This document shows positions 1 through 64,000 of a DNA stretch of 64,000 nt, one piece after another. Under the pieces are notes generated by a model. The model had not been told where the DNA came from. It searched no databases and was given only the letters and a program-made list of their open reading frames with translations. Source of the stretch: Herbidospora cretacea (lineage in GTDB: Bacteria > Actinomycetota > Actinomycetes > Streptosporangiales > Streptosporangiaceae). The translations under genes and the position numbers were made by a program. The DNA lies in assembly GCF_001570605.1 (NCBI RefSeq), contig NZ_BBXG01000001.1:434001-498000 (forward strand), read 5' to 3'. Numbering within the stretch: position 1 is the stretch's first letter; each line of letters opens with the position of its first letter.

Positions 1-2
1 TC

Positions 3-512
3 AACCCGGCCGCCCGCATCGTGTACGTCGACAACGACCCCATCGTGCTGGTGCACGCCCGCACGCTGCTCGAAAGCACCCCCGAAGGCGCCACCGACTA
101 TCTCGACGCCGACCTGCGCAACCCCGAGCCGATCCTCCAGGCCGCCTCCGACATCCTCGACTTCGCCCGGCCGATCGGGCTGTTGCTGATGGGGGTGATC
201 GACTTCGTCGTCGACGACACCCTCGCGTTCGACGCGGTGGACGCCCTGGTCACCGCCCTGGCCCCGGGCAGCTACCTGGCGCTGGCCAGCAGCACGCCGA
301 GCGAGGCGATGGACCGGGCGGCCGACGTCTGGCACGCCCACGGCGGGGCGCCGATCGTGCTGCGGCATCCGGCGCTGCTGGCCCGCTTCTTCGACGGGCT
401 GGAGCTGCTCGACCCCGGCGTGGTGACGCTGCCGAAGTGGCGTCCTGACGCGGCGACCGACTACATCGACCGCGAGGTCTGTCAGTACGGCGGCATGGCC
501 CGCAAACCCTGA
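3..512 (+). CDS. DUF574-family SAM-dependent methyltransferase, 5' truncated by window edge
   Basis: The frame is open from base 3, so this is the C-terminal part of a gene that begins before the window. The first visible residues (NPAARIVYVDNDPIVLVHA) match the motif II region of the actinobacterial DUF574/Methyltransf_19 family, where the Asp after VYV contacts the ribose of S-adenosylmethionine. About 169 residues remain of a family usually near 270. The tail (WRPDAATDYIDREVCQYGGMARKP) is the usual family C-terminus. These proteins are predicted soluble methyltransferases of unknown substrate, common in many copies in Streptomyces relatives. The assignment rests on motif recognition only. 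Confidence 0.85.
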   Translation, partial: NPAARIVYVDNDPIVLVHARTLLESTPEGATDYLDADLRNPEPILQAASDILDFARPIGLLLMGVIDFVVDDTLAFDAVDALVTALAPGSYLALASSTPSEAMDRAADVWHAHGGAPIVLRHPALLARFFDGLELLDPGVVTLPKWRPDAATDYIDREVCQYGGMARKP

Positions 513-583
513 ACATTTGACTAAATAGCCGGATAAAGTGGCTGGTGGTAAGAGTTTTCCCCCACTGACGGGCGCAGTTCCGC

Positions 584-1546
584 ATGACGATTGACGACCC
601 GCGGGTCGACGGGCTGACAGAGGCGTTCCTCCGCCAGCAGCGTCGCTATACCAGCCATCAGGTCGCGCACATGGCGGGCGTACCGTTCCACCGGGCCCGC
701 CGCTTCTGGCGTGCCCTGGGCTTCGCCAACGTGGCCGACGACGCGATCGAGTTCACCGACGCCGACGTCGAGGCTCTGCGGACCCTCATGGGCCTGCTCG
801 CCGACGGCACCTACGACGACGAGCACATCATGCTGATGGCCCGCTCCCTGGGCCGGGCCTCGGCCCGCCTGGCGGAGTCGCAGGCCGAGCTCGGCGCCGA
901 GACCCTCGACCTCGCCGGGGTCCCGCTCGCCCGGCGCAGCGTCGCCTGGCAGCGCCGCGCCGACCGGGTCGTCCCCGACCTGGAACGCCTTCTCGTGTAC
1001 GCCTGGCGCCGCCACCTCGCCGCCTCGGCCGGCCGCATCGTCGACCAGGAGACGGCGTCGGCCCGGATGGCCGTCGGCTTCGCCGACCTGGTGGGATTCA
1101 CCCGGCTGAGCCGGCAGATCTCTGAGACCGAGCTGGCCCGCCTGGTCGAGCGGTTCGAGAGCCGGTCGGCCGACATCGTGGCCTCGTCCGGCGGGCGCAT
1201 GATCAAGACGCTGGGCGACTCGGTCCTGTGGGTCAGCGACTCGGCCGCCCGCGCCGCCGACATCGCGCTCTCGCTGATCCAGGCGCACGCCCGCGTCCGG
1301 GAGATGCCCGAGCTGCGGGTGGGGCTGGCGATCGGGCCGGTGATCGGCCGGATGGGCGACGTCTTCGGCACCACGGTCAACCTGGCGTCCCGGCTGACCT
1401 CGCTGGCGCCCGCCGGGGGAGTCCTGGCCGATCCCGCGATAGCGGAGGAACTGGAGGACCACCCCCGGTTCGCGCTGCGGGCGGAGGTGCTCCAGGTCGT
1501 CCGGGGCGTGGGCCAGTTGGTGCCTTACGTGGTGACGAGGGTCTGA
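584..1546 (+). CDS. Class III adenylate/guanylate cyclase with N-terminal regulatory domain
   Basis: A 320-residue soluble protein. Residues 1-150 are a helical regulatory region beginning with a MerR-like helix-turn-helix (SHQVAHMAGVPFHRARRFWRALGF), the arrangement seen in mycobacterial cyclases such as Rv2212 and Rv1264. Residues about 160-315 are the class III catalytic domain. Visible active-site residues are the metal-binding Asp168 (GFADLVGFT) and Asp212 (LGDSVLW), the purine-contacting Lys208, and the transition-state pair Asn266/Arg270 (TTVNLASRL). All residues for catalysis are therefore present and it should make cyclic nucleotide as a homodimer. No good Shine-Dalgarno precedes the ATG. 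A hairpin terminator follows the stop. ATP is the likelier substrate, but GTP cannot be excluded by eye. Confidence 0.88.
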   Translation: MTIDDPRVDGLTEAFLRQQRRYTSHQVAHMAGVPFHRARRFWRALGFANVADDAIEFTDADVEALRTLMGLLADGTYDDEHIMLMARSLGRASARLAESQAELGAETLDLAGVPLARRSVAWQRRADRVVPDLERLLVYAWRRHLAASAGRIVDQETASARMAVGFADLVGFTRLSRQISETELARLVERFESRSADIVASSGGRMIKTLGDSVLWVSDSAARAADIALSLIQAHARVREMPELRVGLAIGPVIGRMGDVFGTTVNLASRLTSLAPAGGVLADPAIAEELEDHPRFALRAEVLQVVRGVGQLVPYVVTRV

Positions 1547-1552
1547 GGCAGC

Positions 1553-1593
1553 CTGGAGCCGCCCCGGTCGGATGCGTGCCGGGACGGCTCCAG
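1553..1593 (+). terminator. Hairpin terminator after cyclase gene
   Basis: An inverted repeat of 15 bp (1553-1567 against 1579-1593, one mismatch) with an 11-nt loop starts 7 nt after the cyclase stop and is followed by a T-rich run (tggtcttctgt). It also lies downstream of the convergent small gene at 1621-1926, so it may work in both directions. Confidence 0.65.
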
Positions 1594-1620
1594 TGGTCTT
1601 CTGTAGTCGCCTCGGGTCCG

Positions 1621-1926
1621 CTACCTCGCGGGAGCGTGGACCCGGGAGTTGCCCGACGTGCGGGAGCCCATCTCCATGTCGGAGTCCATCTTCCGCATCT
1701 CGTCGTCGGTCATGTGGGTCTCCTCGACGCGGAGCGCCACGCCCATCGCCATGAGCGTGGGCGCCCACTGGCCGATGAAGATCCCCCACCGGTCGGCCCG
1801 GTCGATGCCGGCGGGCTCGATCTGCTTGGAGAGGACCCACGAGCAGAAGGACAGTCCCACCGACGCCATGGCGGCGGTGTACATGTGGGACGACCTGAGG
1901 CCCATACGGTGCAGCTTCTTGATCAC
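1621..1926 (-). CDS. Small two-helix membrane protein, function unknown
   Basis: A 101-residue protein starting with GTG, with a good ribosome binding site (AGGGGG) about 7 nt upstream. Two hydrophobic segments (about residues 16-32, AAMASVGLSFCSWVL, and 47-63, IFIGQWAPTLMAMGVAL) suggest a small membrane protein with a charged C-terminal tail rich in Met and Asp (DDEMRKMDSDMEMG). I do not recognise the family. It stands alone, converging with the cyclase gene. A 16-bp palindrome about 53 bp upstream of its start could be an operator. No function is proposed. Confidence 0.6.
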   Translation of the reverse strand: MIKKLHRMGLRSSHMYTAAMASVGLSFCSWVLSKQIEPAGIDRADRWGIFIGQWAPTLMAMGVALRVEETHMTDDEMRKMDSDMEMGSRTSGNSRVHAPAR

Positions 1927-1978
1927 TGTGTACCCCCTTCGGTTCGGGATGGGCGTGCCCGCTCCAAAGACCCCAAAT

Positions 1979-1994
1979 TCGGGACATATCCCGA
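1979..1994. promoter_or_regulatory. Palindrome upstream of the small membrane protein gene
   Basis: TCGGGA-CATA-TCCCGA is a perfect 6+6 inverted repeat in an AT-richer patch, 53 bp upstream of the GTG at 1926. Its position suits an operator, but no regulator is identified and short palindromes can arise by chance. Confidence 0.35.
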
Positions 1995-2183
1995 TATGGG
2001 GGAGAACTTTACGGCTCGATCAAGGCCGATTCGCCGGTGTGGACGGCGGGCACGACCGGCGCGCCACGACGGCGGCGATGCCGCCGATGAGCCTGCCGTG
2101 ACCAGGATCGGCAGTATTTCGGACGTCTATGGGTGTTTTGATCCGAATCGGGATGACCGCCTCGGCGTGAGGGCCCGCCTTTG

Positions 2184-2213
2184 GTCAGCTCAAGGGAGAT
2201 GACTTTAGCTGAC
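2184..2213 (-). terminator. Possible hairpin after the TetR-like/repeat protein gene
   Basis: GTCAGCT (2184-2190) and AGCTGAC (2207-2213) form a 7-bp stem with a 16-nt loop, a few bases past the stop at 2218. The stem is weak and has no clear T run, so this is only a candidate. Confidence 0.25.
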
Positions 2214-2217
2214 TCAA

Positions 2218-4299
2218 CTAGAAGTTCTCCCAGAGCTGGTCCTCCGGCGTGCGGGCCGGCGGGGTGCCCGCGCGCGCCGCCAGCGACATCGCCTCGGCCA
2301 GCAGCGGATGGCCGTCACCCAGGGCGGGCTTCCCGTGGGCGAGGACCCGGCGGTCGAGAAGCGGGGCGAGCAGATCGCCCACCTCGGCGGCCCGGTCGGA
2401 GCGGACGCGCTGCAGCGCGAGGCCCAGCCGGGCGCCCAGCACCGTTGGGTGGGTGGGGTCGAGCCGGTCGTCGCCCATCGCCAGCACCGCCCGCCAGGCC
2501 TCCTCGGCGGCGGCCTCCCGGCCGAGGGCGGCGCAGGCGCGGGCGCGGAGGAGAAGGGTCTCGGCCCGGTCGGGGGCGGACTCCTCTTCGGTGAGGCCGT
2601 CGAGGACGCGGGCGGCCGTCGCCGGGTCGCCCACGGTCAGCCGGGCCTCGGCCAGCGCGCGCAGCACGGCGCGGCTCTGCGGGAGCTCCGCCAGGTCGTT
2701 GATCGCCGTCAGGGCCTCGCCGGAGGCGGTCAGGCCGAGCGACCGCACCAGCACGGCCTCCTCGTGGAGGCGGGGGGAGACCCGCTCGGCGAACCACGTC
2801 GTGGTCACCGTGGCCTCGTCGAGCAGCCGGACCGCCTGCGCGGGGAACCCGGCGTGGAGCTCGATCTCGGCCAGGCGCACCAGGTCGTACTGGGGCCAGT
2901 AGCCCTCGCCCGGCAGGTAGAGCGCCCGCAGGCGCATCGCCTCGGTCAGGTGGTGGCGGGCCTGGGCCGGATGGGCGGCGGCCAGCAGCGACTCGGCCAG
3001 GGTGACCCGGGCCGAGGCGGTGTTGACGTTGTCGGACCCGAGACGCTCCTCCCGGTCGGCCAGCGTGGCCTCGGCCAGGGTCACGCCCTCGACGACCCGG
3101 CCCGCCCTGACGGTCGCGCGGGCCAGCGCCTGGCGCGTCAGGGTGTGACGCCGCCACTCGGGGCCCGCGCCCGCCTTCGGCACGCCGTTGCCGCGCCGGC
3201 CGGCCACGTCGGCCAGCAGCCGGCGGCCCTGCTCGGGACGGCCCTCGTCGACGAGGAGCTCGGCCAGGTTGTGCTCGGCGCGGGCGATCAGCGACGCCGG
3301 GTCGGCCGAGTCGGGCAGCTTCTCCGCGAGCCGCCTGGACTCCTCGAAGCACGCCCGCGCCCCGGCCGTGTCGCCCAGCCGCAGCAGCGCCAGCCCCCGC
3401 CGCGATGTCACGTCGCACAGCGTCAGGCCGTCGGCGGGGGAGGTGTTCAGCAGCGGCGCGAGCTCGGCGCCGACCTCGGCCGCGCGGGCCAGCAGCGGGC
3501 TGCTGTCGAGCAGCACCTGGAACACCACGACCAGCGCGTTGGCCCGGGACCGGCCGTTGGGGCCGATCTTCTCGACCAGTTCGGCCGTGCGCTCGGCGGC
3601 GTGGAGGCGGTCGGCCCACTCGCCGGTCAGCGGGATCAGGTCGCGGGCCAGCCAGTAGGCGGCCAGGCCCTCGGCCTGGCGGTCGGCCGGGGCGTCGGTG
3701 TCGTCGGACATGGCGCGGAAGGCCAGCTCGGAGAGGCGCTCCGCGCTCTCCTTCGCCCAGTTCCCGGGCGGCACCGCGACCGCGCGGGCGGCCTGGTCGA
3801 GGCGGGGGGCGAGATATTCGGCGTACGCCGTCACCCGGCCCTCCCAGCCCGCCGCGGCGGCCGAGCCGTAGGTGCCGGTGAGCCAGACGGGGGGAGTCTG
3901 GGCCGCCGAGGGGCGTTTCTCCGAGGTCGAGATGTCGCCGATGCCCAGCCTGACCTGGGCCAGCAGGAAGCGCTCGACCTGGTGGAAGCGGGCGATCCGG
4001 CGCAGCGCGGCGGCCACCGACTCGGCCGCGCCGAGCATCGAGGTGACCGGCCCGGCGGCGCTCTCGCCGCTCGTGAACTCGTCGAAGGCGTGTTTCGCGG
4101 CGAGCGCGACCAGGACGCGGCGGCTGCGGACCTCGTTGTAGAGCCACACGGCCGAGCGGCCGGTGTCCTTCTCGCCGCCCCGGGGCAGGCGGACCCGTTC
4201 GGCGACGTCCTCCGCGCGGACCTGGTGATAGTCGCTGTGCCGGAAGGCGGCGGCGGAGGCCGCGGCGATCGCGGCAAGCCTTCGCTCCTGGGCTAGCAC
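2218..4299 (-). CDS. TetR-like HTH / tetratricopeptide-repeat protein (putative autoregulated regulator)
   Basis: The N-terminus (RRLAAIAAASAAAFRHSDYHQVRAEDVAERV) has the shape of a TetR-type DNA-binding helix bundle. The remaining ~550 residues are Ala/Leu-rich helical repeats of TPR character (for example ALLRLGDTAGARACFEESRRLAEKL). I place the start at the GTG at 4299 (693 aa) because an AGGGGG Shine-Dalgarno lies 8-9 nt upstream. An in-frame ATG at 4326 (702 aa) has none. A TATATT -10-like hexamer (4335-4340) abuts a perfect 13-bp inverted repeat at 4341-4371, exactly where an autorepressor would bind. It is probably a transcriptional regulator with a repeat sensor domain. No enzymatic motif is visible. 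Confidence 0.65.
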   Translation of the reverse strand: MLAQERRLAAIAAASAAAFRHSDYHQVRAEDVAERVRLPRGGEKDTGRSAVWLYNEVRSRRVLVALAAKHAFDEFTSGESAAGPVTSMLGAAESVAAALRRIARFHQVERFLLAQVRLGIGDISTSEKRPSAAQTPPVWLTGTYGSAAAAGWEGRVTAYAEYLAPRLDQAARAVAVPPGNWAKESAERLSELAFRAMSDDTDAPADRQAEGLAAYWLARDLIPLTGEWADRLHAAERTAELVEKIGPNGRSRANALVVVFQVLLDSSPLLARAAEVGAELAPLLNTSPADGLTLCDVTSRRGLALLRLGDTAGARACFEESRRLAEKLPDSADPASLIARAEHNLAELLVDEGRPEQGRRLLADVAGRRGNGVPKAGAGPEWRRHTLTRQALARATVRAGRVVEGVTLAEATLADREERLGSDNVNTASARVTLAESLLAAAHPAQARHHLTEAMRLRALYLPGEGYWPQYDLVRLAEIELHAGFPAQAVRLLDEATVTTTWFAERVSPRLHEEAVLVRSLGLTASGEALTAINDLAELPQSRAVLRALAEARLTVGDPATAARVLDGLTEEESAPDRAETLLLRARACAALGREAAAEEAWRAVLAMGDDRLDPTHPTVLGARLGLALQRVRSDRAAEVGDLLAPLLDRRVLAHGKPALGDGHPLLAEAMSLAARAGTPPARTPEDQLWENF

Positions 4300-4340
4300 C
4301 GCTTGGTTCCCCCTATATGAGCTCATTACTCGTGAATATA

Positions 4341-4371
4341 TCTCACTAAGGTTGGGCGAACCTTAGTGAGA
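4341..4371. promoter_or_regulatory. Perfect 13-bp inverted-repeat operator in promoter of TetR-like/TPR gene
   Basis: Left arm tctcactaaggtt (4341-4353), 5-nt spacer gggcg, right arm aaccttagtgaga (4359-4371), with no mismatch. It sits immediately upstream of a -10-like TATATT read on the minus strand (4335-4340), so a bound protein would block that promoter. It also lies 125 bp upstream of the plus-strand dioxygenase gene and could control both. Confidence 0.7.
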
Positions 4372-4495
4372 TGAGCTGACTCTCGCAAGGGTCGACCCGT
4401 AAACGCCCCGGTCCTGCCCACGGCATGACCGGCCTCCGCACCAAGGATGCCGCTTCCCTGGAGGAACCACTCACCGGCGGACCAGGAGGCGTCCC

Positions 4496-5188
4496 ATGCG
4501 GGCAACCGAAATGACCGAGGCGGCCGACGTCCTGGCCAGGCGGGGTTGGGTGGTCGTGCGGGGCCCCTGGGACGTGCCCACCCACGCCCAGGCGCTCCGC
4601 TTCGCGGGCCGCTTCGGCCTGCCCTCCTCACGCGACGGCGGCCGGCCGGTCTGGGAGGTCAGGCCGCGCCCACTCGGCGGCACCTTCTCCCAGCGCAGTG
4701 GTCCCGTCCCGCTGCACACCGACGCGCAGTACCACCCGGACCCGGAGGACCTGGTCTGCCTGTTCGCGGTCCGCCCGGCCGCCGACGGCGGCCACTCCCT
4801 GGTGCTCCCGGCCGACGAGGCCCTGACGGAGTTACGCCGCCGCCCCGACGGCGTCCGGTCGGAAGCGGCCCTGCGCCGCCCGGTCTGGTCGTGGTCGACC
4901 CCGGCCGTCTTCGCGGCGGGCCGGCGGGCCCCCTCCACGGCGGAGGCGTCCCCGCCAGTCCCGGTGCTCGCCGGAGGCGCCGTGCGGTGGCGGCCGGACA
5001 ACCTCGTTCAGGTCCGCGAGGCCGCCGCCACGGCGTTCACCGAGACGCTGGCGGCGGCCCGGCCCGCCGAGGTGCGGCTGACGCCCGGTGACGTCCTGCT
5101 GGTCGACAACCGGCGCGTCCTGCACGGCCGGACCTCCTTCACCGACCCCCGGCGGCTCATGTTCCGCGTCCGGTTGTGGTCGCGGTGA
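4496..5188 (+). CDS. TauD/TfdA-family Fe(II)/2-oxoglutarate dioxygenase
   Basis: A 230-residue enzyme with the facial triad of this family: His74-x-Asp76 (PLHTDAQYH) and distal His210 (DNRRVLHGRTSF), followed by an Arg-rich segment (PRRLMFRVRLW) that should hold the 2-oxoglutarate carboxylate. It couples decarboxylation of 2-oxoglutarate to hydroxylation or oxidation of an unknown small substrate, in the cytoplasm. It is near the short end for the family. The ATG at 4496 has an AGGAGG site about 6 nt upstream. The next gene starts 35 bp downstream on the same strand, so the two probably form an operon. Confidence 0.82.
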   Translation: MRATEMTEAADVLARRGWVVVRGPWDVPTHAQALRFAGRFGLPSSRDGGRPVWEVRPRPLGGTFSQRSGPVPLHTDAQYHPDPEDLVCLFAVRPAADGGHSLVLPADEALTELRRRPDGVRSEAALRRPVWSWSTPAVFAAGRRAPSTAEASPPVPVLAGGAVRWRPDNLVQVREAAATAFTETLAAARPAEVRLTPGDVLLVDNRRVLHGRTSFTDPRRLMFRVRLWSR

Positions 5189-5223
5189 CGCTGACGGTGA
5201 CGCTGACAAGGAGCGAGTCGGGC

Positions 5224-6150
5224 ATGTGGGCGTGGGCGGCGGGCCGGGCCCTGGCCGCCGGGGACGTGCCGGCCTCGGGGGCGGAGCAGGCCGCGTGGAC
5301 CGTGCGCAGCTGGGCGGAGATCGCCCTCGGGTGCGCGCTGCTGGGCCCGGCGGCCTTCGACGGGCTGGACACGGTCGTGCTGGCCACCCGCATCTGGCGC
5401 GGCGGTCCGGCCGCCGACCGGCTGCGCGCCCTGCGCGCCCGGGCCGGGCCGGTCCCGCGCGGCTACCCCTCGCCGGAGGACCCCGGGCACGTGGAGGGCC
5501 CGGGGGAGGACACCCGGGATGCCTGCCGGCGGCTCGCCGCCTGGTGCGCCACCATCCCGGACGGCCCCGCCGGCCCGGTCCGGCCGGTGCGCGACCACCT
5601 CCGCTGGGGCGAACGCCACCGCCCGCACGCCACCCGCGAGGTCGTGATCGTCGACGGGTCCCGGTTCACCGGGCTGGCCTGGCGGACCTGGATGCGGCTG
5701 CCGGGCGAGCGCGGCCCGGTCACCGTCCTGGTCGACCACACCCACCGGGCGCCGGAGATCCGCCGCCGGGTCTGGCGGGGCGTCCACGACGGCGCGCACC
5801 TCGACCATCTCGCGGCCTGTGACGACGAGATCGAGTTCGGGCGCGGATTACTGGCGGCCGAAACCTACGCGATGGCCGTCGAGTTGGTCGCCCTGGCGGA
5901 GACCCGCGACGCGGCGGTCCGCCGCGTCCTCAGGCACGGCGTCCTGGAGAGGATCGACCGGATCTCCGCCCACCCGGAGCTCCGGAGCCTGCCCACGCTG
6001 GCCTCGGCCTACGTCACGGGGGCGCTCAGCCTGCTGGAGGGCGGCGCCGAGGGCGTACCGGAGAAACTGCGGGAACCCCTGCGGGCGCGCTGGGTCAGGG
6101 CGAGAGCTGGCGCAGCACGATGTCCGCCTTCTCCGGTTCCGGCACGCTGA
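5224..6150 (+). CDS. Unrecognised protein following the dioxygenase gene
   Basis: About 308 residues from the ATG at 5224, which has AAGGAG about 10 nt upstream; upstream GTG codons in frame would overlap the dioxygenase gene. I do not recognise the family. The protein is rich in Ala, Arg and Gly, with one conserved-looking acidic helical stretch (DDEIEFGRGLLAAETYAMAVELVALAE) and no secretion signal. It shares direction and close spacing with the dioxygenase, so a common pathway is likely. Its last 56 bp overlap the 3' end of the convergent macrodomain gene. Confidence 0.55.
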   Translation: MWAWAAGRALAAGDVPASGAEQAAWTVRSWAEIALGCALLGPAAFDGLDTVVLATRIWRGGPAADRLRALRARAGPVPRGYPSPEDPGHVEGPGEDTRDACRRLAAWCATIPDGPAGPVRPVRDHLRWGERHRPHATREVVIVDGSRFTGLAWRTWMRLPGERGPVTVLVDHTHRAPEIRRRVWRGVHDGAHLDHLAACDDEIEFGRGLLAAETYAMAVELVALAETRDAAVRRVLRHGVLERIDRISAHPELRSLPTLASAYVTGALSLLEGGAEGVPEKLREPLRARWVRARAGAARCPPSPVPAR

Positions 6151-7129
6151 GGTGCACCTCCCAGCCCCGGCTGCGCGCCAGGTTCTCGCAGATCGCCGAC
6201 CACAGCCAGTGCAGCCCGGCCCGCACCGCCAGCCGCCCCGCCCCGGTCCCGAGCAGCGGGAAACAGATCGTCTTCAGCCGGTAGGCCATCCGCTCCTCCT
6301 CCGCCAGCGCGAACACCCGGTGGACGGCCAGCATGATGGTCGACGGCGTGACGTCCTGGTGGCCGGTTCCCGGCCGGGGCACCGCCACGGCGGCGTGGTA
6401 GACCCGGCGGACCCCGTTGAACGCCAGCGACCCAGGCCCGGTCGGCGCGACCGTGCCGGGGGCGACGGTCAGCCCGGGGCGGTGGTGCGCGGCCATCCAC
6501 TCGTGCAACTCCCGCTGGACCGTGTCGTCGAGCAGTTCCCCGGCGGGCCCGCGCCGCGACCCGGCCTTCCTGATCGCGCCCGACACGCTGGGCGAGAACC
6601 CCCGCGCCATCTCCAGGTAGACGTTCTCCGAGTTGACCAGCACGTCGACCCCGGAGATCAGCTCGATCGGCCGGACCTGGAGGATCGCCCGCCCGCCGTC
6701 CGACTCCAGCGGGATCCGCGCCCCGACGGCGACCCGGGGGGCCCCGGCCTCGCCGCCCTCCCCGCACAGCGCGATGATCTGGTCGGCGACCTGGGCCAGC
6801 AGCATGCGCTCCTGGTTCTTCCTGAACCGCTCGACGCTGAGCCGGTAGACGTCGGCGGCCCGCTTGCGCCGCGCGGCGGCCGTCCAGTCACGGGTCCCCC
6901 GCACCAGCCCGAACGTGTACGCGGCGGCCGAGCCGAGGGTGCCCTCACCGAGCCGGTCGACGGCGTCCCGCAGGACCTTCTCGACGGCGGCGACGTGGCC
7001 GGTCGCGGGATGACACCGGGCGGCGGCCAGGCGCAGGTGGGGGAGGTCGAGGTGGCGTAACCGGATCAGGCCGCGCTCGCGCAGGGCGAGCAGGTCGCGG
7101 AGAAGCTCCTCGTGCTCCGGTGCGTCCAT
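6095..7129 (-). CDS. Macrodomain protein (ADP-ribose-binding fold)
   Basis: A 344-residue protein. The N-terminal ~160 residues are helical and unassigned. The C-terminal half carries macrodomain hallmarks: VDVLVNSENVYLEMARGFSPSVSGAIRKAG (Asn-rich ribose loop and glycine-rich stretch) and FPLLGTGAGRLAVRAG (phosphate-binding loop, the G[TN]GxxG equivalent). Such domains bind or hydrolyse ADP-ribose, its derivatives or O-acetyl-ADP-ribose. The canonical NAAN catalytic-type Asn cluster is altered to NSEN, so hydrolase activity is uncertain. It is monocistronic or co-transcribed with the upstream alpha/beta hydrolase genes on the same strand. Confidence 0.72.
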   Translation of the reverse strand: MDAPEHEELLRDLLALRERGLIRLRHLDLPHLRLAAARCHPATGHVAAVEKVLRDAVDRLGEGTLGSAAAYTFGLVRGTRDWTAAARRKRAADVYRLSVERFRKNQERMLLAQVADQIIALCGEGGEAGAPRVAVGARIPLESDGGRAILQVRPIELISGVDVLVNSENVYLEMARGFSPSVSGAIRKAGSRRGPAGELLDDTVQRELHEWMAAHHRPGLTVAPGTVAPTGPGSLAFNGVRRVYHAAVAVPRPGTGHQDVTPSTIMLAVHRVFALAEEERMAYRLKTICFPLLGTGAGRLAVRAGLHWLWSAICENLARSRGWEVHLSVPEPEKADIVLRQLSP

Positions 7130-7151
7130 GACCCCATTAACGCCGCCATGG

Positions 7152-7808
7152 TCACCGGAGGAAAGCCGCGACCTCCTTGACGAACCCCTCGGGGTCCTCG
7201 CCGTGGACGTTGTGCCCCGCCCCGAGCACCACCCGCCGCCCGTCGGGCAGCGCCGAGGTGAGCCGGGCCAGCGCCTCCTGCGGCACGAGCTCGCTGTACG
7301 CGCCGCCCACGACCAGCACCGGCATGGTCAGCTCGGGCAGCCGCGCCCACCACGCGGGGTCGACCCGCCGCACGTCGGCCCGGATCACGTCGACCACCAC
7401 GGGGTCGAAGTCCTCGTCGCCGGTCACCACGTAGGGCTCGAAGGCCTGCGGTTCACGGGCGGCCGGGAAGGAGTCCTCCAGCACCAGCCGCCGGACCAGG
7501 CCCGGCCGGTCGCGGGCGACCAGCGCCGCGACCCGGCCCCCCATCGAGTGGCCGACCAGGTCGATCTCGGTGAGGCCCCGGGCGTCGAGGAACGCCAGCG
7601 TGTCGGCGGCCATGAGCTCCAGGCTGTAGTCGGCGTGGCGGGGGCTCGCGCCGTGGCCGCGCATGTCAGGCGCGATCCAGCGCCGCCGCCCGAGGGCCGG
7701 GGCGATCCGGTCCCAGGTGGCCGAGGAGCCGGTCAGGCCGTGGATCAGGACGACCGGCACGCCTCCAGGCCGGCCGGCTTCCTTCCACGCGAGGGGTACG
7801 ACGTCCAT
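7152..7808 (-). CDS. Alpha/beta hydrolase
   Basis: A 218-residue cytoplasmic hydrolase. It has the oxyanion-hole HG (VVLIHGLTGSSATWD), the nucleophile elbow GHSMGG and a C-terminal catalytic His (GAGHNVHGEDPEGF). These are the features of a small-ester or lactone hydrolase; the substrate is not predictable. I take the ATG at 7808 (MDVVPLAWKEAG) because it leaves an 11-bp gap to the upstream thioesterase-like gene. A longer frame back to 7868 would overlap that gene. Confidence 0.85.
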   Translation of the reverse strand: MDVVPLAWKEAGRPGGVPVVLIHGLTGSSATWDRIAPALGRRRWIAPDMRGHGASPRHADYSLELMAADTLAFLDARGLTEIDLVGHSMGGRVAALVARDRPGLVRRLVLEDSFPAAREPQAFEPYVVTGDEDFDPVVVDVIRADVRRVDPAWWARLPELTMPVLVVGGAYSELVPQEALARLTSALPDGRRVVLGAGHNVHGEDPEGFVKEVAAFLR

Positions 7809-7818
7809 GCGCGCCACC

Positions 7819-8520
7819 CTACGGCAGGGTGATCCAGGTCGCCTGGGCCCGCGCGACGACCTCGTCACCGGACAGCAGCGCCGAGGCGCTGAGGAGCTTG
7901 CGCCCGGACGACTCCAGCGGCCACCCCACGGCGACCAGCCGCTCCCCGGCCGCGACGTCCCGCCCGATCTCGGCCTCGAACGTGCCCAGCAGGGCGATCA
8001 CGTCGGTGTTCTGGGCGAACGGCGGGTAGCTGACGCAGTCGAGCGCCGCCCACACGATCTCCGGCCGCACCACCCCGCCCTCGGCGACGCTCTCGTCGGG
8101 CTCGAAGGGGGAGGCGGCCATCTCGGCGCCGGGCAGCCGTCCGGGGGTGACGCGCAGGCCGTCGGCCCGGTCGTGCCCGCAGACGAAGCAGCCGGTCAGC
8201 AGGTGGTCGTCGCCGATCCACGGGTGGCGCTCCCGGGCGGCTGCGGCCTCGGCGAGCGTGGGGCGCAGCGGGGGGTCGAGGAAGGCCGCGTCCGACGGCC
8301 CGGCCTCGGCCACGAGCACGCCGTCGTGCAGGACGCGGACGGCGCCGCCGTCGCGGACGACGTCGAGAGGGGTCTCCAGGGGCGGCGGCGTCCGCAGCAC
8401 CACCCGCGCGGGGCCGTCGACGAACGCGGCGGCCAGCCCGCAGGCGTAGCCGCCGTTGGCGGAGGTGACCGGCCCGTTGTACCGGGCGCCGATGACGATC
8501 TGGTCTGCCACGCCCCCCAC
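7819..8520 (-). CDS. Hotdog-fold thioesterase-like protein
   Basis: A 233-residue protein whose arrangement suggests a double-hotdog acyl-thioesterase relative: an early NGPVTSANGGYACGLAAAF segment, central LTGCFVCGHDRADGLRV and late DCVSYPPFA. The CFVCGHDR motif is common in actinobacterial hypothetical hotdog proteins. It starts with GTG (an in-frame GTG three codons later is an alternative). It is probably co-transcribed with the alpha/beta hydrolase downstream. The acyl substrate is unknown. Confidence 0.6.
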   Translation of the reverse strand: MGGVADQIVIGARYNGPVTSANGGYACGLAAAFVDGPARVVLRTPPPLETPLDVVRDGGAVRVLHDGVLVAEAGPSDAAFLDPPLRPTLAEAAAARERHPWIGDDHLLTGCFVCGHDRADGLRVTPGRLPGAEMAASPFEPDESVAEGGVVRPEIVWAALDCVSYPPFAQNTDVIALLGTFEAEIGRDVAAGERLVAVGWPLESSGRKLLSASALLSGDEVVARAQATWITLP

Positions 8521-8555
8521 TCAACCACGCCGCCCCGACCCGGGATGATCGGGCC

Positions 8556-9479
8556 ATGGACACCGCCGACGTTTACCGGACCTTCGGCGTCCGCGAGGCC
8601 CGGGGCCCCTACCGGGAGCTCGCCGCCGCCATCGCCGACGACCCCGGCCTGATCGCGCTCATCGGCGCGCTGCCGGAGGCCAAGCGCCAGCCCAACCTCG
8701 TCCTGGCGGCGGTCCGCTTCGAGGGCGGTCCCGCCACCGAGGACGACGGCTTCCGGCCCTGGGCGAAGGAGAACTGGGCGGCGGTCGAGCGGACCGTCCT
8801 GGCCCGGCGCACCCAGACCAACGAGGCCGGCCGCTGCGCCAGCCTGCTGCCGGTTCTCGCCCAGATCGAGGGCCCGCTGGCCCTGATCGAGGCGGGCGCC
8901 TCGGCGGGCCTCTGCCTCCAGCCCGACCGCTATCGGTACGTCTACGACGCCCGCGAGCCGTTCGGCCCCGGCCCGGTGACCCTGGCCTGCGCGACAGAGG
9001 GCGACCCGCCGATCCCGGACGCGGTCCCCGAGATCGCCTGGCGGGCCGGGATCGACCTGGCCCCCGTCGACGTCACCGACCCCGCCGAGCGCCGCTGGCT
9101 CGAATGCCTCGTCTGGCCCGGCGAGGACGCCCGCCGCGACCGCCTCCGGGCCGCCCTCGCCGTCGCCGCGGCCGATCCGCCGCGCCTGGTCCGGGGCGAC
9201 GTCGCCGAGACCCTGCCCGGCCTGGTCGAGGAGGCGGCCGGGCACGGCACGGTCGTCGTCTGCCACTCGGCGCTGCTGCCGTACCTGACGCCCGGGGCCC
9301 GGGACCGCTTCGTGGACCTGGTGACCGGCCTCGGCGTGCGGTGGATCTCCAACGAGGGCACCCCGCGCCTGCCGCACTTCGGCATCCCGGCGGGCGACCG
9401 GCTGGCCTTCGTCACCGCCCTGGACGGCGTGCCGAAGGCCCTCACCGATCCCCACGGCTCGTGGCTGCGCTGGCTCTAG
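8556..9479 (+). CDS. DUF2332 family protein
   Basis: A 307-residue protein matching the actinobacterial DUF2332 family. Recognisable parts are the LIEAGASAGLCLQPDRYRY stretch, reminiscent of a SAM-binding glycine loop, the ARRTQTNEAGRCASLLPVLAQI helix and the C-terminal RWISNEGTPRLP segment. The family has no established activity; a Rossmann-like methyltransferase fold is often inferred. Its stop overlaps the stop of the convergent DUF421 gene inside a shared CTAG. Confidence 0.85.
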   Translation: MDTADVYRTFGVREARGPYRELAAAIADDPGLIALIGALPEAKRQPNLVLAAVRFEGGPATEDDGFRPWAKENWAAVERTVLARRTQTNEAGRCASLLPVLAQIEGPLALIEAGASAGLCLQPDRYRYVYDAREPFGPGPVTLACATEGDPPIPDAVPEIAWRAGIDLAPVDVTDPAERRWLECLVWPGEDARRDRLRAALAVAAADPPRLVRGDVAETLPGLVEEAAGHGTVVVCHSALLPYLTPGARDRFVDLVTGLGVRWISNEGTPRLPHFGIPAGDRLAFVTALDGVPKALTDPHGSWLRWL

Positions 9480-10051
9480 GGTCCGAACGCGCCCTTGCGC
9501 CGGTCCATCAGCAGCGCCTCGATGCGGACCAGCCGCTCCTCCAGCCGGGCGATGTCGGCCAGGGTGGCGTTCTCCTCCTCGGGCCGGAGCCGGACCACCA
9601 CGGTCCCGCCCGGTTCGAGGGTCGCCTCCGACACGTCCTCCACCCGCGTGCCGCCCTGCCGTTTGATCGCCACGTCGAGGTCGGCGTGGCGCAGCCCGAG
9701 GCGTTTGAGGTTGTGGTCGTCGTAGGCGCCGTCACGGGCCAGGACGGTCGGCCTGCTCTCGAACAGCCTGGCCAGCCAGCCCCACTCGGCGGCGGCCCGG
9801 GTGAGCATCGCGTTGGCCGTGACCAGGACGACCGCGCCGATGACGCCGCCGACCAGCGAGTTGTCGGGGCCGATGATGGCGTTCTGCACGACGTTCGACA
9901 GCAGCAGCATGACCACCAGGTCGAACGTGTTGAGCTGGGCCATGTCCCGTTTGCCGACCAGCCGGAGCAGGACCACCACGCAGAGGTAGACGGCCACGGT
10001 CCTGAACACTTTGTCCAGGACCGGCACGCCGAGGGCGAGGATGTCGTTCAT
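9476..10051 (-). CDS. DUF421/YetF-family membrane protein
   Basis: A 191-residue protein from the ATG at 10051. Three N-terminal membrane helices (about 15-95) contain the family signature GKRDMAQLNTFDLVVMLLLSN. They are followed by the soluble YetF-like domain (RPTVLARDGAYDDHNLKRLGLRHADL) and a C-terminal coiled helix. DUF421 proteins sit in the cytoplasmic membrane and have no firmly known role. The start overlaps the stop of the upstream reductase gene by 4 bp (ATGA), so the pair is translationally coupled. Confidence 0.88.
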   Translation of the reverse strand: MNDILALGVPVLDKVFRTVAVYLCVVVLLRLVGKRDMAQLNTFDLVVMLLLSNVVQNAIIGPDNSLVGGVIGAVVLVTANAMLTRAAAEWGWLARLFESRPTVLARDGAYDDHNLKRLGLRHADLDVAIKRQGGTRVEDVSEATLEPGGTVVVRLRPEEENATLADIARLEERLVRIEALLMDRRKGAFGP

Positions 10052-10668
10052 GCGACACGGTAGCGCAGCCACACCAGGCCCTTGCCGAAGGTGTCGCTGT
10101 CGATGAGCTGCAGCGTCCGCGACGGCGGCGGGCCCTCGCCCCACCAGGGGCGGCTCCCGACGCCCATCACCGGGTGGATCAGCAGGCTGACCTCGTCGAC
10201 CAGGCCGTCGGCCAGCAGCCGCCCGACCAGCCGCCCGCCGCTCACCACCCGGACCACCTTGACGCCCGGACGCCGCCCGATCGCCCGCAGCGCCGCCCGC
10301 AGGTCGACCTGGCCGGCGCCGACGACGAGTTCGGGGACGTAGCGGCCGACGGGGCGCGGCGGGGTGGTCCGGCAGTGCAGCGCGAGCACCTCGGACCAGT
10401 GGCCGGCGTCGCGGAGCTGCTGCCAGCGGGTGACCCGGGCGCGGCCGTCGACCACGGCCAGCAGCGGGCCGGGGTCCTTCGTGCCGGGACCGACGACGAG
10501 GGCCGGGTCGAGGGACATGACGGTGTCGGAACCGGCCAGCGTGACGTCCTCGTGCCAGGTCGTGCCGACCAACTGATGGAAGCGGGCGGCGTCGAGGGCG
10601 AACCCGTCGGTGTTCCCGTCGAGCGAAACGCCCAGGTGGGCGACCACGTAGGGCGTGTCGGTCGGCAT
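10048..10668 (-). CDS. RibD C-terminal / dihydrofolate reductase-like NADPH reductase
   Basis: A 206-residue protein with the dihydrofolate-reductase fold of the RibD_C family: PYVVAHLGVSLDGNTDGF at the start, the nucleotide-binding VKVVRVVSGGRLVGRLLADGLVDEVSLLIHPV in the middle, and GKGLVWLRYRV at the end. Such proteins reduce pyrimidine- or pterin-like substrates with NADPH. A role in riboflavin synthesis is not supported because no rib genes are nearby. I chose the ATG at 10668 because upstream sequence in frame reads through the divergent GNAT promoter. Confidence 0.83.
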   Translation of the reverse strand: MPTDTPYVVAHLGVSLDGNTDGFALDAARFHQLVGTTWHEDVTLAGSDTVMSLDPALVVGPGTKDPGPLLAVVDGRARVTRWQQLRDAGHWSEVLALHCRTTPPRPVGRYVPELVVGAGQVDLRAALRAIGRRPGVKVVRVVSGGRLVGRLLADGLVDEVSLLIHPVMGVGSRPWWGEGPPPSRTLQLIDSDTFGKGLVWLRYRVA

Positions 10669-10732
10669 GTCACCGAGCGTAGTCGAGCCTAAACGGGTTG
10701 CCGGGGTCGGCGCGCGTGGTGAGACTGGCGCG

Positions 10733-11227
10733 ATGCTGATCAGACGTGAGGCCCCGGGCGACGTGGCCGCGATCCGTGACGTCGTGGTGCGGGCCTTCCC
10801 GACCCCCATGGAGGCCGACCTGGTCGAGCAGCTCCGGGCCGACGAGGGCTGGATCCCGGCCCTGTCGATGGTCGCCGAGGTCGACGGTGAGGTGGTCGGC
10901 CACGTGGTCTGCACCCGGGCCGACCTGGACGGCGTGCCCGTTCTGGGGCTCGGGCCGCTGAGCGTGCGGCCCGACCGGCAGCGCCGGGGGGTGGGGCTGG
11001 CGCTGATGCACGCGATGCTCGGGGCCGCCGACGCGCTGGGGGAGCCGCTGGTCGTGCTGCTGGGCAGCCCCGCCTACTACGTCAGGTACGGCTTCCGCCC
11101 CGCCACCGCCCTGGGGATCGTCTCGCCTGATCCGCAGTGGGGCGAGCACTTCCAGGCGCGGCCGCTGACCTCGTACAGAGGGGAGAAGGGGCGGTTCACC
11201 TACGCCGAGCCCTTCAACCGGTTGTGA
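10733..11227 (+). CDS. GNAT family N-acetyltransferase
   Basis: A 164-residue acetyltransferase resembling the YhbS group. Motif A, the acetyl-CoA pyrophosphate loop, is LGPLSVRPDRQRRGVGLALMHAML, and motif B is PAYYVRYGFRPA. Start at ATG 10733 (MLIRREAPGDVAAI), the usual family N-terminus. The acceptor substrate is unknown. The gene is divergent from the RibD-like gene with 64 bp between them, and its 3' end overlaps the convergent FMN-reductase gene by 14 bp. Confidence 0.86.
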   Translation: MLIRREAPGDVAAIRDVVVRAFPTPMEADLVEQLRADEGWIPALSMVAEVDGEVVGHVVCTRADLDGVPVLGLGPLSVRPDRQRRGVGLALMHAMLGAADALGEPLVVLLGSPAYYVRYGFRPATALGIVSPDPQWGEHFQARPLTSYRGEKGRFTYAEPFNRL

Positions 11228-11831
11228 ACGGCCGCAGCGCGGCCAATTGCTGCTCGAACGGGATGAGCTGCTCGGCGGCGCGGGGCTTGGCGGGGACGCG
11301 GGAGACCAGCGCGGCCAGTTCGCCCGCCGCCCGGTCGATCCGCGCGGCGAGCCCGTCGCCCGAGGTGGCGCCCCAGTCCTCCGAGGCCGCGTAGACGGCG
11401 GTCGGCACGACGACGGCGCGCAGGTAGGTGAACATCGGCCGCAGCGCGTGCTCCAGCGCGAGCGAGTGCCGCGCGGTCCCGCCGGTCGCCGCGATCAGCA
11501 CCGGCGCGCCCTGGAGGGCCGTGTTGTCCAGCACGTCGAAGAACGACTTGAACAGCCCGCTGTACGACGCGGTGAAGATCGGGGTGACCGCGATCACGCC
11601 GTCGGCCGTCGCGACCGTGTCCAGCGCCTCCTTCAAAGCGGGCGAGGGGAACCCGGTCACCAGGTTGTTGGCGATGTCCACGGCCAGGCCGCGCAGCTCG
11701 ATCACCCGGATCTCGGTGGGTTCCGGGGTGCTTTCGAGGTGGCGGCCGGCCGCCTCGGCCAGGCGGTCGGCCAGCAGCCGGGTGGACGACGGCTGGCTGA
11801 GCCCGGCCGAGACGACGGCGATGACGGTCAT
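11214..11831 (-). CDS. NAD(P)H:FMN reductase partner of the luciferase-like monooxygenase (CE1759 type)
   Basis: A 205-residue flavodoxin-like reductase of the CE1759 family. It has the phosphate-binding start VSAGLSQPSSTRLLADRL, then VTPIFTASYSGLFKSFFDVLD and ATGGTARHSLALEHALRP. The family is defined by genomic pairing with a CE1758-type flavin monooxygenase, which is exactly the next gene upstream (10-bp gap). It should supply reduced FMN to that partner. It is complete. Confidence 0.9.
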   Translation of the reverse strand: MTVIAVVSAGLSQPSSTRLLADRLAEAAGRHLESTPEPTEIRVIELRGLAVDIANNLVTGFPSPALKEALDTVATADGVIAVTPIFTASYSGLFKSFFDVLDNTALQGAPVLIAATGGTARHSLALEHALRPMFTYLRAVVVPTAVYAASEDWGATSGDGLAARIDRAAGELAALVSRVPAKPRAAEQLIPFEQQLAALRPFTTG

Positions 11832-11841
11832 GTCGGTCCTT

Positions 11842-12930
11842 TCAGGCGACGAGGGTCGAGTTCCGCGCGGCGACGCGCGCGGCGTGGGTGGGGGCCTCGG
11901 CGACGCCCTCCTTGCGGCGGGCGGCGAACTCCTTGCGCAGCACCGGCACGACCTCCTCGCCGAGAATGTCGAGCTGCTCCAGCACGGTCTTCAGCGGCAG
12001 GCCGGCGTGGTCCATCAGGAACAGCTGGCGCTGGTAGTCGCCGAAGGAGTCGCGGAAGGTCAGCGTCTTGTCGATGACCTCCTGCGGGCTGCCCACGGTC
12101 AGTGGCGTCTGCTCGGTGAAGTCCTCCAGGGAGGGGCCGTTGCCGTAGACGGGGGCCTTGTCGAAGTAGGGGCGGAACTCGCGGACGGCGTCCTGGGAGT
12201 TCTTCCGCATGAACACCTGCCCGCCGAGCCCGACGATCGCCTGGTCGGGGGTGCCGTGCCCGTAGTAGGCGAAGCGGGTGCGGTAGAGCTCGATCAGGCG
12301 GGCGAAGTGCTCCTTCGGCCAGAAGATGTTGTTGGCGAAGAAGCCGTCGCCGTAGTAGGCGGCCTGCTCGGCGATCTCCGGGCTGCGGATCGAGCCGTGC
12401 CAGACGAACGGCGGGACGCCGTCGAGCGGCCGGGGCGTCGAGGTGAAGCCCTGGAGCGGGGTGCGGAAGTTGCCCTCCCAGTCGACGACGTCCTCGCGCC
12501 ACAGGCGGTGGACCAGCGCGTAGTTCTCGATCGCCAGGTTGATGCCGTTGCGGATGTCCTGCCCGAACCACGGGTAGACCGGGCCGGTGTTGCCGCGGCC
12601 CATCATCAGGTCGACCCGGCCGTCGGCCAGGTGCTGGAGCATCGCGTAGTCCTCGGCGATCTTCACCGGGTCGTTGGTGGTGATCAGCGTGGTGGACGTC
12701 GAGAGGATGAGCCTGTCGGTCCTGGCGGCGATGTAGCCGAGCATCGTGGTGGGCGACGACGGCACGAAGGGCGGGTTGTGGTGCTCGCCCGTCGCGAAGA
12801 CGTCGAGCCCGACCTCCTCGGCCTTGAGCGCGATCGTCACCATGGCCTTGATCCGCTCGGCCTCGGTGGGGGTGGTGCCGTCGGTCGGGTCCGTGGTCAC
12901 GTCACCGACGGTGAAGATCCCGAACTGCAT
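11842..12930 (-). CDS. CE1758-family FMN-dependent luciferase-like monooxygenase
   Basis: A 362-residue LLM-class flavin monooxygenase. It begins MQFGIFTVGDVTTDPTDG, shows the (beta/alpha)8 barrel motifs ATGEHHNPPFVPSSPTTMLGYIAARTDRL and MMGRGNTGPVYPWFGQD, and continues with LVHRLWREDVVDWEG. It uses reduced FMN from the paired reductase to oxygenate an unknown organic substrate. It has a poor-to-moderate Shine-Dalgarno (AAAAAGGAGCAGAG). A short divergent intergenic region separates it from the HAD gene. Confidence 0.9.
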   Translation of the reverse strand: MQFGIFTVGDVTTDPTDGTTPTEAERIKAMVTIALKAEEVGLDVFATGEHHNPPFVPSSPTTMLGYIAARTDRLILSTSTTLITTNDPVKIAEDYAMLQHLADGRVDLMMGRGNTGPVYPWFGQDIRNGINLAIENYALVHRLWREDVVDWEGNFRTPLQGFTSTPRPLDGVPPFVWHGSIRSPEIAEQAAYYGDGFFANNIFWPKEHFARLIELYRTRFAYYGHGTPDQAIVGLGGQVFMRKNSQDAVREFRPYFDKAPVYGNGPSLEDFTEQTPLTVGSPQEVIDKTLTFRDSFGDYQRQLFLMDHAGLPLKTVLEQLDILGEEVVPVLRKEFAARRKEGVAEAPTHAARVAARNSTLVA

Positions 12931-13023
12931 CTCTGCTCCTTTTTTCGTCTACGGGCCCTCAAGCGCCGTCCGATCGACAAATATTCCGCGCCGCAAGTAT
13001 CTCTGTCATGGAAGGCTGTGCCA

Positions 13024-13716
13024 ATGCGACGTACAGGACAGACGTTGATTTTCGACGCCGACGACACCCTGTGGGAGAACAACGTCTTCTTCGAGCGGGT
13101 CATCGACGACTTCCTCGACTGGGCGGTCCACCCGACGCTCGACCGGGTCCAGATCCGCCAGATCCTCAACGACATCGAGCGGGCCAACGCGGTCAGCCAC
13201 GGCTACGGCAGCGCCGTCTTCCTGCGGAACCTGCACGAGACCTTCGAGAGGCTCCAGGAACGTCCCGCCTCCCCCGTCGAGAAGGAGCGGATCGATCGGT
13301 TGGCGGGCCGGCTGGTCAGGGGCGAGGTCGAGCTGATCCCCGGCGTCGCCGACACCCTGGCCGAGCTGGGCGCGCGCCACGAGCTCTACCTGCTGACCAA
13401 GGGGAACGTGGCGGAGCAGCAGCGCAAGATCGACGCGTCGGGGCTGGGGCCGTGGTTCCGGGCGACCCACATCGTGCGCGAGAAGGACGCCGAGGTCTAC
13501 CGGCGTCTGGCGGTGGACTCGGGGTTCGCCGTCGACCGCACGTGGATGATCGGCAACTCTCCCAAGTCGGATATCTCGCCCGCCCGCGCCGCCGGGATGA
13601 ACGCCGTGTTCATCCCCCACGAGCACACCTGGGTGCTCGAACACGCAGAGCTCGACGCGGCGGATCCCGGTGTGCTCACGCTGAAGGCGTTCACCGAACT
13701 CGCCGACCATTTCTGA
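13024..13716 (+). CDS. HAD-superfamily hydrolase
   Basis: A 230-residue phosphatase-like protein with all four HAD motifs. Motif I is IFDADDTLWENN (nucleophile and acid Asp), motif II is LLTKGN, then the motif III Lys in VREKDAEVYRR, and motif IV is MIGNSPKSDISPARAAG. A helical cap lies between motifs I and II. The substrate is probably a small phosphorylated metabolite. The ATG at 13024 has GGAAGG 8 nt upstream. The frame remains open far upstream, but that is a shadow of the minus-strand monooxygenase genes. Confidence 0.88.
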   Translation: MRRTGQTLIFDADDTLWENNVFFERVIDDFLDWAVHPTLDRVQIRQILNDIERANAVSHGYGSAVFLRNLHETFERLQERPASPVEKERIDRLAGRLVRGEVELIPGVADTLAELGARHELYLLTKGNVAEQQRKIDASGLGPWFRATHIVREKDAEVYRRLAVDSGFAVDRTWMIGNSPKSDISPARAAGMNAVFIPHEHTWVLEHAELDAADPGVLTLKAFTELADHF

Positions 13717-13763
13717 GCCCCCGGTGATCCGTTGGCGGGGCACAGTGCGGCAAACTTAGGCCT

Positions 13764-15404
13764 ATGGTGCATCAGCGAGCTGGGCAGCCCGCGCTGCCGA
13801 CCGATCTGGTCGACGTCCCCCGCCTCCTGACCAGCTACTACGCGTTGCGCCCCGACGTGGAGCAGCCGTCGCAGCGGGTCGCCTTCGGCACCTCGGGCCA
13901 CCGGGGTTCGTCGCTGAACACGGCGTTCAACGAAGACCACATCCTGGCCACCACCCAGGCCATCTGCGAATACCGCCGGGCCCAGGGCGTCGACGGCCCG
14001 CTGTTCCTCGGCATCGACACCCACGCCCTCTCCGAGCCCGCGCGGGTGTCGGCGCTGGAGGTGCTGGCCGCCAACGAGGTCCGGGTGCTGATCGACGTCC
14101 ACGACGGCTTCACGCCCACCCCCTCGGTGTCGCACGCCATCCTCACCCACAACCGGGGCAGGACCTCGGGTCTGGCCGACGGCATCGTCGTGACCCCGTC
14201 GCACAACCCGCCGCAGGACGGCGGCTTCAAGTACAACCCGCCCAACGGCGGCCCCGCCGACACCGACGCGACCGGCTGGATCCAGAACCGCGCCAACGAA
14301 CTCATCGCCGCCGGCCTGAAGGAGGTCCGGCGCATCCCGTTCGAGCGCGCCCTGAAGGCCGAGACCACCGGCCGCTACGACTTCATGGGCTCCTACGTGG
14401 CCGACCTCCCGTCGGTCGTCGACCTCGACGCGATCCGGGGCGCGGGCGTGCGCATCGGCGCCGACCCCCTCGGCGGCGCGAGCGTGGCCTACTGGGGCGA
14501 GATCGCCGAACGCCACCACCTCGACCTGACGGTCGTCAACCCGCTCACCGACCCGACGTGGCGCTTCATGACGCTCGACTGGGACGGCAAGATCCGCATG
14601 GACTGCTCGTCGCCGTACGCGATGGCGTCCCTGATCGCCTCCAAGGACAAGTACGACATCGCGACCGGCAACGACGCCGACAGCGACCGCCACGGCATCG
14701 TCACCCCCGACGGCGGCCTGCTCAACCCCAACCACTACCTGGCCGTCGCGATCTCCTACCTGTACGCCCACCGCGACGGCTGGCGCCCCGACGCCGGAGT
14801 CGGCAAGACCCTGGTCAGCAGCAGCATGATCGACCGCGTCGTGGCCGGCCTCGGCCGCCGCCTGGTCGAGGTCCCGGTCGGCTTCAAGTGGTTCGTCCCC
14901 GGCCTCCTCGACGGCTCCCTCGGCTTCGGCGGCGAGGAGAGCGCGGGCGCGTCCTTCCTGCGCCGCGACGGGCACGTCTGGACGACCGACAAGGACGGCC
15001 TGATCCTGGCCCTGCTCGCCTCGGAGATCACCGCCGTGACGGGCAAGTCCCCCAGCGCCCACTACCACGACCTGACCGAACGCTACGGCGCCCCGGCTTA
15101 CGCCCGCGTCGACGCGCCCGCCTCCCGCGAGGAGAAGGCGATCCTGGCGAAGCTGTCACCGGGCCAGGTCACGGCGGGCAGCCTGGCGGGCGAGCCGATC
15201 ACCGACGTGCTGACCCACGCCCCGGGGAACGGGGCGGCGCTGGGCGGGCTGAAGGTGCAGACGGAGAACGCCTGGTTCGCCGCCCGCCCGTCGGGGACGG
15301 AGGACGTCTACAAGATCTACGCCGAGTCGTTCCTGGGGCCGGAGCACCTGGCCCAGGTGCAGGAGGAGGCAAAGACTGTGGTCTCGGCGGCTCTCACCTC
15401 CTGA
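13764..15404 (+). CDS. pgm: Phosphoglucomutase (alpha-D-glucose phosphate-specific)
   Basis: A 546-residue enzyme of the alpha-D-phosphohexomutase family that interconverts glucose 1-phosphate and glucose 6-phosphate, feeding glycogen, trehalose and cell-wall sugar synthesis. The phosphorylated Ser146 lies in [17 protein letters not shown]. The metal loop is [11 protein letters not shown], the sugar-binding loop is [13 protein letters not shown], and the C-terminal phosphate-binding loop is [16 protein letters not shown]. The N-terminus [25 protein letters not shown] is diagnostic of the Pgm subgroup. It is full length and monocistronic by spacing. Confidence 0.96.
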
Positions 15405-15455
15405 AAATCAGGTCAAACGCCTCGAACCGCCCCTATTGGGGCAGCTAATGTCCGA

Positions 15456-17636
15456 ATGGTGGAGCGTTGGCTGAGACGTGAGGACGAGCGGCTGCTGACC
15501 GGCGCCGGGCGTTACGTGGCCGACATCCGCGTCCCCGGGTGCCTGGAGGCCGCGTTCGTGCGCAGCCCGGTCGCCCACGGTGTCGTGCGGGAGGTGGACT
15601 GCTCCGCCGCCCGGGAGGTGCCCGGCGTGGCCGGGGCCTGGGCGGCTGCGGACCTGCCGGACCTGCCGTCCGTGCCGGTCTCCGCCATGATGGCGGCGGC
15701 CGACGACGCGGGGCGCGAATGGCCCGCGCTGGCCCGGGACCGGGTGCGCTACCCGGGTGAGGCGCTCGCGGTGGTCCTGGGCGACGACCGCTACCGGGCC
15801 GAGGACGGGGCCGCGCAGGTCGTCACCTGGATCGACGAGCTGCCTCCCGAGGAGGTGGTCGCCTTCCACGGCGAGGCCGGGGAGCCGATCGGCGACGACG
15901 TCTGGGAGCGGGCGGCGGTCGTGGTGGAGGGGCACTACCGGCAGCAGTTGCTGATGCCCTCGCCGATGGAGTGCCGGACCTTCCTGTGCGAGCCGACCGG
16001 CGACGGGCTGGTCGTCTGGTCGGGCCACCAGGCGCCGCACCGGCTCCGCATGGAGCTGGCGGGGCTGCTCGGCTGGCCCGTCGAGCGCATCCGCGTGACG
16101 GTGCCGGACACCGGCGGGGCGTTCGGGTCCAAGAGCGCGCTGTTCCCCGAGTACATCGCGGTCGTCCACCTCGCCCTGCGGCTCGGCCGGCCGGTGCGGT
16201 GGGTGGAGGACCGCCGCGAGTCCATGCTGGTCGCCACCCGGGGGCGCGGGCAGGACCAGCGGGTCAGGCTCGCCGCCGACGACGCCGGGAAGCTGCTCGC
16301 GTACGAACTCTCCATCGACGCCGACGTCGGCGCCTACCCCCATCTGGGCGCGGGGCTGCCGATGCAGACGGCGTGGATGGCGACCGGGCCCTACCTGACG
16401 CCTCAGGTGCACGCCACCGTCCGGTCGGTGCTGACCCACGCGATGGTCACCTATCCCTACCGCGGGGCGGGGCGGCCGGAGGCGGCGAGCGCGCTGGAGC
16501 GCACGATGGACACCCTGGCCCGCCGCCTCGGCATGGACCCGGTGGAACTGCGCCGGCGCAACTTCATCCCGCCCGAACGCTTCCCCTACCTGACCCCGAC
16601 CGGCCGCGACTACGACAGCGGCAACCACGCCGCCGCCCTCGACCTGGCGCTCACCACCTTCGGCTACGACGCCTGGCGCGCCGAGCAGGCCCGCCGCCGG
16701 GCCGACCCGGACGCCCGGCCCATCGGCATCGGCCTGTGCTGCTACGTCGAACGCTCCGGCGGCGAGGCGGGCGGCCTCCACGAGTACGTCGGCGTCGAGG
16801 CGGGCGACGACGGCACCTTCACGGCCCGCTGCGGCGCGGCCCCCAGCGGCCAGAGCCACGAGACGGTCTTCCCGGCGCTGGTCGCCGAGACCCTCGGGGT
16901 GGACGCGGTCCGCGTCCACCTGCTCGAAGGCGACACCACCGCCACGCCCGACGGGGTCGGCTCCTTCGCCAGCCGCTCGGCCCAGATCGACGGCGCGGGG
17001 CTCCAGCACGCCGCCACCCTCCTGATGGACCGCGCCCGCGAACGCGCCGCCACCCTGTGGGAGGTCCCGGTGGAGGAGACCTCCTGGGCCGAGGGGGTCG
17101 TCCACGGGCCGTCGTCCATCGACGTGGCCGAACTGGTGAAGCTGACCGGCCCGCTGCGGGCCGACGAACGCTACGAGGCGGGCATGGCCTTCCCGTTCGG
17201 CGCCCACGTCGCCGTCGTGGAGGTCGACCCCGACCTCGGAACCGTGGAGGTACTGCGCCTGGTCGCCGTGGACGACTGCGGTCACCCCATCGACCCCGGG
17301 GTCGTCCGGGGGCAGGCGTTCGGGTCCGCCGTCCAGGGCCTCGGCCAGGCGCTCTACGAGGGCATCCCGTTCGACGAGCACCTCGTCCCCCAGGTGCCGG
17401 GCGGCCTGCTCGACTACCTGCTGCCGACGTACGCGGAGATCCCGCCCATCGACCTGAGGGAGACCAGCACCCCGAGCCCGCGCACGCCCCTGGGCGCGAA
17501 GGGCGCGGGGGAGTCCGGCTGCATCGGCACCCCGCCCGCGATCGTCAACGCCGTGGCCGACGCCCTGGAGCTGACCGACCCCGACGTCCTCCAGATGCCG
17601 CTGACCCCCGACGTCGTCTGGCGGGCGGCCCGATGA
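15456..17636 (+). CDS. Molybdenum hydroxylase large subunit, CO-dehydrogenase form II (CoxL) type
   Basis: A 726-residue catalytic subunit that would bind molybdopterin cytosine dinucleotide. It starts RREDERLLTGAGRYVADIRVPGCLEAAFVRSPVAHG, has the GGAFGSKSALFPEY molybdopterin loop, and ends with GAKGAGESGCIGTPPAIVNAVADAL containing the catalytic Glu686. The active-site loop is PYRGAGR (334-340). This is the form II type (AYRGAGR), not the AYxCSFR of proven carbon monoxide dehydrogenases, so the substrate is probably an aldehyde, purine-like or other heterocycle rather than CO. It is the first of three genes with 4-bp overlaps. No maturation genes are adjacent. Confidence 0.85.
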   Translation: MVERWLRREDERLLTGAGRYVADIRVPGCLEAAFVRSPVAHGVVREVDCSAAREVPGVAGAWAAADLPDLPSVPVSAMMAAADDAGREWPALARDRVRYPGEALAVVLGDDRYRAEDGAAQVVTWIDELPPEEVVAFHGEAGEPIGDDVWERAAVVVEGHYRQQLLMPSPMECRTFLCEPTGDGLVVWSGHQAPHRLRMELAGLLGWPVERIRVTVPDTGGAFGSKSALFPEYIAVVHLALRLGRPVRWVEDRRESMLVATRGRGQDQRVRLAADDAGKLLAYELSIDADVGAYPHLGAGLPMQTAWMATGPYLTPQVHATVRSVLTHAMVTYPYRGAGRPEAASALERTMDTLARRLGMDPVELRRRNFIPPERFPYLTPTGRDYDSGNHAAALDLALTTFGYDAWRAEQARRRADPDARPIGIGLCCYVERSGGEAGGLHEYVGVEAGDDGTFTARCGAAPSGQSHETVFPALVAETLGVDAVRVHLLEGDTTATPDGVGSFASRSAQIDGAGLQHAATLLMDRARERAATLWEVPVEETSWAEGVVHGPSSIDVAELVKLTGPLRADERYEAGMAFPFGAHVAVVEVDPDLGTVEVLRLVAVDDCGHPIDPGVVRGQAFGSAVQGLGQALYEGIPFDEHLVPQVPGGLLDYLLPTYAEIPPIDLRETSTPSPRTPLGAKGAGESGCIGTPPAIVNAVADALELTDPDVLQMPLTPDVVWRAAR

Positions 17637-18514
17637 AGCCCCCCGCCTTCGGCTACGTCGCCCCCCGCACCCTGGCCGACGCCCTGGCCGCGCTGGGCGA
17701 GGGCGGCCAGGTCCTGGCCGGGGGCCAGAGCCTCCTGCTGGAGATGCACCTCAAGCGCCTGGATCCCCATCTGGTCGTGGACGTCAACCACGTCCCCGGG
17801 CTCGACCGCCTGGACGTGGCAGACGGGACGGTGCGGGTCGGCGCGCTGGTGCGGCACAAGGTGTTCGAGTCGCCGCAGGCGGTCCCCGGCCCGCTGGGCG
17901 GCCTGTTCGCGCGCGCCGTCGTCAACATCGCCCACCCGCCCATCCGCACCCGGGGCACCATGGTCGGCAGCCTCGCCTGGGCCCACCCGGCCTCGGAGTG
18001 GTGCGCCCTGGCCGTGGCGCTGGACGCCGAGATCGACCTGGCGGGGGCCTCGGGGACCCGCGCGATCGCGGCCGGCGACTACTTCCTCGGCCCCTTCCTG
18101 ACGGCCCGCCGCCCGGACGAGCTCATCACCGCCGTCCGCTTCCCGCTGCTGGGCCCCGACACGGGCGTGGGGTTCCTCGAACACCGCCGCACCGGCTTCT
18201 CCTTCGCCCAGGTGGCAGTCGGGGCCGCCCTCGCCATCCGCGACGGCGTGATCACCGAGGCCAGGATCGGCCTGGCCAACTGCGCCGACCGCCCGATCAG
18301 GGCGCGCGCCGCCGAACGGTCCCTGGCCGGCGCCGAGATCGCCTGCCCGGGAGGGCCGCGCGTCCCGGCCGACCACCCGTTCACCCGCGCCGGCCGCGTC
18401 GCCGCCGACCAGGACGCCGCGCCCGTGCCCGAACCGCACGCCGACGTGGAGTACCGCCGCCACGTCATCGCCGTCCTGGTCGCCCGGACCCTGAGAGAGG
18501 CCGCGATCCGATGA
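17633..18514 (+). CDS. Molybdenum hydroxylase FAD-binding medium subunit (CoxM type)
   Basis: A 293-residue flavoprotein of the CoxM family that passes electrons from the iron-sulfur subunit to an acceptor. FAD-binding motifs are AGGQSLLLEMHLKRL (near residue 30) and TRGTMVGSLAWAHPASEW (near 105). The C-terminal domain ends VLVARTLREAA. Its ATG overlaps the stop of the large-subunit gene (ATGA) and its own stop overlaps the next ATG, which implies tight translational coupling of the three subunits. Confidence 0.9.
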   Translation: MKPPAFGYVAPRTLADALAALGEGGQVLAGGQSLLLEMHLKRLDPHLVVDVNHVPGLDRLDVADGTVRVGALVRHKVFESPQAVPGPLGGLFARAVVNIAHPPIRTRGTMVGSLAWAHPASEWCALAVALDAEIDLAGASGTRAIAAGDYFLGPFLTARRPDELITAVRFPLLGPDTGVGFLEHRRTGFSFAQVAVGAALAIRDGVITEARIGLANCADRPIRARAAERSLAGAEIACPGGPRVPADHPFTRAGRVAADQDAAPVPEPHADVEYRRHVIAVLVARTLREAAIR

Positions 18515-18978
18515 AGATCACCCTGACCGTGAACGGGGCCGACTACCCGCTGGAGATCGAACCCCGCCGCGTCCTGGCCGACGTCCTGCGCGACGACTGC
18601 GGCCTCACCGGCACCCACCTGGGCTGCGAACAGGGCGTCTGCGGCGCCTGCACGGTCCTGGTCGACGGCGAGGCGGTCCGGTCGTGCCTGATGCTCGCCG
18701 TCCAGTGCGACGGCCACCCGATCCACACCGTCGAGGGCCTCCGCGGCCGGGACGGCGAACCCCACCCGCTGCAACGGGCCTTCTCCGCCGAGCGGGCCCT
18801 GCAATGCGGCTTCTGCACGCCGGGCTTCTTGATGATGGCCGCGGGCGCGCTGGAGGACGACCCCTCGATCGGCGACCATCCGGAACGCGTGGCCAACCTG
18901 GTCCGCTCGAACCTCTGCCGCTGCACGGGCTACGAACCCATCCAGCGCGCCATCATGCGAGCGGCCCGGGGCGGCTGA
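18511..18978 (+). CDS. Molybdenum hydroxylase [2Fe-2S] small subunit (CoxS type)
   Basis: A 155-residue subunit with two [2Fe-2S] clusters. The N-terminal plant-ferredoxin-type cluster uses Cys39, Cys44, Cys47 and Cys59 (GCEQGVCGACTVL). The C-terminal four-helix domain cluster uses Cys99, Cys102, Cys136 and Cys138 (CGFCTPG and CRCTGYEPI). All eight ligands are present and length is normal. It transfers electrons from the Mo centre to FAD. Its last 26 bp overlap, tail to tail, the end of the thiopeptide operon on the other strand. Confidence 0.93.
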   Translation: MKITLTVNGADYPLEIEPRRVLADVLRDDCGLTGTHLGCEQGVCGACTVLVDGEAVRSCLMLAVQCDGHPIHTVEGLRGRDGEPHPLQRAFSAERALQCGFCTPGFLMMAAGALEDDPSIGDHPERVANLVRSNLCRCTGYEPIQRAIMRAARGG

Positions 18979-20005
18979 AACGGCGCATCGACTCCACCCC
19001 GGAGACGCCGTAGACCTCCTCGACCGCGTTCGCGAGCAGGTGACAGGTGCGGAAGCGGTCGAGCGGGGTCAGGCCGAGCCTCGTCAGGTGCAGGTAGGTG
19101 TAGTTGAGCACCACCCGGTAGCGCAGGAAGTCGGGGCGGCTGAACATCTCGCGGCGGTAGTCGGGGGTGCCGAACATCAGGGTGTGCAGTTCGCCGCGCG
19201 TCTCGGCCGGGGTGTCGTCCATGGCAGGCAGCAGGTGCACCACGCGGCCGGCCCGCGCGCGGTAGGTCTCCACCAGCGCCGCCCACTCGCGGACGAACGG
19301 GCTGTCGCCGTCCCCGTCGAGGGTGTCCACGACCTGCCTGACCCGCTGGGTGAGCAGGGCGCGGCGGGAGTCGTACACCTCGTCGAAGGAGCGCCGGGCG
19401 GCCTCGGGGTCCTTCGACCACATGAGGTAGCCCTCGGCGTGCACCCGGAACGACAGGTAGCTGCGCTCGATCGGGTGGGAGGTGTGCGCGACCGTCAGGA
19501 GCAGGGCCATGGCCAGGTCGGACTTGGCGTCGCGGCCGTCGCGGCAGTGGCCGAGCATCGTGAACAGCAGCGGGGTGCTGTCGCTGTAGAACGACGTGAG
19601 CAGGTCGACGCCCTCGTCGCCGCCCAGGACGTGGCGGCGGTCGTCGAACGGGAACTCGACGATCGAGTTGTCGGCGGGCCACGGGGTGAGCGGGCCGTGC
19701 TCCTGCTCGCGCGCGGCCATGAGGCGGTGCCGGGCCAGGCTCTCGGCCTGGTCCACCACGTACGTCGACGGGTGGTCGCGCAGCCAGCCGCCCACCACCT
19801 TGTCGATGCGGGGGCGCACCACCTCCTCCCACACCCGCCGGTCGGTCTTCACGTTGACGCGCACGTGGGGGCCCTGCCGCCAGTGGCGCACCACGTACGC
19901 CGCATCGACGTGGTCGCGGATGTCGGCCAGCAGGGGCCGGACGGCGTCGAGGAGCAGGGGGTCCTTGTCCGGCTCGTGGTAGAAGACGTGGACGCTGTGC
20001 CACAT
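18953..20005 (-). CDS. Thiopeptide-type SpaB_C protein, probable pyridine synthase ([4+2] cyclase)
   Basis: A 350-residue protein of the SpaB C-terminal / thiopeptide biosynthesis family, starting WHSVHVFYHEPDKDPLLLDAVRPLL with AYVVRHWRQGPHVRVNVK. Thiopeptide clusters need two such proteins. One removes glutamyl groups to make dehydroalanines, and one joins two dehydroalanines into the central six-membered nitrogen ring and releases the leader. This copy is longer and departs from the elimination-domain C-terminal pattern (YLHLTRLGLTPLDRF), so I assign it as the cyclase (TclM/TbtD/LazC role). That split is an inference. It is the last gene of the operon, 5 bp after the preceding one. Confidence 0.72.
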   Translation of the reverse strand: MWHSVHVFYHEPDKDPLLLDAVRPLLADIRDHVDAAYVVRHWRQGPHVRVNVKTDRRVWEEVVRPRIDKVVGGWLRDHPSTYVVDQAESLARHRLMAAREQEHGPLTPWPADNSIVEFPFDDRRHVLGGDEGVDLLTSFYSDSTPLLFTMLGHCRDGRDAKSDLAMALLLTVAHTSHPIERSYLSFRVHAEGYLMWSKDPEAARRSFDEVYDSRRALLTQRVRQVVDTLDGDGDSPFVREWAALVETYRARAGRVVHLLPAMDDTPAETRGELHTLMFGTPDYRREMFSRPDFLRYRVVLNYTYLHLTRLGLTPLDRFRTCHLLANAVEEVYGVSGVESMRRFSRPGPLA

Positions 20006-20010
20006 GAGGG

Positions 20011-20841
20011 TCACCTCCGCAGCGCGGCCAGCGCGCGGGCCGCGAGAGTCGAGACGTGCGATTCCGGGCCGGGGCGCAGGCCGATCCGGTTGTGGAACAG
20101 GTGGGCGCAGCGCAGCAGCACGCGGGCCCGTCGCGCGTCGTCGCCGATGACGGCCAGGTGGGCGTGGGCCGAGCCCGCGTCGCCGGTCGTCGCCGGGAGT
20201 CGCGCGGCCAGGTCGTGGATCGAGGCGGCCCAGGCGCCCAGCAGCCCCGGGCCGTCCTTCAGGCGCCAGAGGCGTTCGGTCTGGGTGACCAGTCCGGGCG
20301 GGAGGTCGCCGGGTTCGGATGGGGGCAGGCGGCGGGCCGCCTCGGCGAGGTCGGGCTGGCAGGCGGCCATCGTCAGGGTGAGCACGGCGAGGCCGACGGC
20401 GGTCCTGCGGTCCATCGCGGGCGCGCCGTGGAGGACGTCGAGCGCGAGGGCGCTGGAGACGCCGAAGTGCCGTTCGGCGGCGGGCATGTCCCCGTAGACG
20501 TTCTCCTCCGGCTCGTACGGGAGGAACACCACGCTGCCCGGCGCGTGCAGGGCCGGGTCGTACCTCTCGCGGCGTTCCCCTTTCGCGAGGACGGCCGCGA
20601 GCCGCCGGTAGGCCGGGGCGTCGACGGCGGGCGACGGGTGGCCGGCGAACCACCGTGCGGCCCGCGCCCTGACCTCGTCGCGGGGCACCCCCTTCAGCCG
20701 CAGCCGCACGTGCGGGCCCGACTCCCAGTAGCGCAGGTAGAAGCAGGCCGTCGCCGACCGGGCCAGCGGGGTGACGACGTCGCGGATCAGGTCGTCGAGG
20801 TCGCCGGTGTGGAACAGGTGGGCGCTCTCCCAGCCCGTCAT
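20011..20841 (-). CDS. Thiopeptide-type SpaB_C protein, probable glutamate-elimination domain of split LanB
   Basis: A 276-residue protein beginning MTGWESAHLFHTGDLDDLIRDVVTPL. It keeps the LanB elimination-domain signature FYLRYWESGPHVRLRLKG and the C-terminal HLFHNRIGLRPGPES (His plus Asn-Arg, then Glu), as in NisB-type elimination domains. It should remove tRNA-derived glutamate from glutamylated Ser of the precursor to give dehydroalanine. Its ATG overlaps the stop of the dehydratase gene (ATGA), as expected for the two halves of one split enzyme. Confidence 0.75.
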   Translation of the reverse strand: MTGWESAHLFHTGDLDDLIRDVVTPLARSATACFYLRYWESGPHVRLRLKGVPRDEVRARAARWFAGHPSPAVDAPAYRRLAAVLAKGERRERYDPALHAPGSVVFLPYEPEENVYGDMPAAERHFGVSSALALDVLHGAPAMDRRTAVGLAVLTLTMAACQPDLAEAARRLPPSEPGDLPPGLVTQTERLWRLKDGPGLLGAWAASIHDLAARLPATTGDAGSAHAHLAVIGDDARRARVLLRCAHLFHNRIGLRPGPESHVSTLAARALAALRR

Positions 20842-23024
20842 GGGGCGCTCACCTGGACGACGTACTCGGTGACGCGCGGGCCCCCCGGGTAGACGGGGGC
20901 GTCCTCGGGGGCGGGCAGGGTCTCCTCGACGACCACCAGGGCGTCGGGGTTCCGGGCCGCGTGCCGCAGGCCGGCCAGCAGGAAGGGGTCGGTGACGTCG
21001 ACGTACATGGGCTTGCGGTGCTTGCCGAGCAGGCCCGTCAGCAGGCCGTCGCGCAGATCGAGGACCCGGGCGAAGAAGCGGCGCGGCAGGCCGTGGTCGC
21101 GCAGCCACGACCCCAGCTCGGCTGGGCCGCCCGGGGGTAGGTCGCCGGCGCGCAGCCGCCAGCACTCGCGGGCCAGCGTGACCACGCCCAGGTCGAGGCG
21201 GGGCAGGTGGTCGATCCGGCCGCGCGGCGGCACCGGGCCGGGACGCAGCACCCAGCCGGGCACCAGCGCGACCGACGGCTCGCCGAAGACCCTGACGAGG
21301 AACTGCAGCCACGGCGGCAGCCAGTGCTGGGCGGTCATGCCGAGGTGCATCGGCCGCACCTTCTCCCCACCGGCCCGCAACGCCAGCCGGGAACCGTCGA
21401 GCCGCACCGTCAGCGCCGAGGGGTGCAGACCTCCACCCGTGGTGTACGGGTAGTCGATCGTCACGTCGGCCGTGGTGGTGCGGAGGTTCAGGCCGCTGCC
21501 GAGCGCCCCCGTGACCTCGGCGATCAGGGTGTCGCGTTGCGGGGCCCGCAGCGCCGCCGCGTCCGGGGCGTGGCCGATCCGGTTCAGCTGGTGGTGGAGC
21601 CGGGACAGCCCCTTGCCGTAACCGGCGGTGACGGTGTTGACGACCAGGCGGCCCTCCGGGAGCGCCTGGGCGTAGACGCAGATCGACCCCGGGGCGCGGA
21701 AGCGGTCGTCGTCGGGGGGCTCGCCGGTCCGCAGGAAACGCTCGCGCAGGTCGGCATGGCCGGGACCGGCCGCGAAGGGGTCGCGGACCAGGTCGCGCAG
21801 CGGGCCCGGCTCGCTGTGGACGGCGCGGTAGAAGCTCATGACGGGGACGTCGGCGGCGGGGCCGTACCGGCGCAGGAAGAAGCCGGCGGCGGCCAGTTTC
21901 AGCGGGAGGTCGCCGTCGAACAGGGCCAGCCCCTTCCGCAGCCGGTTCAGGTCGTCGAGCGCCGGCCGCCACGCCTCCCGGCCGCACCGGCCCGCCTCGC
22001 CCGGGATGACGGCGTTGTGCCAGAACAGGTTCCGCTCGGGGATCTCCGTGGGGGCGAGCAGGTCGCGGATGACCTTCGGGTCCTCCTCGACGCCCAGCTT
22101 GGCCAGCGGGTCGTCGTCGTGTTCCCCGTACGGCGGCACCAGCTCCACCAGCCCGATGTCGGCCAGCGCCCTGACCGGCTCCGCCAGCGCCGCCCTCACC
22201 GGCTCGGTCGCGGGCACGCTGAGCAGCGGTTCCGTCGCGGTCGGGCCGAGGAACCAGATGCGGCCGTCCTCCTCGAACGCGGTCGGGTTCACCCGCGTCC
22301 GCGCCGCTTTCACCTGCCGCGACAGCGTCACCCAGAGCGGGCGCAGCACCGCGCGGTCGAGGTCGACGACCTCCCGCCACGTCAGGTCGGCCGGCGGGAC
22401 GGCCATCGGGCCGTCGTCGGCCCAGGCGCCGAAGCCGCTCCACGCGAACGTCGCGTAGGGGCTGGTCTTCATCGTGGCGCGAGCCAGGTAGCGGGCCAGT
22501 TTGACCGCCTCCTGGCGTGACGGGGACGTGCGCGCGGCCAGGATCGGGCTGCCCAGCTCCAGCCCCCGGCGGAAGGCCGGGTCCGCGGCCAGCTCGCGCA
22601 GCAGCCCGGCCTTCTCCCGCCGTTCGGCCTCGTGGACGGCGGGCAGCTCGGCCGCCAGCCTGTCGTGGCGGTCCTTGAGGGCGGTCCAGGCCAGGACCCG
22701 TGCCCGCAGCTCCTCCGGGAGGGCGGCGAGCACCTCCGGCGCGGTCGCCCGGCGGTCGGGGCGGCGGCCCCGGAACAGGTCGCGGCGCAGCGCCACCAGT
22801 TCCGGCTTGAACACACCCGCGCCGATCACCTCGTGCAGCGGGCCGGACATCGCCCGGCCCTCGTCGGCCAGCGTGCGGGCGACGTCGAGCAGCTCGTCGA
22901 CGCGTTCCCACGTCCGCTCGCACCGCAACCGCCGCAACCCGTCGGCGGGCAGCCCCGCCACCCGGATGGCGAAGATCGGCGCCACGACGTAATCTCGGTC
23001 GGCGGGATGAGCTGTTCGTGACAC
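20838..23024 (-). CDS. Lantibiotic-type dehydratase, glutamylation domain (split LanB)
   Basis: A 728-residue protein equal to the N-terminal Lant_dehydr_N part of LanB enzymes and lacking their C-terminal elimination domain, which is encoded separately by the next gene. It uses glutamyl-tRNA to esterify Ser residues of the core peptide. Supporting segments are RDYVVAPIFAIRVAGLP, the SRQEAVKLARYLARATMKTSPYATFAWSGFG region and KLAAAGFFLRRYG. It starts with GTG preceded by GGGAAGGAG at 5-nt spacing. The gene follows the precursor, with a 12-bp stem hairpin in the gap. Confidence 0.9.
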   Translation of the reverse strand: MSRTAHPADRDYVVAPIFAIRVAGLPADGLRRLRCERTWERVDELLDVARTLADEGRAMSGPLHEVIGAGVFKPELVALRRDLFRGRRPDRRATAPEVLAALPEELRARVLAWTALKDRHDRLAAELPAVHEAERREKAGLLRELAADPAFRRGLELGSPILAARTSPSRQEAVKLARYLARATMKTSPYATFAWSGFGAWADDGPMAVPPADLTWREVVDLDRAVLRPLWVTLSRQVKAARTRVNPTAFEEDGRIWFLGPTATEPLLSVPATEPVRAALAEPVRALADIGLVELVPPYGEHDDDPLAKLGVEEDPKVIRDLLAPTEIPERNLFWHNAVIPGEAGRCGREAWRPALDDLNRLRKGLALFDGDLPLKLAAAGFFLRRYGPAADVPVMSFYRAVHSEPGPLRDLVRDPFAAGPGHADLRERFLRTGEPPDDDRFRAPGSICVYAQALPEGRLVVNTVTAGYGKGLSRLHHQLNRIGHAPDAAALRAPQRDTLIAEVTGALGSGLNLRTTTADVTIDYPYTTGGGLHPSALTVRLDGSRLALRAGGEKVRPMHLGMTAQHWLPPWLQFLVRVFGEPSVALVPGWVLRPGPVPPRGRIDHLPRLDLGVVTLARECWRLRAGDLPPGGPAELGSWLRDHGLPRRFFARVLDLRDGLLTGLLGKHRKPMYVDVTDPFLLAGLRHAARNPDALVVVEETLPAPEDAPVYPGGPRVTEYVVQVSAP

Positions 23025-23042
23025 GGATGCTCCTTCCCGTGA

Positions 23043-23073
23043 CCGAGGGCGCCCGTGCCGTGGGCGCCCTCGG
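23043..23073 (-). terminator. 12-bp perfect hairpin between precursor and dehydratase genes
   Basis: ccgagggcgccc (23043-23054) and gggcgccctcgg (23062-23073) pair perfectly around a 7-nt loop, about 20 nt after the precursor stop. There is no T run, so it is probably an attenuator or 3'-end stabiliser that leaves the precursor message more abundant than the downstream enzymes, as in many RiPP operons. Confidence 0.65.
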
Positions 23074-23091
23074 CGTTTCAGCGGTGACCTG

Positions 23092-23265
23092 CTACGCCTC
23101 CGGCGCCCAGCAGCTGTTCGCCTGCATGTACGACGAGCAGTAGCCCATCGCCGACGACGCGCCGGTCTCGACGGCGCCGTGGCCCTCCATCACGATCGAG
23201 TCGGCCGACAGGACGTCGATCGCCTCGACCTCCAGGCCGGACAGGTCAAGGGGGAGCTTCTCCAT
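23092..23265 (-). CDS. Thiopeptide precursor peptide (lactazole-like)
   Basis: A 57-residue peptide from the ATG at 23265, chosen because GAAGGAGAA lies 5-6 nt upstream. The leader (1-36) is acidic and patterned LDLSGLEVEAIDVLS, typical of thiopeptide and azole RiPPs, and ends ETGA, like the NGA end I recall for LazA. The predicted 21-residue core starts at Ser37-Ser38 and ends WAPEA. It contains Cys43 and Cys52 for thiazoles and Ser37, 38, 44, 45 and 51 for dehydroalanine or oxazole. Ser51-Cys52 is the classic Ser-Cys pair at the pyridine, so the ring is expected between Ser37 (or Ser38) and Ser51. Unusually, only two Cys are present. Tyr42, Tyr46, Met40, Met47 and Gln48 would stay unmodified. 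Confidence 0.82.
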   Translation of the reverse strand: MEKLPLDLSGLEVEAIDVLSADSIVMEGHGAVETGASSAMGYCSSYMQANSCWAPEA

Positions 23266-23286
23266 GACGTTTCTCCTTCTCACTGA

Positions 23287-24702
23287 TCAGTACGTTCCGG
23301 ACGTGCCCCGCGGACCTCCTTCCTGCCGATCGGGGAACCGGAGGACCAGGTCTGGCCCCCGGGACCTGGGCACCCCGACGAGCAGGGACGACAGACTCCG
23401 CGCCGGGCCCGTCAGGCCCAGGACGCGGTCGGTCGCCGCACCGGCGGCGTCGGAGTGGATGCGCGAGGTGAGCCCCAGCGCGGCGGCGGCCAGCGTCGCC
23501 CGCTGCAACGCCGCGCCCGTCTCGACGAGCTGGTCACGGTGGTCGCGGGCGGTGCCCGCCAGCGGATCGCCCACAAGGACGATCACCGCGGCGGCGGTCT
23601 TGAGCGCCTCCCGGGTGTTGGCGACGAGCGGGGCCGACCCGAGGGAAGCCAGCGGTGCGGCATCCACCCGTCGGAGCTCGCCGTCGTAGCGGTAGGCGGC
23701 TCTCGGGAGCCCGTCGACCCGCAGGGCCAGCAGGTGGAGGTCCGGTCCGGCAGCCGTCTCCGCCATCGCGACGATCGCCGCCAGCGGGACGGGCACCGGG
23801 CGGAAGCCGTCGACCGGGGAATGGCGGATGGGAAGTCCTTCGCGGAGATCCACCATGCCGGCCGGGACCCGGACATGTCCCGGTGGGCGCAGACGTCTCG
23901 TCCGCGAGTCGGCCTCTGCGGCTCGGTGCAGGTCCCAGGCCGCACCCGGAGGAAACGGCAGAGGAAGAGGCCGGGCCTCCTGCGGCAGGTCGCCGGCGGG
24001 CTGTGGCGCAAGGGCCCGCTCGTGCGGCGGCGCGTGCCGGGCGGTCGGTGTGGCCTTGCGGGTTTCGCCGAGTTCAGAGGTGTGCTCGGGTTGTCGCGCT
24101 GGTTGGAGGGTCGGTGTCGTTGGGCGGTTTCGGTCCAGGCCGAGCCCCCGCACGTGCAGCACGGTCAGGAGGGCTTCGCGGGATTCGTCCAGGCCTAGGA
24201 GGGTGTCGTCGGGGTCGGCGGGGGTGACGGTCAGGTCCAGGGTGGCGGCGACCACCTCCGCCTGGGTGCGCAGGACGCCGATCTCCTGGCAGATCAGGCG
24301 GTAGGCGTAGTCGCCGTACTTGAACATGGAGCGCCAGAAGACCGCCGTCAGGCAGATGCGCGCCGGGCCGTGGTCGCCCGTGCGCAGCACCTCCAGGACC
24401 TCGTGCACCGGGTCGTAGTGGAACAGCCCCTCCGGGGAGGCGACATAGGCCTCGATCGGGTACAGGCCGCCCCCCGAGGGCGCCGGGCGGCCCGGGATCG
24501 CCATCGGGCCCGTGTCGGTGTGCCGCCAGATCACGCGGGTGATGCCGAGCATGCCGCGCAGCAGCGCGCCCAGCGGGTGGGGCGGTTCGGCCCAGGCGGC
24601 CGAGGGGTGGCGTTTGTGCCGGAGCGGCGCGAGGTCCCACCGGGCGTCGAGCGGTCCGCGATCCGCCATCGCCGCCATGTAACGCGCCGCCGGGCCCCTC
24701 AT
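23287..24702 (-). CDS. Tandem SagB/nitroreductase-like azoline dehydrogenase
   Basis: A 471-residue protein with two nitroreductase-fold halves (about 20-195 and 255-460). The first has RPAPSGGGLYPIEAYVA, the FMN/peptide-binding signature of SagB-type oxidases, and FWRSMFKYGDYAYRLICQEIGVL. The second is more diverged (LVANTREALKTAAAVIVLVGD; LVETGAALQRATLAAAALGL). It should oxidise azolines made by the cyclodehydratase to azoles with FMN. Its ATG overlaps the stop of the YcaO gene, and the precursor start lies 22 bp downstream. Confidence 0.83.
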   Translation of the reverse strand: MRGPAARYMAAMADRGPLDARWDLAPLRHKRHPSAAWAEPPHPLGALLRGMLGITRVIWRHTDTGPMAIPGRPAPSGGGLYPIEAYVASPEGLFHYDPVHEVLEVLRTGDHGPARICLTAVFWRSMFKYGDYAYRLICQEIGVLRTQAEVVAATLDLTVTPADPDDTLLGLDESREALLTVLHVRGLGLDRNRPTTPTLQPARQPEHTSELGETRKATPTARHAPPHERALAPQPAGDLPQEARPLPLPFPPGAAWDLHRAAEADSRTRRLRPPGHVRVPAGMVDLREGLPIRHSPVDGFRPVPVPLAAIVAMAETAAGPDLHLLALRVDGLPRAAYRYDGELRRVDAAPLASLGSAPLVANTREALKTAAAVIVLVGDPLAGTARDHRDQLVETGAALQRATLAAAALGLTSRIHSDAAGAATDRVLGLTGPARSLSSLLVGVPRSRGPDLVLRFPDRQEGGPRGTSGTY

Positions 24703-26510
24703 GGGAACGGGTGGGGGTAGGGGCTGAGGTCGTCCGCCGCGAGGTCGCGGTGGAGGTAGCCGAGCGCGCGGCCCCGGGTCAGCAGGCGGGGGAGCCCGTG
24801 CACCCTCCGGTGGTGGTGGCCGAACGTCATCGGCGCCGCCCCCGGCACGATCACCTTGGCGCAGGCGAAGCCGCCCGCCGCCGCCTCGGGCGAGGTGGTG
24901 TCGACGGCGATCACGTCCATGCCGCTGGCCAGGAACCGGGCCACCAGGTCACGCAGGTCGTCGGCCAGGTCGTCGTGGGCGGGCCACTCCGGCAACTCGC
25001 CGACCGTCAGCTCCGCGCCGTTCGGCAGGAACTCCAGCCGCTCGTACGCCTTGGGGTGCCCGTACACCAACGGGTGGTGCTCCAGCAGGCGCACCTCACC
25101 GGAGTCGGCCACCAGCCGGGCCGCCTCGCCCTCGTCGTAGCGGGCGACGTGGTTGGCCAGCATCGGGCCCATTTCGTCGAGGGCGCGGCGCAGGGCCCGT
25201 TCGGGGTCGAGGTGGGCGGCCCCGCCGCACATCGCCTTCGGCCGGTCCGACCGGCCCGACCGGTCGACGGCGGTGATCCAGAAGACCGGCAGTCCCTGTT
25301 CGAGGGTGACCACGTGGGCGTGGACGTCGTAGCCCAGCCGGTCGCCGATCCGCTCGGCGGCCATCGGGACGCGCCGGTCGCGCGCCGACCGCAGGTCGAC
25401 CCGGGGGAGCGGGAGGCGGGCGTACCAGGTGGTCAGGAAGGCGTCCCGTTCGGCGACCTCCAGCAGGCCGTAAAGGATCGCCTCCGCGAGCGATCCGCCG
25501 AGGGCGCAGCCGTTGGAACACTCGTAGGCGAAGCCCCGGTCGGGCCGCGCGCCGAAGTAGACGGACGTCTCCGGCACCAGCACCGGCCCGCCCCGCCGGA
25601 ACGAGTGCCCCCAGACCCAGGCGGTCTCCCGCGCCGGGTCGAACCGGGTGAACCAGAAGCCGGGCCGGTCGTACCAGTCGTCCGGATACAGCCCCAGGAG
25701 GCGCGGGTCGAGCGCCTGGCCGGCGATGTCGTCGTAAGCGGCCCTGACGGTGGTCCGCCGCCCTCGCGGGGAGAACCCGGCCAGCCGTTCGAGCGCCTCG
25801 GCGACGGCGGTCGCCTTCGCGGCGGGCACGTCCTCGCACCGCCCGAACCCGTGGTGGCTCTCGTGGGCGGCTCGCGCGGGGTTCAGCCGCGCCACGGCGA
25901 CCGCGCCGTCCCGCGCGTCGGCCTCCACCGACCGCACGACACCGGTCTCCCGGTCGACGTAGCGGCGTTCGAGCTCGGCGAGATCGAGTGTGCCGACCCG
26001 GAACCCCGACACCTTCGGCTGCGGTGTGAAGACGACGGGCCGCGGCCCGTCGGGCGGCCGGTCGCCGCAGACCGGGCAGAACGGGTCGGGCAGGAAGGGG
26101 TGGCGTGCCAGCGTGCCGGTCAGCACCGGCATCCGCAGCATCGCGCCGCTCGTCAGCGCCGTCGACGGGTCGGCCAGCAGGTGCTCGACCTCGTCGGCCA
26201 CCAGTTCGCCGACCGTGCCGGCCACGAGGGAGGTGAGGAGGGCAGGCCGGTCGCGCAGGCGTACCGAAAAGTGCTCCCGGTTCCCGGCCCGCCGCCGCTC
26301 CACGCAGGTGGGACAGCCCGGCCGCCCGGGAAACGCGGCAGGACCGATCACGACATGTCCGGCTTCGGTGTGCACGGGCAACCACGGGGACCCGTAACGC
26401 CGCCGCCCGATGTCGTCGGCGTCACTGGCGACCACCACGACCCCGCTCGACCGCACCCGCGCCCTGACCGCCTCGAACAGCCGCCCCGACCCCACCACGT
26501 CGGTGATCAC
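24699..26510 (-). CDS. Azoline cyclodehydratase: leader-binding/ThiF-like domain fused to YcaO
   Basis: A 603-residue fusion. Residues 1-190 form the zinc-bearing E1-like leader-recognition part, with CxxC pairs Cys66/Cys69 (GCPTC) and Cys145/Cys148 (CPVC). Residues about 190-603 are the YcaO ATPase, with ECSNGCALGGSLAEAILYGLLEVAERDAFLTTW and the proline-rich C-terminal end PYPHPFP required in azole-forming YcaO enzymes. With ATP it converts core Cys (and possibly Ser) to azolines. It starts with GTG overlapping the upstream stop (GTGA). Confidence 0.92.
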   Translation of the reverse strand: MITDVVGSGRLFEAVRARVRSSGVVVVASDADDIGRRRYGSPWLPVHTEAGHVVIGPAAFPGRPGCPTCVERRRAGNREHFSVRLRDRPALLTSLVAGTVGELVADEVEHLLADPSTALTSGAMLRMPVLTGTLARHPFLPDPFCPVCGDRPPDGPRPVVFTPQPKVSGFRVGTLDLAELERRYVDRETGVVRSVEADARDGAVAVARLNPARAAHESHHGFGRCEDVPAAKATAVAEALERLAGFSPRGRRTTVRAAYDDIAGQALDPRLLGLYPDDWYDRPGFWFTRFDPARETAWVWGHSFRRGGPVLVPETSVYFGARPDRGFAYECSNGCALGGSLAEAILYGLLEVAERDAFLTTWYARLPLPRVDLRSARDRRVPMAAERIGDRLGYDVHAHVVTLEQGLPVFWITAVDRSGRSDRPKAMCGGAAHLDPERALRRALDEMGPMLANHVARYDEGEAARLVADSGEVRLLEHHPLVYGHPKAYERLEFLPNGAELTVGELPEWPAHDDLADDLRDLVARFLASGMDVIAVDTTSPEAAAGGFACAKVIVPGAAPMTFGHHHRRVHGLPRLLTRGRALGYLHRDLAADDLSPYPHPFP

Positions 26511-28387
26511 GACATCACCCGCGCCACGAACGCCGGCCCGTCGACGGGCAGCGAGACGGCGGCCCCGCCGACCGGAAACCCGTCACTCGCCCACCGCACG
26601 GGCGGTGTGAGCCCGGTCTGCGCCCGCAGCAACACCCGCTCCAGCCCGTCGTGCAACCCGAGCGCCACGAGGGGCGGCCGGCCCGCCACCTCGAACCGCA
26701 GCACCGCCGACCCCGGCACCTCCCGCACGACCGGCACCTCCCCGGCCGCCACCACCTGCCGCCAGAGCGGCTCGTCGTCCGGCACGGCCACCTCACCGCC
26801 CGCCGCCGATCCCGCCGCCTCGGCCTCGAGCCGCTGCCGGTGCGCCGCGGATACGGCGTCCTCCCAGGTCAGACCCGCTCCGATGAAACCGTCGCCGACC
26901 GCGAACACCGCCAGCAGACACCGCAACCGCGCCGTGTCGTGATCCGCCCCCCACCCGACGACCTCACGGTCCCCCACGAGCGCCCGCATGACGGAGAGGG
27001 GCCCCTGCGGATAGCCACCTTCGTCCAGTACCGAGATGACCCCCATGCGCGGATCCACCAGATCACGACAGAGCCCGAAAAACCGTTCCCGAACGCCCGC
27101 CTCACCCGAGACCCCGGACCCGCCAACCCCCGCCGCACCGGGGCGCTCCGAGCTCCCCTCGCCAGTACCAAAGCCCTCGCTGCCCGCCGACCTCCGCGAG
27201 GTGGAGACCGGTCCGGACACCTCTGCGTCCCTCCGCGAGGTGAGTGCTGGTCCCGGCATCTCCACGTCCCTTTGCCGACCGGGGGCCGGTTCGGACACCT
27301 CCACATCCCGCCGCGAGGCGGAGGTTGGTCCTGAAACCTCAGCTTCTCTCGGTGATGCGGGGGCGGGGGCTGATGCCGAAACCCCCACGTCTTTCCGCGA
27401 GGCGGGGATCGGTTGGGATGCCTGTGCGTCCTTCCGCGAAATGGGGGCCGGTTCCGCCACCTGCGCATCCCTTCGCGAGGCAGGGACCGGTCCGGATATC
27501 TGTGTGTCCCTCTGCGAGGCGGGATCTCGGCTGGACACTTCTGCCGGGTTCCAGCGCAGGCCCGCGAAACGGTGGATCGTGCTGTCCAGGGTGCGCAGAT
27601 CAACGCGGGTGAACGCCCGTCGCGCCGCCACGAGCCCTGTCACCGCCGCGAAGACCCCCAAGGCCACCTGGGACGCCACCACGCGGGGGACCGCGCCGCG
27701 CAACCAGTCGCCTCGTGTTCCCTCGCGGAGGGACAACCGCTTCCACCCGGTGGCCGCGTCGGTCTCGCCGGGCGGTCCCGCTGAGGTCAGCCAGGCCTCG
27801 TCGTCACGGATCAGCACCTGCGCCAGCACCACGTCGGCGGGGCAGGCGAGCGCCTCGGCCAGCAGTTCGTCCCGGGAGGTGCTGACCTGCACCAGGACGT
27901 CCTCGCCCGAGGTCACCACCTCGCGCCAGCCCACCGACCGGAGACACTCGACCAGCGCCGGGACCAGCGCCGGGACCAGCACCCCGGTGCCCGTCACGCG
28001 CAGGGCCGAGTTCCGCACCCGGGCGAACCGGCCCGGATGGCCGGCGAACGCGATCTCGGCCGCGTAGGTCTCCAGGTCCTCGGCGGACAGCCCGTGATCG
28101 GCGGCCCCGGTGTCGTCGACGACGAAGCGCAGTTCGGCCAGGCGTCCGACGAGGCCGGTGACCAGCTCGCGCTGGGTCGCGGGCAGGCCCGAGGTCAGTT
28201 CGCCCAGGGTCTGGGCTCCGTCGAGGCGTGGCGCCAGCCGTTCGAGCAGGGCCAGCGCGTGGGGTCCGCGCAGTGTCGCCGCCCCGTGATCCCCGTGAAC
28301 GTGAACCCCACCGGGGCACTCGACCCACCGCACGTCAGCGCGTAATCGGGGCCGAATCATCTCCATATTGAGTGGGAGCGCTCCCAT
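26507..28387 (-). CDS. Ocin_ThiF-like RiPP maturation protein with internal 13-residue repeats
   Basis: A 626-residue protein like the thiazole-bacteriocin maturation proteins (LazD role): the N-terminal ~290 residues are leader-binding/ThiF-like, and the C-terminal ~210 (from ERFFGLCRDLVDPRMG) are a degenerate cyclodehydratase partner domain. Between them, about residues 290-400 hold roughly eight copies of a 13-residue unit of the form SRRDAEVSGPVSA, probably a flexible linker. It is the first gene of the seven-gene thiopeptide operon. The ATG at 28387 overlaps a CebR-type operator and lies at the predicted transcription start, so translation could be leaderless. ATGs at 28366 and 28360 are alternatives. 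Confidence 0.78.
   Translation of the reverse strand: MGALPLNMEMIRPRLRADVRWVECPGGVHVHGDHGAATLRGPHALALLERLAPRLDGAQTLGELTSGLPATQRELVTGLVGRLAELRFVVDDTGAADHGLSAEDLETYAAEIAFAGHPGRFARVRNSALRVTGTGVLVPALVPALVECLRSVGWREVVTSGEDVLVQVSTSRDELLAEALACPADVVLAQVLIRDDEAWLTSAGPPGETDAATGWKRLSLREGTRGDWLRGAVPRVVASQVALGVFAAVTGLVAARRAFTRVDLRTLDSTIHRFAGLRWNPAEVSSRDPASQRDTQISGPVPASRRDAQVAEPAPISRKDAQASQPIPASRKDVGVSASAPAPASPREAEVSGPTSASRRDVEVSEPAPGRQRDVEMPGPALTSRRDAEVSGPVSTSRRSAGSEGFGTGEGSSERPGAAGVGGSGVSGEAGVRERFFGLCRDLVDPRMGVISVLDEGGYPQGPLSVMRALVGDREVVGWGADHDTARLRCLLAVFAVGDGFIGAGLTWEDAVSAAHRQRLEAEAAGSAAGGEVAVPDDEPLWRQVVAAGEVPVVREVPGSAVLRFEVAGRPPLVALGLHDGLERVLLRAQTGLTPPVRWASDGFPVGGAAVSLPVDGPAFVARVMS
27190..27520. repeat. 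39-bp tandem repeat inside the ThiF-like gene
   Basis: About eight imperfect 39-bp units, read on the plus strand as variants of tccctccgcgaggtg followed by ggtccggacacctctgc. Being a multiple of three, length changes keep the frame. They encode the 13-residue linker repeat and make all frames look repetitive here. Confidence 0.85.
28373..28386. promoter_or_regulatory. CebR-type operator (LacI-family box) at start of thiopeptide operon
   Basis: TGGGAGCGCTCCCA, a perfect 14-bp palindrome. This is the published consensus box of CebR, the Streptomyces LacI-family repressor released by cello-oligosaccharides. It lies directly downstream of the predicted -10 element and overlaps the first codons of the operon, an ideal place for repression. 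No LacI-family gene is present in the window. Confidence 0.8.
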
Positions 28388-28829
28388 ATGCTCAGAATAC
28401 CGCCGACCGAATTACCTCACAAGGCCCTTGTTTCAGTTTATGACAATCTCGCCGACTGCGGGTGATCTGCTCTAACGTCTGACGTGGCCTTTTCCGGCGA
28501 AACGCCACCTCTTCATCCGCCCGAGGAAATGGCCTATCCGAAATTGGCGCGAATAGGAATTGACAAAGCCGGTCCCGCTCGTTACCGCTCCAGCTCTGGA
28601 AACCCATTCACCGCGCGAGCTGCCGAGGCCGCTGATCGCCTATTCGAAGGGCCACCCTGACGTGGGGATCGGATCGCGAACGATGAAGCACGGGTGGATC
28701 CCCGCCACCCAGTCGACGGACAACCGGGCCCGGAGGCGTCGACGAGCGCCATCAGGTCATGACGCCGATTCTCGCGCTTCCCCGGGGGCCGATCGCCACC
28801 GCATCGTGTCGTCCCAGATGATGGGGTTC
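28388..28829. other. 442-bp divergent intergenic region, thiopeptide operon / acetylxylan esterase
   Basis: This stretch is less GC-rich than its surroundings and has no supported gene. It carries the minus-strand promoter described separately. For the plus strand there is a perfect TTGACA (28560-28565) followed, after 17 bp, by a poor TACCGC. A near-palindrome (cctatccg ... cgaatagg, about 28533-28557) is just upstream. The frame of the esterase is open back to 28560, but the encoded extension is low-complexity and basic and probably not translated. Confidence 0.5.
28394..28422 (-). promoter_or_regulatory. Predicted sigma70-type promoter of thiopeptide operon
   Basis: Read on the minus strand: -35 TTGTGA (28417-28422), 17-bp spacer, -10 TATTCT (28394-28399). 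Transcription would begin near the ATG at 28387, so the operator at 28373-28386 would cover the first transcribed bases. Each hexamer matches four of six consensus bases. Confidence 0.5.
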
Positions 28830-29795
28830 ATGCCCTTCTCTGATCTCCCGTTGCCCCAGGTGCGCCACTACACCTCCACCGTCCCCGAGCCCGACGACTT
28901 CGACGACTTCTGGGCCGCGACGCTCTCCGAGACCCGCTCCCACGAGCTCGCCCCCGTCTTCTCTCCCGTCGTCACCGGGCTGACCACGGTCGACGTCTAC
29001 GACGTGGTGTTCCAGGGGTGGGCCGGGCAGCCGGTCCGTGCGTGGTTCCTCGTTCCGGCAGGCGCCGAGGCGCCGCTTCCGTGTGTGGTGCAGTACCAGG
29101 GGTACGGCGGCGGCCGGGGGCTGCCGCACCAGTGGCTCTACTGGCCGAGCGCCGGCTACGCCCTCCTCGTCATGGACACCCGCGGCCAGGGGAGCGGCTG
29201 GTCGCTCGGCGACACCCCCGACCCCGAGGGCTCGGGACCGGCCCACCCGGGGTACATGACCCGGGGCATCGGCGACCCGGCGACCTACTACTACCGGCGC
29301 GTGTTCAGCGACGCGGTCAGGGCGGTCGAGACGGTGCGGCAGCATCCGCTCGTCGACCCGGCCAAGGTCGCGGTCAAGGGCGCCAGCCAGGGCGGCGGGA
29401 TCACCCTCGCGGTGGCGGGGCTGCTCCCCGACGTGGTGGCGGCCATGCCGGACGTGCCGTTCCTGTGCGACTTCCCGAGGTCGATCCGGGTGACGCCGAA
29501 GGACCCGTACACGGAGATCGCCCGCTACCTGAAGGTCCACCGCGCCGAGGTCGCGACGGTCGAGCGGACGCTGTCCTACTTCGACGGCGTCGCCTTCGCC
29601 AGGCGTGCCGCCGCCCCGGCGCTGTTCTCGGTCGGGCTGATGGACGAGATCTGCCTCCCCTCGACCGTCTACGGCGCCTACAACGCCTACGCCGGCGCGG
29701 CCAAGCACATGGAGGAGTACGAGTTCAACAACCACGAAGGCGGCGACGAGGCGCACCTGCCGGTGCAGTTGGCCTGGCTGAAGTCCTGGGCGTAG
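28830..29795 (+). CDS. Acetylxylan esterase / cephalosporin-C deacetylase family (CE7)
   Basis: A 321-residue alpha/beta hydrolase of carbohydrate esterase family 7. These deacetylate xylo-oligosaccharides and related small esters, and are usually cytoplasmic hexamers. Family features are DLPLPQVRHYTSTVPEPDDFDDFW at the start, PCVVQYQGYGGGRG, VMDTRGQG, the nucleophile elbow KGASQGGGITLA, the catalytic Asp in VGLMDEICLPST and the catalytic His in FNNHEGG. I chose the ATG at 28830 by family length; ATGs at 28818 and 28821 are equally possible. No signal peptide. Its substrate link to plant biomass fits the CebR-type box in the shared intergenic region. Confidence 0.9.
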   Translation: MPFSDLPLPQVRHYTSTVPEPDDFDDFWAATLSETRSHELAPVFSPVVTGLTTVDVYDVVFQGWAGQPVRAWFLVPAGAEAPLPCVVQYQGYGGGRGLPHQWLYWPSAGYALLVMDTRGQGSGWSLGDTPDPEGSGPAHPGYMTRGIGDPATYYYRRVFSDAVRAVETVRQHPLVDPAKVAVKGASQGGGITLAVAGLLPDVVAAMPDVPFLCDFPRSIRVTPKDPYTEIARYLKVHRAEVATVERTLSYFDGVAFARRAAAPALFSVGLMDEICLPSTVYGAYNAYAGAAKHMEEYEFNNHEGGDEAHLPVQLAWLKSWA

Positions 29796-30416
29796 TCAGC
29801 CCAGCAGCGCCGCCGTCTCGGCGGAGACGGGCGTGGCCAGCACCGACGCCACGACGTCGATCACGTGGCTGGTGAACAGGCGCTCGTCCCTTCCCTCGCT
29901 GGTCTCGGCCCGCCGGGCCAGTTCGCTGTACGTCATCCGGATCGCCGTGAGCCGCCGGTGCAGGCGGGTCACGGCGATCTCGGGCAGCAGCGGCCCGACC
30001 ATCTCCCGCCACCGGTTGACGCTGGTCGGCTGCGCCGTCGAGGCCCGCAGCGCCGAGGGCGACGCCCGGCGGACCACCTGGTCGAGCAGGCGCAGATACC
30101 GCCGCCCCTCCACGTCGGCGAGCTTGGCGGCCAGCGGCCGGACGAACGCCCCCGCCAGCGCCCGCAGCGGCTCGGCGGGCGGAGCGGCCTCGAAGGCGTC
30201 GAGGAGCGCGTGGCGGGCGTACTCGACCGGCGGATCGTGCCGGGCGAGCACCGCGCGGAGCAGGCCGTCGCGGTCGCCGAAGTGATACTGCAGCGCCGAG
30301 GCGTTCCGCTGCCCCGCGGCGGCGTTGATCTCCCGGAGCGAGACCGCGTCGACGCCCCGGTCGGCGAACAGCTCCTCGGCGGCCAGGACCAGCCGCAGAC
30401 GTCCATCGGCCGCCAC
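29796..30416 (-). CDS. TetR family transcriptional regulator
   Basis: A 206-residue regulator starting with GTG preceded by GAGGGAG at about 6 nt. The N-terminal HTH is LVLAAEELFADRGVDAVSLREINAAAGQRNASALQYHFGDRDGLL, the version with ALQYHF instead of ALYYHF seen in regulators of fatty-acid and steroid catabolism. It is divergent from an acyl-CoA dehydrogenase gene with only 49 AT-rich bp between the starts, so it most likely represses that operon with an acyl-CoA-like inducer. Its stop directly abuts the esterase stop. Confidence 0.9.
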   Translation of the reverse strand: MAADGRLRLVLAAEELFADRGVDAVSLREINAAAGQRNASALQYHFGDRDGLLRAVLARHDPPVEYARHALLDAFEAAPPAEPLRALAGAFVRPLAAKLADVEGRRYLRLLDQVVRRASPSALRASTAQPTSVNRWREMVGPLLPEIAVTRLHRRLTAIRMTYSELARRAETSEGRDERLFTSHVIDVVASVLATPVSAETAALLG

Positions 30417-30465
30417 GGAATCTCCCTCTGTTAAAAGTTAAGGCGTTCGCATTAATATTACGCGT

Positions 30466-31683
30466 ATGGCCATCGACTTCACGCTCGATCCCGAGCACGA
30501 GGAGATCCGCCGCCGGGTCCGCGCGTTCGTCCAGGACGTCGTCGTCCCGGCGAAGACCGAGGGCCTGTCCCGCGACGACTACCTCCGCACGATCTTCGCC
30601 CTGCGCGAGAAGGCCAAGGCCGAAGGGCTCTGGCTGCCCCACATGCCCAAGGAGGTCGGCGGCATGGGCCTCGGCCACGTCGCGCTGGCCATGGTCCAGT
30701 CGGAGGCGGCCAAGACGCGGCTCGGCCCGTGGGTGCTCAACTGCCAGGCCCCCGACGAGGGCAACATGCACACGCTGCACCACTGGGCCGACGAGGCGCA
30801 GAAGGAGAAGTACCTCACGCCGCTGCTCCAGGGCCGGGTCATGTCGTGCTTCGCGATGACCGAGCCCGAGGTGGCCGGCTCCGACCCGACGCTGATCCGG
30901 ACGACCGCCGTCCAGGACGGCGACGAATGGGTGGTCAACGGCCACAAGTGGTTCATCTCCAACGCCCGCCGGGCGAACTTCGCGATCCTCATCGCCCGCA
31001 CCGAACCCGACGTCCCGGAAGGACAGCGCGGCGCGACCACGGCCTTCCTCGTCGACATCCCCTCTCCGGGCTGGACGGACGTGCGGGAGGTCGAGACGAT
31101 GCACGGCTCGACCGGCCACAGCGAGATCGTGATCGAGGACCTGCGCCTTCCATCGAGCCAGATCCTCGGCGGCCGGGGCAACGGCCATCGCCTGGGCCAG
31201 TACCGCCTCGGTCCCGCCCGGCTGGCCCACTGCATGCGCTGGATCTCCCAGGCCGAGACGGCGCTCGACATGATGGTCGACCGGGCCCTCAACCGCTACA
31301 GCCACGGCTCGCTGCTGGCCGACAAACAGGGCATCCAGTGGCTGATCGCCGACTCGGCGATGGAGCTCTACCAGTGCAAGCTCATGGTCCTGCACGCCGC
31401 CTCGAAGATCGACAAAGGCGACGACTTCCGCACCGAGGTCTCCATGGCCAAGCACTTCGTCGCGGGCAGTCTGAACCGCATCGTCGACCGGGCCATCCAG
31501 GTCCACGGCGCGCTGGGCTACTCGACCGACACCCCGCTCGCGAGCATGTTCCAGCACGCCCGCTGGGCCAGGTTCGCCGACGGCGCCGACGAGATCCACC
31601 AGATGCGCATCGCCGAACGCACCATCGCCGCCTATCGTGACACCGGCTCCACCAGGGCCGCGACCGGAGGACTGCCGCTGTGA
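30466..31683 (+). CDS. Acyl-CoA dehydrogenase
   Basis: A 405-residue flavoenzyme that oxidises an acyl-CoA at the alpha-beta bond. Visible regions are the FAD/substrate motif CFAMTEPEVAGSDPTLIRTTA, WFISNARRANFAILIARTE, and the C-terminal QVHGALGYSTDTPLASMFQHARWARFADGADEIHQMRIAERTI. The last part has EIH at the position where many family members carry a catalytic Glu neighbourhood. It resembles the phosphotransferase-associated ACAD10/11-like group. It is first in a two-gene operon with the SDR (GTGA overlap) under the divergent TetR regulator. Substrate chain length is not predictable. Confidence 0.92.
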   Translation: MAIDFTLDPEHEEIRRRVRAFVQDVVVPAKTEGLSRDDYLRTIFALREKAKAEGLWLPHMPKEVGGMGLGHVALAMVQSEAAKTRLGPWVLNCQAPDEGNMHTLHHWADEAQKEKYLTPLLQGRVMSCFAMTEPEVAGSDPTLIRTTAVQDGDEWVVNGHKWFISNARRANFAILIARTEPDVPEGQRGATTAFLVDIPSPGWTDVREVETMHGSTGHSEIVIEDLRLPSSQILGGRGNGHRLGQYRLGPARLAHCMRWISQAETALDMMVDRALNRYSHGSLLADKQGIQWLIADSAMELYQCKLMVLHAASKIDKGDDFRTEVSMAKHFVAGSLNRIVDRAIQVHGALGYSTDTPLASMFQHARWARFADGADEIHQMRIAERTIAAYRDTGSTRAATGGLPL

Positions 31684-32381
31684 GGATCGCTTTGGTCACC
31701 GGAGGAAGCAGCGGCATCGGCGCCGGCGTCGCCCGCCGCCTGCGGGAGTCGGGCACGACCGTCGTCGTCGCGGACGTCGCCGAGCCCGCCGACGTCCACT
31801 GCGACGTCTCCCGCCTGGAGGACAACCTCAGGGCCGTCGACCACGTGATGGACCGCCACGGCCGCCTCGACCTGGTCTTCCTCAACGCGGGCGTGGCCTC
31901 CGGCTGCGGGGTCGGCGACGACTTCGACCCGGCCCTCTACCGCCGCGCGATGGGCGTCAACCTCGACGGCGTCGTCTTCGGCGTGCACGCCGCCCTCCCC
32001 GCCCTGAAGGCCTCCGGCGGCGGCACCATCGTCGCGACCGCCTCGATGGCCGGCATCGTCGGCATCCCCGTCGACCCGATCTACGCCGCGAACAAGCACG
32101 CCGTCGTCGGCCTGGTCCGCTCGCTCGGCGTGTCCCTGGAACCCGACAACATCAGGGTCCAGGCCCTCTGCCCGTCCTTCGCCGACACCGCGATCCTGGG
32201 CGACAGCCGCGTGATGCTCGAAGCCGAGGGCTTCCCGATCATGGAGGTCGCCGACGTCGTCGACGCCTTCGAGAAACTCCTCGCCGGCGAGGGCACCGGC
32301 GAGTGCTGGTTCGTCGTCTCCGGCCGCGAGAGCGAACCCTTCACCTTCCGCCGCGCCCCGGGGCCACGTCAAAAGCCATGA
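31680..32381 (+). CDS. Short-chain dehydrogenase/reductase
   Basis: A 233-residue classical SDR. It has the NAD(P)-binding TGxxxGIG (VTGGSSGIGAGVARRL), the NAG motif (FLNAGVA), catalytic Ser (ATASMAG) and the YxxxK pair (PIYAANKHAVVGLVRSL). It starts with GTG overlapping the acyl-CoA dehydrogenase stop, with GGAGG 9-10 nt upstream. Together they could carry out dehydrogenation and a later hydroxyacyl or alcohol oxidation in a catabolic route. Confidence 0.92.
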   Translation: MRIALVTGGSSGIGAGVARRLRESGTTVVVADVAEPADVHCDVSRLEDNLRAVDHVMDRHGRLDLVFLNAGVASGCGVGDDFDPALYRRAMGVNLDGVVFGVHAALPALKASGGGTIVATASMAGIVGIPVDPIYAANKHAVVGLVRSLGVSLEPDNIRVQALCPSFADTAILGDSRVMLEAEGFPIMEVADVVDAFEKLLAGEGTGECWFVVSGRESEPFTFRRAPGPRQKP

Positions 32382-32550
32382 GCTTCTTCCGTTACGGCTC
32401 ACGCCTACCCCGGCCCCGGCCGCCGTCTCCGGCGAGCACCGTATCCGGCGCTCACCACCCGCTCCCGCCTCTCCCCGTCACGGGGTGATCCCTCGGTATG
32501 CCCCGGAAAACCATGTGCGCCGGTTCGTGGGGGTTCGTTAGGGTGCGGGC

Positions 32551-33714
32551 ATGACCTGGCGACATTGATCCACACCTGAGTCCCGTTTCGCCCGGCGTCT
32601 CTACGCCCTGGCGTTCTTCGAGGAGTTCGTCCTCCTCTATCCCGTCTACGCGCTCCTCTTCGCCGACCACGGGCTCTCCGCGGGCCAGATCTCGACGCTG
32701 TTCGTCATCTGGTCGCTGACGTCGTTCCTGCTGGAGATCCCCTCCGGCGCGTGGGCCGACGCCTTCTCGCGCCGCCGCCTGCTGGTGCTGTCGCCCCTGC
32801 TCACCGCGGCGGGCTTCGGGCTGTGGACGTTCCTGCCGGGCTACTGGTCGTTCGTGGCCGGGTTCGTGCTCTGGGGCGTCGCGACCGCGATCAGCTCGGG
32901 CACGTCGGAAGCCCTGGTGTACGAGGAACTCGCCCGCCTCGACGCCTCCGGCGCCTACCCCCGGATCACCGGCCGCGCCGAGGCCGTCGGCACCACCGCC
33001 ATGATGATCGCCAGCGCCGTCGCGGGCCCCGCCATGGCGTTCGGCGGCTACCAGGCGGTCGGCGTCGCCTCCATGGCCACCCTCGTGGCCGCCGCCCTGA
33101 TCGCCCGCACCCTCCCCGAGACCCGCGAGCAGCCCGAGGAGGCCGACGGCTACCTCGACGTGCTCAGAGCCGGGTTCCGCGAGGTCAGCAGGTCGAAGAC
33201 GCTGCTGCGGCGGCTGGCGCTGGTCTCGGCGGTGACCGGGCTGTCGGCGTTTGACGAGTATCTGCCGCTGCTCGCCCAGGGCACCGGCGTCGGCGACGAG
33301 GCGGTGCCGCCGCTGATGGTCCTGGTCTCGGCCGGGTTCGCGATCGGCGGGTTCCTGGCCGGGCGCGGGCTGCGCTGGGCCGGTCCGATCACCTGCGCGG
33401 GCGGCCTGGCGCTGATCGCGGGAGCGGCCGTCCGGAGCCCATGGGGGTTCGTGCTGGTCGCCGCCGCGTTCGGGGCGATCCAGTGGGCCATCGCGGCGGC
33501 CGACGCCCGCCTCCAGGACGGGCTGTCGGACCGCTCACGCGCGACCGTGACCTCGATGTCGGGCCTGGGCACCGAGGTCATGGCGGTCCTGACCTTCGCC
33601 TTCTACGGCCTCGGGTCGGAGCTGGCCCCGTCGTGGGTGCTGTTCGCGGCGCTCGCGGCGCCGTACACGATCATCGGGGCCTTTCAGGGCCGCAGCGCCG
33701 AGAAGAGCACCTGA
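32551..33714 (+). CDS. MFS transporter with in-frame stop just after its apparent start
   Basis: From 32569 the frame encodes a nearly complete major facilitator (ARRLYALAFFEEFVLLYPVYALLFADHGLSAGQISTLFVIWSLTSFLLEIPSGAWADAFSRRR), with the loop 2-3 GxxxDxxxRR-like motif and about 12 membrane segments to residue ~380. The only well-placed ATG (32551) reads ATGACCTGGCGACAT and then TGA (32566-32568). No ATG, GTG or TTG follows in frame until GTG 32785, which would delete the first two to three helices. Either a nonsense mutation has disabled the gene, or initiation uses an unusual codon such as CTG. The substrate is unknown. Confidence 0.65.
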
Positions 33715-34190
33715 TCGTGCCACGCGCCCTCCCGCCACTGCGCCCGGCGCAGCACCCCCTCGCGGACGAACCCGGCCTTCTCCAGCGCCCGCTGCTCGGC
33801 CACGTTCTCGGCGTCGGTGAACGACTGGATCCGCTCGGCGCGGGTGTGCGCGAACAGGTAGGCGGCGAGCTGGACCTGCGCCTGCGTGCCGATGCCCTTG
33901 CCGCGATAGCCGGAGAACACGCAGATCCCCGTCGACCAGCACCAGGAGGTCAGATCGGGCCCCCACGAGTTCATCCACCACGTCACCCACCCGACCACGA
34001 CCCCGTCGCCCTCGATCGTGAGCCGCCCCGAGTCGGGACTGAGGAACCCGTTCTCGGCGAACTCCCGGAGGAACGGCTGCGGCGAGCGGTGCCCGAACCA
34101 CTGGTACTGGCCGGTGCCCTCCCGATCGGAGCGTTCCCGCTCGAAGAGATCGAGATCCTTGGCCCGGACCGGGCGAAGTGTGACCTCCAT
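33684..34190 (-). CDS. GNAT family N-acetyltransferase (RimJ/RimL-like)
   Basis: A 168-residue acetyltransferase from the ATG at 34190, with AGGAG 5 nt upstream. Motif A is SGYRGKGIGTQAQVQLAAYLFAHT and the C-terminal SFTDAENVAEQRALEKAGFVREGVLRRAQWREGAWHDQVLFSAL is the typical RimJ/RimL signature. It probably acetylates a protein N-terminus or small amine; the substrate is unknown. Its 3' end overlaps the end of the convergent MFS gene by 31 bp. Confidence 0.88.
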   Translation of the reverse strand: MEVTLRPVRAKDLDLFERERSDREGTGQYQWFGHRSPQPFLREFAENGFLSPDSGRLTIEGDGVVVGWVTWWMNSWGPDLTSWCWSTGICVFSGYRGKGIGTQAQVQLAAYLFAHTRAERIQSFTDAENVAEQRALEKAGFVREGVLRRAQWREGAWHDQVLFSALRP

Positions 34191-34284
34191 GGGGACTCCT
34201 TTCATGCGGGTATGACGCAATCTTCCTCTTATCGGGCCCGGGTTAGGGTGGAATCCTGCCCGCCATCGAACCGGAGGGGGCCAC

Positions 34285-34650
34285 ATGTTCGAGGACACCC
34301 GGGCTTTCAGCGGGTTCTCCGTCGTCGACATCGGCGCCGCCAGGAAGTTCTACGAGGAGACCCTCGGCCTGCGCGTCTCGGAGAGCAACGGGATGCTCCG
34401 CCTGCACATCGCCGGCGGCCACGACATCCTCGTCTACCCGAAGCCCAACCACGTCCCGGCCGAGTTCACCGTGCTGAACTTCCCGGTGCCGGACATCGAG
34501 GCGGCCGTCGACGAACTCCGCGAGCGGGGCGTGGAGTTCCTCGTGTACGGCGGCACCGACGAGAAGGGCATCTACCGCCAGAACGGCCCATTGATCGCCT
34601 GGTTCACCGACCCGGCCGGGAACGTCCTGTCGGTGCTCCAGGACGGCTGA
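34285..34650 (+). CDS. VOC/glyoxalase family protein
   Basis: A 121-residue single-domain vicinal-oxygen-chelate protein. The two beta-alpha-beta modules are [26 protein letters not shown] and [24 protein letters not shown], ending [15 protein letters not shown]. Metal or ligand roles are unclear. It could be a glyoxalase-like enzyme or a drug-binding immunity protein such as bleomycin-resistance types. It has a strong GGAGGGGG site upstream of the ATG. Confidence 0.87.
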
Positions 34651-34711
34651 GGCCCGGAAAGATTCGTACGGAAACGGAAACCCCCGGTCCACCGGCCCCA
34701 CTCTGGCAGGG

Positions 34712-35380
34712 ATGGACCGATCCCCGCGCGAGCGCGCCTTCACCGCGATCTACGACCGGCAGGTCCGGGGGGTCGCCGCCTGCCGCTGCGGCCAGGTGGA
34801 CGTCGAGGACCTCCACGAGAACCTGATCGCCGCCTACCACGACCACGCCCCCTGGGCGCCGTGGGCGGACCATGTGGGCTGCGTGCCGCTCGGGGGCCCT
34901 TCGGACGAGCAGGTCCGCCGCCTGCTGGACCGGGTGGCGGCCGGGCTGCCGTCCCGGGACCGGCGTCTCTACGACCTGGTCTTCCGCCGGGGCGCCGACT
35001 GCCGCGAGGTTGCCGAGACCTGCTGCGTGGACCTGCCGAGGGCGGGGTCGATGCTGCGCGACCTGCGCCGGGCGGTGACGGGCGGCTTCCGGCTCCTGGT
35101 GCTGGCCAGGGAGGCGCCCGAATGCCTGGTCAGGGCCGGAACGGCCGTCGAACGGCACGTGCGGGCCTGCCACGAGTGCGAGAAGAGGGCCGAGGAGGCG
35201 CTGCGGCCCTACCTTCCGGCGCTGGTGCCGGTGCTCCTGCCGGGGATGCGTGAGGAGATGCTCGCCAGGATCGCCCGGCCCGCCCGCGGACTCCGGCCGG
35301 TCTGGCAGCAGGCGGGCGCGGTCGTGCTGGTGGTGGCGGCGCTGGTGCTGCTGGCGGCATGGGCGGGGGCGGCGGTGTGA
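34712..35380 (+). CDS. Sigma-region-4-like protein fused to anti-sigma zinc motif and membrane anchor
   Basis: A 222-residue protein. The central segment LPSRDRRLYDLVFRRGADCREVAETC (80-104) resembles sigma-70 region 4 of ECF factors. It is followed by His149-x3-Cys153-x2-Cys156 (HVRACHEC), the zinc signature of ZAS anti-sigma factors, and a single membrane helix at 202-219. An N-terminal sigma region 2 is not obvious. It may be a membrane-tethered sigma/anti-sigma fusion or a degenerate sigma factor turned regulator. It is monocistronic. Confidence 0.6.
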   Translation: MDRSPRERAFTAIYDRQVRGVAACRCGQVDVEDLHENLIAAYHDHAPWAPWADHVGCVPLGGPSDEQVRRLLDRVAAGLPSRDRRLYDLVFRRGADCREVAETCCVDLPRAGSMLRDLRRAVTGGFRLLVLAREAPECLVRAGTAVERHVRACHECEKRAEEALRPYLPALVPVLLPGMREEMLARIARPARGLRPVWQQAGAVVLVVAALVLLAAWAGAAV

Positions 35381-35443
35381 CGACCGCGCCGGACCGGGTC
35401 CCCCTGTTGGCCGCCCTGTCGACTCCTGATCGCCGCGCGGCCC

Positions 35444-36280
35444 TCAGCCGCCGATCCGGTCGGCGTGGTCGCGGGCGAACTCCGGGAAGGTGCGGCCCGG
35501 CCGGCCCGTCACCTCGGTGAACGTCGGGGTGGTGTAGTCGCCCCAGCCCGCGTCGTAGGCCCGCAGGTACTCCGTCGTGACGGCGGCGTCCCACTCCTTC
35601 ATCCCGGCGTTCAGCAGCACGGGGTAGGCGTCGTCGGGGCGCACCGGCTGGAAGGCGAGTCTGCCGCCGGCCACCTCGGACAGGGTGCCGGTCACGTCGC
35701 GCAGCCGGACCGACTCCGGGCCGGTGATCGTGTAGGTCTGCCCGTGGTGCGGCGCGGGGTCGCGGAGCACGGCGGCGGCGAAGTCGGCGATGTCCCGCAC
35801 GTCGATCATGCCGACGCGGCCCTCGCCGGGAGCGCCGTAGAAGGTGCCGCCGCTGACCGAGCCGAGGACGTTCTGCATGAAGTAGGCCGGGCGGACGACG
35901 GTCCAGCCGAGGCCGGAGGCGGCGAGTTCGAGGTCCGACAGGGCGTGCAGCCGTCCGTTGCGGGTCGGGGCGTCGTGGCCGGCGCCGATGGCCGACATGC
36001 GGACGACGTGGCGCACCCCCGCCTGCCGGGCGGCCCAGACCGCGTTGCTGCTGGCGTGGGTGGCGTCGGGGCCCATGGCGGTGAGCAGCCAGACCTTGTC
36101 GACGCCCTTGAACGCCTGGTCGAGCGTCTCGGGGTGGTGCAGGTCGCCGACCGCCACCTCGACGCCCGCGGGCGCCTTGGCCCGGTCGCGCACCAGCACC
36201 CGCAGATCCTCGGTGCCCCGAAGCGAGTTCAGCACCTCCCTGGAGACGGTGCCGTTGGCTCCGGTGATGAGAATGGTCAT
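35444..36280 (-). CDS. NmrA-like NAD(P)-binding oxidoreductase/sensor
   Basis: A 278-residue atypical SDR. It has the Rossmann motif MTILITGANGTVSREVLNSL, DKVWLLTAMGPDATHASSNAVWAARQAGVRHVVRMSA and the TVVRPAYFMQNVL segment, as in NAD(P)H-dependent quinone oxidoreductase 2 and NmrA proteins. It may reduce quinones or only sense redox state. Start at ATG 36280 with AAAGGGGA upstream. It is divergent from a MarR gene across an operator-like region, the usual layout of a MarR-controlled stress oxidoreductase. Confidence 0.87.
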   Translation of the reverse strand: MTILITGANGTVSREVLNSLRGTEDLRVLVRDRAKAPAGVEVAVGDLHHPETLDQAFKGVDKVWLLTAMGPDATHASSNAVWAARQAGVRHVVRMSAIGAGHDAPTRNGRLHALSDLELAASGLGWTVVRPAYFMQNVLGSVSGGTFYGAPGEGRVGMIDVRDIADFAAAVLRDPAPHHGQTYTITGPESVRLRDVTGTLSEVAGGRLAFQPVRPDDAYPVLLNAGMKEWDAAVTTEYLRAYDAGWGDYTTPTFTEVTGRPGRTFPEFARDHADRIGG

Positions 36281-36333
36281 CGCGATGTCCCCTTTTCCGG
36301 TGATCGTGTACGCCCCGACGATATAGTAAGAAA

Positions 36334-36359
36334 TAGTGACAGTCAAAATTAGTGACTAA
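36334..36359. promoter_or_regulatory. Candidate MarR operator in the NmrA/MarR divergent promoter
   Basis: Two overlapping palindromes in an AT-rich patch: TGAC-A-GTCA (36337-36345) and TTAGT-G-ACTAA (36349-36359), with a repeated half-site TAGTGAC (36334-36340 and 36350-36356). The spacing and position between two divergent starts fit a MarR-family operator. Confidence 0.5.
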
Positions 36360-36372
36360 ATGGAGGTCGGCC

Positions 36373-36825
36373 ATGCGACGGAGCGAGCGCAAGCGGGAGC
36401 GGCCCGACCTGGGGATCCTGTCCGGCCGCACGCTGTTCAGCCTGCAGAAGGAGCTGTTCACGCGCCTGTCGGAGCTGGGCCACGCCGACGTCAGGCCCCG
36501 GCACGGCGCGGTGCTGGCCTACCTCGACGCCGAGGGCAGCCGGGCCTCCGACCTGGCCGCCCAGTCGGGCCAGCACAAACAGGTGATCGGCACCCTGGTC
36601 GACGAACTGGTCGCCCTCGGGTACGTCGAACGCCGCCCCGACCCGGCCGACCGCCGGGCCAAACTCGTGGTGCCCACCGAGCGGGGCCTCGACCACATGG
36701 AGAAGTCGGACGCCGTCCTCGTGGAGATGGAGGCCGAGCACGCGCGCGCGGTCGGCGAGGAGGCGTACGCGGAGTTCAAGCGGGTCTTCCAGCTGGTCGC
36801 CGAACGGTCCGCCGGACCGGCCTGA
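36373..36825 (+). CDS. MarR family transcriptional regulator
   Basis: A 150-residue winged-helix regulator. The dimerisation helix is SLQKELFTRLSEL, the HTH is SRASDLAAQSGQHKQVIGTLVDELVALGYVERRPDPADRRAKLVVPTERG (wing DPADRRA). The ATG at 36373 has GGAGG 6-7 nt upstream. It most likely represses itself and the divergent NmrA-like gene. No redox Cys is visible in the HTH region, so a small-molecule ligand is more likely than thiol oxidation. Confidence 0.92.
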   Translation: MRRSERKRERPDLGILSGRTLFSLQKELFTRLSELGHADVRPRHGAVLAYLDAEGSRASDLAAQSGQHKQVIGTLVDELVALGYVERRPDPADRRAKLVVPTERGLDHMEKSDAVLVEMEAEHARAVGEEAYAEFKRVFQLVAERSAGPA

Positions 36826-36832
36826 GCCCTGG

Positions 36833-37399
36833 TCAGACGTCGAGTTCGAGCCGCGACAGCGGCTCGACCAGCTCCTCCTCCTCGTACGCCAGGTGCGACA
36901 GCAGCGCCTCCGACAGCGCCGTGACCTGACCACGCACGACGTCGAGCCCCGATGGCTCGGTCACCATCGCCACCAGCGCCGCGTCGAGCCCGGTCAGCAG
37001 GCCGGCGATGACCTCGTGCTCGGCCTCCAGCCGCTCGATCACCGGCGCCAGCGACTCCTGCGCCGCCACCAGCCCGGGGAACATGTGGGCGTCCTCGATC
37101 GAGTGGTGGACGGTCAGCACGCGGCAGTACGACGCGCAGAAACTCCCCAGCGTCCAGTAGTTCTGCCGCATGGTCAGCTCGTTGATCAGCGACCGCACCG
37201 CCCCCGCCTCGGCCCGCCCCTCGGCGACCTGCTCCACGGCCTCGACGATGCGGGCCAGCTCCTGCCGCAGATGATCGTGGATGAGGACGAGCCGGTGGCC
37301 GATCTGCCGCTGCCGGGGCGAGAGCGCGGCCAGATCCCGCTTGGGCGACCGGGGCCGGGACGCGTCGTCGATGACGGTGGCCGTCGTGGGGGGCTTCAT
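36833..37399 (-). CDS. Hemerythrin (HHE) domain protein
   Basis: A 188-residue four-helix-bundle protein with the di-iron ligands of HHE domains: LVLIHDHLRQEL, TVHHSIEDAHMFPGL, EAEHEVIAGLL and LLSHLAYEEEELVEPL. These bind oxygen, nitric oxide or iron. The N-terminus (about 30 residues) is disordered. Start at ATG 37399; a TTG at 37447 would extend it but has no ribosome site. The gene converges with the MarR gene, with 7 bp between stops. Confidence 0.88.
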   Translation of the reverse strand: MKPPTTATVIDDASRPRSPKRDLAALSPRQRQIGHRLVLIHDHLRQELARIVEAVEQVAEGRAEAGAVRSLINELTMRQNYWTLGSFCASYCRVLTVHHSIEDAHMFPGLVAAQESLAPVIERLEAEHEVIAGLLTGLDAALVAMVTEPSGLDVVRGQVTALSEALLSHLAYEEEELVEPLSRLELDV

Positions 37400-37463
37400 C
37401 GGTTCAGGACTCTCCCGGCGCGGATAATTGGGGTCCAACGCTACCAAGAGAGCAGGTCAGGTC

Positions 37464-37763
37464 ATGTCGGTGCTCGTCGCGTTCAGCGTCACCCCCATCG
37501 GCGCGGGCGAGGAGGTGGGGGAGTACGTCGCCGAGGCCGTCCGCGTGGTCCGCGCCTCCGGCCTCCCGAACCGCACCGACTCGATGTTCACCACGATCGA
37601 GGGCGAGACCTGGGACCAGGTGATGGCGGTCGTGCAGGCGGCGGTGGCCGCCGTCGAGGCTCGCTGCGACCGCGTGAGCCTGGTCCTGAAGGCCGACATC
37701 CGCACGGGCGAGCCGGGCAGGATGACGGAGAAGGTGGCGTCCGTCGAACGCCACCTGTCCTGA
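37464..37763 (+). CDS. MTH1187/YkoF-type thiamine-binding protein
   Basis: A 99-residue ferredoxin-fold protein of the DUF77/thiamine-binding family: [35 protein letters not shown], then [21 protein letters not shown] and [16 protein letters not shown]. Family members bind thiamine or the hydroxymethylpyrimidine moiety as oligomers. No thiamine operon is nearby. The gene begins 64 bp from the divergent hemerythrin start. Confidence 0.88.
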
Positions 37764-37773
37764 CCGCCTGGGA

Positions 37774-38895
37774 CTATCCCTCGATGGTCCGGCGAAGTGC
37801 TCTCCAGGTGGCCAGTTCCCTGTTCTGGGCGATGGCGAACAGCAGGCGTCCTTCCGTGGCGACGTCGAGAGGAGAGACCGCGTTGCGTTCGAGGCCGGCC
37901 GCGTAAGCTCGTCGGATTCGCACCAGCGACTCACCTTCCGGCGGCTGCTTGAAAACGCCGACGAATATCGAGCGCCCGCTCGATCCCAGAGATGACCACT
38001 CGCCGCGGATGGGAACTCCGGCGAGGAAATGATTCTCGGGGAGAGGCTCCGGCGCGGACCAGAACAGGGGATCGTCGCGATACTCCCGCAAGGTCACCTC
38101 AGTCAGGTTCCTGGCCACGTCCTCCCACTCGCGATCGAGCACCGCCGGCTCGGGAGGAAGGATGACGTCCGGGGGCTCTGCCACCAGGCGCTCGCTGTAG
38201 GCGGGTTGATGGTCCTGGCGATCCTCGGGAACGGGCTCCACATCCTTGTCGGGATCCGTGTGAAACAGACTGACAATGGTCTTGTCTTCGAGTATCGACG
38301 CCCAGCTCAGTGCGAGGGGACACCCTTCGTATTCACTGGATGACGTCCATGCGTGTAATTTCTTCAGGAATTTCCGCTTGTCTTGGGTGATGCGTTCCGA
38401 ACCGTTCCGTCGGCCTTTCGCCTCACCGACCAGGAGGCGGCCGTCCGGCAGGTTGATCAATAGGTCCGGCCTGGAGTTCCCGCCGCTCGGACCTTTCGGG
38501 GTCGTGGCCGGCATCAGGTCGAAATGCTGCACCTGGAACGGTTCGAGCCGCTCTTGGATGATCAGGCTTTCCAGGCTCGCCGTCAGCAGCCCGAGACCCG
38601 CACTCGTGATGACGAACGACTTGATGTGCAGGGACGAGCAGTCGAACGCCCTGCTTCTGCGCAAGGAGTGAACGCCGCCTGTTTCGGTGTTGTCAAGCGC
38701 GGTGGCCAGCAATTGGGATTCGAGCATCAGCGAGAAAAAGGATCCGCTTATGCTCCCGGCATGGGAGGCGCGCCCGTTGACCACCACGACCCGGGCCAGG
38801 CTGATCGCCAGATCCAATTTCTCGCCTGGCCTGATCGGATCACGCGGGCCCAGGGTGGGGGTCCATTCATGCCTGACGAACGTGACGATTCCCAT
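37774..38895 (-). CDS. Unknown protein with PD-(D/E)xK nuclease-like motif
   Basis: A 373-residue protein of no recognised family. Residues about 140-165 read RPDLLINLPDGRLLVGEAKGRR, which matches the PD...(D/E)xK core of restriction-type nucleases (PD, then E-A-K), followed by ERITQDKRKFLKKL. The rest includes an acidic Pro-rich linker (DTDPDKDVEPVPEDRQDH). Base composition is visibly less GC-rich and codon use less extreme than in neighbours, suggesting recent acquisition. It may be an orphan nuclease or a nuclease-fold DNA-binding protein. There is no methylase or helicase partner next to it. Confidence 0.6.
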   Translation of the reverse strand: MGIVTFVRHEWTPTLGPRDPIRPGEKLDLAISLARVVVVNGRASHAGSISGSFFSLMLESQLLATALDNTETGGVHSLRRSRAFDCSSLHIKSFVITSAGLGLLTASLESLIIQERLEPFQVQHFDLMPATTPKGPSGGNSRPDLLINLPDGRLLVGEAKGRRNGSERITQDKRKFLKKLHAWTSSSEYEGCPLALSWASILEDKTIVSLFHTDPDKDVEPVPEDRQDHQPAYSERLVAEPPDVILPPEPAVLDREWEDVARNLTEVTLREYRDDPLFWSAPEPLPENHFLAGVPIRGEWSSLGSSGRSIFVGVFKQPPEGESLVRIRRAYAAGLERNAVSPLDVATEGRLLFAIAQNRELATWRALRRTIEG

Positions 38896-38956
38896 GCCGG
38901 GGATGATAGTGCCAGGTCATGACGCTCCAACGGAGGAAAAGTGTTCTCCACCGGCG

Positions 38957-39898
38957 TCAGGCCGAGACCATCTTCACCACGTCGAGGGCGCAGCCCCAGC
39001 TCATGCTGACCCCCACGCCGCCGTGCCCGTAGTTGTGGATCAGCCGGCCCTGGTCCACCTGCTGCTCCTCCAGCCGGATCGACGGGCGCCCCGGACGCAG
39101 CCCCACGTCCACCTTGATCACGCGGGCGTCGGCCAGGCGCGGCTCGATCTCGGCGCAGCGCTTGACGATGTCGGCCGTCTGCCGGTCGTCCGGCTCCAGG
39201 TTCCAGTCGCCCCGGCGCGCGTTGCCGCCCAGGACCACGCGGTCGCCGTGCGGGAAGAAGCCGGTCCAGTCGTCGTCGGGGCCGACCTCGTAGAAGAACT
39301 CGGTCAGGCCGGGGTTCTCCACGACCACGTGCTGGCCGCGCACGGGGGTCACCGAGTCGTCGCAGGCCAGGGTCCCGCCGGCCACGCCGGCGCAGTTGAT
39401 CACCACGGGGGCGGCCGAGGTCGGCTGTTCGAGGGAGGCCACGGTGCACACCTCGATGTCGCCGCCCGACTTGCACAGCCGGTCGACCAGGTAGTCGAGG
39501 TAACAGGGCATGTCCGCGACGGGGCTGGTCATCCAGAAGCCCGCCGGATATCCGGCCAGCTCCTCGGGGGAGCACTCGGCGAAGCCGGGCAGGCCGGGGG
39601 CCCAGTCGGGGGGCTGCGGTCCGCGCCGGGAGACCATGCGGCCACGGGCGGCGGTGACGCCCGTGTGCGGGCGGGTCGCCAGCTCGTCGAAGATCTCCAG
39701 GCTGACCTGCCGCCACCGCACCGCGTCCTCGTGGGGCTCCGCCGTGACGGGGCCGCCGAGGAGGGCGCCCGCGACGGCCGAGGTGGTCCGGCGGGGGACC
39801 TCGGCGGTCCAGACGACGGTCCGGAGACCGGCCTCGTTCAGGGCGATCGCCGTTGTGAGGCCGACGACGCCTCCACCCACCACCACGACATCGGTCAT
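38957..39898 (-). CDS. D-amino-acid oxidase
   Basis: A 313-residue FAD enzyme that deaminates D-amino acids to keto acids with hydrogen peroxide release. It has VVVVGGGVVGLTTAIALNEAG (FAD ADP-binding), VINCAGVAGG, PVRGQHVVVENPGL, the active-site region DVGLRPGRPSIRLE (substrate-carboxylate Arg), and IHNYGHGGVGVSMSWGCA near the C-terminus. The ATG at 39898 has AAGGGGG upstream. It forms its own transcription unit, separated from the small upstream gene by a strong hairpin. Confidence 0.93.
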   Translation of the reverse strand: MTDVVVVGGGVVGLTTAIALNEAGLRTVVWTAEVPRRTTSAVAGALLGGPVTAEPHEDAVRWRQVSLEIFDELATRPHTGVTAARGRMVSRRGPQPPDWAPGLPGFAECSPEELAGYPAGFWMTSPVADMPCYLDYLVDRLCKSGGDIEVCTVASLEQPTSAAPVVINCAGVAGGTLACDDSVTPVRGQHVVVENPGLTEFFYEVGPDDDWTGFFPHGDRVVLGGNARRGDWNLEPDDRQTADIVKRCAEIEPRLADARVIKVDVGLRPGRPSIRLEEQQVDQGRLIHNYGHGGVGVSMSWGCALDVVKMVSA

Positions 39899-39961
39899 CT
39901 GGAAAACCCCCTTGAGAGCGGATGGATCGGGCACTTCCCGTAAAAAGGCCCCGCATGCACG

Positions 39962-39992
39962 AGTCCCGCCCCTCACGTCGAGGGGCGGGACT
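39962..39992 (-). terminator. Perfect 13-bp hairpin between the small gene and D-amino-acid oxidase
   Basis: agtcccgcccctc (39962-39974) and gaggggcgggact (39980-39992) form an unbroken 13-bp GC-rich stem with a 5-nt loop. It lies 10 nt past the stop of the 35-residue gene, as a terminator would. A T run occurs later, at about 39939-39943. Confidence 0.75.
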
Positions 39993-40002
39993 GTGGTGCC
40001 TT

Positions 40003-40110
40003 TCAGTGATCGGCCGGGGCGGCCAGCCGATCGGCTTCCCAGTGGAGGGCCTCCACGAGGACGAGCTCCAAACGGAGATCCTCGTCCAGGAGGTTGTCCA
40101 GGACTTCCAT
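40003..40110 (-). CDS. 35-residue acidic small protein
   Basis: ATG at 40110, stop TGA at 40003-40005, with GGGAGG about 6 nt upstream of the start. The peptide begins MEVLDNLLDEDLRLELVLVE and ends LAAPADH. It is strongly acidic, Leu-rich and likely one amphipathic helix with a single Trp and no Cys. A perfect hairpin 10 nt after the stop and the lack of any other gene in this gap support a real, independently transcribed gene. The function is unknown. It could be a small regulatory or signalling peptide, or a RiPP-like leader without obvious modification enzymes nearby. Confidence 0.6.
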   Translation of the reverse strand: MEVLDNLLDEDLRLELVLVEALHWEADRLAAPADH

Positions 40111-40200
40111 TCGGGCCTCCCTTGCCAGACAGGACGCCTCAGGTGTCACTGAGGTTCACCCGCGTTGAACCTTCGTTATCCGCCCCGCGTATCCCCGAGC

Positions 40201-40671
40201 GTGCTGACTGTTTCGCGCCATGCCGCCCTTGCCGTCGCCGCCCTGGCCGTCGTGTCGCTGTCCGCCTGTTCGGGTGGCGACTCGCCCGCGGGGGTGGCCT
40301 ACCAGGAATCCGACCCGCTTCCGGCCGCGGCCGCCAAGGTGGACGCGGGGCCCGCGCCGACCGTCGAGGAGCTCGCCGAGAAGGTCGGGTGCAAAGTGAA
40401 GATCCAGGTCGACGCCGAGGACCTCCGGACCGGGGCCTGCTCGACCAAGGCCGGGGAGTTCTTCGTCAACACCTTCGCCACCGAGAAGGGCAAGGACGCC
40501 TGGATGGACCAGGCGCCCGAGTACAACCCGCATCTCGTGGGGCGGCTCTGGACCGTGCTCGGGACCCGGGAGACGCTCGACAAGCTGCGGCCCGACCTGG
40601 GCGGGGACCTGCATCTCAGCGACCACCGGGTGACGCCGAAGGCGGTGCCGTCGTCCCCGGCCGCGTACTGA
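40201..40671 (+). CDS. Secreted lipoprotein of unknown function
   Basis: About 156 residues from the GTG at 40201: a short basic start, hydrophobic h-region (ALAVAALAVVSLSAC) and lipobox LSAC, so the mature protein begins with a lipid-modified Cys on the outer face of the membrane. The mature part is acidic with three further Cys (KVGCKVKI, RTGACSTK) and no recognised domain. Its promoter region is divergent from the 35-residue gene. Start codon choice is uncertain because no clear Shine-Dalgarno is seen. Confidence 0.72.
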   Translation: MLTVSRHAALAVAALAVVSLSACSGGDSPAGVAYQESDPLPAAAAKVDAGPAPTVEELAEKVGCKVKIQVDAEDLRTGACSTKAGEFFVNTFATEKGKDAWMDQAPEYNPHLVGRLWTVLGTRETLDKLRPDLGGDLHLSDHRVTPKAVPSSPAAY

Positions 40672-40697
40672 AATGATCTTGTGATTGAGTTCGGTGC

Positions 40698-41420
40698 GTG
40701 GCATTCCTCGTCCTTGCCCTGGTGGGGGTCGCGACGGGGATCGTGAGCACCGTCGTCTCGCTCGCGTCGATCGTCTCCTACCCGGCCCTGCTCGCCTTCG
40801 GGCTGCCGCCGCTGGCCGCCAACGTCACCAACACCGTCGCGCTCACCTTCACCGGGCTCGGGTCGGCGGTCGCGTCGCGGCCGGAGCTCAAGGGGCAGGC
40901 GCCGCTGGTGTGGCGGCTGCTGACCGCGACGGCGCTCGGCGGCGCGACCGGGGCCGCGCTGCTGCTGCTCACGCCGCCGCGCGCGTTCGAACTGGTCGCG
41001 CCCGTGCTGGTCGCGGGCGCGTCGCTGCTGCTGCTCCGGGCGCCCAGGTCCGCGGCCCTCCACGGGGCGAGCCTCTATGCGGGCGTGTACGCCGTCGCGA
41101 TCTACACCGGCTATTTCGGGGCGGCCGGCGGGGTGATCATGTTCGCCATCCTGGCGGCGGCGCTCGACCAGAGCCCGGCCCACGTCAACGCGGTGAAGAA
41201 CGTCATCGCCATGGGGTCCAACGGCGTCGCGGCCGTCGGGTTCGTCCTCTTCGGGCCGGTGCGGTGGGACGTGGTCGTGCCGCTGGCCCTCGGGATGATC
41301 GTCGGCGGCTGGATCGGGCCCTTCATCGCCCGGCGGCTGCCGGGCCAGTCGCTGCGGATCCTGACCGCCGTGGCCGGGCTGGCCGTGGCGGTCAAGCTCG
41401 CCCTCGACACCTACACCTAA
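40698..41420 (+). CDS. TauE/SafE-family membrane permease
   Basis: A 240-residue integral membrane protein with about eight hydrophobic segments in two related halves. N-terminal GVATGIVSTVVSLASIVSYPALLAFGLPPLAANVTNTVALTF and central TGYFGAAGGVIMFAILAAALDQSPAHVNAVKNVIAMGSN are hallmark repeats of the TauE/SafE (DUF81) family, which export sulfite, sulfonates or other small organic anions. GTG start. The substrate is not inferable from neighbours. Its end overlaps the convergent response-regulator gene by 4 bp. Confidence 0.9.
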   Translation: MAFLVLALVGVATGIVSTVVSLASIVSYPALLAFGLPPLAANVTNTVALTFTGLGSAVASRPELKGQAPLVWRLLTATALGGATGAALLLLTPPRAFELVAPVLVAGASLLLLRAPRSAALHGASLYAGVYAVAIYTGYFGAAGGVIMFAILAAALDQSPAHVNAVKNVIAMGSNGVAAVGFVLFGPVRWDVVVPLALGMIVGGWIGPFIARRLPGQSLRILTAVAGLAVAVKLALDTYT

Positions 41421-42046
41421 CGGCCCAAACCGGCTTCGCGGGCCTGGACGATCGCCTGGGCGCGGTCGGCGACCTGGAGCTTGGCGAACACGTTCGACAC
41501 GTTGTTGCGGACCGTCTTCGGGGCCAGGCAGAGGCGCTCGGCGATCTGCCGGTTCGACAGGCCCGCCGCGATCAGCTCCAGGACCTCCCGCTCGCGCGCG
41601 GTGAGCTGGGGGAACGGCTCCGCCGGGAGGCGGGCGAAGAACCGGGTCACCCGGGAGGCCAGCGCCGGGCCGAAGATCACCTCACCGCCCGCGACGGCTT
41701 TGACCGCGCGCAGGATCTCGGTCTGGTCGGCGCCCTTGACCAGGTAGCCGCGGGCCCCGGCCCGCATCGCCGAGAAGACGCTCTCGTCGTCGTCGTGCAT
41801 GGTCAGCACCAGCACGCCGGCCTGGGGGAGCTCGGCCACGATCCGCTGGGTCGCGGTCACGCCGTCCATGACGGGCATCTGGAGGTCCATCACGACGACG
41901 TCCGGGCGCAGGTCGAGAGCTTTGGCGACCGCCTCGCCGCCGTCGGCGGCGGTGCCGACCACGTCGACCTCGCCGGTGGAGGCCAGCAGCATGCGCAGCC
42001 CGTCGCGGTAGACGGGGTGGTCGTCGGCGATCAGCACCCGGGTCAC
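41417..42046 (-). CDS. NarL/LuxR-type response regulator
   Basis: A 209-residue two-component response regulator. The receiver domain has the acidic pair Asp8/Asp9 (VLIADDHPVYRDGL), phospho-acceptor Asp54 (VVMDLQMPVMDG) and the conserved Lys (YLVKGA). The LuxR HTH is LTAREREVLELIAAGLSNRQIAERLCLAPKTVRNNVSNVFAKL. GTG start overlaps the kinase stop (GTGA). It should be phosphorylated by the upstream kinase and bind DNA as a dimer. Confidence 0.95.
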   Translation of the reverse strand: MTRVLIADDHPVYRDGLRMLLASTGEVDVVGTAADGGEAVAKALDLRPDVVVMDLQMPVMDGVTATQRIVAELPQAGVLVLTMHDDDESVFSAMRAGARGYLVKGADQTEILRAVKAVAGGEVIFGPALASRVTRFFARLPAEPFPQLTAREREVLELIAAGLSNRQIAERLCLAPKTVRNNVSNVFAKLQVADRAQAIVQAREAGLGR

Positions 42047-44070
42047 GCGGGCACCGCCAGGGGCAGCACCGCGTGCACCCTCGTCCCGGCCGGACCGGCG
42101 GTGATCGTGCACCGGCCGCCCAGTTCCTCGGCGCGTTCGCGCATGGCCAGCAAGCCCACCCCGGTCCCTTCTCCCGTGCGCGCGTCTCCGGGGCGCAGGC
42201 CGCGCCCGTCGTCCACGATCTCGACCTCCAGCGTGCCGCCGGTCGCGGTCAGCCGCACCTCGCAGCGGGCCGCCCGCGCGTGCCGGGTCACGTTCACCAT
42301 CGCCTCACACCCGATCCGGTACGCCGCCACCTCCGCCGCCGCCGGGAGCCCGGACAGGTCGCCGTCGGCGGACACCACGATCGGCACCGTGCCCTCGCCG
42401 AAGCGCTCGGCCGCCTGGCGCAGGGCCCCGGCCAGGCCGAACTGGTCGAGCGCCGGGGGACGCAGGTCGTGGACCAGCCGCCGGACGTCGGCCAGCACCG
42501 TCGACAGGTCGCCGCGCACCTGGCCCAGCGCCTCCCGGGCCAGCGCCGGGTCGCGGTCCATCAGGTTCCCGGCCGCCTCGACCTTCAGCGCCGCCGCCGC
42601 CAGCGTCGGGCCGAGGCCGTCGTGGAGGTCGCGGCGCAGCCGCCTGCGCTCCTCCTCGACCCCGCCGACCAGGCGTTCGCGGCTCTGCTGGAGCTCCTCG
42701 GTGAGCGCGGTGGCCCGCACGGCCGCCGCCGCCTGCCTGACCACGTCGGCCAGCAGCCGCTGGTCGGCCTCGGCCAGCCGGGTCCCGGCCCGGGGGACCA
42801 GGGTCAGCCTGCCGATCTCGACGTCGCGGTAGGCGAACGGCAGCACGACCACCCCGTCGTCGCGCCGCGCGCCGTGCTCGACGGCCATGACCCCGCCGCC
42901 CGCGCGGTCGAGCTCCACCCGTACATAAGGGGACCGGAAGGCCGACGCCACGGCGGTGGCCACCGCGAGCAGCAGCTCCTCCGGGCCCGCGCTCTCCTCC
43001 AGGCGGCGGGCCAGCGCCGACACCACGTCATAGGGCTCGCCGCGCAGCAGCCCGCCGACCCTGCGCTGGATCCAGGTGCGCAGCGGGGCGTAGAGCACCG
43101 CGACCACCCCGGCCGCCAGCACCGCCGCCGCGGGCTCCTCGACCAGGACGCTGAGGCCCGCGAAGACCGCCACGTCGATGCCGACCACGGTGGCGGCCAG
43201 GGCGCCGTACACGAGGGTCCAGCCCAGGACCGGGTCGATGTCGTAGAGCCGGTAGCGGCCGACCGCGACCAGCACCGCGGCGGCCAGCGCCACGGTCGTC
43301 GCCACGAACACCGCGTCGGCCGGCAGCCACCCCGCCACCAGGGGCGCGGCCAGCAGCAGCGCGTTGAGCAGCCCGGCCAGCAGCATCCAGCGCAGCTGCG
43401 CCCGCCGCATCCGGCCGGCGCCCCGGAACCGGGCCGCGAACGCCGCCACCGACACCACCAGCGTCACCGCGATCAGGACCGGCGCGAACCCCAGCAGCAC
43501 CCGCCACACGTCGTCGGGCAGGCGCGCGATCGCGACGTCGAGCCCCGGCCACGACGCCCCCGGCTCCACGACCCGCCACGGGACGGCCAGGAACACCAGC
43601 ACCGCGAACCCGGTCCCGGCCAGGCTCAGCCGGGCCGGCCACCGCCACCGCGCCGACGGCAGCCGCCCGTCGGGGAAGAACAGCAGGACGAGCACCGGCA
43701 CCAGGTTCATGAACGGCCCGAGCCGCGCCCCCGCGTAGAAGGCGGGCGCGGTCAGCGGCAGCGCGCCGCCGTGCCGGGTGATCGACCAGGCCGCGTACGC
43801 CGCCCCCACCCCGTTCAGCGCGGTGGTCAGCCCGCCCGCGAGCAGGATCCAGGTCATCGCGTGGCGGGGCAGCCGCAGCGCCAGCACCGCCCCCGCGACC
43901 GCCAGCGCCACCCCGGGCACCGTCGACGACCACGAGGTGAACGCGATCGGGCCGGGCCGGGCCGCGTCCCCCGTGAGGAGGTCCGCCCACGTCGCCGACA
44001 CCGCCGCGACCAGGCAGAACGCCGAGATCGCCAGGGCGGCCAGGGCGCGGCGCGAGACGGAGGGGAGCAT
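42043..44070 (-). CDS. Membrane sensor histidine kinase, HisKA_3 type
   Basis: A 675-residue kinase. Residues 1-330 contain about ten membrane helices. Residues about 340-455 form a GAF-like region. The dimerisation/phospho-acceptor helix carries His483 (RRDLHDGLGPTLAAAALKVEAA), and the HATPase domain ends GEGTGVGLLAMRERAEELGG. The signal probably arises in or near the membrane. ATG at 44070, with no strong ribosome site. The frame stays open upstream to 45642, but that part is the shadow of other genes. It pairs with the response regulator downstream. Confidence 0.93.
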   Translation of the reverse strand: MLPSVSRRALAALAISAFCLVAAVSATWADLLTGDAARPGPIAFTSWSSTVPGVALAVAGAVLALRLPRHAMTWILLAGGLTTALNGVGAAYAAWSITRHGGALPLTAPAFYAGARLGPFMNLVPVLVLLFFPDGRLPSARWRWPARLSLAGTGFAVLVFLAVPWRVVEPGASWPGLDVAIARLPDDVWRVLLGFAPVLIAVTLVVSVAAFAARFRGAGRMRRAQLRWMLLAGLLNALLLAAPLVAGWLPADAVFVATTVALAAAVLVAVGRYRLYDIDPVLGWTLVYGALAATVVGIDVAVFAGLSVLVEEPAAAVLAAGVVAVLYAPLRTWIQRRVGGLLRGEPYDVVSALARRLEESAGPEELLLAVATAVASAFRSPYVRVELDRAGGGVMAVEHGARRDDGVVVLPFAYRDVEIGRLTLVPRAGTRLAEADQRLLADVVRQAAAAVRATALTEELQQSRERLVGGVEEERRRLRRDLHDGLGPTLAAAALKVEAAGNLMDRDPALAREALGQVRGDLSTVLADVRRLVHDLRPPALDQFGLAGALRQAAERFGEGTVPIVVSADGDLSGLPAAAEVAAYRIGCEAMVNVTRHARAARCEVRLTATGGTLEVEIVDDGRGLRPGDARTGEGTGVGLLAMRERAEELGGRCTITAGPAGTRVHAVLPLAVPA

Positions 44071-44181
44071 CCGGAAAGCGTGCCACACGACCGGACATTC
44101 CCGGCAGGGACCGGAGTCCCGGAAAGGACGGGACACCCGCTCCCTGGCCGCCCGGGACGGGAGATCGCCAATGTGTGCCCC

Positions 44182-44751
44182 ATGAACTCCACTCTCACCG
44201 CGCAGGTCCGCCCGGCCGGCCTGCTCCTCGCCTTCGGCGCCACCGCGTGGGCGATCGGCACGCTGATCGTCGGCGACAGGATCTACGAGGGCATCCAGAC
44301 CCTCGACACCGTCACCGGCATGCTCTTCGTCGTCGGCGTGCTCGCCTGGATCGTGGTCGTGGCCCGGCTGCGGCTGGCGGGCGACGGGGTGACCCGCTTC
44401 CTCCCGTACGTCCTGATGGCCACGCTGACCGGCGCGTTCGTGCTCAACGCCCTGTCGTTCGGCTACGCCACCCACGACGAGTTCCCGCTCTGGCTGGCCG
44501 TGGTCGACGCCTGCTGGCCGCTCAGCCAGCTGCTCCTGCTGGTGCTCGGGATCGTCATGGCGGTCCAGAAGCGCCTGGAGGGGGCGCTGCGCTGGCTGCC
44601 GCTGCTGGCCGGGGCGTGGTTCCCGGTCACGATGGCCGCCTCGATCCTGGGCGGCGACACCTTCAGCGTGATCGTCAGCGCTGTCTGGCTGGTCGGCACG
44701 TTCGGGGTGCTGGGCGTCCTCGTCGCCGCCCAGCCCCACCGTCTGCGCTAG
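44182..44751 (+). CDS. Multi-pass membrane protein, function unknown
   Basis: A 189-residue protein with about six hydrophobic segments (for example RPAGLLLAFGATAWAIGTLIV, GMLFVVGVLAWIVVVARL, LPYVLMATLTGAFVLNAL, LLLLVLGIVMAV, WLPLLAGAWFPVTMAAS, VWLVGTFGVLGVLVAAQ). I do not recognise the family. It is divergent from the histidine kinase gene with 111 bp between starts, so it may be a target of that two-component system. It converges with the polyprenyl synthase gene, with a 4-bp stop overlap. Confidence 0.75.
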   Translation: MNSTLTAQVRPAGLLLAFGATAWAIGTLIVGDRIYEGIQTLDTVTGMLFVVGVLAWIVVVARLRLAGDGVTRFLPYVLMATLTGAFVLNALSFGYATHDEFPLWLAVVDACWPLSQLLLLVLGIVMAVQKRLEGALRWLPLLAGAWFPVTMAASILGGDTFSVIVSAVWLVGTFGVLGVLVAAQPHRLR

Positions 44752-45782
44752 AGGGTCCGCCTCGCCATCAGCGTGGACAGCCCGATGAGCTCGGCCGCCG
44801 GGCGGGGCGCGCAGCCCGCGTCCGCCAGGTGGGCGGCGGCCCGCGCGAGCAGGCCGTCGGCGGTCTCGCGGCACCAGTCGCGGCCACCGGCCCGCTCCAC
44901 CAGGTCGGCGGCCCTGGCCAGCTCGGCCTCCGACAGGACCGCGGCCGACCGGTAGATCTCGGCCAGCTCCACGGCCTCGTCGGTCGTGGACGTGAGCGCG
45001 GCCACCACCGGCAGCGACTTCTTCCGGTTGGCCAGGTCGGAGAAGACCGGCTTGCCGGTCACCGCCGGGTCGCCCCAGATGCCCAGCAGGTCGTCGGCCA
45101 GCTGGAACGCCAGCCCGAGCTCGGCCCCGAAGGCCCGCAGGTGCCCGACGGCCGTGGCGTCTGCGCCCCCGTAGAGGGCGCCGAGCGCGCAGGCGCACGC
45201 GATCAGCGCGCCGGTCTTCGACCCGGCCATCCGCATGCACTCGGGCAGGGTCACGTCGGCCCGGTCCTCGAACCCGACGTCGGCGCTCTGGCCGTCGAGC
45301 AGGTCGAGCACCGTGGCGTTCAGCAGCCCGGCCCCCTCGTGGGCCAGCGGATGACCGCTCTCGGCCAGCCGCGCGAACGCCAGCGACACCAGCGCGTCCC
45401 CGGCCAGGATCGCCTGGCTCACCCCGAACACCCGCCACGCCGTCGGTCGGTGCCGCCGCGTCGCGTCGCCGTCCATCACGTCGTCGTGCAGCAGCGAGAA
45501 GTCGTGGACGAGCTCGACCGCCACCGCCGCCGGCAGCGCCCCCTCCGCCGATCCGCCTGCCGCCTCGGCGGCCAGCAGGGCCAGCGCGGGGCGGACCGAC
45601 TTGCCGGAACCGGTGGTGATCGGGCGGCCCCGCTCGTCCCACCAGCCCATGTGGTAGCCGGAGATGTGCCGCATCGACGCGGGCAGCGAGTCGACCGCCG
45701 CCCGGAGCGCCGGCCGCACCAGGTCACGGCTCCACGCGAGCACCTCCGCGACGTCGCGAGCCCCCGTCTCGGTCGTCGTCAT
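44748..45782 (-). CDS. Polyprenyl synthetase (trans-isoprenyl diphosphate synthase), probable encapsulin cargo
   Basis: A 344-residue enzyme that condenses isopentenyl diphosphate with allylic diphosphates. The first Asp-rich motif is [10 protein letters not shown] (Asp100, 101, 104), then GSKTGALI, and the second Asp-rich motif is [13 protein letters not shown] (Asp230, 231). Lys61/Arg64 ([14 protein letters not shown]) bind diphosphate. The ATG at 45782 overlaps the stop of the shell gene, so it is co-translated with it. This is the known arrangement for family 2B encapsulins, whose cargo includes polyprenyl transferases. The N-terminal extension is short (about 15 residues), so the cargo-loading signal is not obvious. 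No terpene cyclase is present here. Confidence 0.88.
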
Positions 45783-47146
45783 CGGTGCCCTAGCTCGACG
45801 TTCTCCAGGACGCCCAGCGCGTCGGGGATGAGGATCGCGGCGGAGTAGTAGGCGCTGACCAGGTAGTTGATCACCGCGCGGTCGTCGATGCCCATGAACC
45901 GCACGTTCAGGCCCGGCTGGTATTCGTCGGGGATGCCGGTCTGGTGCAGGCCCACCACGCCTTGGTTGTCCTCGCCCAGGCGCATGGCCATGATCGAGGT
46001 GGTCCGGGCCTCGCTGATCGGCAGCTTGTTGCACGGCAGGATCGGCACGCCCCGCCAGGCCGTCAGCCGGACCCCCTCCACCTCGACGCCGGTCGGGTAG
46101 ACGCCGCGTTTGGTGCACTCACGGCCGAACGCGGCGATGGCCTGGGGGTGGGCCACGAAGTACTGCGTCTTGCGGCGGCGGCAGAGCAGGTCGTCCATGT
46201 CGTCGGGGGTGGGCGGGCCCGACCGCGAAGGGAGGCGCTGCTTCAGGTCGGCGTTGGCGAGCAGCCCGAACTCGCGGTTGTTGACGATCTCGTGCTCCTG
46301 GCGCTCGCGCAGCGCCTCGATGGTGAGCCGGAGCTGCTGCTCGACCTGGTCCATCGGGTCGTTGTAGAGGTCGGCGACGCGCGAGTGCACCCGCAGGACC
46401 GTCTGGGCGACGCTCAGCTCGTATTCACGGGGTGAGGTCTCGTAGTCGACGAACGTGCCCGGTAGCGCGGCCTCGCCGTGGTGGCCGGCCGCGAGCGCGA
46501 TCTCCGCCTGGCCGTGGCGGTCCTGCGGCCTCTCCGGGCTGTTCCGGTAGGCCTCCACATGGGCCTGGAGCGTCTCGTAGCGGTCGGTCAGTTCCTGGAA
46601 CGCGCGCCGGTCGAGCGTCAGCACCGTGCCCGCCGTCGTGGCCTTCACGGTGAAGTCCCACGTGCCGGGGGCGAGCAGGGCGTGGTCGCCGACGTGGTCG
46701 CCGTCGCCGAGCAGGCCGAGCGCGGTCTCCCCGCCGTAGGCGCCGGCGCCGACCTTGGTGAGCTTGCCGTGGGCGACCAGGATCACCTCGTCGGCCTGGT
46801 CGCCCTGCCCGGCGATGACGTCGCCGGCGGCGAAGTCACGCTGGGCGAAACGGCCCGCGAGCGCCTCCAGCGCCTCGGGGTCGTCGAAACCGCGAAGGAG
46901 GGGGAGTTCGGTGAGCTCGGCCGGGATGACCCGGACCTGGCCTGACTGGACGGTGAAGGTGACCCGGCCGTCGCCGACGGCGTAGGACAGGCGGCGGTTG
47001 ACGCGGTAGGCGCCGCCGGAGACCTGGACCCAGGGCAGGACCTTGAGCAGCCACCGGCTGCTGATGCCCTGCATCTGGGGGACGGTTTTGGTGGTGGTGG
47101 CCAGTTTTCTGGCCGCCGCCGTGCCCAGGCTCAGTTGATCGTTCAC
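45779..47146 (-). CDS. Family 2B encapsulin shell protein (second copy)
   Basis: A 455-residue HK97-fold shell protein. The N-arm (1-80, [20 protein letters not shown] onward) is followed by an inserted cyclic-nucleotide-binding-like domain at about 82-200, then the HK97 P- and A-domain region ([35 protein letters not shown] to [14 protein letters not shown]). The cNMP phosphate-binding cassette reads [19 protein letters not shown] and lacks the usual Arg, so ligand binding is doubtful. It starts with GTG preceded by AAGGGAG. It lies downstream of a terminator that separates it from the first shell gene, and is coupled to the polyprenyl synthase. Confidence 0.92.
46917..47080. repeat. 164-bp segment identical to 48362-48525
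   Basis: This part of the second shell gene (N-arm codons, about residues 23-77) appears base-for-base identical to the matching part of the first shell gene, while the rest of the two genes differs at many positions. Confidence 0.85.
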
Positions 47147-47170
47147 GCCACTCCCTTGCTGATGGTAAAC

Positions 47171-47209
47171 AAAAAGGGCGGCCCGAGGAATTCACGCACG
47201 GGCCGCCCT
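47171..47209 (-). terminator. Intrinsic terminator between the two encapsulin genes
   Basis: Read on the minus strand: AGGGCGGCCCG (47199-47209), 13-nt loop, CGGGCCGCCCT (47175-47185), then TTTTTGTTT. It is a perfect 11-bp GC-rich stem with a proper T tract, 15 nt after the stop of the first shell gene. It should reduce transcription of the second shell gene and the polyprenyl synthase. Confidence 0.85.
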
Positions 47210-47223
47210 GGGGGAACCATTTG

Positions 47224-48600
47224 TTAATGACCGACTTCGACGTTCTCCAGAATTCCGACGGCGTCGGGGACGAGGATCGCGGCCGAATAGTAGGCGCTCA
47301 CCAGATATTTGATGATGGCCTTCTCGTCGATGCCCATGAAGCGCACCGACAGCGACGGCTGGTATTCGTCGGGGATGCCGACCTGGTGGAGGCCGACCAC
47401 CCCCTGCTTCTCCTCGCCGAGCCGCATCACGACCATCGAGGAGGTGCGGGTCTCGGTCACCGGAAGCTTGTTGCAGGGCAGGATCGGCACCCCGCGCCAC
47501 GACGGGAAGTGGTGCCCCCCGACGTCGACGCTGGCCGGGTAGACCCCGCGGGCGCTGCACTCGCGGCCGAAGGCCGAGATCGCGAGCGGGTGGGCCAGGA
47601 TGTACGACGGCTCCCGCCACACCAGCGACAGCAACTCGTCGACGTCGTCGGGGGTGGGCGGGCCCGATCGGGTGTGGGTGCGCTGCTTGAGGTCGGCGTT
47701 GGCGAGCAGGCCGAACTCGCGGTTGTTGACGATCTCGTGTTCCTGGCGCTCGCGCAGCGCCTCGATGGTGAGCCGGAGCTGCTGCTCGATCTGGTCCATC
47801 GGGTCGTTGTAGAGGTCGGCCACCCGCGAGTGCACCCGGAGCACGGTCTGGGCGACGCTCAGCTCGTATTCGCGGGGTGAGGTCTCGTAGTCGACGAACG
47901 TGCCCGGCAGGGCGGTCTCGCCGTGGTGGCCGGAGGACAGCTCGATGGCGTGCTCGCCGTATTCGTCCTGCGGCCGGCCGGAGCCGGCCTGGTAGGACTC
48001 GACGTGGGCGCGCAGGGTGTCGGACTGCTCGACGAGCCGCTCGAACTCACTGCGGGGGAGGGTCAGCAGGGTGCCGGCCGTGGTGGCCTTGACCGTGTAG
48101 TCCCAGGTGCCGGAGGCCAGCAGGGTGTGGTCGCCGAGATGGTCGCCGTCGGCCAGCAGGCCCAGCGCCACCTGGTCGCCGTAGGGGCCGGTGCCGATCT
48201 TGGTGAGCTTGCCGTGGGCGACCAGGATCACCTGGTCGGCGGGCCGGCCGGCCTCCACGATGACGTCGCCGGGGGAGAACTCGCGCTGGGTGAAGCGTTC
48301 GGACAGGGCGGTCAGGGTGTCGGGGTCGTCGAAACCGCGGAGCAGGGGGAGTTCGGTCAGTTCGGCCGGGATGACCCGGACCTGGCCTGACTGGACGGTG
48401 AAGGTGACCCGGCCGTCGCCGACGGCGTAGGACAGGCGGCGGTTGACGCGGTAGGCGCCGCCGGAGACCTGGACCCAGGGCAGGACCTTGAGCAGCCACC
48501 GGCTGCTGATGCCCTGCATCTGGGGCACGGTTTTGGTGGTGGTGGCCAGTTTCCTGGCCGCCGCCGTGCCCAGGCTCAATTGCTCGTTCTCAACGGTCAA
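47224..48600 (-). CDS. Family 2B encapsulin shell protein (first copy)
   Basis: A 458-residue paralogue of the downstream shell protein with the same layout: N-arm, cNMP-like insert (about 85-205), and the HK97 core ending [15 protein letters not shown]. The cNMP cassette ([19 protein letters not shown]) also lacks the phosphate-binding Arg. It starts with TTG, supported by GGAG about 6 nt upstream. The 77-bp gap to the next shell gene holds an intrinsic terminator, so this copy should be made in excess. Two-component family 2B shells that assemble from two protomer types are known, so mixed particles are plausible. Confidence 0.92.
48362..48525. repeat. 164-bp segment identical to 46917-47080
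   Basis: Partner copy in the first shell gene. It encodes the N-arm and first strand of the shell protein. Confidence 0.85.
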
Positions 48601-48723
48601 CTCGTCTCCTGTTCCTGCCGCGAAGCGAAAACAATTCAGGGGGCCCGCGCGAGAAACCTCATTGGGCTGGCCGAACGGATCAATAATGCAGGGGCGATCT
48701 TCGGAGTGTCAATTACGAGTTTG

Positions 48724-48733
48724 CATTCGAATG
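48724..48733. promoter_or_regulatory. Palindrome in the encapsulin/TetR divergent promoter
   Basis: CATTCGAATG is a perfect 10-bp palindrome with flanking CGAGT (48716-48720) and ACTCG (48734-48738), inside the 267-bp AT-richer gap between the TTG of the first shell gene and the GTG of the TetR gene. It is a possible site for that TetR protein. Confidence 0.35.
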
Positions 48734-48867
48734 ACTCGACCACAAAATAGGGAAATAGCCCGTGATTCTCCGTAGTGGGTCCGTTACCCTTTTTGGGAGA
48801 TTCTTCCCGTGTTAACCTCTGAGCGGGTCGCGTCTGTGGGGTCGGGGCCCGGTAGGAGGCGAGGGCC

Positions 48868-49467
48868 GTGCAGCAGCGTGCACTGGCGACCCGTGAACGG
48901 CTGCTCCGCGCGGCCGCCGAGATCTTCGCGGCCAACGGGTACGCCGGTACCAGCCTGACCGAGATCCACGAGCGGGCCGGCGTGACCAAGGGGGCGATCT
49001 ACTTCCACTACCCCAACAAGGAGTCGGTGGCCGAGGCGATCGTCGAGCGCCAGCTCGAACGCTGGCCCGCCCTGGTCCGGCGCTTCTGCACCGAGGAGTC
49101 CGACCCGGTCGTCATCGTGGTCGCGCTGACCTTCGCCATCACCAGGGCGTTCCGCGACGAGCCGGTCATGCGGGCCGGCGCCCGGCTGGCCCTCGACCGC
49201 AACGTGGGCGCCTGGGAGATCGCGTTCACCGAGGTTTTCGAGGCGGCCGAGCGGGCCGGCGAGCTCGCCGAGGGCGTCACCGCCGAGGAGGCCGCGCGCG
49301 TCGTCGTCGGCTCCTTCTTCGGCGTCTTCCAGGTCAGCGACACCATGGGCCGCGCCGACACCGAGGAGCGGCTGCGCGAGATGTGGCGCGTCGTGCTCTT
49401 CGGGATCCAGGCCGAACCCTCGCCCCGGACCACCGTGCGCCGGGCCGAGGCGCTCGCCCTCACCTGA
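48868..49467 (+). CDS. TetR-family regulator resembling gamma-butyrolactone receptors
   Basis: A 199-residue regulator. The HTH region RALATRERLLRAAAEIFAANGYAGTSLTEIHERAGVTKGAIYFHYPNKESVAEAIVERQ closely follows the ArpA/ScbR pattern (GxxxTSLTEIxxRAGVTKGAxYFHF). The ligand domain is helical and of the right length. GTG start with GGAGG about 10 nt upstream. It is divergent from the encapsulin operon and therefore its best candidate regulator. No butyrolactone synthase (AfsA type) is in the window, so it may be a pseudo-receptor. Confidence 0.8.
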   Translation: MQQRALATRERLLRAAAEIFAANGYAGTSLTEIHERAGVTKGAIYFHYPNKESVAEAIVERQLERWPALVRRFCTEESDPVVIVVALTFAITRAFRDEPVMRAGARLALDRNVGAWEIAFTEVFEAAERAGELAEGVTAEEAARVVVGSFFGVFQVSDTMGRADTEERLREMWRVVLFGIQAEPSPRTTVRRAEALALT

Positions 49468-49567
49468 CGGACAGGATCTCCTGTCCCCCCTTCAGTTCGC
49501 CCCGAGTCGGCCCTATAAAAATACATTCCGGTCGGTTTTTTTCGGGGACGTCACTGAAGGGGCCGTC

Positions 49568-50314
49568 ATGGAACGGATCGGCACGCTGGCCAAAGCCATG
49601 ATCGTCCTGCGCACTCTGGCGACCTCGCCGGAGCCGGTCAGCCTCACCACCCTGGCACGCCAGGTCCAGATGCCCAAGTCCACGGTGCACCGGCTGCTGG
49701 CCGCGCTGGAGGCGGACGACCTCGTCGGCCGCACCGGCGCCGACTACCGCGTCGCGGCCACCCTGCGCACCTACGCCCAGCCCGAGCGGGTCCGCCAGTT
49801 CCAGTGGCTGCGCCGCATGGCCACCCCCCACCTGCTGGAGCTGTACGACCACACCCACCAGATCGTCTCCATCGCGGTCCTGACCGACCGCCAGGCGGAG
49901 TACGTGATGACCCTCTACCCCCGGACCCACTCCAGGGCCCTGTGGCGGACCGCCGAGCTCGCGCCGGTCCACTGCACGGCGGCCGGCAAGGTGCTGCTGG
50001 CCTACCAGGGCGGCCCGCCCGACCTCCGGGTGCCGCTGCGCCGCCACACCGACCGCACCATCACCGACCCCGGCGTCCTGGAACGCCAGCTCGCGGTGGT
50101 CCGCCGCCAGGGCGTGGCGTGGTGCGTCGAGGAGTACGTCCAGGGGCTGAGCGCGATCGCGGTGCCGGTGCTGGGCGTGCCGAACTTCGGCGTGGTCGCG
50201 GTGGGGGTCTCGGGCCCGATCAGGGTCCTGCAGAACGGCTCGGCCGAGGCGGAGGTCCGGCGCGCGGGCCACGAGCTGGCGGTGACCCTCCGGGCGGCCC
50301 GCCTGGCAGGCTAA
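49568..50314 (+). CDS. IclR family transcriptional regulator
   Basis: A 248-residue regulator. The winged HTH is VSLTTLARQVQMPKSTVHRLLAALEADDLV, and the C-terminal effector domain contains ALWRTAELAPVHCTAAGKVLLAYQ and VRRQGVAWCVEEYVQGLSAIAVPV, both standard IclR signatures. Start at ATG 49568 with AGGGG 7 nt upstream. It is followed on the same strand by a degenerate AMP-binding protein and probably controls catabolic genes nearby such as the Liv-type transporter. Confidence 0.93.
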   Translation: MERIGTLAKAMIVLRTLATSPEPVSLTTLARQVQMPKSTVHRLLAALEADDLVGRTGADYRVAATLRTYAQPERVRQFQWLRRMATPHLLELYDHTHQIVSIAVLTDRQAEYVMTLYPRTHSRALWRTAELAPVHCTAAGKVLLAYQGGPPDLRVPLRRHTDRTITDPGVLERQLAVVRRQGVAWCVEEYVQGLSAIAVPVLGVPNFGVVAVGVSGPIRVLQNGSAEAEVRRAGHELAVTLRAARLAG

Positions 50315-50418
50315 GGGCCCATTTGTTCCAATATTTGGAACCAGTCGTGGCTCCCCGATTCGCCCCGTCCTACGCTCACGGTCCCAGAGCACGCCCCCCT
50401 CGGATCGAGGAGCGCCCC

Positions 50419-51564
50419 ATGCCTCCGCAGCGGATCTGCGCCGCCGTCCCGCACCCCCGGCTCCTGTCCGGGCTCGCCCCGAATCCTCCACGCGGCCGGG
50501 CATCCGCGCGGCCGGGTGAGTCCGGGCAGGACACTCCCGCGCCGGACGCGCGGGACGCCCGGGTGATCGACGCGCGCACCGACGACGTCTACTACGGGCC
50601 CGTGCTGCGGCGGGCCGTCCAGCGCGTCACGCTGCGGCTGGCCCGGCTGCCCCAGGGGCTGCTGATGCTGGCCGCGCCCGCCACGGCCGAGGTGATCGTC
50701 ACCTACCTGGCCGCGCTGCGCTCGGGGCGTCCGGTGGCGCCGGTCGATCCACGGCTCGTCCGGTCCCGCGCGGCCGAGCTCGTGACCCGGTTCGCGCCGG
50801 CCGCCCTGCTCGGGGCGCCGGGGGCGCCACCGCCCGGATACCGCGTCGACGGGCGCGCCTGGGTGCGCACGGACCCCGGCGCCCCGGTCCACCCGGATCT
50901 GGCGGTGGTGCTCCTGGACGGGCCCGGCGGGATGCGCCTGTCCCGCCGGGCCGTGCAGGCCGAGGGGGAGGCGGTGGCGCGGGCGCTGCGCATCCGCTCC
51001 GGCGAGGCCACCCTGACCAGCCCGCCCCTGTACACCGGCGCGGGCCTGGCGCTGCTCAACGCCCACCTCGCCGCCGGGGCGGCCGTCGTCGCGGCCGAGG
51101 GCTCGGTGGCGGGCGCGGAGTTCTGGGCCGCCGCCGAACGCTGGGCGTGCGGGTCGTTCGCCGCCTCGCCGCGCGTCTTCGCGCTGCTGCGCCGCCTCGG
51201 CTGGGCCCCCGTCCGGTCGCTGCGGAACCTCACCATGATCGGCGGCGCGCCGCCGGAGGGCTTCTCCTCCCTCCTGTACGGCGTCGCCGCCACCCCGCCC
51301 GGCCGGTCCCGCCCCGGTTCCGTGGGCCCGGCGCTGCCCGGCGGACGGCTGTCCATCGTGCGCGGCGAGGTCGTCTACGAGGGCGACACCGTCGGCATGG
51401 GCTCCGTCCGCTCGGCGGCCGACCTGGCCAGGGGCGACGACCTGCGCGGCGTGCTGCGCACCGGGGAACGGGGGCGTCTCGACGCCGACGGCTACCTCCA
51501 CCTCGCCCGCGACCACGACTACGGCGACCTGTTCGACGCCGTCGTCCTGGACCCGGGGGCCTGA
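50419..51564 (+). CDS. Degenerate AMP-binding (acyl-CoA synthetase-like) protein
   Basis: A 381-residue protein with the shape of the ANL superfamily N-domain but without key motifs. The P-loop TSGTTGxPKG is replaced by LLDGPGGMRLSRRAVQAEG. The A7-like RTGERGRLDADGYLHLARDHD has Glu for Asp and Ala-Arg for Gly-Arg. The C-terminal domain with the catalytic Lys is missing. It is therefore unlikely to adenylate and may be a non-catalytic remnant or regulator. The first ~45 residues are Pro/Arg-rich and look disordered. Start at ATG 50419 with GAGGAG upstream. Confidence 0.65.
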   Translation: MPPQRICAAVPHPRLLSGLAPNPPRGRASARPGESGQDTPAPDARDARVIDARTDDVYYGPVLRRAVQRVTLRLARLPQGLLMLAAPATAEVIVTYLAALRSGRPVAPVDPRLVRSRAAELVTRFAPAALLGAPGAPPPGYRVDGRAWVRTDPGAPVHPDLAVVLLDGPGGMRLSRRAVQAEGEAVARALRIRSGEATLTSPPLYTGAGLALLNAHLAAGAAVVAAEGSVAGAEFWAAAERWACGSFAASPRVFALLRRLGWAPVRSLRNLTMIGGAPPEGFSSLLYGVAATPPGRSRPGSVGPALPGGRLSIVRGEVVYEGDTVGMGSVRSAADLARGDDLRGVLRTGERGRLDADGYLHLARDHDYGDLFDAVVLDPGA

Positions 51565-51569
51565 CCGCG

Positions 51570-54314
51570 TCAGGTCAGCAGCCGCACCAGGTCGACGCGG
51601 GAGCGGATGTCGAGCTTGGCGAAGATGTTGCGCAGATGGTGTTCCACCGTCCGGGGGCTCAGGTAGAGCTGGGCCGCGACCTCCCGGTTCGTCGCCCCGT
51701 CGGCGACCATCCGGGCGATCTGGAACTGCTGGGCGGTCAGTTCCTCCGCCGCCTTCGGCCGGGTCGTCCTGACCGCCTCGCCAGCCGCGCGCAGCTCGCT
51801 CCGAGCCTGGTCGACCCAGAGCCGGGCCCCGTACCGCTCGAAGGTGTCGAGGGCGCTGTACAGGTGCTCGCGGGCCGCGCCCGGCCGCCGGTCGCGGCGC
51901 AGGGCGGAGCCGTACAGCAGCTCGGTCCTGGCCGTCTCGAACTCGGAGAAGCCCTGGTGGTGCAGGTCGAGGGCGGTGCGGAACAGTTCGTCGGCGGCGC
52001 CGGTCGGGGCGAGCAGGGCGCGGCAGCGCACGGCGAGCGCCCGCCGGTCGGGGCTGCCGGTGCTCTCGGCCCAGCGCTCGAAGACGCGCGAGGCGCGGGC
52101 GGCCTGGTCGCGCTCGCCGGTGCGGGCGGCGGCCTCGACGAAGTGAGGGGTCGCGCTGACCTGCACGACCAGATGGGTGTTGCGCACGTCGGCCCGCGCG
52201 GTCGGCCGCAGCCGGTGGACCGCCGCCGCCGGGCGGCCCGAGGCCAGGTCGATCTGGGCGAGCGCCCAGTTGCCGAGGGCTCCGGCGATGCTCACCCCGT
52301 GGGCCCCGGCGACCTCGATCGCGGCGCGGGCCCGCGTCTGGACGGTCTCCTCGTCGCCCTGCACCGCCGCCATCATCGACAGCCACCCGAGGTGCTGCCC
52401 GGCGCTGCCGCGCTGGCCGGTCTCCTGCGCCAGCCGCAGCCCCTCCGAGGCGTTGGCGGCGGCCGAGGCGTACCGGCCGAGCCAGTACTCGCTGTTGATC
52501 GCGAACTCCAGCACCTGCGGCACGGTCGCCACCGCGCCCAGCGCGCGGGCCGTCTCGACCGCCCGGGTGGAGAGCCGGAACGCCTGCGCGTCGTCGCCCA
52601 GCATCAGGCTCGACACGGCCGCCCACACCAGCACGGACGGGCTGTGCACCAGCGGCGCGAGCTCGACGACCCGGCGCAGCGGGCCCGCCGCCTCGGCGTG
52701 GCGGCCCCGGAACGACTCGGCCATGCCGGTCAGGTACTCGAACATCAGCCGGATCGCGGGCGGGTCGTCGTCGCGCCGCAGCGTCAGGGCGTCGCGGGCG
52801 ATGACGACGAACCGCTGGTGGTCCCCGGCCAGGTAGCTGGCCTCGGCGGCGCGGACCAGCGCGCGCACCGCCATCGTGCGGTCGCGTTCGAGCAGGGAGG
52901 CGGCGACCGCGAGGAGCTCGTCGCGGGCGAAGCTGGTCTCGCCGCCGCGTAACTCCAGCCGGGCGCGGATGCTCTCGGCCTGCTGGCGGAGCTCGGCGGA
53001 GATGGTGCCGCTGCGGAGCCGGTCGAGCAGGGCGTGCGCCCGGTGCGGGCGGCCTTCGAGCCGGGCGTACTGCGCGGCGGCGGCCAGCCGGGTGGCCTTG
53101 GTGTCGTCGCGGGTGCTCAGCTCGGCGGCCCGTTCGTAGGCGAGCGACAGTTCGGGGAACGGGCAGGGCGCGCCGGTCGCGGTGGCGGCGGCCTCCAGTT
53201 CGTCGGCCAGTTCCTCGGGCGGCCCGTCGAGCGCGGCGGCCCGGTGCCAGGCCCGCCGGAGCCGGTGGTGGGCCAGTGCCCCGGCGAGCGACCGGTGCGC
53301 GGCGCGCCGGGCCAGCAGGGAGGCGTTGTGGTAGACGACCGGCCCGGCCGCCGGGTCGCGGAACCGGAACCGCTCCCCGCTGACCTCGACGATCCCGGCC
53401 CGCTCGGCCGCCTCCAGCGCGGTGAACGGATCGCCGTCGAAGGCCTTCAGCAGCGTGGCCGGGTCGAGCCGGGGGTCGGCGGCCAGCAGGAGCAGCAGGT
53501 CCCGCGTCGGGCCGGGCAGGTTCGCGATCTGGTTCGCGTACGTCCGCCACAGCCGCCCCTCGCGCGGCAGCGTCGCCGGAGGGGCGGCCGTCCCGGCGAG
53601 CTGCTCGGGCGTGAGGGCGAGGGCGAGTTCGGTGAGCGCCAGCGGGTTCCCGCGCGCGATCTGGTCGAGCGCGGCCCGCACCTCGTCGGGCAGGCCGCCG
53701 CTGACCAGGTCGTCGGTGAGCTCGTGGGCGGCCCGTTCGTCCAGGCACTCCACCGCCCTGACCGGCACCGCCCCGGCCCAGACGTCGGCCCGCGCGCCCA
53801 GCAGGAGCGCCACCGGTTCACCGGCCAGGCGCCGGGCGGTGAACAGCAGCGCCTCGCGGCTGGGCGCGTCGAAGTGGTGCAGGTCGTCGACGACCGCGAC
53901 CACCGGCCGTTCGGCCGCCGCCAGGGACAGCAGCGTGAGCACCGCCGCCGGGACGACCAGCCGCCCCGTCGGCGTCCCCAGGTCGAGCGCCTCGGTCAGC
54001 GCCTCGCCCTGGGCGGCCGGCAGCGCGGCGAGCCGGTCGCGGAGGGGCCGCAGCAGGCCGTGCAGCCCGGCGTAGGGGAGTTCGCGTTCGCACGCCACCC
54101 CCCGCGCGCGCAGGACCAGCAGGTCGGCGGCCTCGGCGGCGCAGACGTCGAGCAGCGCCGACTTGCCCGTGCCCGCCGCGCCGACCAGCAGCAGGGCGCC
54201 CCCCGACCCGGCCCGCGCCCCGGCGAGCAGCCCCCGGAGGGCGGTCAGTTCGGCGTCGCGGCCCCGCAGCGGCGGGAGCCCGGGGGCGGATGAGGCGGGG
54301 AGGGCTGCTGACAT
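51570..54314 (-). CDS. LAL-type LuxR family transcriptional regulator
   Basis: A ~914-residue large ATP-binding LuxR regulator. It starts with an AAA/STAND-like ATPase: Walker A GAAGTGKSAL near residue 47 and Walker B VVAVVDDLHHFD. A long helical TPR-like middle follows. The C-terminal LuxR HTH is LTAQQFQIARMVADGATNREVAAQLYLSPRTVEHHLRNIFAKLDIRSRVDL. Such proteins are ligand- and ATP-dependent activators, often of catabolic or antibiotic genes. I take ATG 54314 as the start; ATGs at 54341 and 54362 are alternatives. It converges with the AMP-binding gene. Confidence 0.9.
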   Translation of the reverse strand: MSAALPASSAPGLPPLRGRDAELTALRGLLAGARAGSGGALLLVGAAGTGKSALLDVCAAEAADLLVLRARGVACERELPYAGLHGLLRPLRDRLAALPAAQGEALTEALDLGTPTGRLVVPAAVLTLLSLAAAERPVVAVVDDLHHFDAPSREALLFTARRLAGEPVALLLGARADVWAGAVPVRAVECLDERAAHELTDDLVSGGLPDEVRAALDQIARGNPLALTELALALTPEQLAGTAAPPATLPREGRLWRTYANQIANLPGPTRDLLLLLAADPRLDPATLLKAFDGDPFTALEAAERAGIVEVSGERFRFRDPAAGPVVYHNASLLARRAAHRSLAGALAHHRLRRAWHRAAALDGPPEELADELEAAATATGAPCPFPELSLAYERAAELSTRDDTKATRLAAAAQYARLEGRPHRAHALLDRLRSGTISAELRQQAESIRARLELRGGETSFARDELLAVAASLLERDRTMAVRALVRAAEASYLAGDHQRFVVIARDALTLRRDDDPPAIRLMFEYLTGMAESFRGRHAEAAGPLRRVVELAPLVHSPSVLVWAAVSSLMLGDDAQAFRLSTRAVETARALGAVATVPQVLEFAINSEYWLGRYASAAANASEGLRLAQETGQRGSAGQHLGWLSMMAAVQGDEETVQTRARAAIEVAGAHGVSIAGALGNWALAQIDLASGRPAAAVHRLRPTARADVRNTHLVVQVSATPHFVEAAARTGERDQAARASRVFERWAESTGSPDRRALAVRCRALLAPTGAADELFRTALDLHHQGFSEFETARTELLYGSALRRDRRPGAAREHLYSALDTFERYGARLWVDQARSELRAAGEAVRTTRPKAAEELTAQQFQIARMVADGATNREVAAQLYLSPRTVEHHLRNIFAKLDIRSRVDLVRLLT

Positions 54315-54515
54315 CACCCCAGTGTCACGGTCACCTGTCATCCCTGAAAGAGAGATGTGCAAGGAATGTCACGATTTGTTCTGACACCGGTCTCCACCTG
54401 CGGTGAAACTTTCGATGACCGGCCGAGACTGGTGATTTCACCGATGCGCGACGGGGCCGCCGCTGCCAAGACTCATGCACCGCTCCGTAGGGGGCTCAGT
54501 GAGAAGAGGGTGCGC

Positions 54516-55259
54516 ATGCTGGAGATCGGGCGGCTGACCGTGCGGTTCGGCGGCGTCACCGCGCTCGACGCCGTCGGCCTGGTCGCCGGCCAGGGCGAAC
54601 TGGTCGGCCTGATCGGCCCGAACGGCGCCGGCAAGAGCACCCTGTTCGACTGCGTGACGCGCCGCCGCGACCCCGACGACGGGATGGTCCTGGTCGCTGG
54701 TCAGGACGTGCTAGGCCTGCCGCCGCACCGGGTGGCGGCGTGCGGCATCGCGCGGACCTTCCAGCACCCGGCCGTCTTCCCCCGCCTGTCGGTGCGGGAG
54801 AACGTGATGACCGGCGCGCACCGGTTCGGGGCCGGGGGGTTCTGGCGGGCGGCGTTCGCGTGGGAGCGGGAACGGCGGCTCCGCGCCCGCGCCGACGAGG
54901 TGCTCGACCTGTTCGGCCTGCTCCCCCTGGGCGACCACCCCGCCGACGGGCTGCCCTACGGGGTGCTGAAACGGGTGGAGATCGCCCGCGCGGTCGCCGC
55001 AGAGCCCCGGTTGCTGCTGCTCGACGAACCGGCCGGCGGGCTGGGCCCGGAGGAGGCGCTGGCGCTGGCGGGCCTGATCCGCGACCTGCACCGGGCGACC
55101 GGGATGACGGTCGTGGTGGTCGAGCACCACATGGAGTTCGTGCTGGGCCTGTGCGAACGCCTCGTCTGCCTGGACGTGGGCCACAAGATCGCCGACGGGC
55201 CGACGTACCTGGTGCGCCGCGACCCGGCCGTGATCGCGGCCTGCCTGGGGGCGCGGTGA
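54516..55259 (+). CDS. Branched-chain amino acid-type ABC transporter ATPase (LivG)
   Basis: A 247-residue ATPase subunit. It has Walker A GPNGAGKST, the LivG-type signature LPYGVLKRVEIARA and Walker B LLLLDEPAGGL with the following Glu-His pair (VVVVEHHMEFV). It is the first of five genes joined by 4-bp overlaps (LivG, F, H, M, K). The ATG at 54516 lies downstream of an A/G-rich GAGAAGAGGG. It powers uptake of an amino acid or another small carboxylate or amide. Confidence 0.9.
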   Translation: MLEIGRLTVRFGGVTALDAVGLVAGQGELVGLIGPNGAGKSTLFDCVTRRRDPDDGMVLVAGQDVLGLPPHRVAACGIARTFQHPAVFPRLSVRENVMTGAHRFGAGGFWRAAFAWERERRLRARADEVLDLFGLLPLGDHPADGLPYGVLKRVEIARAVAAEPRLLLLDEPAGGLGPEEALALAGLIRDLHRATGMTVVVVEHHMEFVLGLCERLVCLDVGHKIADGPTYLVRRDPAVIAACLGAR

Positions 55260-55909
55260 GCGGGCTGGAGGTCGCCGGGCTGCGGGCCGGCTACGGCGCG
55301 GCGCGGGTGCTGCACGGCGTGGACCTCGTGGCGGCAGAGCGGGAGATCGTCGTCGTCCTCGGGCCCAACGGGGCCGGGAAGACGACCCTGCTCAGGGCCC
55401 TGTCGGGGCTGGTGGCCGCCCGGGGCGCGGTGCGGGTCGGCGGGGTGCCGGTGCTGGGGCTCGCGCCGGAGGAGATCGCCCGGCGGGGGCTCGGGCACGT
55501 CACCGAGGAGCGCGGCGTGTTCGCCCCGCTGACCGTGGAGGAGAACCTGCGGGCCGGGGCGTTCGCGCGTCCGTGGCCGCGCCGGGGCGTCGACGACGAC
55601 CTGGCGCGCGTGTTCACCTACTTCCCGGTCCTCCAGGCCCACCTCCGGCAGCCCGCCGGGACCCTCAGCGGCGGCGAGCAGGGGATGCTCGCCATCGGGC
55701 GCGCGCTCATGGGACGGCCCCGGGTGCTGCTGCTCGACGAGCCCTCGCGCGGGCTGTCGCCGGGGCTGACCGCGCGGCTGTTCCAGACCCTCGCGGCCAT
55801 CGCCGGGCGCGAGGGCGGCACGATCGTCGTCGCCGAGCAGAACGCCCGCGCCGCCACCCAGGTCGCCCACCGCGTGCGCACCCTCGACGCCGGGCGGCTG
55901 GTCGCGTGA
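55256..55909 (+). CDS. Branched-chain amino acid-type ABC transporter ATPase (LivF)
   Basis: A 217-residue second ATPase, with Walker A GPNGAGKTT, signature LSGGEQGMLAIGRALM and Walker B VLLLDEPSRGLSP. GTG start overlapping the LivG stop (GTGA). It pairs with LivG to form the heterodimeric motor. It is slightly shorter than typical LivF but all motifs are present. Confidence 0.9.
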   Translation: MSGLEVAGLRAGYGAARVLHGVDLVAAEREIVVVLGPNGAGKTTLLRALSGLVAARGAVRVGGVPVLGLAPEEIARRGLGHVTEERGVFAPLTVEENLRAGAFARPWPRRGVDDDLARVFTYFPVLQAHLRQPAGTLSGGEQGMLAIGRALMGRPRVLLLDEPSRGLSPGLTARLFQTLAAIAGREGGTIVVAEQNARAATQVAHRVRTLDAGRLVA

Positions 55910-56718
55910 TCGGCCAGGTCTTCCACGGGTTCGGGACCGGCGCGGTCTACGCCGCGCTGGCGCTGGCCCTCGTGCTCGTCCACCGCTTCACCGGCGTCGT
56001 CAACTTCGCCCAGGGCGAGCTGGCCATGGTGTCGGCCTACGTCGCGTGGCAGCTCGTCGACGCCGGGCTGTCCTACTGGGTGGCGCTCCCGCTCACCGTC
56101 GCGGTCGCGTTCGGCGCGGGCGCGCTGGCCCAGCGGCTCGTCATGCGGCACGCCGGGGACGCGGCGCTCATCATGACCATCGGCCTGTACGTCTTCGTCC
56201 ACGCCCTGGCCGCGCAGATCTGGTCCTCGGCCCTGCGCACCTTCCCCAACCCCTTCCCCGGCGGCCCACTCGGGATCGTCGGCCCGCTGGGCGTGGTGGC
56301 CGCCGTGCTCGCGCTGCTCTACCTGGTCATCCGGCACAGCGGGGCGGGCCTGACGCTCCGCGCGGTCGCGGCCGACCCGCGCGCGGCCCGCCTGTCGGGG
56401 ATCAGGGTCGGCCGGGTGCACGCCCTCGGCTGGGGCCTGGCCGCCGCGACGGGCGCGGTGTCGGGCGTGCTGATCGCGCCGGTCGTGTTCCTGGAGCCGG
56501 GGATGATGGGCGGCGTCCTCGTGTCGGCGCTGGCCGCCGCCGCGGTCGGCGGGTTCGTCAACCCCGTGGGCGCGGTCGCGGGCGGGCTGCTGATCGGGGT
56601 GGCCGAGACGCTGGCCGGCACCTACCTGTGGGCCGACCTGCGGGTCGTGGTGCCGCTCGCGATCATGCTGGTGGTGCCGGCCGTCCGGCTGAGCGCCTTC
56701 TCGCGGGTGCGGGCATGA
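55906..56718 (+). CDS. Branched-chain amino acid-type ABC transporter permease (LivH)
   Basis: A 270-residue integral membrane permease. It has the typical start GFGTGAVYAALALALVLVHRFTGVVNFAQGELAMVSAYVAW, the coupling region LRAVAADPRAARLSGIRVGRVHALGW and several membrane helices. GTG start overlapping the LivF stop. It forms the channel together with LivM. Confidence 0.9.
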   Translation: MIGQVFHGFGTGAVYAALALALVLVHRFTGVVNFAQGELAMVSAYVAWQLVDAGLSYWVALPLTVAVAFGAGALAQRLVMRHAGDAALIMTIGLYVFVHALAAQIWSSALRTFPNPFPGGPLGIVGPLGVVAAVLALLYLVIRHSGAGLTLRAVAADPRAARLSGIRVGRVHALGWGLAAATGAVSGVLIAPVVFLEPGMMGGVLVSALAAAAVGGFVNPVGAVAGGLLIGVAETLAGTYLWADLRVVVPLAIMLVVPAVRLSAFSRVRA

Positions 56719-57713
56719 GCGCCGTCACCGGGCATCCCACCGGGCACCCCACCGGGCATAGGCGCCCGGCCGTGGGGGAGCTGGCCGGAGACCGGCGGCG
56801 GTCGTGGCCCTATCCCCGCACGACGCTCGGCGTGGCCGCCGCCGCGGCCGTCCTGGTGCCGTTCGTGCTGCCGCCCTACCCCCTCTACCAGGTCACGCTG
56901 GTCCTGGTGTACGTCGTGGCGCTGCTGGGGCTCGATCTGGTGGCCGGGCACGGCGGGCAGGTCTCGCTGGGCCACGGCGCGTTCTTCGGGATCGGGGCCT
57001 ACGCGGCGGCGATCCTCCTGTGGCTCGGCGTGCCCTATCCGGTGACGCTGCCGGTCGCCGGGCTGGTCGCCTACGGGCTCGGGCACGCCTTCGGACGGCC
57101 CGCGGTCCGGCTGAGCGGGGTCTACCTGGCCGTGGTGACGTTCGCGGTGGCGGTGGCCGTACCGCCCCTGATCAGGCGGTTCGCCCCCGGCGGCGCGATG
57201 GGGCTGCCGGTGCGGACCCCGGGCGCGCCCTCCTTCACCGGCCTGGCCGACGACCAGTGGGTCTACCTGCTGGTCCTCGCCGTCGCGGCGGCGGCGTTCG
57301 CGGTGATGCGGTCGGTGGTGCGCTCACGCGCCGGGCGGTCGCTGGCGGCGCTGCGGGCCGACCCCGGCGCGGCCGAGCTGCTCGGCATCCGGCCCGCCGC
57401 CACGCGCGCCCACGCGTTCGCGGGGTCGGCCATGTACGCCGGCCTGGCGGGGTGCCTGTTCACCTGGACGACCGGGTTCGTGGCGCCCGAGTCGTTCACG
57501 GTGAACCTGTCGATCACGCTGCTGGCCGGGATCGTGATCGGCGGTCTCGGCACCGTGTCGGGCGCGGTCGTCGGGGCGGTCGTGGTGACGTTCCTGCCCG
57601 CTCCCGGGCTGGTCTCGGGGCTGGCGCTGATCCTCGTGCTCGCCGTCGCGCCGGGCGGCGTGACCGGCCTGGCCCGTCGGGCGCCGGCGCTGTTCAGGAA
57701 GGACGGGCCGTGA
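56715..57713 (+). CDS. Branched-chain amino acid-type ABC transporter permease (LivM)
   Basis: A 332-residue permease. The first ~30 residues are a cytoplasmic tail with a short THP/TGHPTGH repeat, followed by VALLGLDLVAGHGGQVSLGHGAFFGIGAYAAAIL, the LivM signature, and the coupling loop RAGRSLAALRADPGAAELLGI. ATG overlaps the LivH stop. It is complete. Confidence 0.9.
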   Translation: MSAVTGHPTGHPTGHRRPAVGELAGDRRRSWPYPRTTLGVAAAAAVLVPFVLPPYPLYQVTLVLVYVVALLGLDLVAGHGGQVSLGHGAFFGIGAYAAAILLWLGVPYPVTLPVAGLVAYGLGHAFGRPAVRLSGVYLAVVTFAVAVAVPPLIRRFAPGGAMGLPVRTPGAPSFTGLADDQWVYLLVLAVAAAAFAVMRSVVRSRAGRSLAALRADPGAAELLGIRPAATRAHAFAGSAMYAGLAGCLFTWTTGFVAPESFTVNLSITLLAGIVIGGLGTVSGAVVGAVVVTFLPAPGLVSGLALILVLAVAPGGVTGLARRAPALFRKDGP

Positions 57714-58903
57714 GACGACTGGCGCTCGTGGCGCTGCTGCTGGTGTCGGCGTGCCGCCTGACCTCGGCCGACGTGGTCCTGAGCAGTCCGGCCGAGTGCG
57801 CCGGGCAGCGGGCCGACGGCCTGTCGCCGGACCGGGTCGTGGTCGGCGGGATCTATCCGCTGTCGGGCCCCGCCTCGGCCTACGCGGCGGTCGCGCAGGG
57901 CGTCTCGGCCTATTTCGCCTGGGCCAACGCGCGCGGCGGGGTGGCCGGCCGCCAGGTGGAGTTCCTGGTCCGCGACGACGGCTACCAGCCCGCCCGCGCC
58001 GTCGAGGAGGCCCGGCGGCTGGTCGACTCCGACCGCGTCTTCGCGCTGTTCCAGACGCTCGGCACCCCCTCCACCGCCGCCGTGCGCGGCTACGCCGACC
58101 GGCGCGGCGTGCCGCAGCTCTTCGTCGCCTCCGGCGCGTCGGACTGGGGAGACGCCTCCTACCCGTGGACGATCGGCTTCCAGCCCACCTACGCGGCCGA
58201 GGCCCGCGTCTACGCCGAGCACCTCCTCAGGACCCGCCCCCACGCCACCGTCGCGGTGCTCTACCAGAACGACGACTTCGGCCACGAACTCCTCACCGCC
58301 TTCGAGGAGGCCGTCGCCGGGACGGGCGTCGAGGTGGTGGCGCGGCGCAGCTACGAGGTGATGGACGCCGACGTCCAGGCCCAGATGGCCGACCTGGCCG
58401 GGTCGGGGGCGGGCGTCTTCCTCAACGTCGGCACGCCCAAGTTCGCCGCCCAGGCCCTGGCCGCCGACGCCGCGATGACCGGCTGGAACCCCCTCCACCT
58501 GCTCAACGGCGTCGCCAACACCCCTTCGCTGATCGCCGCCGTCGGCCCCGCGGCCCTGCGCGGCGTGCTGACCACGAACTTCTACAAGGACCCGGCCGCC
58601 TGGCCCGACGACCCGGCCGTCAGGACCTACCTGGGCGCGGTCGGCAAGTACGTCCCGGAGGCCGACCCGTCGAGCTCCCAGGTGATGTTCGGCTGGACGT
58701 CCGCCGCCGCGTTCGCCGCCACGATGGAGCGGATGGAGTGCCCGTCCCGCGAGGGCCTGATGGCCGCCGCCCGGCACCTGCGCGGCGTGGAGCTCGGCAC
58801 CCTGCTCCCCGGCATCACCCTCTCCACCTCACCGGACGATCCCTATCCCGTGGAGGAGCTGCGGGTGTTCCGGTTCGCCGACTCGCGGTGGGAAGCGGTT
58901 TAA
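57710..58903 (+). CDS. ABC transporter substrate-binding lipoprotein (LivK type)
   Basis: A 397-residue periplasmic-binding-protein homologue anchored by a lipobox (LLLVSAC near residue 15). The mature domain shows VVVGGIYPLSGPASAYAAVAQGVSAYFAWANARGGVAGRQVEFLVRDDGYQPARAVEEARRLV, typical of Leu/Ile/Val-binding family proteins, some of which bind aromatic acids or amides instead. GTG start overlaps the LivM stop. It is the last gene of the transporter operon. Confidence 0.9.
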   Translation: MRRLALVALLLVSACRLTSADVVLSSPAECAGQRADGLSPDRVVVGGIYPLSGPASAYAAVAQGVSAYFAWANARGGVAGRQVEFLVRDDGYQPARAVEEARRLVDSDRVFALFQTLGTPSTAAVRGYADRRGVPQLFVASGASDWGDASYPWTIGFQPTYAAEARVYAEHLLRTRPHATVAVLYQNDDFGHELLTAFEEAVAGTGVEVVARRSYEVMDADVQAQMADLAGSGAGVFLNVGTPKFAAQALAADAAMTGWNPLHLLNGVANTPSLIAAVGPAALRGVLTTNFYKDPAAWPDDPAVRTYLGAVGKYVPEADPSSSQVMFGWTSAAAFAATMERMECPSREGLMAAARHLRGVELGTLLPGITLSTSPDDPYPVEELRVFRFADSRWEAV

Positions 58904-58913
58904 TCTGGCACTT

Positions 58914-59237
58914 GTGAGTCACATTCACGTTGACCGGAAGGTCCTGGAGGCGGGCGCGGTCTACCGCAACCTGCTGGTGGCCTCGACCGGCCTGGTGCCC
59001 GACGAGCCGACCGTCGTGACGACCGGCTGCGGCGTCGAGGCGCCCTACGCGCAGACCTCGATCCGCCCCGAGAGCGTGACCTGCCTGCCCTGCCGGGAAC
59101 ACGCCGCCGCGGAGCACCTCCGCTACGCCGACCAGGTGAGCCGGCTCGCCCGGATGACCGGCTCGGTCGTCAGCGCCGAGGAGGCCGGCGAGGCCGCCCG
59201 CTGGGCCCGGGAGACGGCCGCGAAATTCGCCGGCTGA
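58914..59237 (+). CDS. Small soluble protein, function unknown
   Basis: A 107-residue protein beginning 10 bp after the binding-protein stop, with a GTG start. It contains three Cys, including a CLPC pair (TTGCGVEAPYAQ, VTCLPCREH) with nearby His, possibly a metal site. The C-terminal half is helical and Ala/Glu-rich. I do not recognise a named family. It could be part of the transporter operon or independent. Confidence 0.6.
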   Translation: MSHIHVDRKVLEAGAVYRNLLVASTGLVPDEPTVVTTGCGVEAPYAQTSIRPESVTCLPCREHAAAEHLRYADQVSRLARMTGSVVSAEEAGEAARWARETAAKFAG

Positions 59238-59275
59238 TTCCGCCGCCGACAGCGCCATGACGCCCTGACATCTGG

Positions 59276-59292
59276 TGATCATGGGATGATCA
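59276..59292. promoter_or_regulatory. Perfect palindrome upstream of the CHAT/NB-ARC gene
   Basis: TGATCAT-GGG-ATGATCA is a 7+7 perfect inverted repeat, ending 18 bp before the GTG at 59311. It could be an operator, or an RNA hairpin hiding the ribosome site (ggggag) that follows. Confidence 0.5.
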
Positions 59293-59310
59293 GCGGGGAT
59301 TCGGGGAGAC

Positions 59311-62208
59311 GTGGTGGTTGAACGGTTGCTGCTCGACATCGATCTCGATGGCGACGGGCGGACGACTCTGACGGTGGGGCCCGCGGGGAAACCCGCCGTT
59401 TTCGCCTGCCCGCCCGACCCGCCCGACCTCCGGTGGTACCTGGAGGACTACCTCCGCGCCCCCTACGGCCTCGACTCCAGCCGGGGCCTCGCCGAGGCCG
59501 CCCGCCTGGCCGAATGGGGCGAGGCCCTGTTCGAGGCCGTCTTCGGCCCGGCCGACCGGCACGCCGCCTACGAGGCGGCGCGGGCCGGGGAGGAGCCCGT
59601 CGAGCTGGTGATCCGGTCGTCGGCGGACTGCCCCGACCTGCCGTGGGAGCTCCTGCGCGATCCCGGGCGCGGGCGGTTCCTGGCCCTCGACGGCGTCGCG
59701 GTGGTCCGCGGCGAGCCCGGCGCCGACCCTGGCGCCGACCCTGGCGAGCCCGTGCCCGGGGCGGGGGAGCGGCTGCGGGTGCTGGTCGTGCTCTCCGGGG
59801 GAGATCGCCCGATGATCGCCCGGCCGCTCCTGGAACGGCTGGGCGAGGCCGTCGACCTCGTCGTCCTGCGGCCCGCCACCGTGGCGCGGCTCCGCGAGAC
59901 GCGGGCGGAGGACTTCCAGGTCGTCCACTTCGACGGCCCCCCGGACCCGCACCTGGTCGCGGCGCTGCCGGACGTGCCGCTGGTGATCGCCGACGCCGCT
60001 CTGCCCGAGGTGGGAGCCGGGTCGGTGGTGGCCCTGCCCCACCGGATCGACGCGACGGCCGGGGCCGACTTCCTGGCCTGCCTGTACACGCGGCTCATCG
60101 CGGGGGACACCGTCACCGCCGCCGTGGCCGCCGGACGCGCCCGGCTGGCCGACCGGCCCGACCGCCCGAGCCCCCGGGGACCGCTGCCGCTGAGCGACTG
60201 GATGATCCCCGTCCACCACCTCCGGCGCGACACGTGGTTCCCCGGCCTCGCCGGAGGCACGCCCGAGTCCGCCCCGACCCGCTTCGTGGGCCGCGACGAC
60301 CTCTTCCACGAGCTGGAGGAGGTCGTCCACCACCACAGGGCCGCCCTCCTGCACGGCCCGGCCGGAATCGGGAAGACCGAGCTGGCCCGCGCGTTCGCCC
60401 GCTGGTGGCGCGCCACCGGCGGAGCCGACGAGCTGCTCTGGCACACCGTCCGGCCCGGCTCCGGCCCCGACGAGGTGATCGCCGCCGTCGGCGCCCCCTT
60501 CCTCGGCCGGGAGTTCACCCGCGCCGACCGCGCCGAACGCCGCGAGATGGTGCGGGGGCTGCTGGCCGGGCGGCGGCTGCTCGTCGTCCTCGACGACGCC
60601 ACCCCCGAGGTCGTCGGCGCGGTGACCGGCGCGGTGACCGGCGCGGTGACCGGCGCGGTGACCGGCTCGGAGGGCAGCGCGGTCCTGCTCGTGTCCCGCA
60701 CCTCCGAGATGGGCGGCCTGCCCCGCGTCGAGGTGCCCGGCCTGACCGCCGAGGAGGCGAACAGGTACGCCGACGACCTGCTCCGGGGCCGCCCGGCGGC
60801 CGTGCCGCGCCGCCAGCGGTGGCTGTTCAACGACCTGATGACGGCCCTGGACGGGCACCCCCTCGCCCTGCGGCTGATCCTGCCCCGGCTGGAGGACACC
60901 GAGCCCGAGGACCTGCTGGCCGCCCTGCGCGACGACGGCAAGACCCCTCTCGACGCCGCCGCCCTCTCCACCGTCGCCCGGCTGTCGCCGGACGACCGGC
61001 GGCGGCTGGGCGCGGCGTCCCTGTTCCCGGGGGTGGTGATCGCCGACGTCCTCGGCATGATGTCCCACTTCTGGTCGGCCCCCGGCGCCCTCCTCGGCCT
61101 CGACGCCCCCGCCTGGCGCGCGGTCCTCGACCGCGCCGTCGCGGCCGGTCTGCTCACCCGGGTCCACGTCGACACCGACACCGGCCCCGGCCTCAGCACC
61201 GGCGCGGCGCTGGCCATGGCCCTGGGCCTGTACGACCTCCACCCGGCCCTGCGCCCTTTCCTGGCCGACGGCTGGCGGGCCGTGGACCCGCGCGACTTCG
61301 AGCGCCAGTACGCCGCGACCCGCTTCTCGCTCCTGGAGGCCACCGCCGGGTTCGCCGACCGGCTCCGCCACCAGCTCACCGAGGGCGACACCGAGATGGC
61401 GACCCGGGTCCTGCGCGTCCAGTACGACAGCCTGGCCGGGCTGTTCGGCGCCGCCCTCGACGCCCGCCAGTGGCACAGCGCCCTGCGGATCGCGGCCGTC
61501 CTCACCGCGCGCTGGTCCGGCGACCTCGACGAGGAGGGCCGCGAGTGGACCGCCCGCGCCCGCCGCACCCTGGAGTTCGCCGGCGGCATCGCCCCCGCCG
61601 TCGACGGCCCGGCGGGCGAACTGTGGTTCTTCCTGGTCGCCGGGGACGCCGAACGCCACCTCGCCGCCGGACGCCTCACCGACGCCGGCGAGGCCTACCA
61701 GGCCCTCCTGCGCGCGCTCCCGCAGCGCCCGGTCAGCGCGTCCCTGGTCGCCGTCCAGCACCAGCTCGGCCGGGTGGCCGAGGAGCGGGAACGCTGGGAC
61801 GAGGCCGAGACCTGGTACCGCACCGCCCTGACCGGCAGCGAGGAACTCGACTACCGCCCGGTGATGGCGAGCAGCCGCCACGGCCTGGGCCGGGTCGCCC
61901 ACGAGCGGGGCCGGTTCGACGAGGCCGAGTCGTGGTACCGCACCTCGCTCGACGTCGACGGCGCCCTCGGCGACCGGCGCGTGTCGGCGGCCACCTACCG
62001 CCAGCTGGTCCGGCTCGCCGAGGACCAGAACTCACCGGAGCGCGCTCTCGAGTGGATCCTGCGCTGCACCGGGCTCACCGGCCGCGACCCGGCCGAGATC
62101 GGCGACCGGTGGCGCGAGCTCACCGGCACACCCCTGCCGTCCTCGGTCCGCGACCACCTCGAATGGGCGCGGCCGGGCGGGGACGACCCCGCCCGGCCGG
62201 GCCCCTGA
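59311..62208 (+). CDS. STAND-type NTPase: degenerate CHAT domain, NB-ARC-like ATPase and TPRs
   Basis: A 965-residue protein. Residues 1-310 look like a CHAT (caspase-like) domain: LPWELLRDP, VVHFDG with His206, and the C-terminal FLACLYTRLIAGDTVTAAVAAGRARL. The His-Gly loop is HFDGPPD, however, and the expected catalytic Cys (in LNACQS) is replaced by VIADAALP, so protease activity seems lost. Residues 320-640 are a P-loop NTPase: FVGRDDLF entry, Walker A GPAGIGKTE (349-357), Walker B LLVVLDDA (Asp428, 429), sensor LLVSRTSEM and GHPLALRL. Residues ~750-950 hold TPRs (ERWDEAETWYRTAL, GRFDEAESWYRTSL). The architecture is that of ligand-sensing STAND immune or signalling proteins. A 12-bp repeat follows Walker B. 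Confidence 0.8.
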   Translation: MVVERLLLDIDLDGDGRTTLTVGPAGKPAVFACPPDPPDLRWYLEDYLRAPYGLDSSRGLAEAARLAEWGEALFEAVFGPADRHAAYEAARAGEEPVELVIRSSADCPDLPWELLRDPGRGRFLALDGVAVVRGEPGADPGADPGEPVPGAGERLRVLVVLSGGDRPMIARPLLERLGEAVDLVVLRPATVARLRETRAEDFQVVHFDGPPDPHLVAALPDVPLVIADAALPEVGAGSVVALPHRIDATAGADFLACLYTRLIAGDTVTAAVAAGRARLADRPDRPSPRGPLPLSDWMIPVHHLRRDTWFPGLAGGTPESAPTRFVGRDDLFHELEEVVHHHRAALLHGPAGIGKTELARAFARWWRATGGADELLWHTVRPGSGPDEVIAAVGAPFLGREFTRADRAERREMVRGLLAGRRLLVVLDDATPEVVGAVTGAVTGAVTGAVTGSEGSAVLLVSRTSEMGGLPRVEVPGLTAEEANRYADDLLRGRPAAVPRRQRWLFNDLMTALDGHPLALRLILPRLEDTEPEDLLAALRDDGKTPLDAAALSTVARLSPDDRRRLGAASLFPGVVIADVLGMMSHFWSAPGALLGLDAPAWRAVLDRAVAAGLLTRVHVDTDTGPGLSTGAALAMALGLYDLHPALRPFLADGWRAVDPRDFERQYAATRFSLLEATAGFADRLRHQLTEGDTEMATRVLRVQYDSLAGLFGAALDARQWHSALRIAAVLTARWSGDLDEEGREWTARARRTLEFAGGIAPAVDGPAGELWFFLVAGDAERHLAAGRLTDAGEAYQALLRALPQRPVSASLVAVQHQLGRVAEERERWDEAETWYRTALTGSEELDYRPVMASSRHGLGRVAHERGRFDEAESWYRTSLDVDGALGDRRVSAATYRQLVRLAEDQNSPERALEWILRCTGLTGRDPAEIGDRWRELTGTPLPSSVRDHLEWARPGGDDPARPGP
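60616..60663 (+). repeat. Four perfect 12-bp repeats in the STAND gene
   Basis: ggcgcggtgacc repeated four times without change, encoding Gly-Ala-Val-Thr four times just after Walker B of the NTPase. Copy number could vary without shifting frame. Confidence 0.9.
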
Positions 62209-62209
62209 T

Positions 62210-63481
62210 CTACGCGGGCGGCGGGACCTGGTAGGTCTTGGCCAGGTCGGAGATCGCGTGGTCCTTGAAGATGACCGCGCCGCCGATCGCCTCCTTGTCC
62301 GGCTTCACGATGTACGACGACAGCGACGCCGGCTTGTCGTACACGGAGAAGTCCATCGGCGTCCCGCCGAAGCCGCCCTCCCAGGCGTTCTGCGCGCGGT
62401 GGGCCTTGATGATGCCCTCCCGCGAGAGGTCCTTGGCGGTGCAGGCGGCCTTGAGGGAGTCGCCGATGATGACGGCCTGCGTGTACCCCGACGCCACGCC
62501 CGAGTCGAGCGGCTGCCCGGCGAACTTGGCCTCGTAGTCCTTGATGAGCTTCTCGTACACCGGCAGCGGGGCGGAGATCGGCGCCCCGGCCGTCACCACG
62601 TAGTAGTCCTTGAGCAGGGCCGGCGCGGCGGGCGTGTCGAGGAGCAGCGGGCTGTACGCGGAGTTGCTCCCCACGAACGGCACGTCGAGGCCGGAGGCGA
62701 GGGACACGCCGACCAGCGAGGCCGCCTGGCGGGGCCCGACCGACACCAGGATCGCCTTCACGCCGGCCTTCTTGAACGCCGTCGCCTGCGCGGTCATGTC
62801 CTGGTCGGTGGCCTTGATCTTCTGCTCGACCAGGGTCAGGCCGTTCTTCTCCGCGGCGAACTTCGACCCGTTCAGGGCGCTCTCGCCGTAGTCGCCCTCG
62901 AAGTAGAGGTGGCCGACCTTGTCGCCCGACTTGATGCCCTTCTCCTTCATCAGGAAGTCGACGCCGTTGATCATGTCGACGTCGTAGGTCGTCCCGGTCA
63001 CCTGGATCGCGTCGCTGCCCAGCAGCGACGTCGCCCAGGCGTTCGGGATCGTCAGGATCTTGTCGGCGGTGATCTTCTCCTTGAGCGCCGTCACCATCGG
63101 GGAGCCGATGAACTGCGGGATCGCCGCCGTCCGGGGCGCGACCTCCGCGTAGGCGGCCATCGCCTTCTGGACGTCGTAGCCGTGGTCGCGGACCACCGTC
63201 TCGATGGTCCGGCCGCAGATGCCGCCGGCGGCGTTGAGCTGCTCGAAGTACATCTGCTGGGCCTGCGTGACGCTCTTGCCGAGCGAGGCGTAGGGGCCGG
63301 TCAGGTCGGTGAGGAGGGACAGGGTGATGGTCGTCTCGGTCACGCCGGGACCGGTCTTCACCCCGTCGCCGCCGGTCGCGGTGGCCGGGGCCGCCCCGCC
63401 GGTGGCCTTGTCGCTGGCGCAGGCCGACGCGGCGAGCGCCAGGGCCGCGACGACGACCGCGGCCTTCCTGTTACGGGACAT
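62210..63481 (-). CDS. ABC transporter substrate-binding lipoprotein (second Liv-type system)
   Basis: A 423-residue binding protein with a signal peptide and lipobox (ALALAASAC near residue 21). The mature part has TETTITLSLLTDLTGPYASLGKSVTQAQQMYFEQLNAAGGICGRTIETVVRDHGYDVQKA, as in Leu/Ile/Val or amide/urea-binding family members. The ATG at 63481 has AGGAG 5-6 nt upstream. It overlaps the end of the permease gene by 11 bp, so it is the distal gene of a second transporter operon. It converges tail to tail with the STAND gene (1-bp gap). Confidence 0.92.
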   Translation of the reverse strand: MSRNRKAAVVVAALALAASACASDKATGGAAPATATGGDGVKTGPGVTETTITLSLLTDLTGPYASLGKSVTQAQQMYFEQLNAAGGICGRTIETVVRDHGYDVQKAMAAYAEVAPRTAAIPQFIGSPMVTALKEKITADKILTIPNAWATSLLGSDAIQVTGTTYDVDMINGVDFLMKEKGIKSGDKVGHLYFEGDYGESALNGSKFAAEKNGLTLVEQKIKATDQDMTAQATAFKKAGVKAILVSVGPRQAASLVGVSLASGLDVPFVGSNSAYSPLLLDTPAAPALLKDYYVVTAGAPISAPLPVYEKLIKDYEAKFAGQPLDSGVASGYTQAVIIGDSLKAACTAKDLSREGIIKAHRAQNAWEGGFGGTPMDFSVYDKPASLSSYIVKPDKEAIGGAVIFKDHAISDLAKTYQVPPPA

Positions 63482-64000
63482 GCGGACTCCTGGTTTCTGG
63501 TGAGGGGGAAGGGGAGGAGAGGGGCAGCCGCAGGCGCGGCGGTCTGAGGCGGATCTTCCTGAAGAGCCCCAGAAGGCCGCCCGGCAGGAAGAGGACGACC
63601 GTGACGACGGCCGCGCCGTAGAGGATGCGGGCGGCCTCGGCGGGGGAGACACCCCCCGGTGTCCCCGGGGCGGCCACCAGCGGGATCGAGTCGCTGTACT
63701 TGGTGAGCAGTTGCGGGAGCAGGGAGACGAACATCGCGCCGACGACCGCGCCGCCGACCGACCCCAGTCCGCCGATGACGATCATGGCCAGGTAGTCGAG
63801 GGACAGCAGCACGCCGAAGTACTCCGGCACGGTCCGCTGGAAGACCAGTGCCAGCAGGACGCCGGCGAGGCCCCCGTACATGCTGGACAGGACGAAGACC
63901 CCGGCCCGGTAGCGCGCGACCGGCACCCCCATCACGCCGGCCGCGATCTCGTGGTCGCGGATGGTGTTCATGGCCCGCCCGGGACGGCCCTTCAGCACGC
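63471..64000 (-). CDS. Branched-chain amino acid-type ABC permease (LivM), 5' part outside the window
   Basis: The last ~175 residues of a LivM-type permease that continues beyond base 64,000. The coupling loop (LKGRPGRAMNTIRDHEIAAGVMGVPVARYRAGVFVLSSMYGGLAGVL) and LDYLAMIVIGGLGSVGGAVVGAMFVSLLPQLL are diagnostic. A ~60-residue loop (LLTKYSDSIPLVAAPGTPGGVSPAEAARILYGAA) and a basic Pro/Ser-rich tail follow, as in many actinobacterial LivM proteins. Confidence 0.88.
   Translation of the reverse strand, partial: VLKGRPGRAMNTIRDHEIAAGVMGVPVARYRAGVFVLSSMYGGLAGVLLALVFQRTVPEYFGVLLSLDYLAMIVIGGLGSVGGAVVGAMFVSLLPQLLTKYSDSIPLVAAPGTPGGVSPAEAARILYGAAVVTVVLFLPGGLLGLFRKIRLRPPRLRLPLSSPSPSPETRSPHVP

Follow-up and report, generated by a model that had tools for sequence, protein, structure and literature searches.

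The closest described relatives of the operon reported here are the thiomuracin (tbt) and GE2270 (pbt) clusters, the lactazole cluster and the pyritide (mro) clusters. The thiomuracin and GE2270 clusters have separate B, C, D, E, F and G enzymes, with the elimination protein and the oxidase unfused, and make 29-membered rings from cores with six Cys residues. Lactazole is made by a minimal gene set from a Cys-poor core, and its ring is given as 32-membered (PMC7210931). The pyritides have rings of 14 and 17, few azoles and no azole genes; their leader ends in EVGA before Ser1, and B and D recognise a tail Trp that lies beyond the second Ser (PMC9247985). Natural thiopeptide rings span 26 to 35 members according to two papers (PMC7210931; PMC3917276), the second of which relates ring size to target: 26 to the ribosome with L11, 29 to EF-Tu, and 35 to a target that was unknown as of 2014. 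Rings of 62 and 68 atoms have been made in vitro by lactazole and pyritide enzymes, respectively (PMC7210931; PMC9247985).

Gene content of the operon

In the window, by which we mean the whole 64,000-nucleotide stretch of Herbidospora cretacea DNA that was analysed, seven packed open reading frames lie on the minus strand from 28387 to 18953 in the order F-G-E-A-B-C-D. The host is described as a soil actinomycete. Adjacent frames overlap by 4 nt at the F/G, G/E and B/C junctions and are separated by 21 nt at E/A, 67 nt at A/B and 5 nt at C/D, and all seven are open in this strain. An earlier note on this DNA had claimed seven tightly packed genes with all thiopeptide enzyme types, and the positions of the reading frames and the domain matches bear this out. 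Profile matches above the cut-offs identify a pyridine synthase, a YcaO protein with an oxidase, and a split dehydratase, while the precursor has a Ser right after the leader (the end of which was set by comparison) and a further Ser with a Cys directly after it. Judged from sequence, the gene set is supported as complete for a pyridine-type thiopeptide. The operon itself contains no transporter, regulator or immunity gene.

F (26507..28387, minus strand, 626 aa) is a TbtF-type (ocin_ThiF-like) protein that has no above-threshold family match in the profile search; its 35.4 bits against TIGR03693 are sub-threshold (cut-off 561.9), like the 35.9 bits of the F-position protein of L089, a locus with a thiomuracin core. 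The gene carries an in-frame array of 39-bp repeats and was detected in 13 of the 15 other carriers of the operon, the remaining two sitting at a contig start. F is probably the leader-recognition partner of the cyclodehydratase G (24699..26510, minus strand, 603 aa), a YcaO protein expected to form azolines (PF02624, 281.6 bits; TIGR03604, 326.8 bits, cut-off 219.25; TIGR03882, 102.1 bits, cut-off 36.9). G retains 109 of the 112 residues invariant across seven references, and its C-terminus is PHPFP. E (23287..24702, minus strand, 471 aa) is a SagB-type flavin oxidase that would convert azolines to azoles (TIGR03605, 85.8 bits, cut-off 78.4); 96 of the 132 residues invariant across four references are retained, including K128 and Y129.

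Both dehydration functions can be assigned by family. B (20838..23024, minus strand, 728 aa), a split LanB with 54.9 bits against PF04738 (cut-off 28), retains 63 of 75 residues invariant across 11 references and would carry out the Glu-tRNA-dependent glutamylation of Ser. C (20011..20841, minus strand, 276 aa; PF14028, 95.5 bits; TIGR03891, 54.3 bits, cut-off 48.45) retains 38 of 42 across 10 references and would form dehydroalanine (Dha) by glutamate elimination. D (18953..20005, minus strand, 350 aa, with its ATG start at 20005) also matches PF14028. The question of which SpaB_C protein is the cyclase, raised by the earlier note, is answered in favour of D, which scores 464.2 bits against NF045556 (cut-off 325), versus 47.5 bits for C, the eliminating protein. 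D matches TbtD (5wa3) with an E-value of 2.8e-53 and PbtD (5w98) with 9.3e-41, and it keeps 34 of the 35 residues invariant across 14 references. As an above-cut-off member of the TbtD/PbtD equivalog model, D has support as the putative [4+2] macrocyclase that releases the leader.

The operon shares with the thiomuracin and GE2270 clusters its separate enzymes, its unfused elimination protein and oxidase, a D within the same equivalog, and a leader with a GHG...GA junction. Identity to L089 is 37% for D, 43% for G and 32% for B, and D is 33-37% identical to the thiomuracin/GE2270 clusters. The gene order differs, being B-C-D-E-F-G in L089, and unlike those clusters this operon has no further conserved genes.

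Precursor, core and the A-B hairpin

The precursor A (23092..23265, minus strand) has 57 aa, with a leader (residues 1-36) ending in ETGA and a core (residues 37-57) of SSAMGYCSSYMQANSCWAPEA. A 63-aa version of the open reading frame adds six codons upstream of the ATG, which itself follows a ribosome-binding site. The core is composed as the earlier note had it, with two Cys, two Tyr, two Met and a WAPEA tail; three carriers have three Cys, still short of the six in thiomuracin and GE2270. The same note had likened the leader end to that of LazA, and the GA is indeed present, but it is not diagnostic, as thiomuracin, GE2270 and pyritide leaders end in GA as well. With 18.3 bits against NF033399, the thiomuracin/GE37468 precursor family (cut-off 29), the precursor has a related leader but lies outside the curated set.

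Core and tail are conserved over five genera. Identity of the precursor is 96% with its H. mongoliensis counterpart and 68-77% with the eight rows that belong to other genera, which argues that the core is more than a chance reading frame; 13 of its 21 residues are invariant over ten rows, among them Cys16, Trp17, Pro19 and Glu20 after Ser15. A motif search of the literature in print found no description of the core, although survey supplements may list it, and to this extent the claim that no described thiopeptide has this core holds. The related claim of an unusual core and a new product stands relative to described compounds; the core is not unique to this strain, however, as it belongs to a conserved family. 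A near-identical precursor recurring in related genomes points to a conserved, undescribed single product.

Between A and B lies a GC-rich hairpin (23037..23067, minus strand) with a 12-bp stem and a 7-nt loop, having a z-score of -3.17. It is found in all 16 carriers, although it is interrupted in one (L059). In an alignment of 13 of the 16 carriers (12 distinct sequences), 96.5% of cells pair, and four of the 12 pairs change on both sides. The hairpin possibly tunes precursor expression against that of the enzymes.

Distribution and genomic setting

Among 345 genomes from the order, 16, spread over five genera, carry the core family, going by strong precursor-profile matches. Fourteen carriers have the seven genes in identical order, and in the other two the contig stops first. 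The D tree places the 16 carriers and two Herbidospora remnants in a single 18-row clade (support 100/99). The genes are orthologous. Four further precursor-profile matches (G374, G418 and G628, outside the family, and G156) were rejected, their translations having no precursor-like frame; with hundreds of genomes searched at an E-value of 0.01 each, a few false matches are expected, and we attribute these to chance. Matches to D occur in eight of 72,556 plasmid records, the best being 38% identical over 93%; the same search found a 56-residue D fragment on an 11.85-Mb Nonomuraea gerenzanensis record.

Of six other Herbidospora genomes, one has the operon and two retain D alongside a decayed C; in the remaining three (G038, G039 and G041) no cyclase exceeds the cut-off. 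An island at 18971..28569 is shared with H. mongoliensis and is missing at the same place in six congeners. The genes flanking the operon here sit immediately next to each other in three other Herbidospora genomes, so the operon has moved as a unit. No tRNA at the insertion site was found in the window, nor were terminal repeats of at least 18 nt seen matching both ends of the island. Apart from F, its other frames and frames at the D end, no downstream ORF of at least 90 aa was common to at least three loci among ten carriers and the window, and no upstream ORF of at least 120 aa was common to at least two among the window and the eight carriers with 20-kb stretches. An extra EF-Tu as a means of self-resistance was considered and dropped, just one EF-Tu exceeding the cut-off.

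Predicted ring and its alternatives

This is very probably a self-contained operon with thiomuracin-type (TbtD/PbtD-type) enzymes and a Cys-poor, large-ring product. For its reactions on this core we infer the following. F would hold the leader while G, with E, would convert Cys7 and Cys16 to thiazoles, and possibly Ser2 to an oxazole; B would glutamylate Ser and C eliminate glutamate to give Dha at Ser1, Ser15 and some of Ser2, Ser8 and Ser9; and D would join Dha1 and Dha15 into the pyridine, with the leader released as an amide. The product would be a macrocycle with the tail thiazole-Trp-Ala-Pro-Glu-Ala. Weighing against this reading are the reference-invariant residues that B and E do not retain, the sub-threshold match of F, the precursor score below the NF033399 cut-off, the absence of transporter, regulator and immunity genes from the operon, and its presence in just one of six other Herbidospora genomes. 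The GA leader end probably sets the place of Ser1, and the invariant Cys-Trp-x-Pro-Glu tail that of Ser15, as in pyritides, and with both ends so positioned a long ring may span the two. Closing the pyridine between Ser1 and Ser15 predicts 41 ring members, and starting from Ser2 instead predicts 38, against 32 in lactazole and 29 in thiomuracin and GE2270. Applied to the TbtA and PbtA cores, the same rule yields 29, and for the pyritides 14 and 17, matching the reported sizes, and the earlier note's arithmetic of a ring two to three residues larger than that of lactazole is right. The pyritides resemble this system in having few azoles, a GA leader end before Ser1 and a tail Trp beyond the second Ser. 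Unlike them, this operon has azole-forming genes, G and E, and its tail Trp directly follows a Cys. That the family naturally makes a 41-membered pyridine macrocycle with two thiazoles, from serines marked by leader and tail and with seven genes sufficing, is a tentative proposal to which we give close to an even chance.

The same pathway might instead close the ring from Ser2, with Ser1 departing with the leader. The two serines are adjacent, both are candidates and Ser2 is invariant in ten of ten rows, but sister clusters keep a Ser directly after the leader and vary at position 2 (Cys, Ser, Asn or Gln), and the GA|S junction is that of thiomuracin, GE2270 and MroA, the last of which uses Ser1; we regard closure from Ser2 as rather unlikely. 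Closure of Ser1 with Ser8 or Ser9, giving a smaller ring (20- or 23-membered) and a long tail, seems very improbable: Ser8 and Ser9 are invariant and come directly after Cys7, and rings of just these sizes are predicted for precursors of a sister genome (G008), yet among these serines a Cys follows Ser15 alone, as it does the second pyridine Ser of TbtA and PbtA, and the invariant tail residues lie downstream of Ser15.

The Cys-poor core, the compact gene set and the GA leader end, along with the unmodified ring residues expected in both, could also suggest a lactazole-type cluster, as the earlier note's label had it. That label does not survive comparison with five loci having LazA-like precursors (L186-L190), which stand in for LazC itself: their cyclases score 124-161 bits against NF045556 versus 464 for D, and identity to them is 25-27% for D and 31-37% for G. 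The LazF-type fusion of elimination protein and oxidase, found in both LazA-like loci examined for it (L188 and L189), is absent here, C and E being separate genes. We consider a lactazole-type cluster extremely improbable. A decaying or silent operon, its product no longer made in this strain, is improbable, given the seven open frames and the constraint on A, B, C, D and G, for which dN/dS between the two Herbidospora copies (the other in H. mongoliensis) is 0.20-0.40.

If the preferred reading with closure from Ser1 to Ser15 is true, the 41-membered ring exceeds the range given for natural thiopeptides, and a ring of more than 35 members kept across five genera would prompt one to ask what it binds. 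With no companion genes found, the operon would lend itself, as a compact system, to cell-free reconstitution. Its invariant tail may allow a test of whether pyritide-style two-site recognition works in azole-containing thiopeptides.

The two-cysteine precursor family and its operon

Seven open reading frames on the minus strand of the window (28387 to 18953), in the order F-G-E-A-B-C-D, encode a TbtF-type protein (F), a YcaO cyclodehydratase (G), a SagB-type oxidase (E), the precursor (A), a split LanB (B), an elimination protein (C) and a pyridine synthase (D), the thiopeptide set that the earlier note had described; three of the gene junctions are 4-nt overlaps. A PF14028 search of the 8.28-Mb host genome matched only C and D, thus no second thiopeptide locus with PF14028 was seen.

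In the order, 345 genomes were searched with a profile built from ten precursors, and 23 matched at E 0.01 or better. Sixteen of these, in five genera, are strong matches (E 1.8e-34 or better) and are referred to here as carriers. Among the seven weak matches, those in G008, G154, G214, G241 and G253 are thiopeptide-type precursors with a different core, and G257 has a precursor found by a separate precursor-pattern search; the match in G156 was set aside as chance. A sample of 394 genomes of the class gave three strong matches, all to the two-cysteine core family, and three weak ones, also set aside as chance. Across the ten precursors, 19 of 36 leader positions and 13 of 21 core positions are invariant (S1, S2, Y6, C7, S8, S9, Y10, A13, S15, C16, W17, P19 and E20, in core numbering), while a third Cys precedes Ser15 in 3 of the 16 carriers (G328, G166 and G186). 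The window's core is identical in every letter to that of Herbidospora mongoliensis, and the two A genes differ at five codons, two of them nonsynonymous and both within the leader. The window and 13 other carriers share one arrangement of all seven genes, and in the remaining two (G163 and G186) the contig runs out before F or G. Comparing flanks among carriers, we found no additional gene common to the surroundings of the operon.

Between A and B lies a GC-rich hairpin (23037-23067), present in all 16 carriers, although interrupted in one (L059). Thirteen of these hairpins, 12 of them distinct, were aligned: both sides changed in 4 of 12 pairs against 1.5 in shuffles and in 7 cells against 1.9, and 96.5% of cells were paired against 92.5%; further pair types (7 against 8.0) did not exceed shuffles, and the hairpin has no T-run. 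We read it as a candidate brake that would raise precursor relative to enzyme transcripts. Gene F contains imperfect, in-frame 39-bp (13-aa) repeats (27191-27523); H. mongoliensis F lacks the segment corresponding to 27226-27533, so the array has recently expanded or been lost.

Enzyme identities and relatives

D scores 464 bits against the TbtD/PbtD pyridine-synthase model (cut-off 325) and matches both solved structures, TbtD and PbtD. C matches this model weakly (47.5 bits) and exceeds the TIGR03891 cut-off, as does the C-position protein of the thiomuracin-core locus. We counted positions invariant in references from outside the carrier clade: C keeps 38 of 42 (10 references), G 109 of 112 (7 references), B 63 of 75 (11 references) and E 96 of 132 (4 references). 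Part of the losses in B and E are alignment gaps; these losses are the weakest points of the case. The earlier note had named a missing catalytic residue in the cyclase as grounds against its reading; D, at the level of alignment, appears sound, with 34 of 35 positions kept (14 references).

The label "lactazole-like" given in that note does not hold. With LazA as query, 13 of the 394 class genomes matched at E 0.01 or better; the lowest E was 5.5e-20, and weaker matches include G309 (L188, 60% identical) and G098 (L189, 42%). At the five LazA-like loci compared (L186-L190), cyclase identity to D is 25-27%, and the NF045556 scores of these cyclases are 124-161 bits, compared with 464 for D; the YcaO proteins are 31-37% identical to G. 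In L188 and L189, the two checked, elimination and SagB domains lie on a single protein, which is the LazF arrangement described in PMC7210931. The thiomuracin-core locus is closer (37% identity to D, 43% to G), as is the GE2270-core locus (33% and 43%). Judged by these comparisons, the operon is not lactazole-like.

In the D tree, the 16 carriers and two Herbidospora remnants form an 18-row clade (support 100/99), nested with sister clusters in a 26-row clade (100/98); TbtD and PbtD fall outside the latter, on long branches. Sister-cluster cores have one to four Cys where a core was found, and none was found at L036 or L083. The host genome belongs to Herbidospora (Streptosporangiaceae), and D proteins of named species of this genus are 92-93% identical to that of the window. 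The remnants, in H. yilanensis and H. solisilvae (L033 and L035, about 9250-11041), have an open D frame that is still constrained (dN/dS 0.165 between the two) despite a broken C alongside, whose frame-breaking indels differ between them; neither genome has a precursor profile match. Two Herbidospora genomes encode a second, different TbtD-type cyclase (L068, G040:C15, and L069, G043:C51; 372 and 384 bits), for which a precursor-pattern search gave no convincing precursor. In six congeners (G038-G043), the genes flanking the operon lie together without it (18971-28569 in the window), and no tRNA or matching end repeats were seen.

Predicted ring size and novelty

A thiopeptide ring closed between Ser1 and Ser10 has 26 atoms, with three more per added residue. 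This rule gives 29 atoms for the TbtA and PbtA cores, and 41 (Ser1-Ser15) or 38 (Ser2-Ser15) for the present core. For pyritides it gives 14 and 17, agreeing with the values in PMC9247985. Closure through Ser1 and Ser15 is favored, because sister clusters keep a Ser directly after the leader, with position 2 variable, and Ser15 is the sole core Ser followed by Cys. The ring is thus predicted to exceed the described range, given as 26-35 for natural thiopeptides in PMC7210931. In pyritides, B and D recognize the leader plus a C-terminal tripeptide starting with Trp, the leader counting more for Ser1 and the tail for the second Ser (PMC9247985); by analogy, the invariant Cys-Trp-x-Pro-Glu tail may act like that tripeptide.

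The sister genome G008 (L122, L128 and L129; G008:C52) has three precursors, with cores SSSTSSFGSC..., SSVSSAPSC... and SCGGIVNSC..., and predicted rings of 20-23 atoms, under the natural range. Loci L037-L042 (Catenulispora, Streptacidiphilus and Streptomyces) have the core S(Y/F)CCAPPPNCCNCSCS, with a 38-membered ring predicted if Ser14 closes.

A literature search by core motif strings, with supplementary tables outside its reach, found no match, in line with the earlier suggestion that no thiopeptide with this core has been described. Texts returned for thiopeptide and Herbidospora together concerned other topics in the portions available, and the Nonomuraea jiangxiensis thiopeptides are reported as GE2270 congeners (PMC9822014). 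The chemistry is already known; we could not find the conserved core family in the literature, supplements aside. What may be new here is this conserved core family, together with a predicted ring past the described range.
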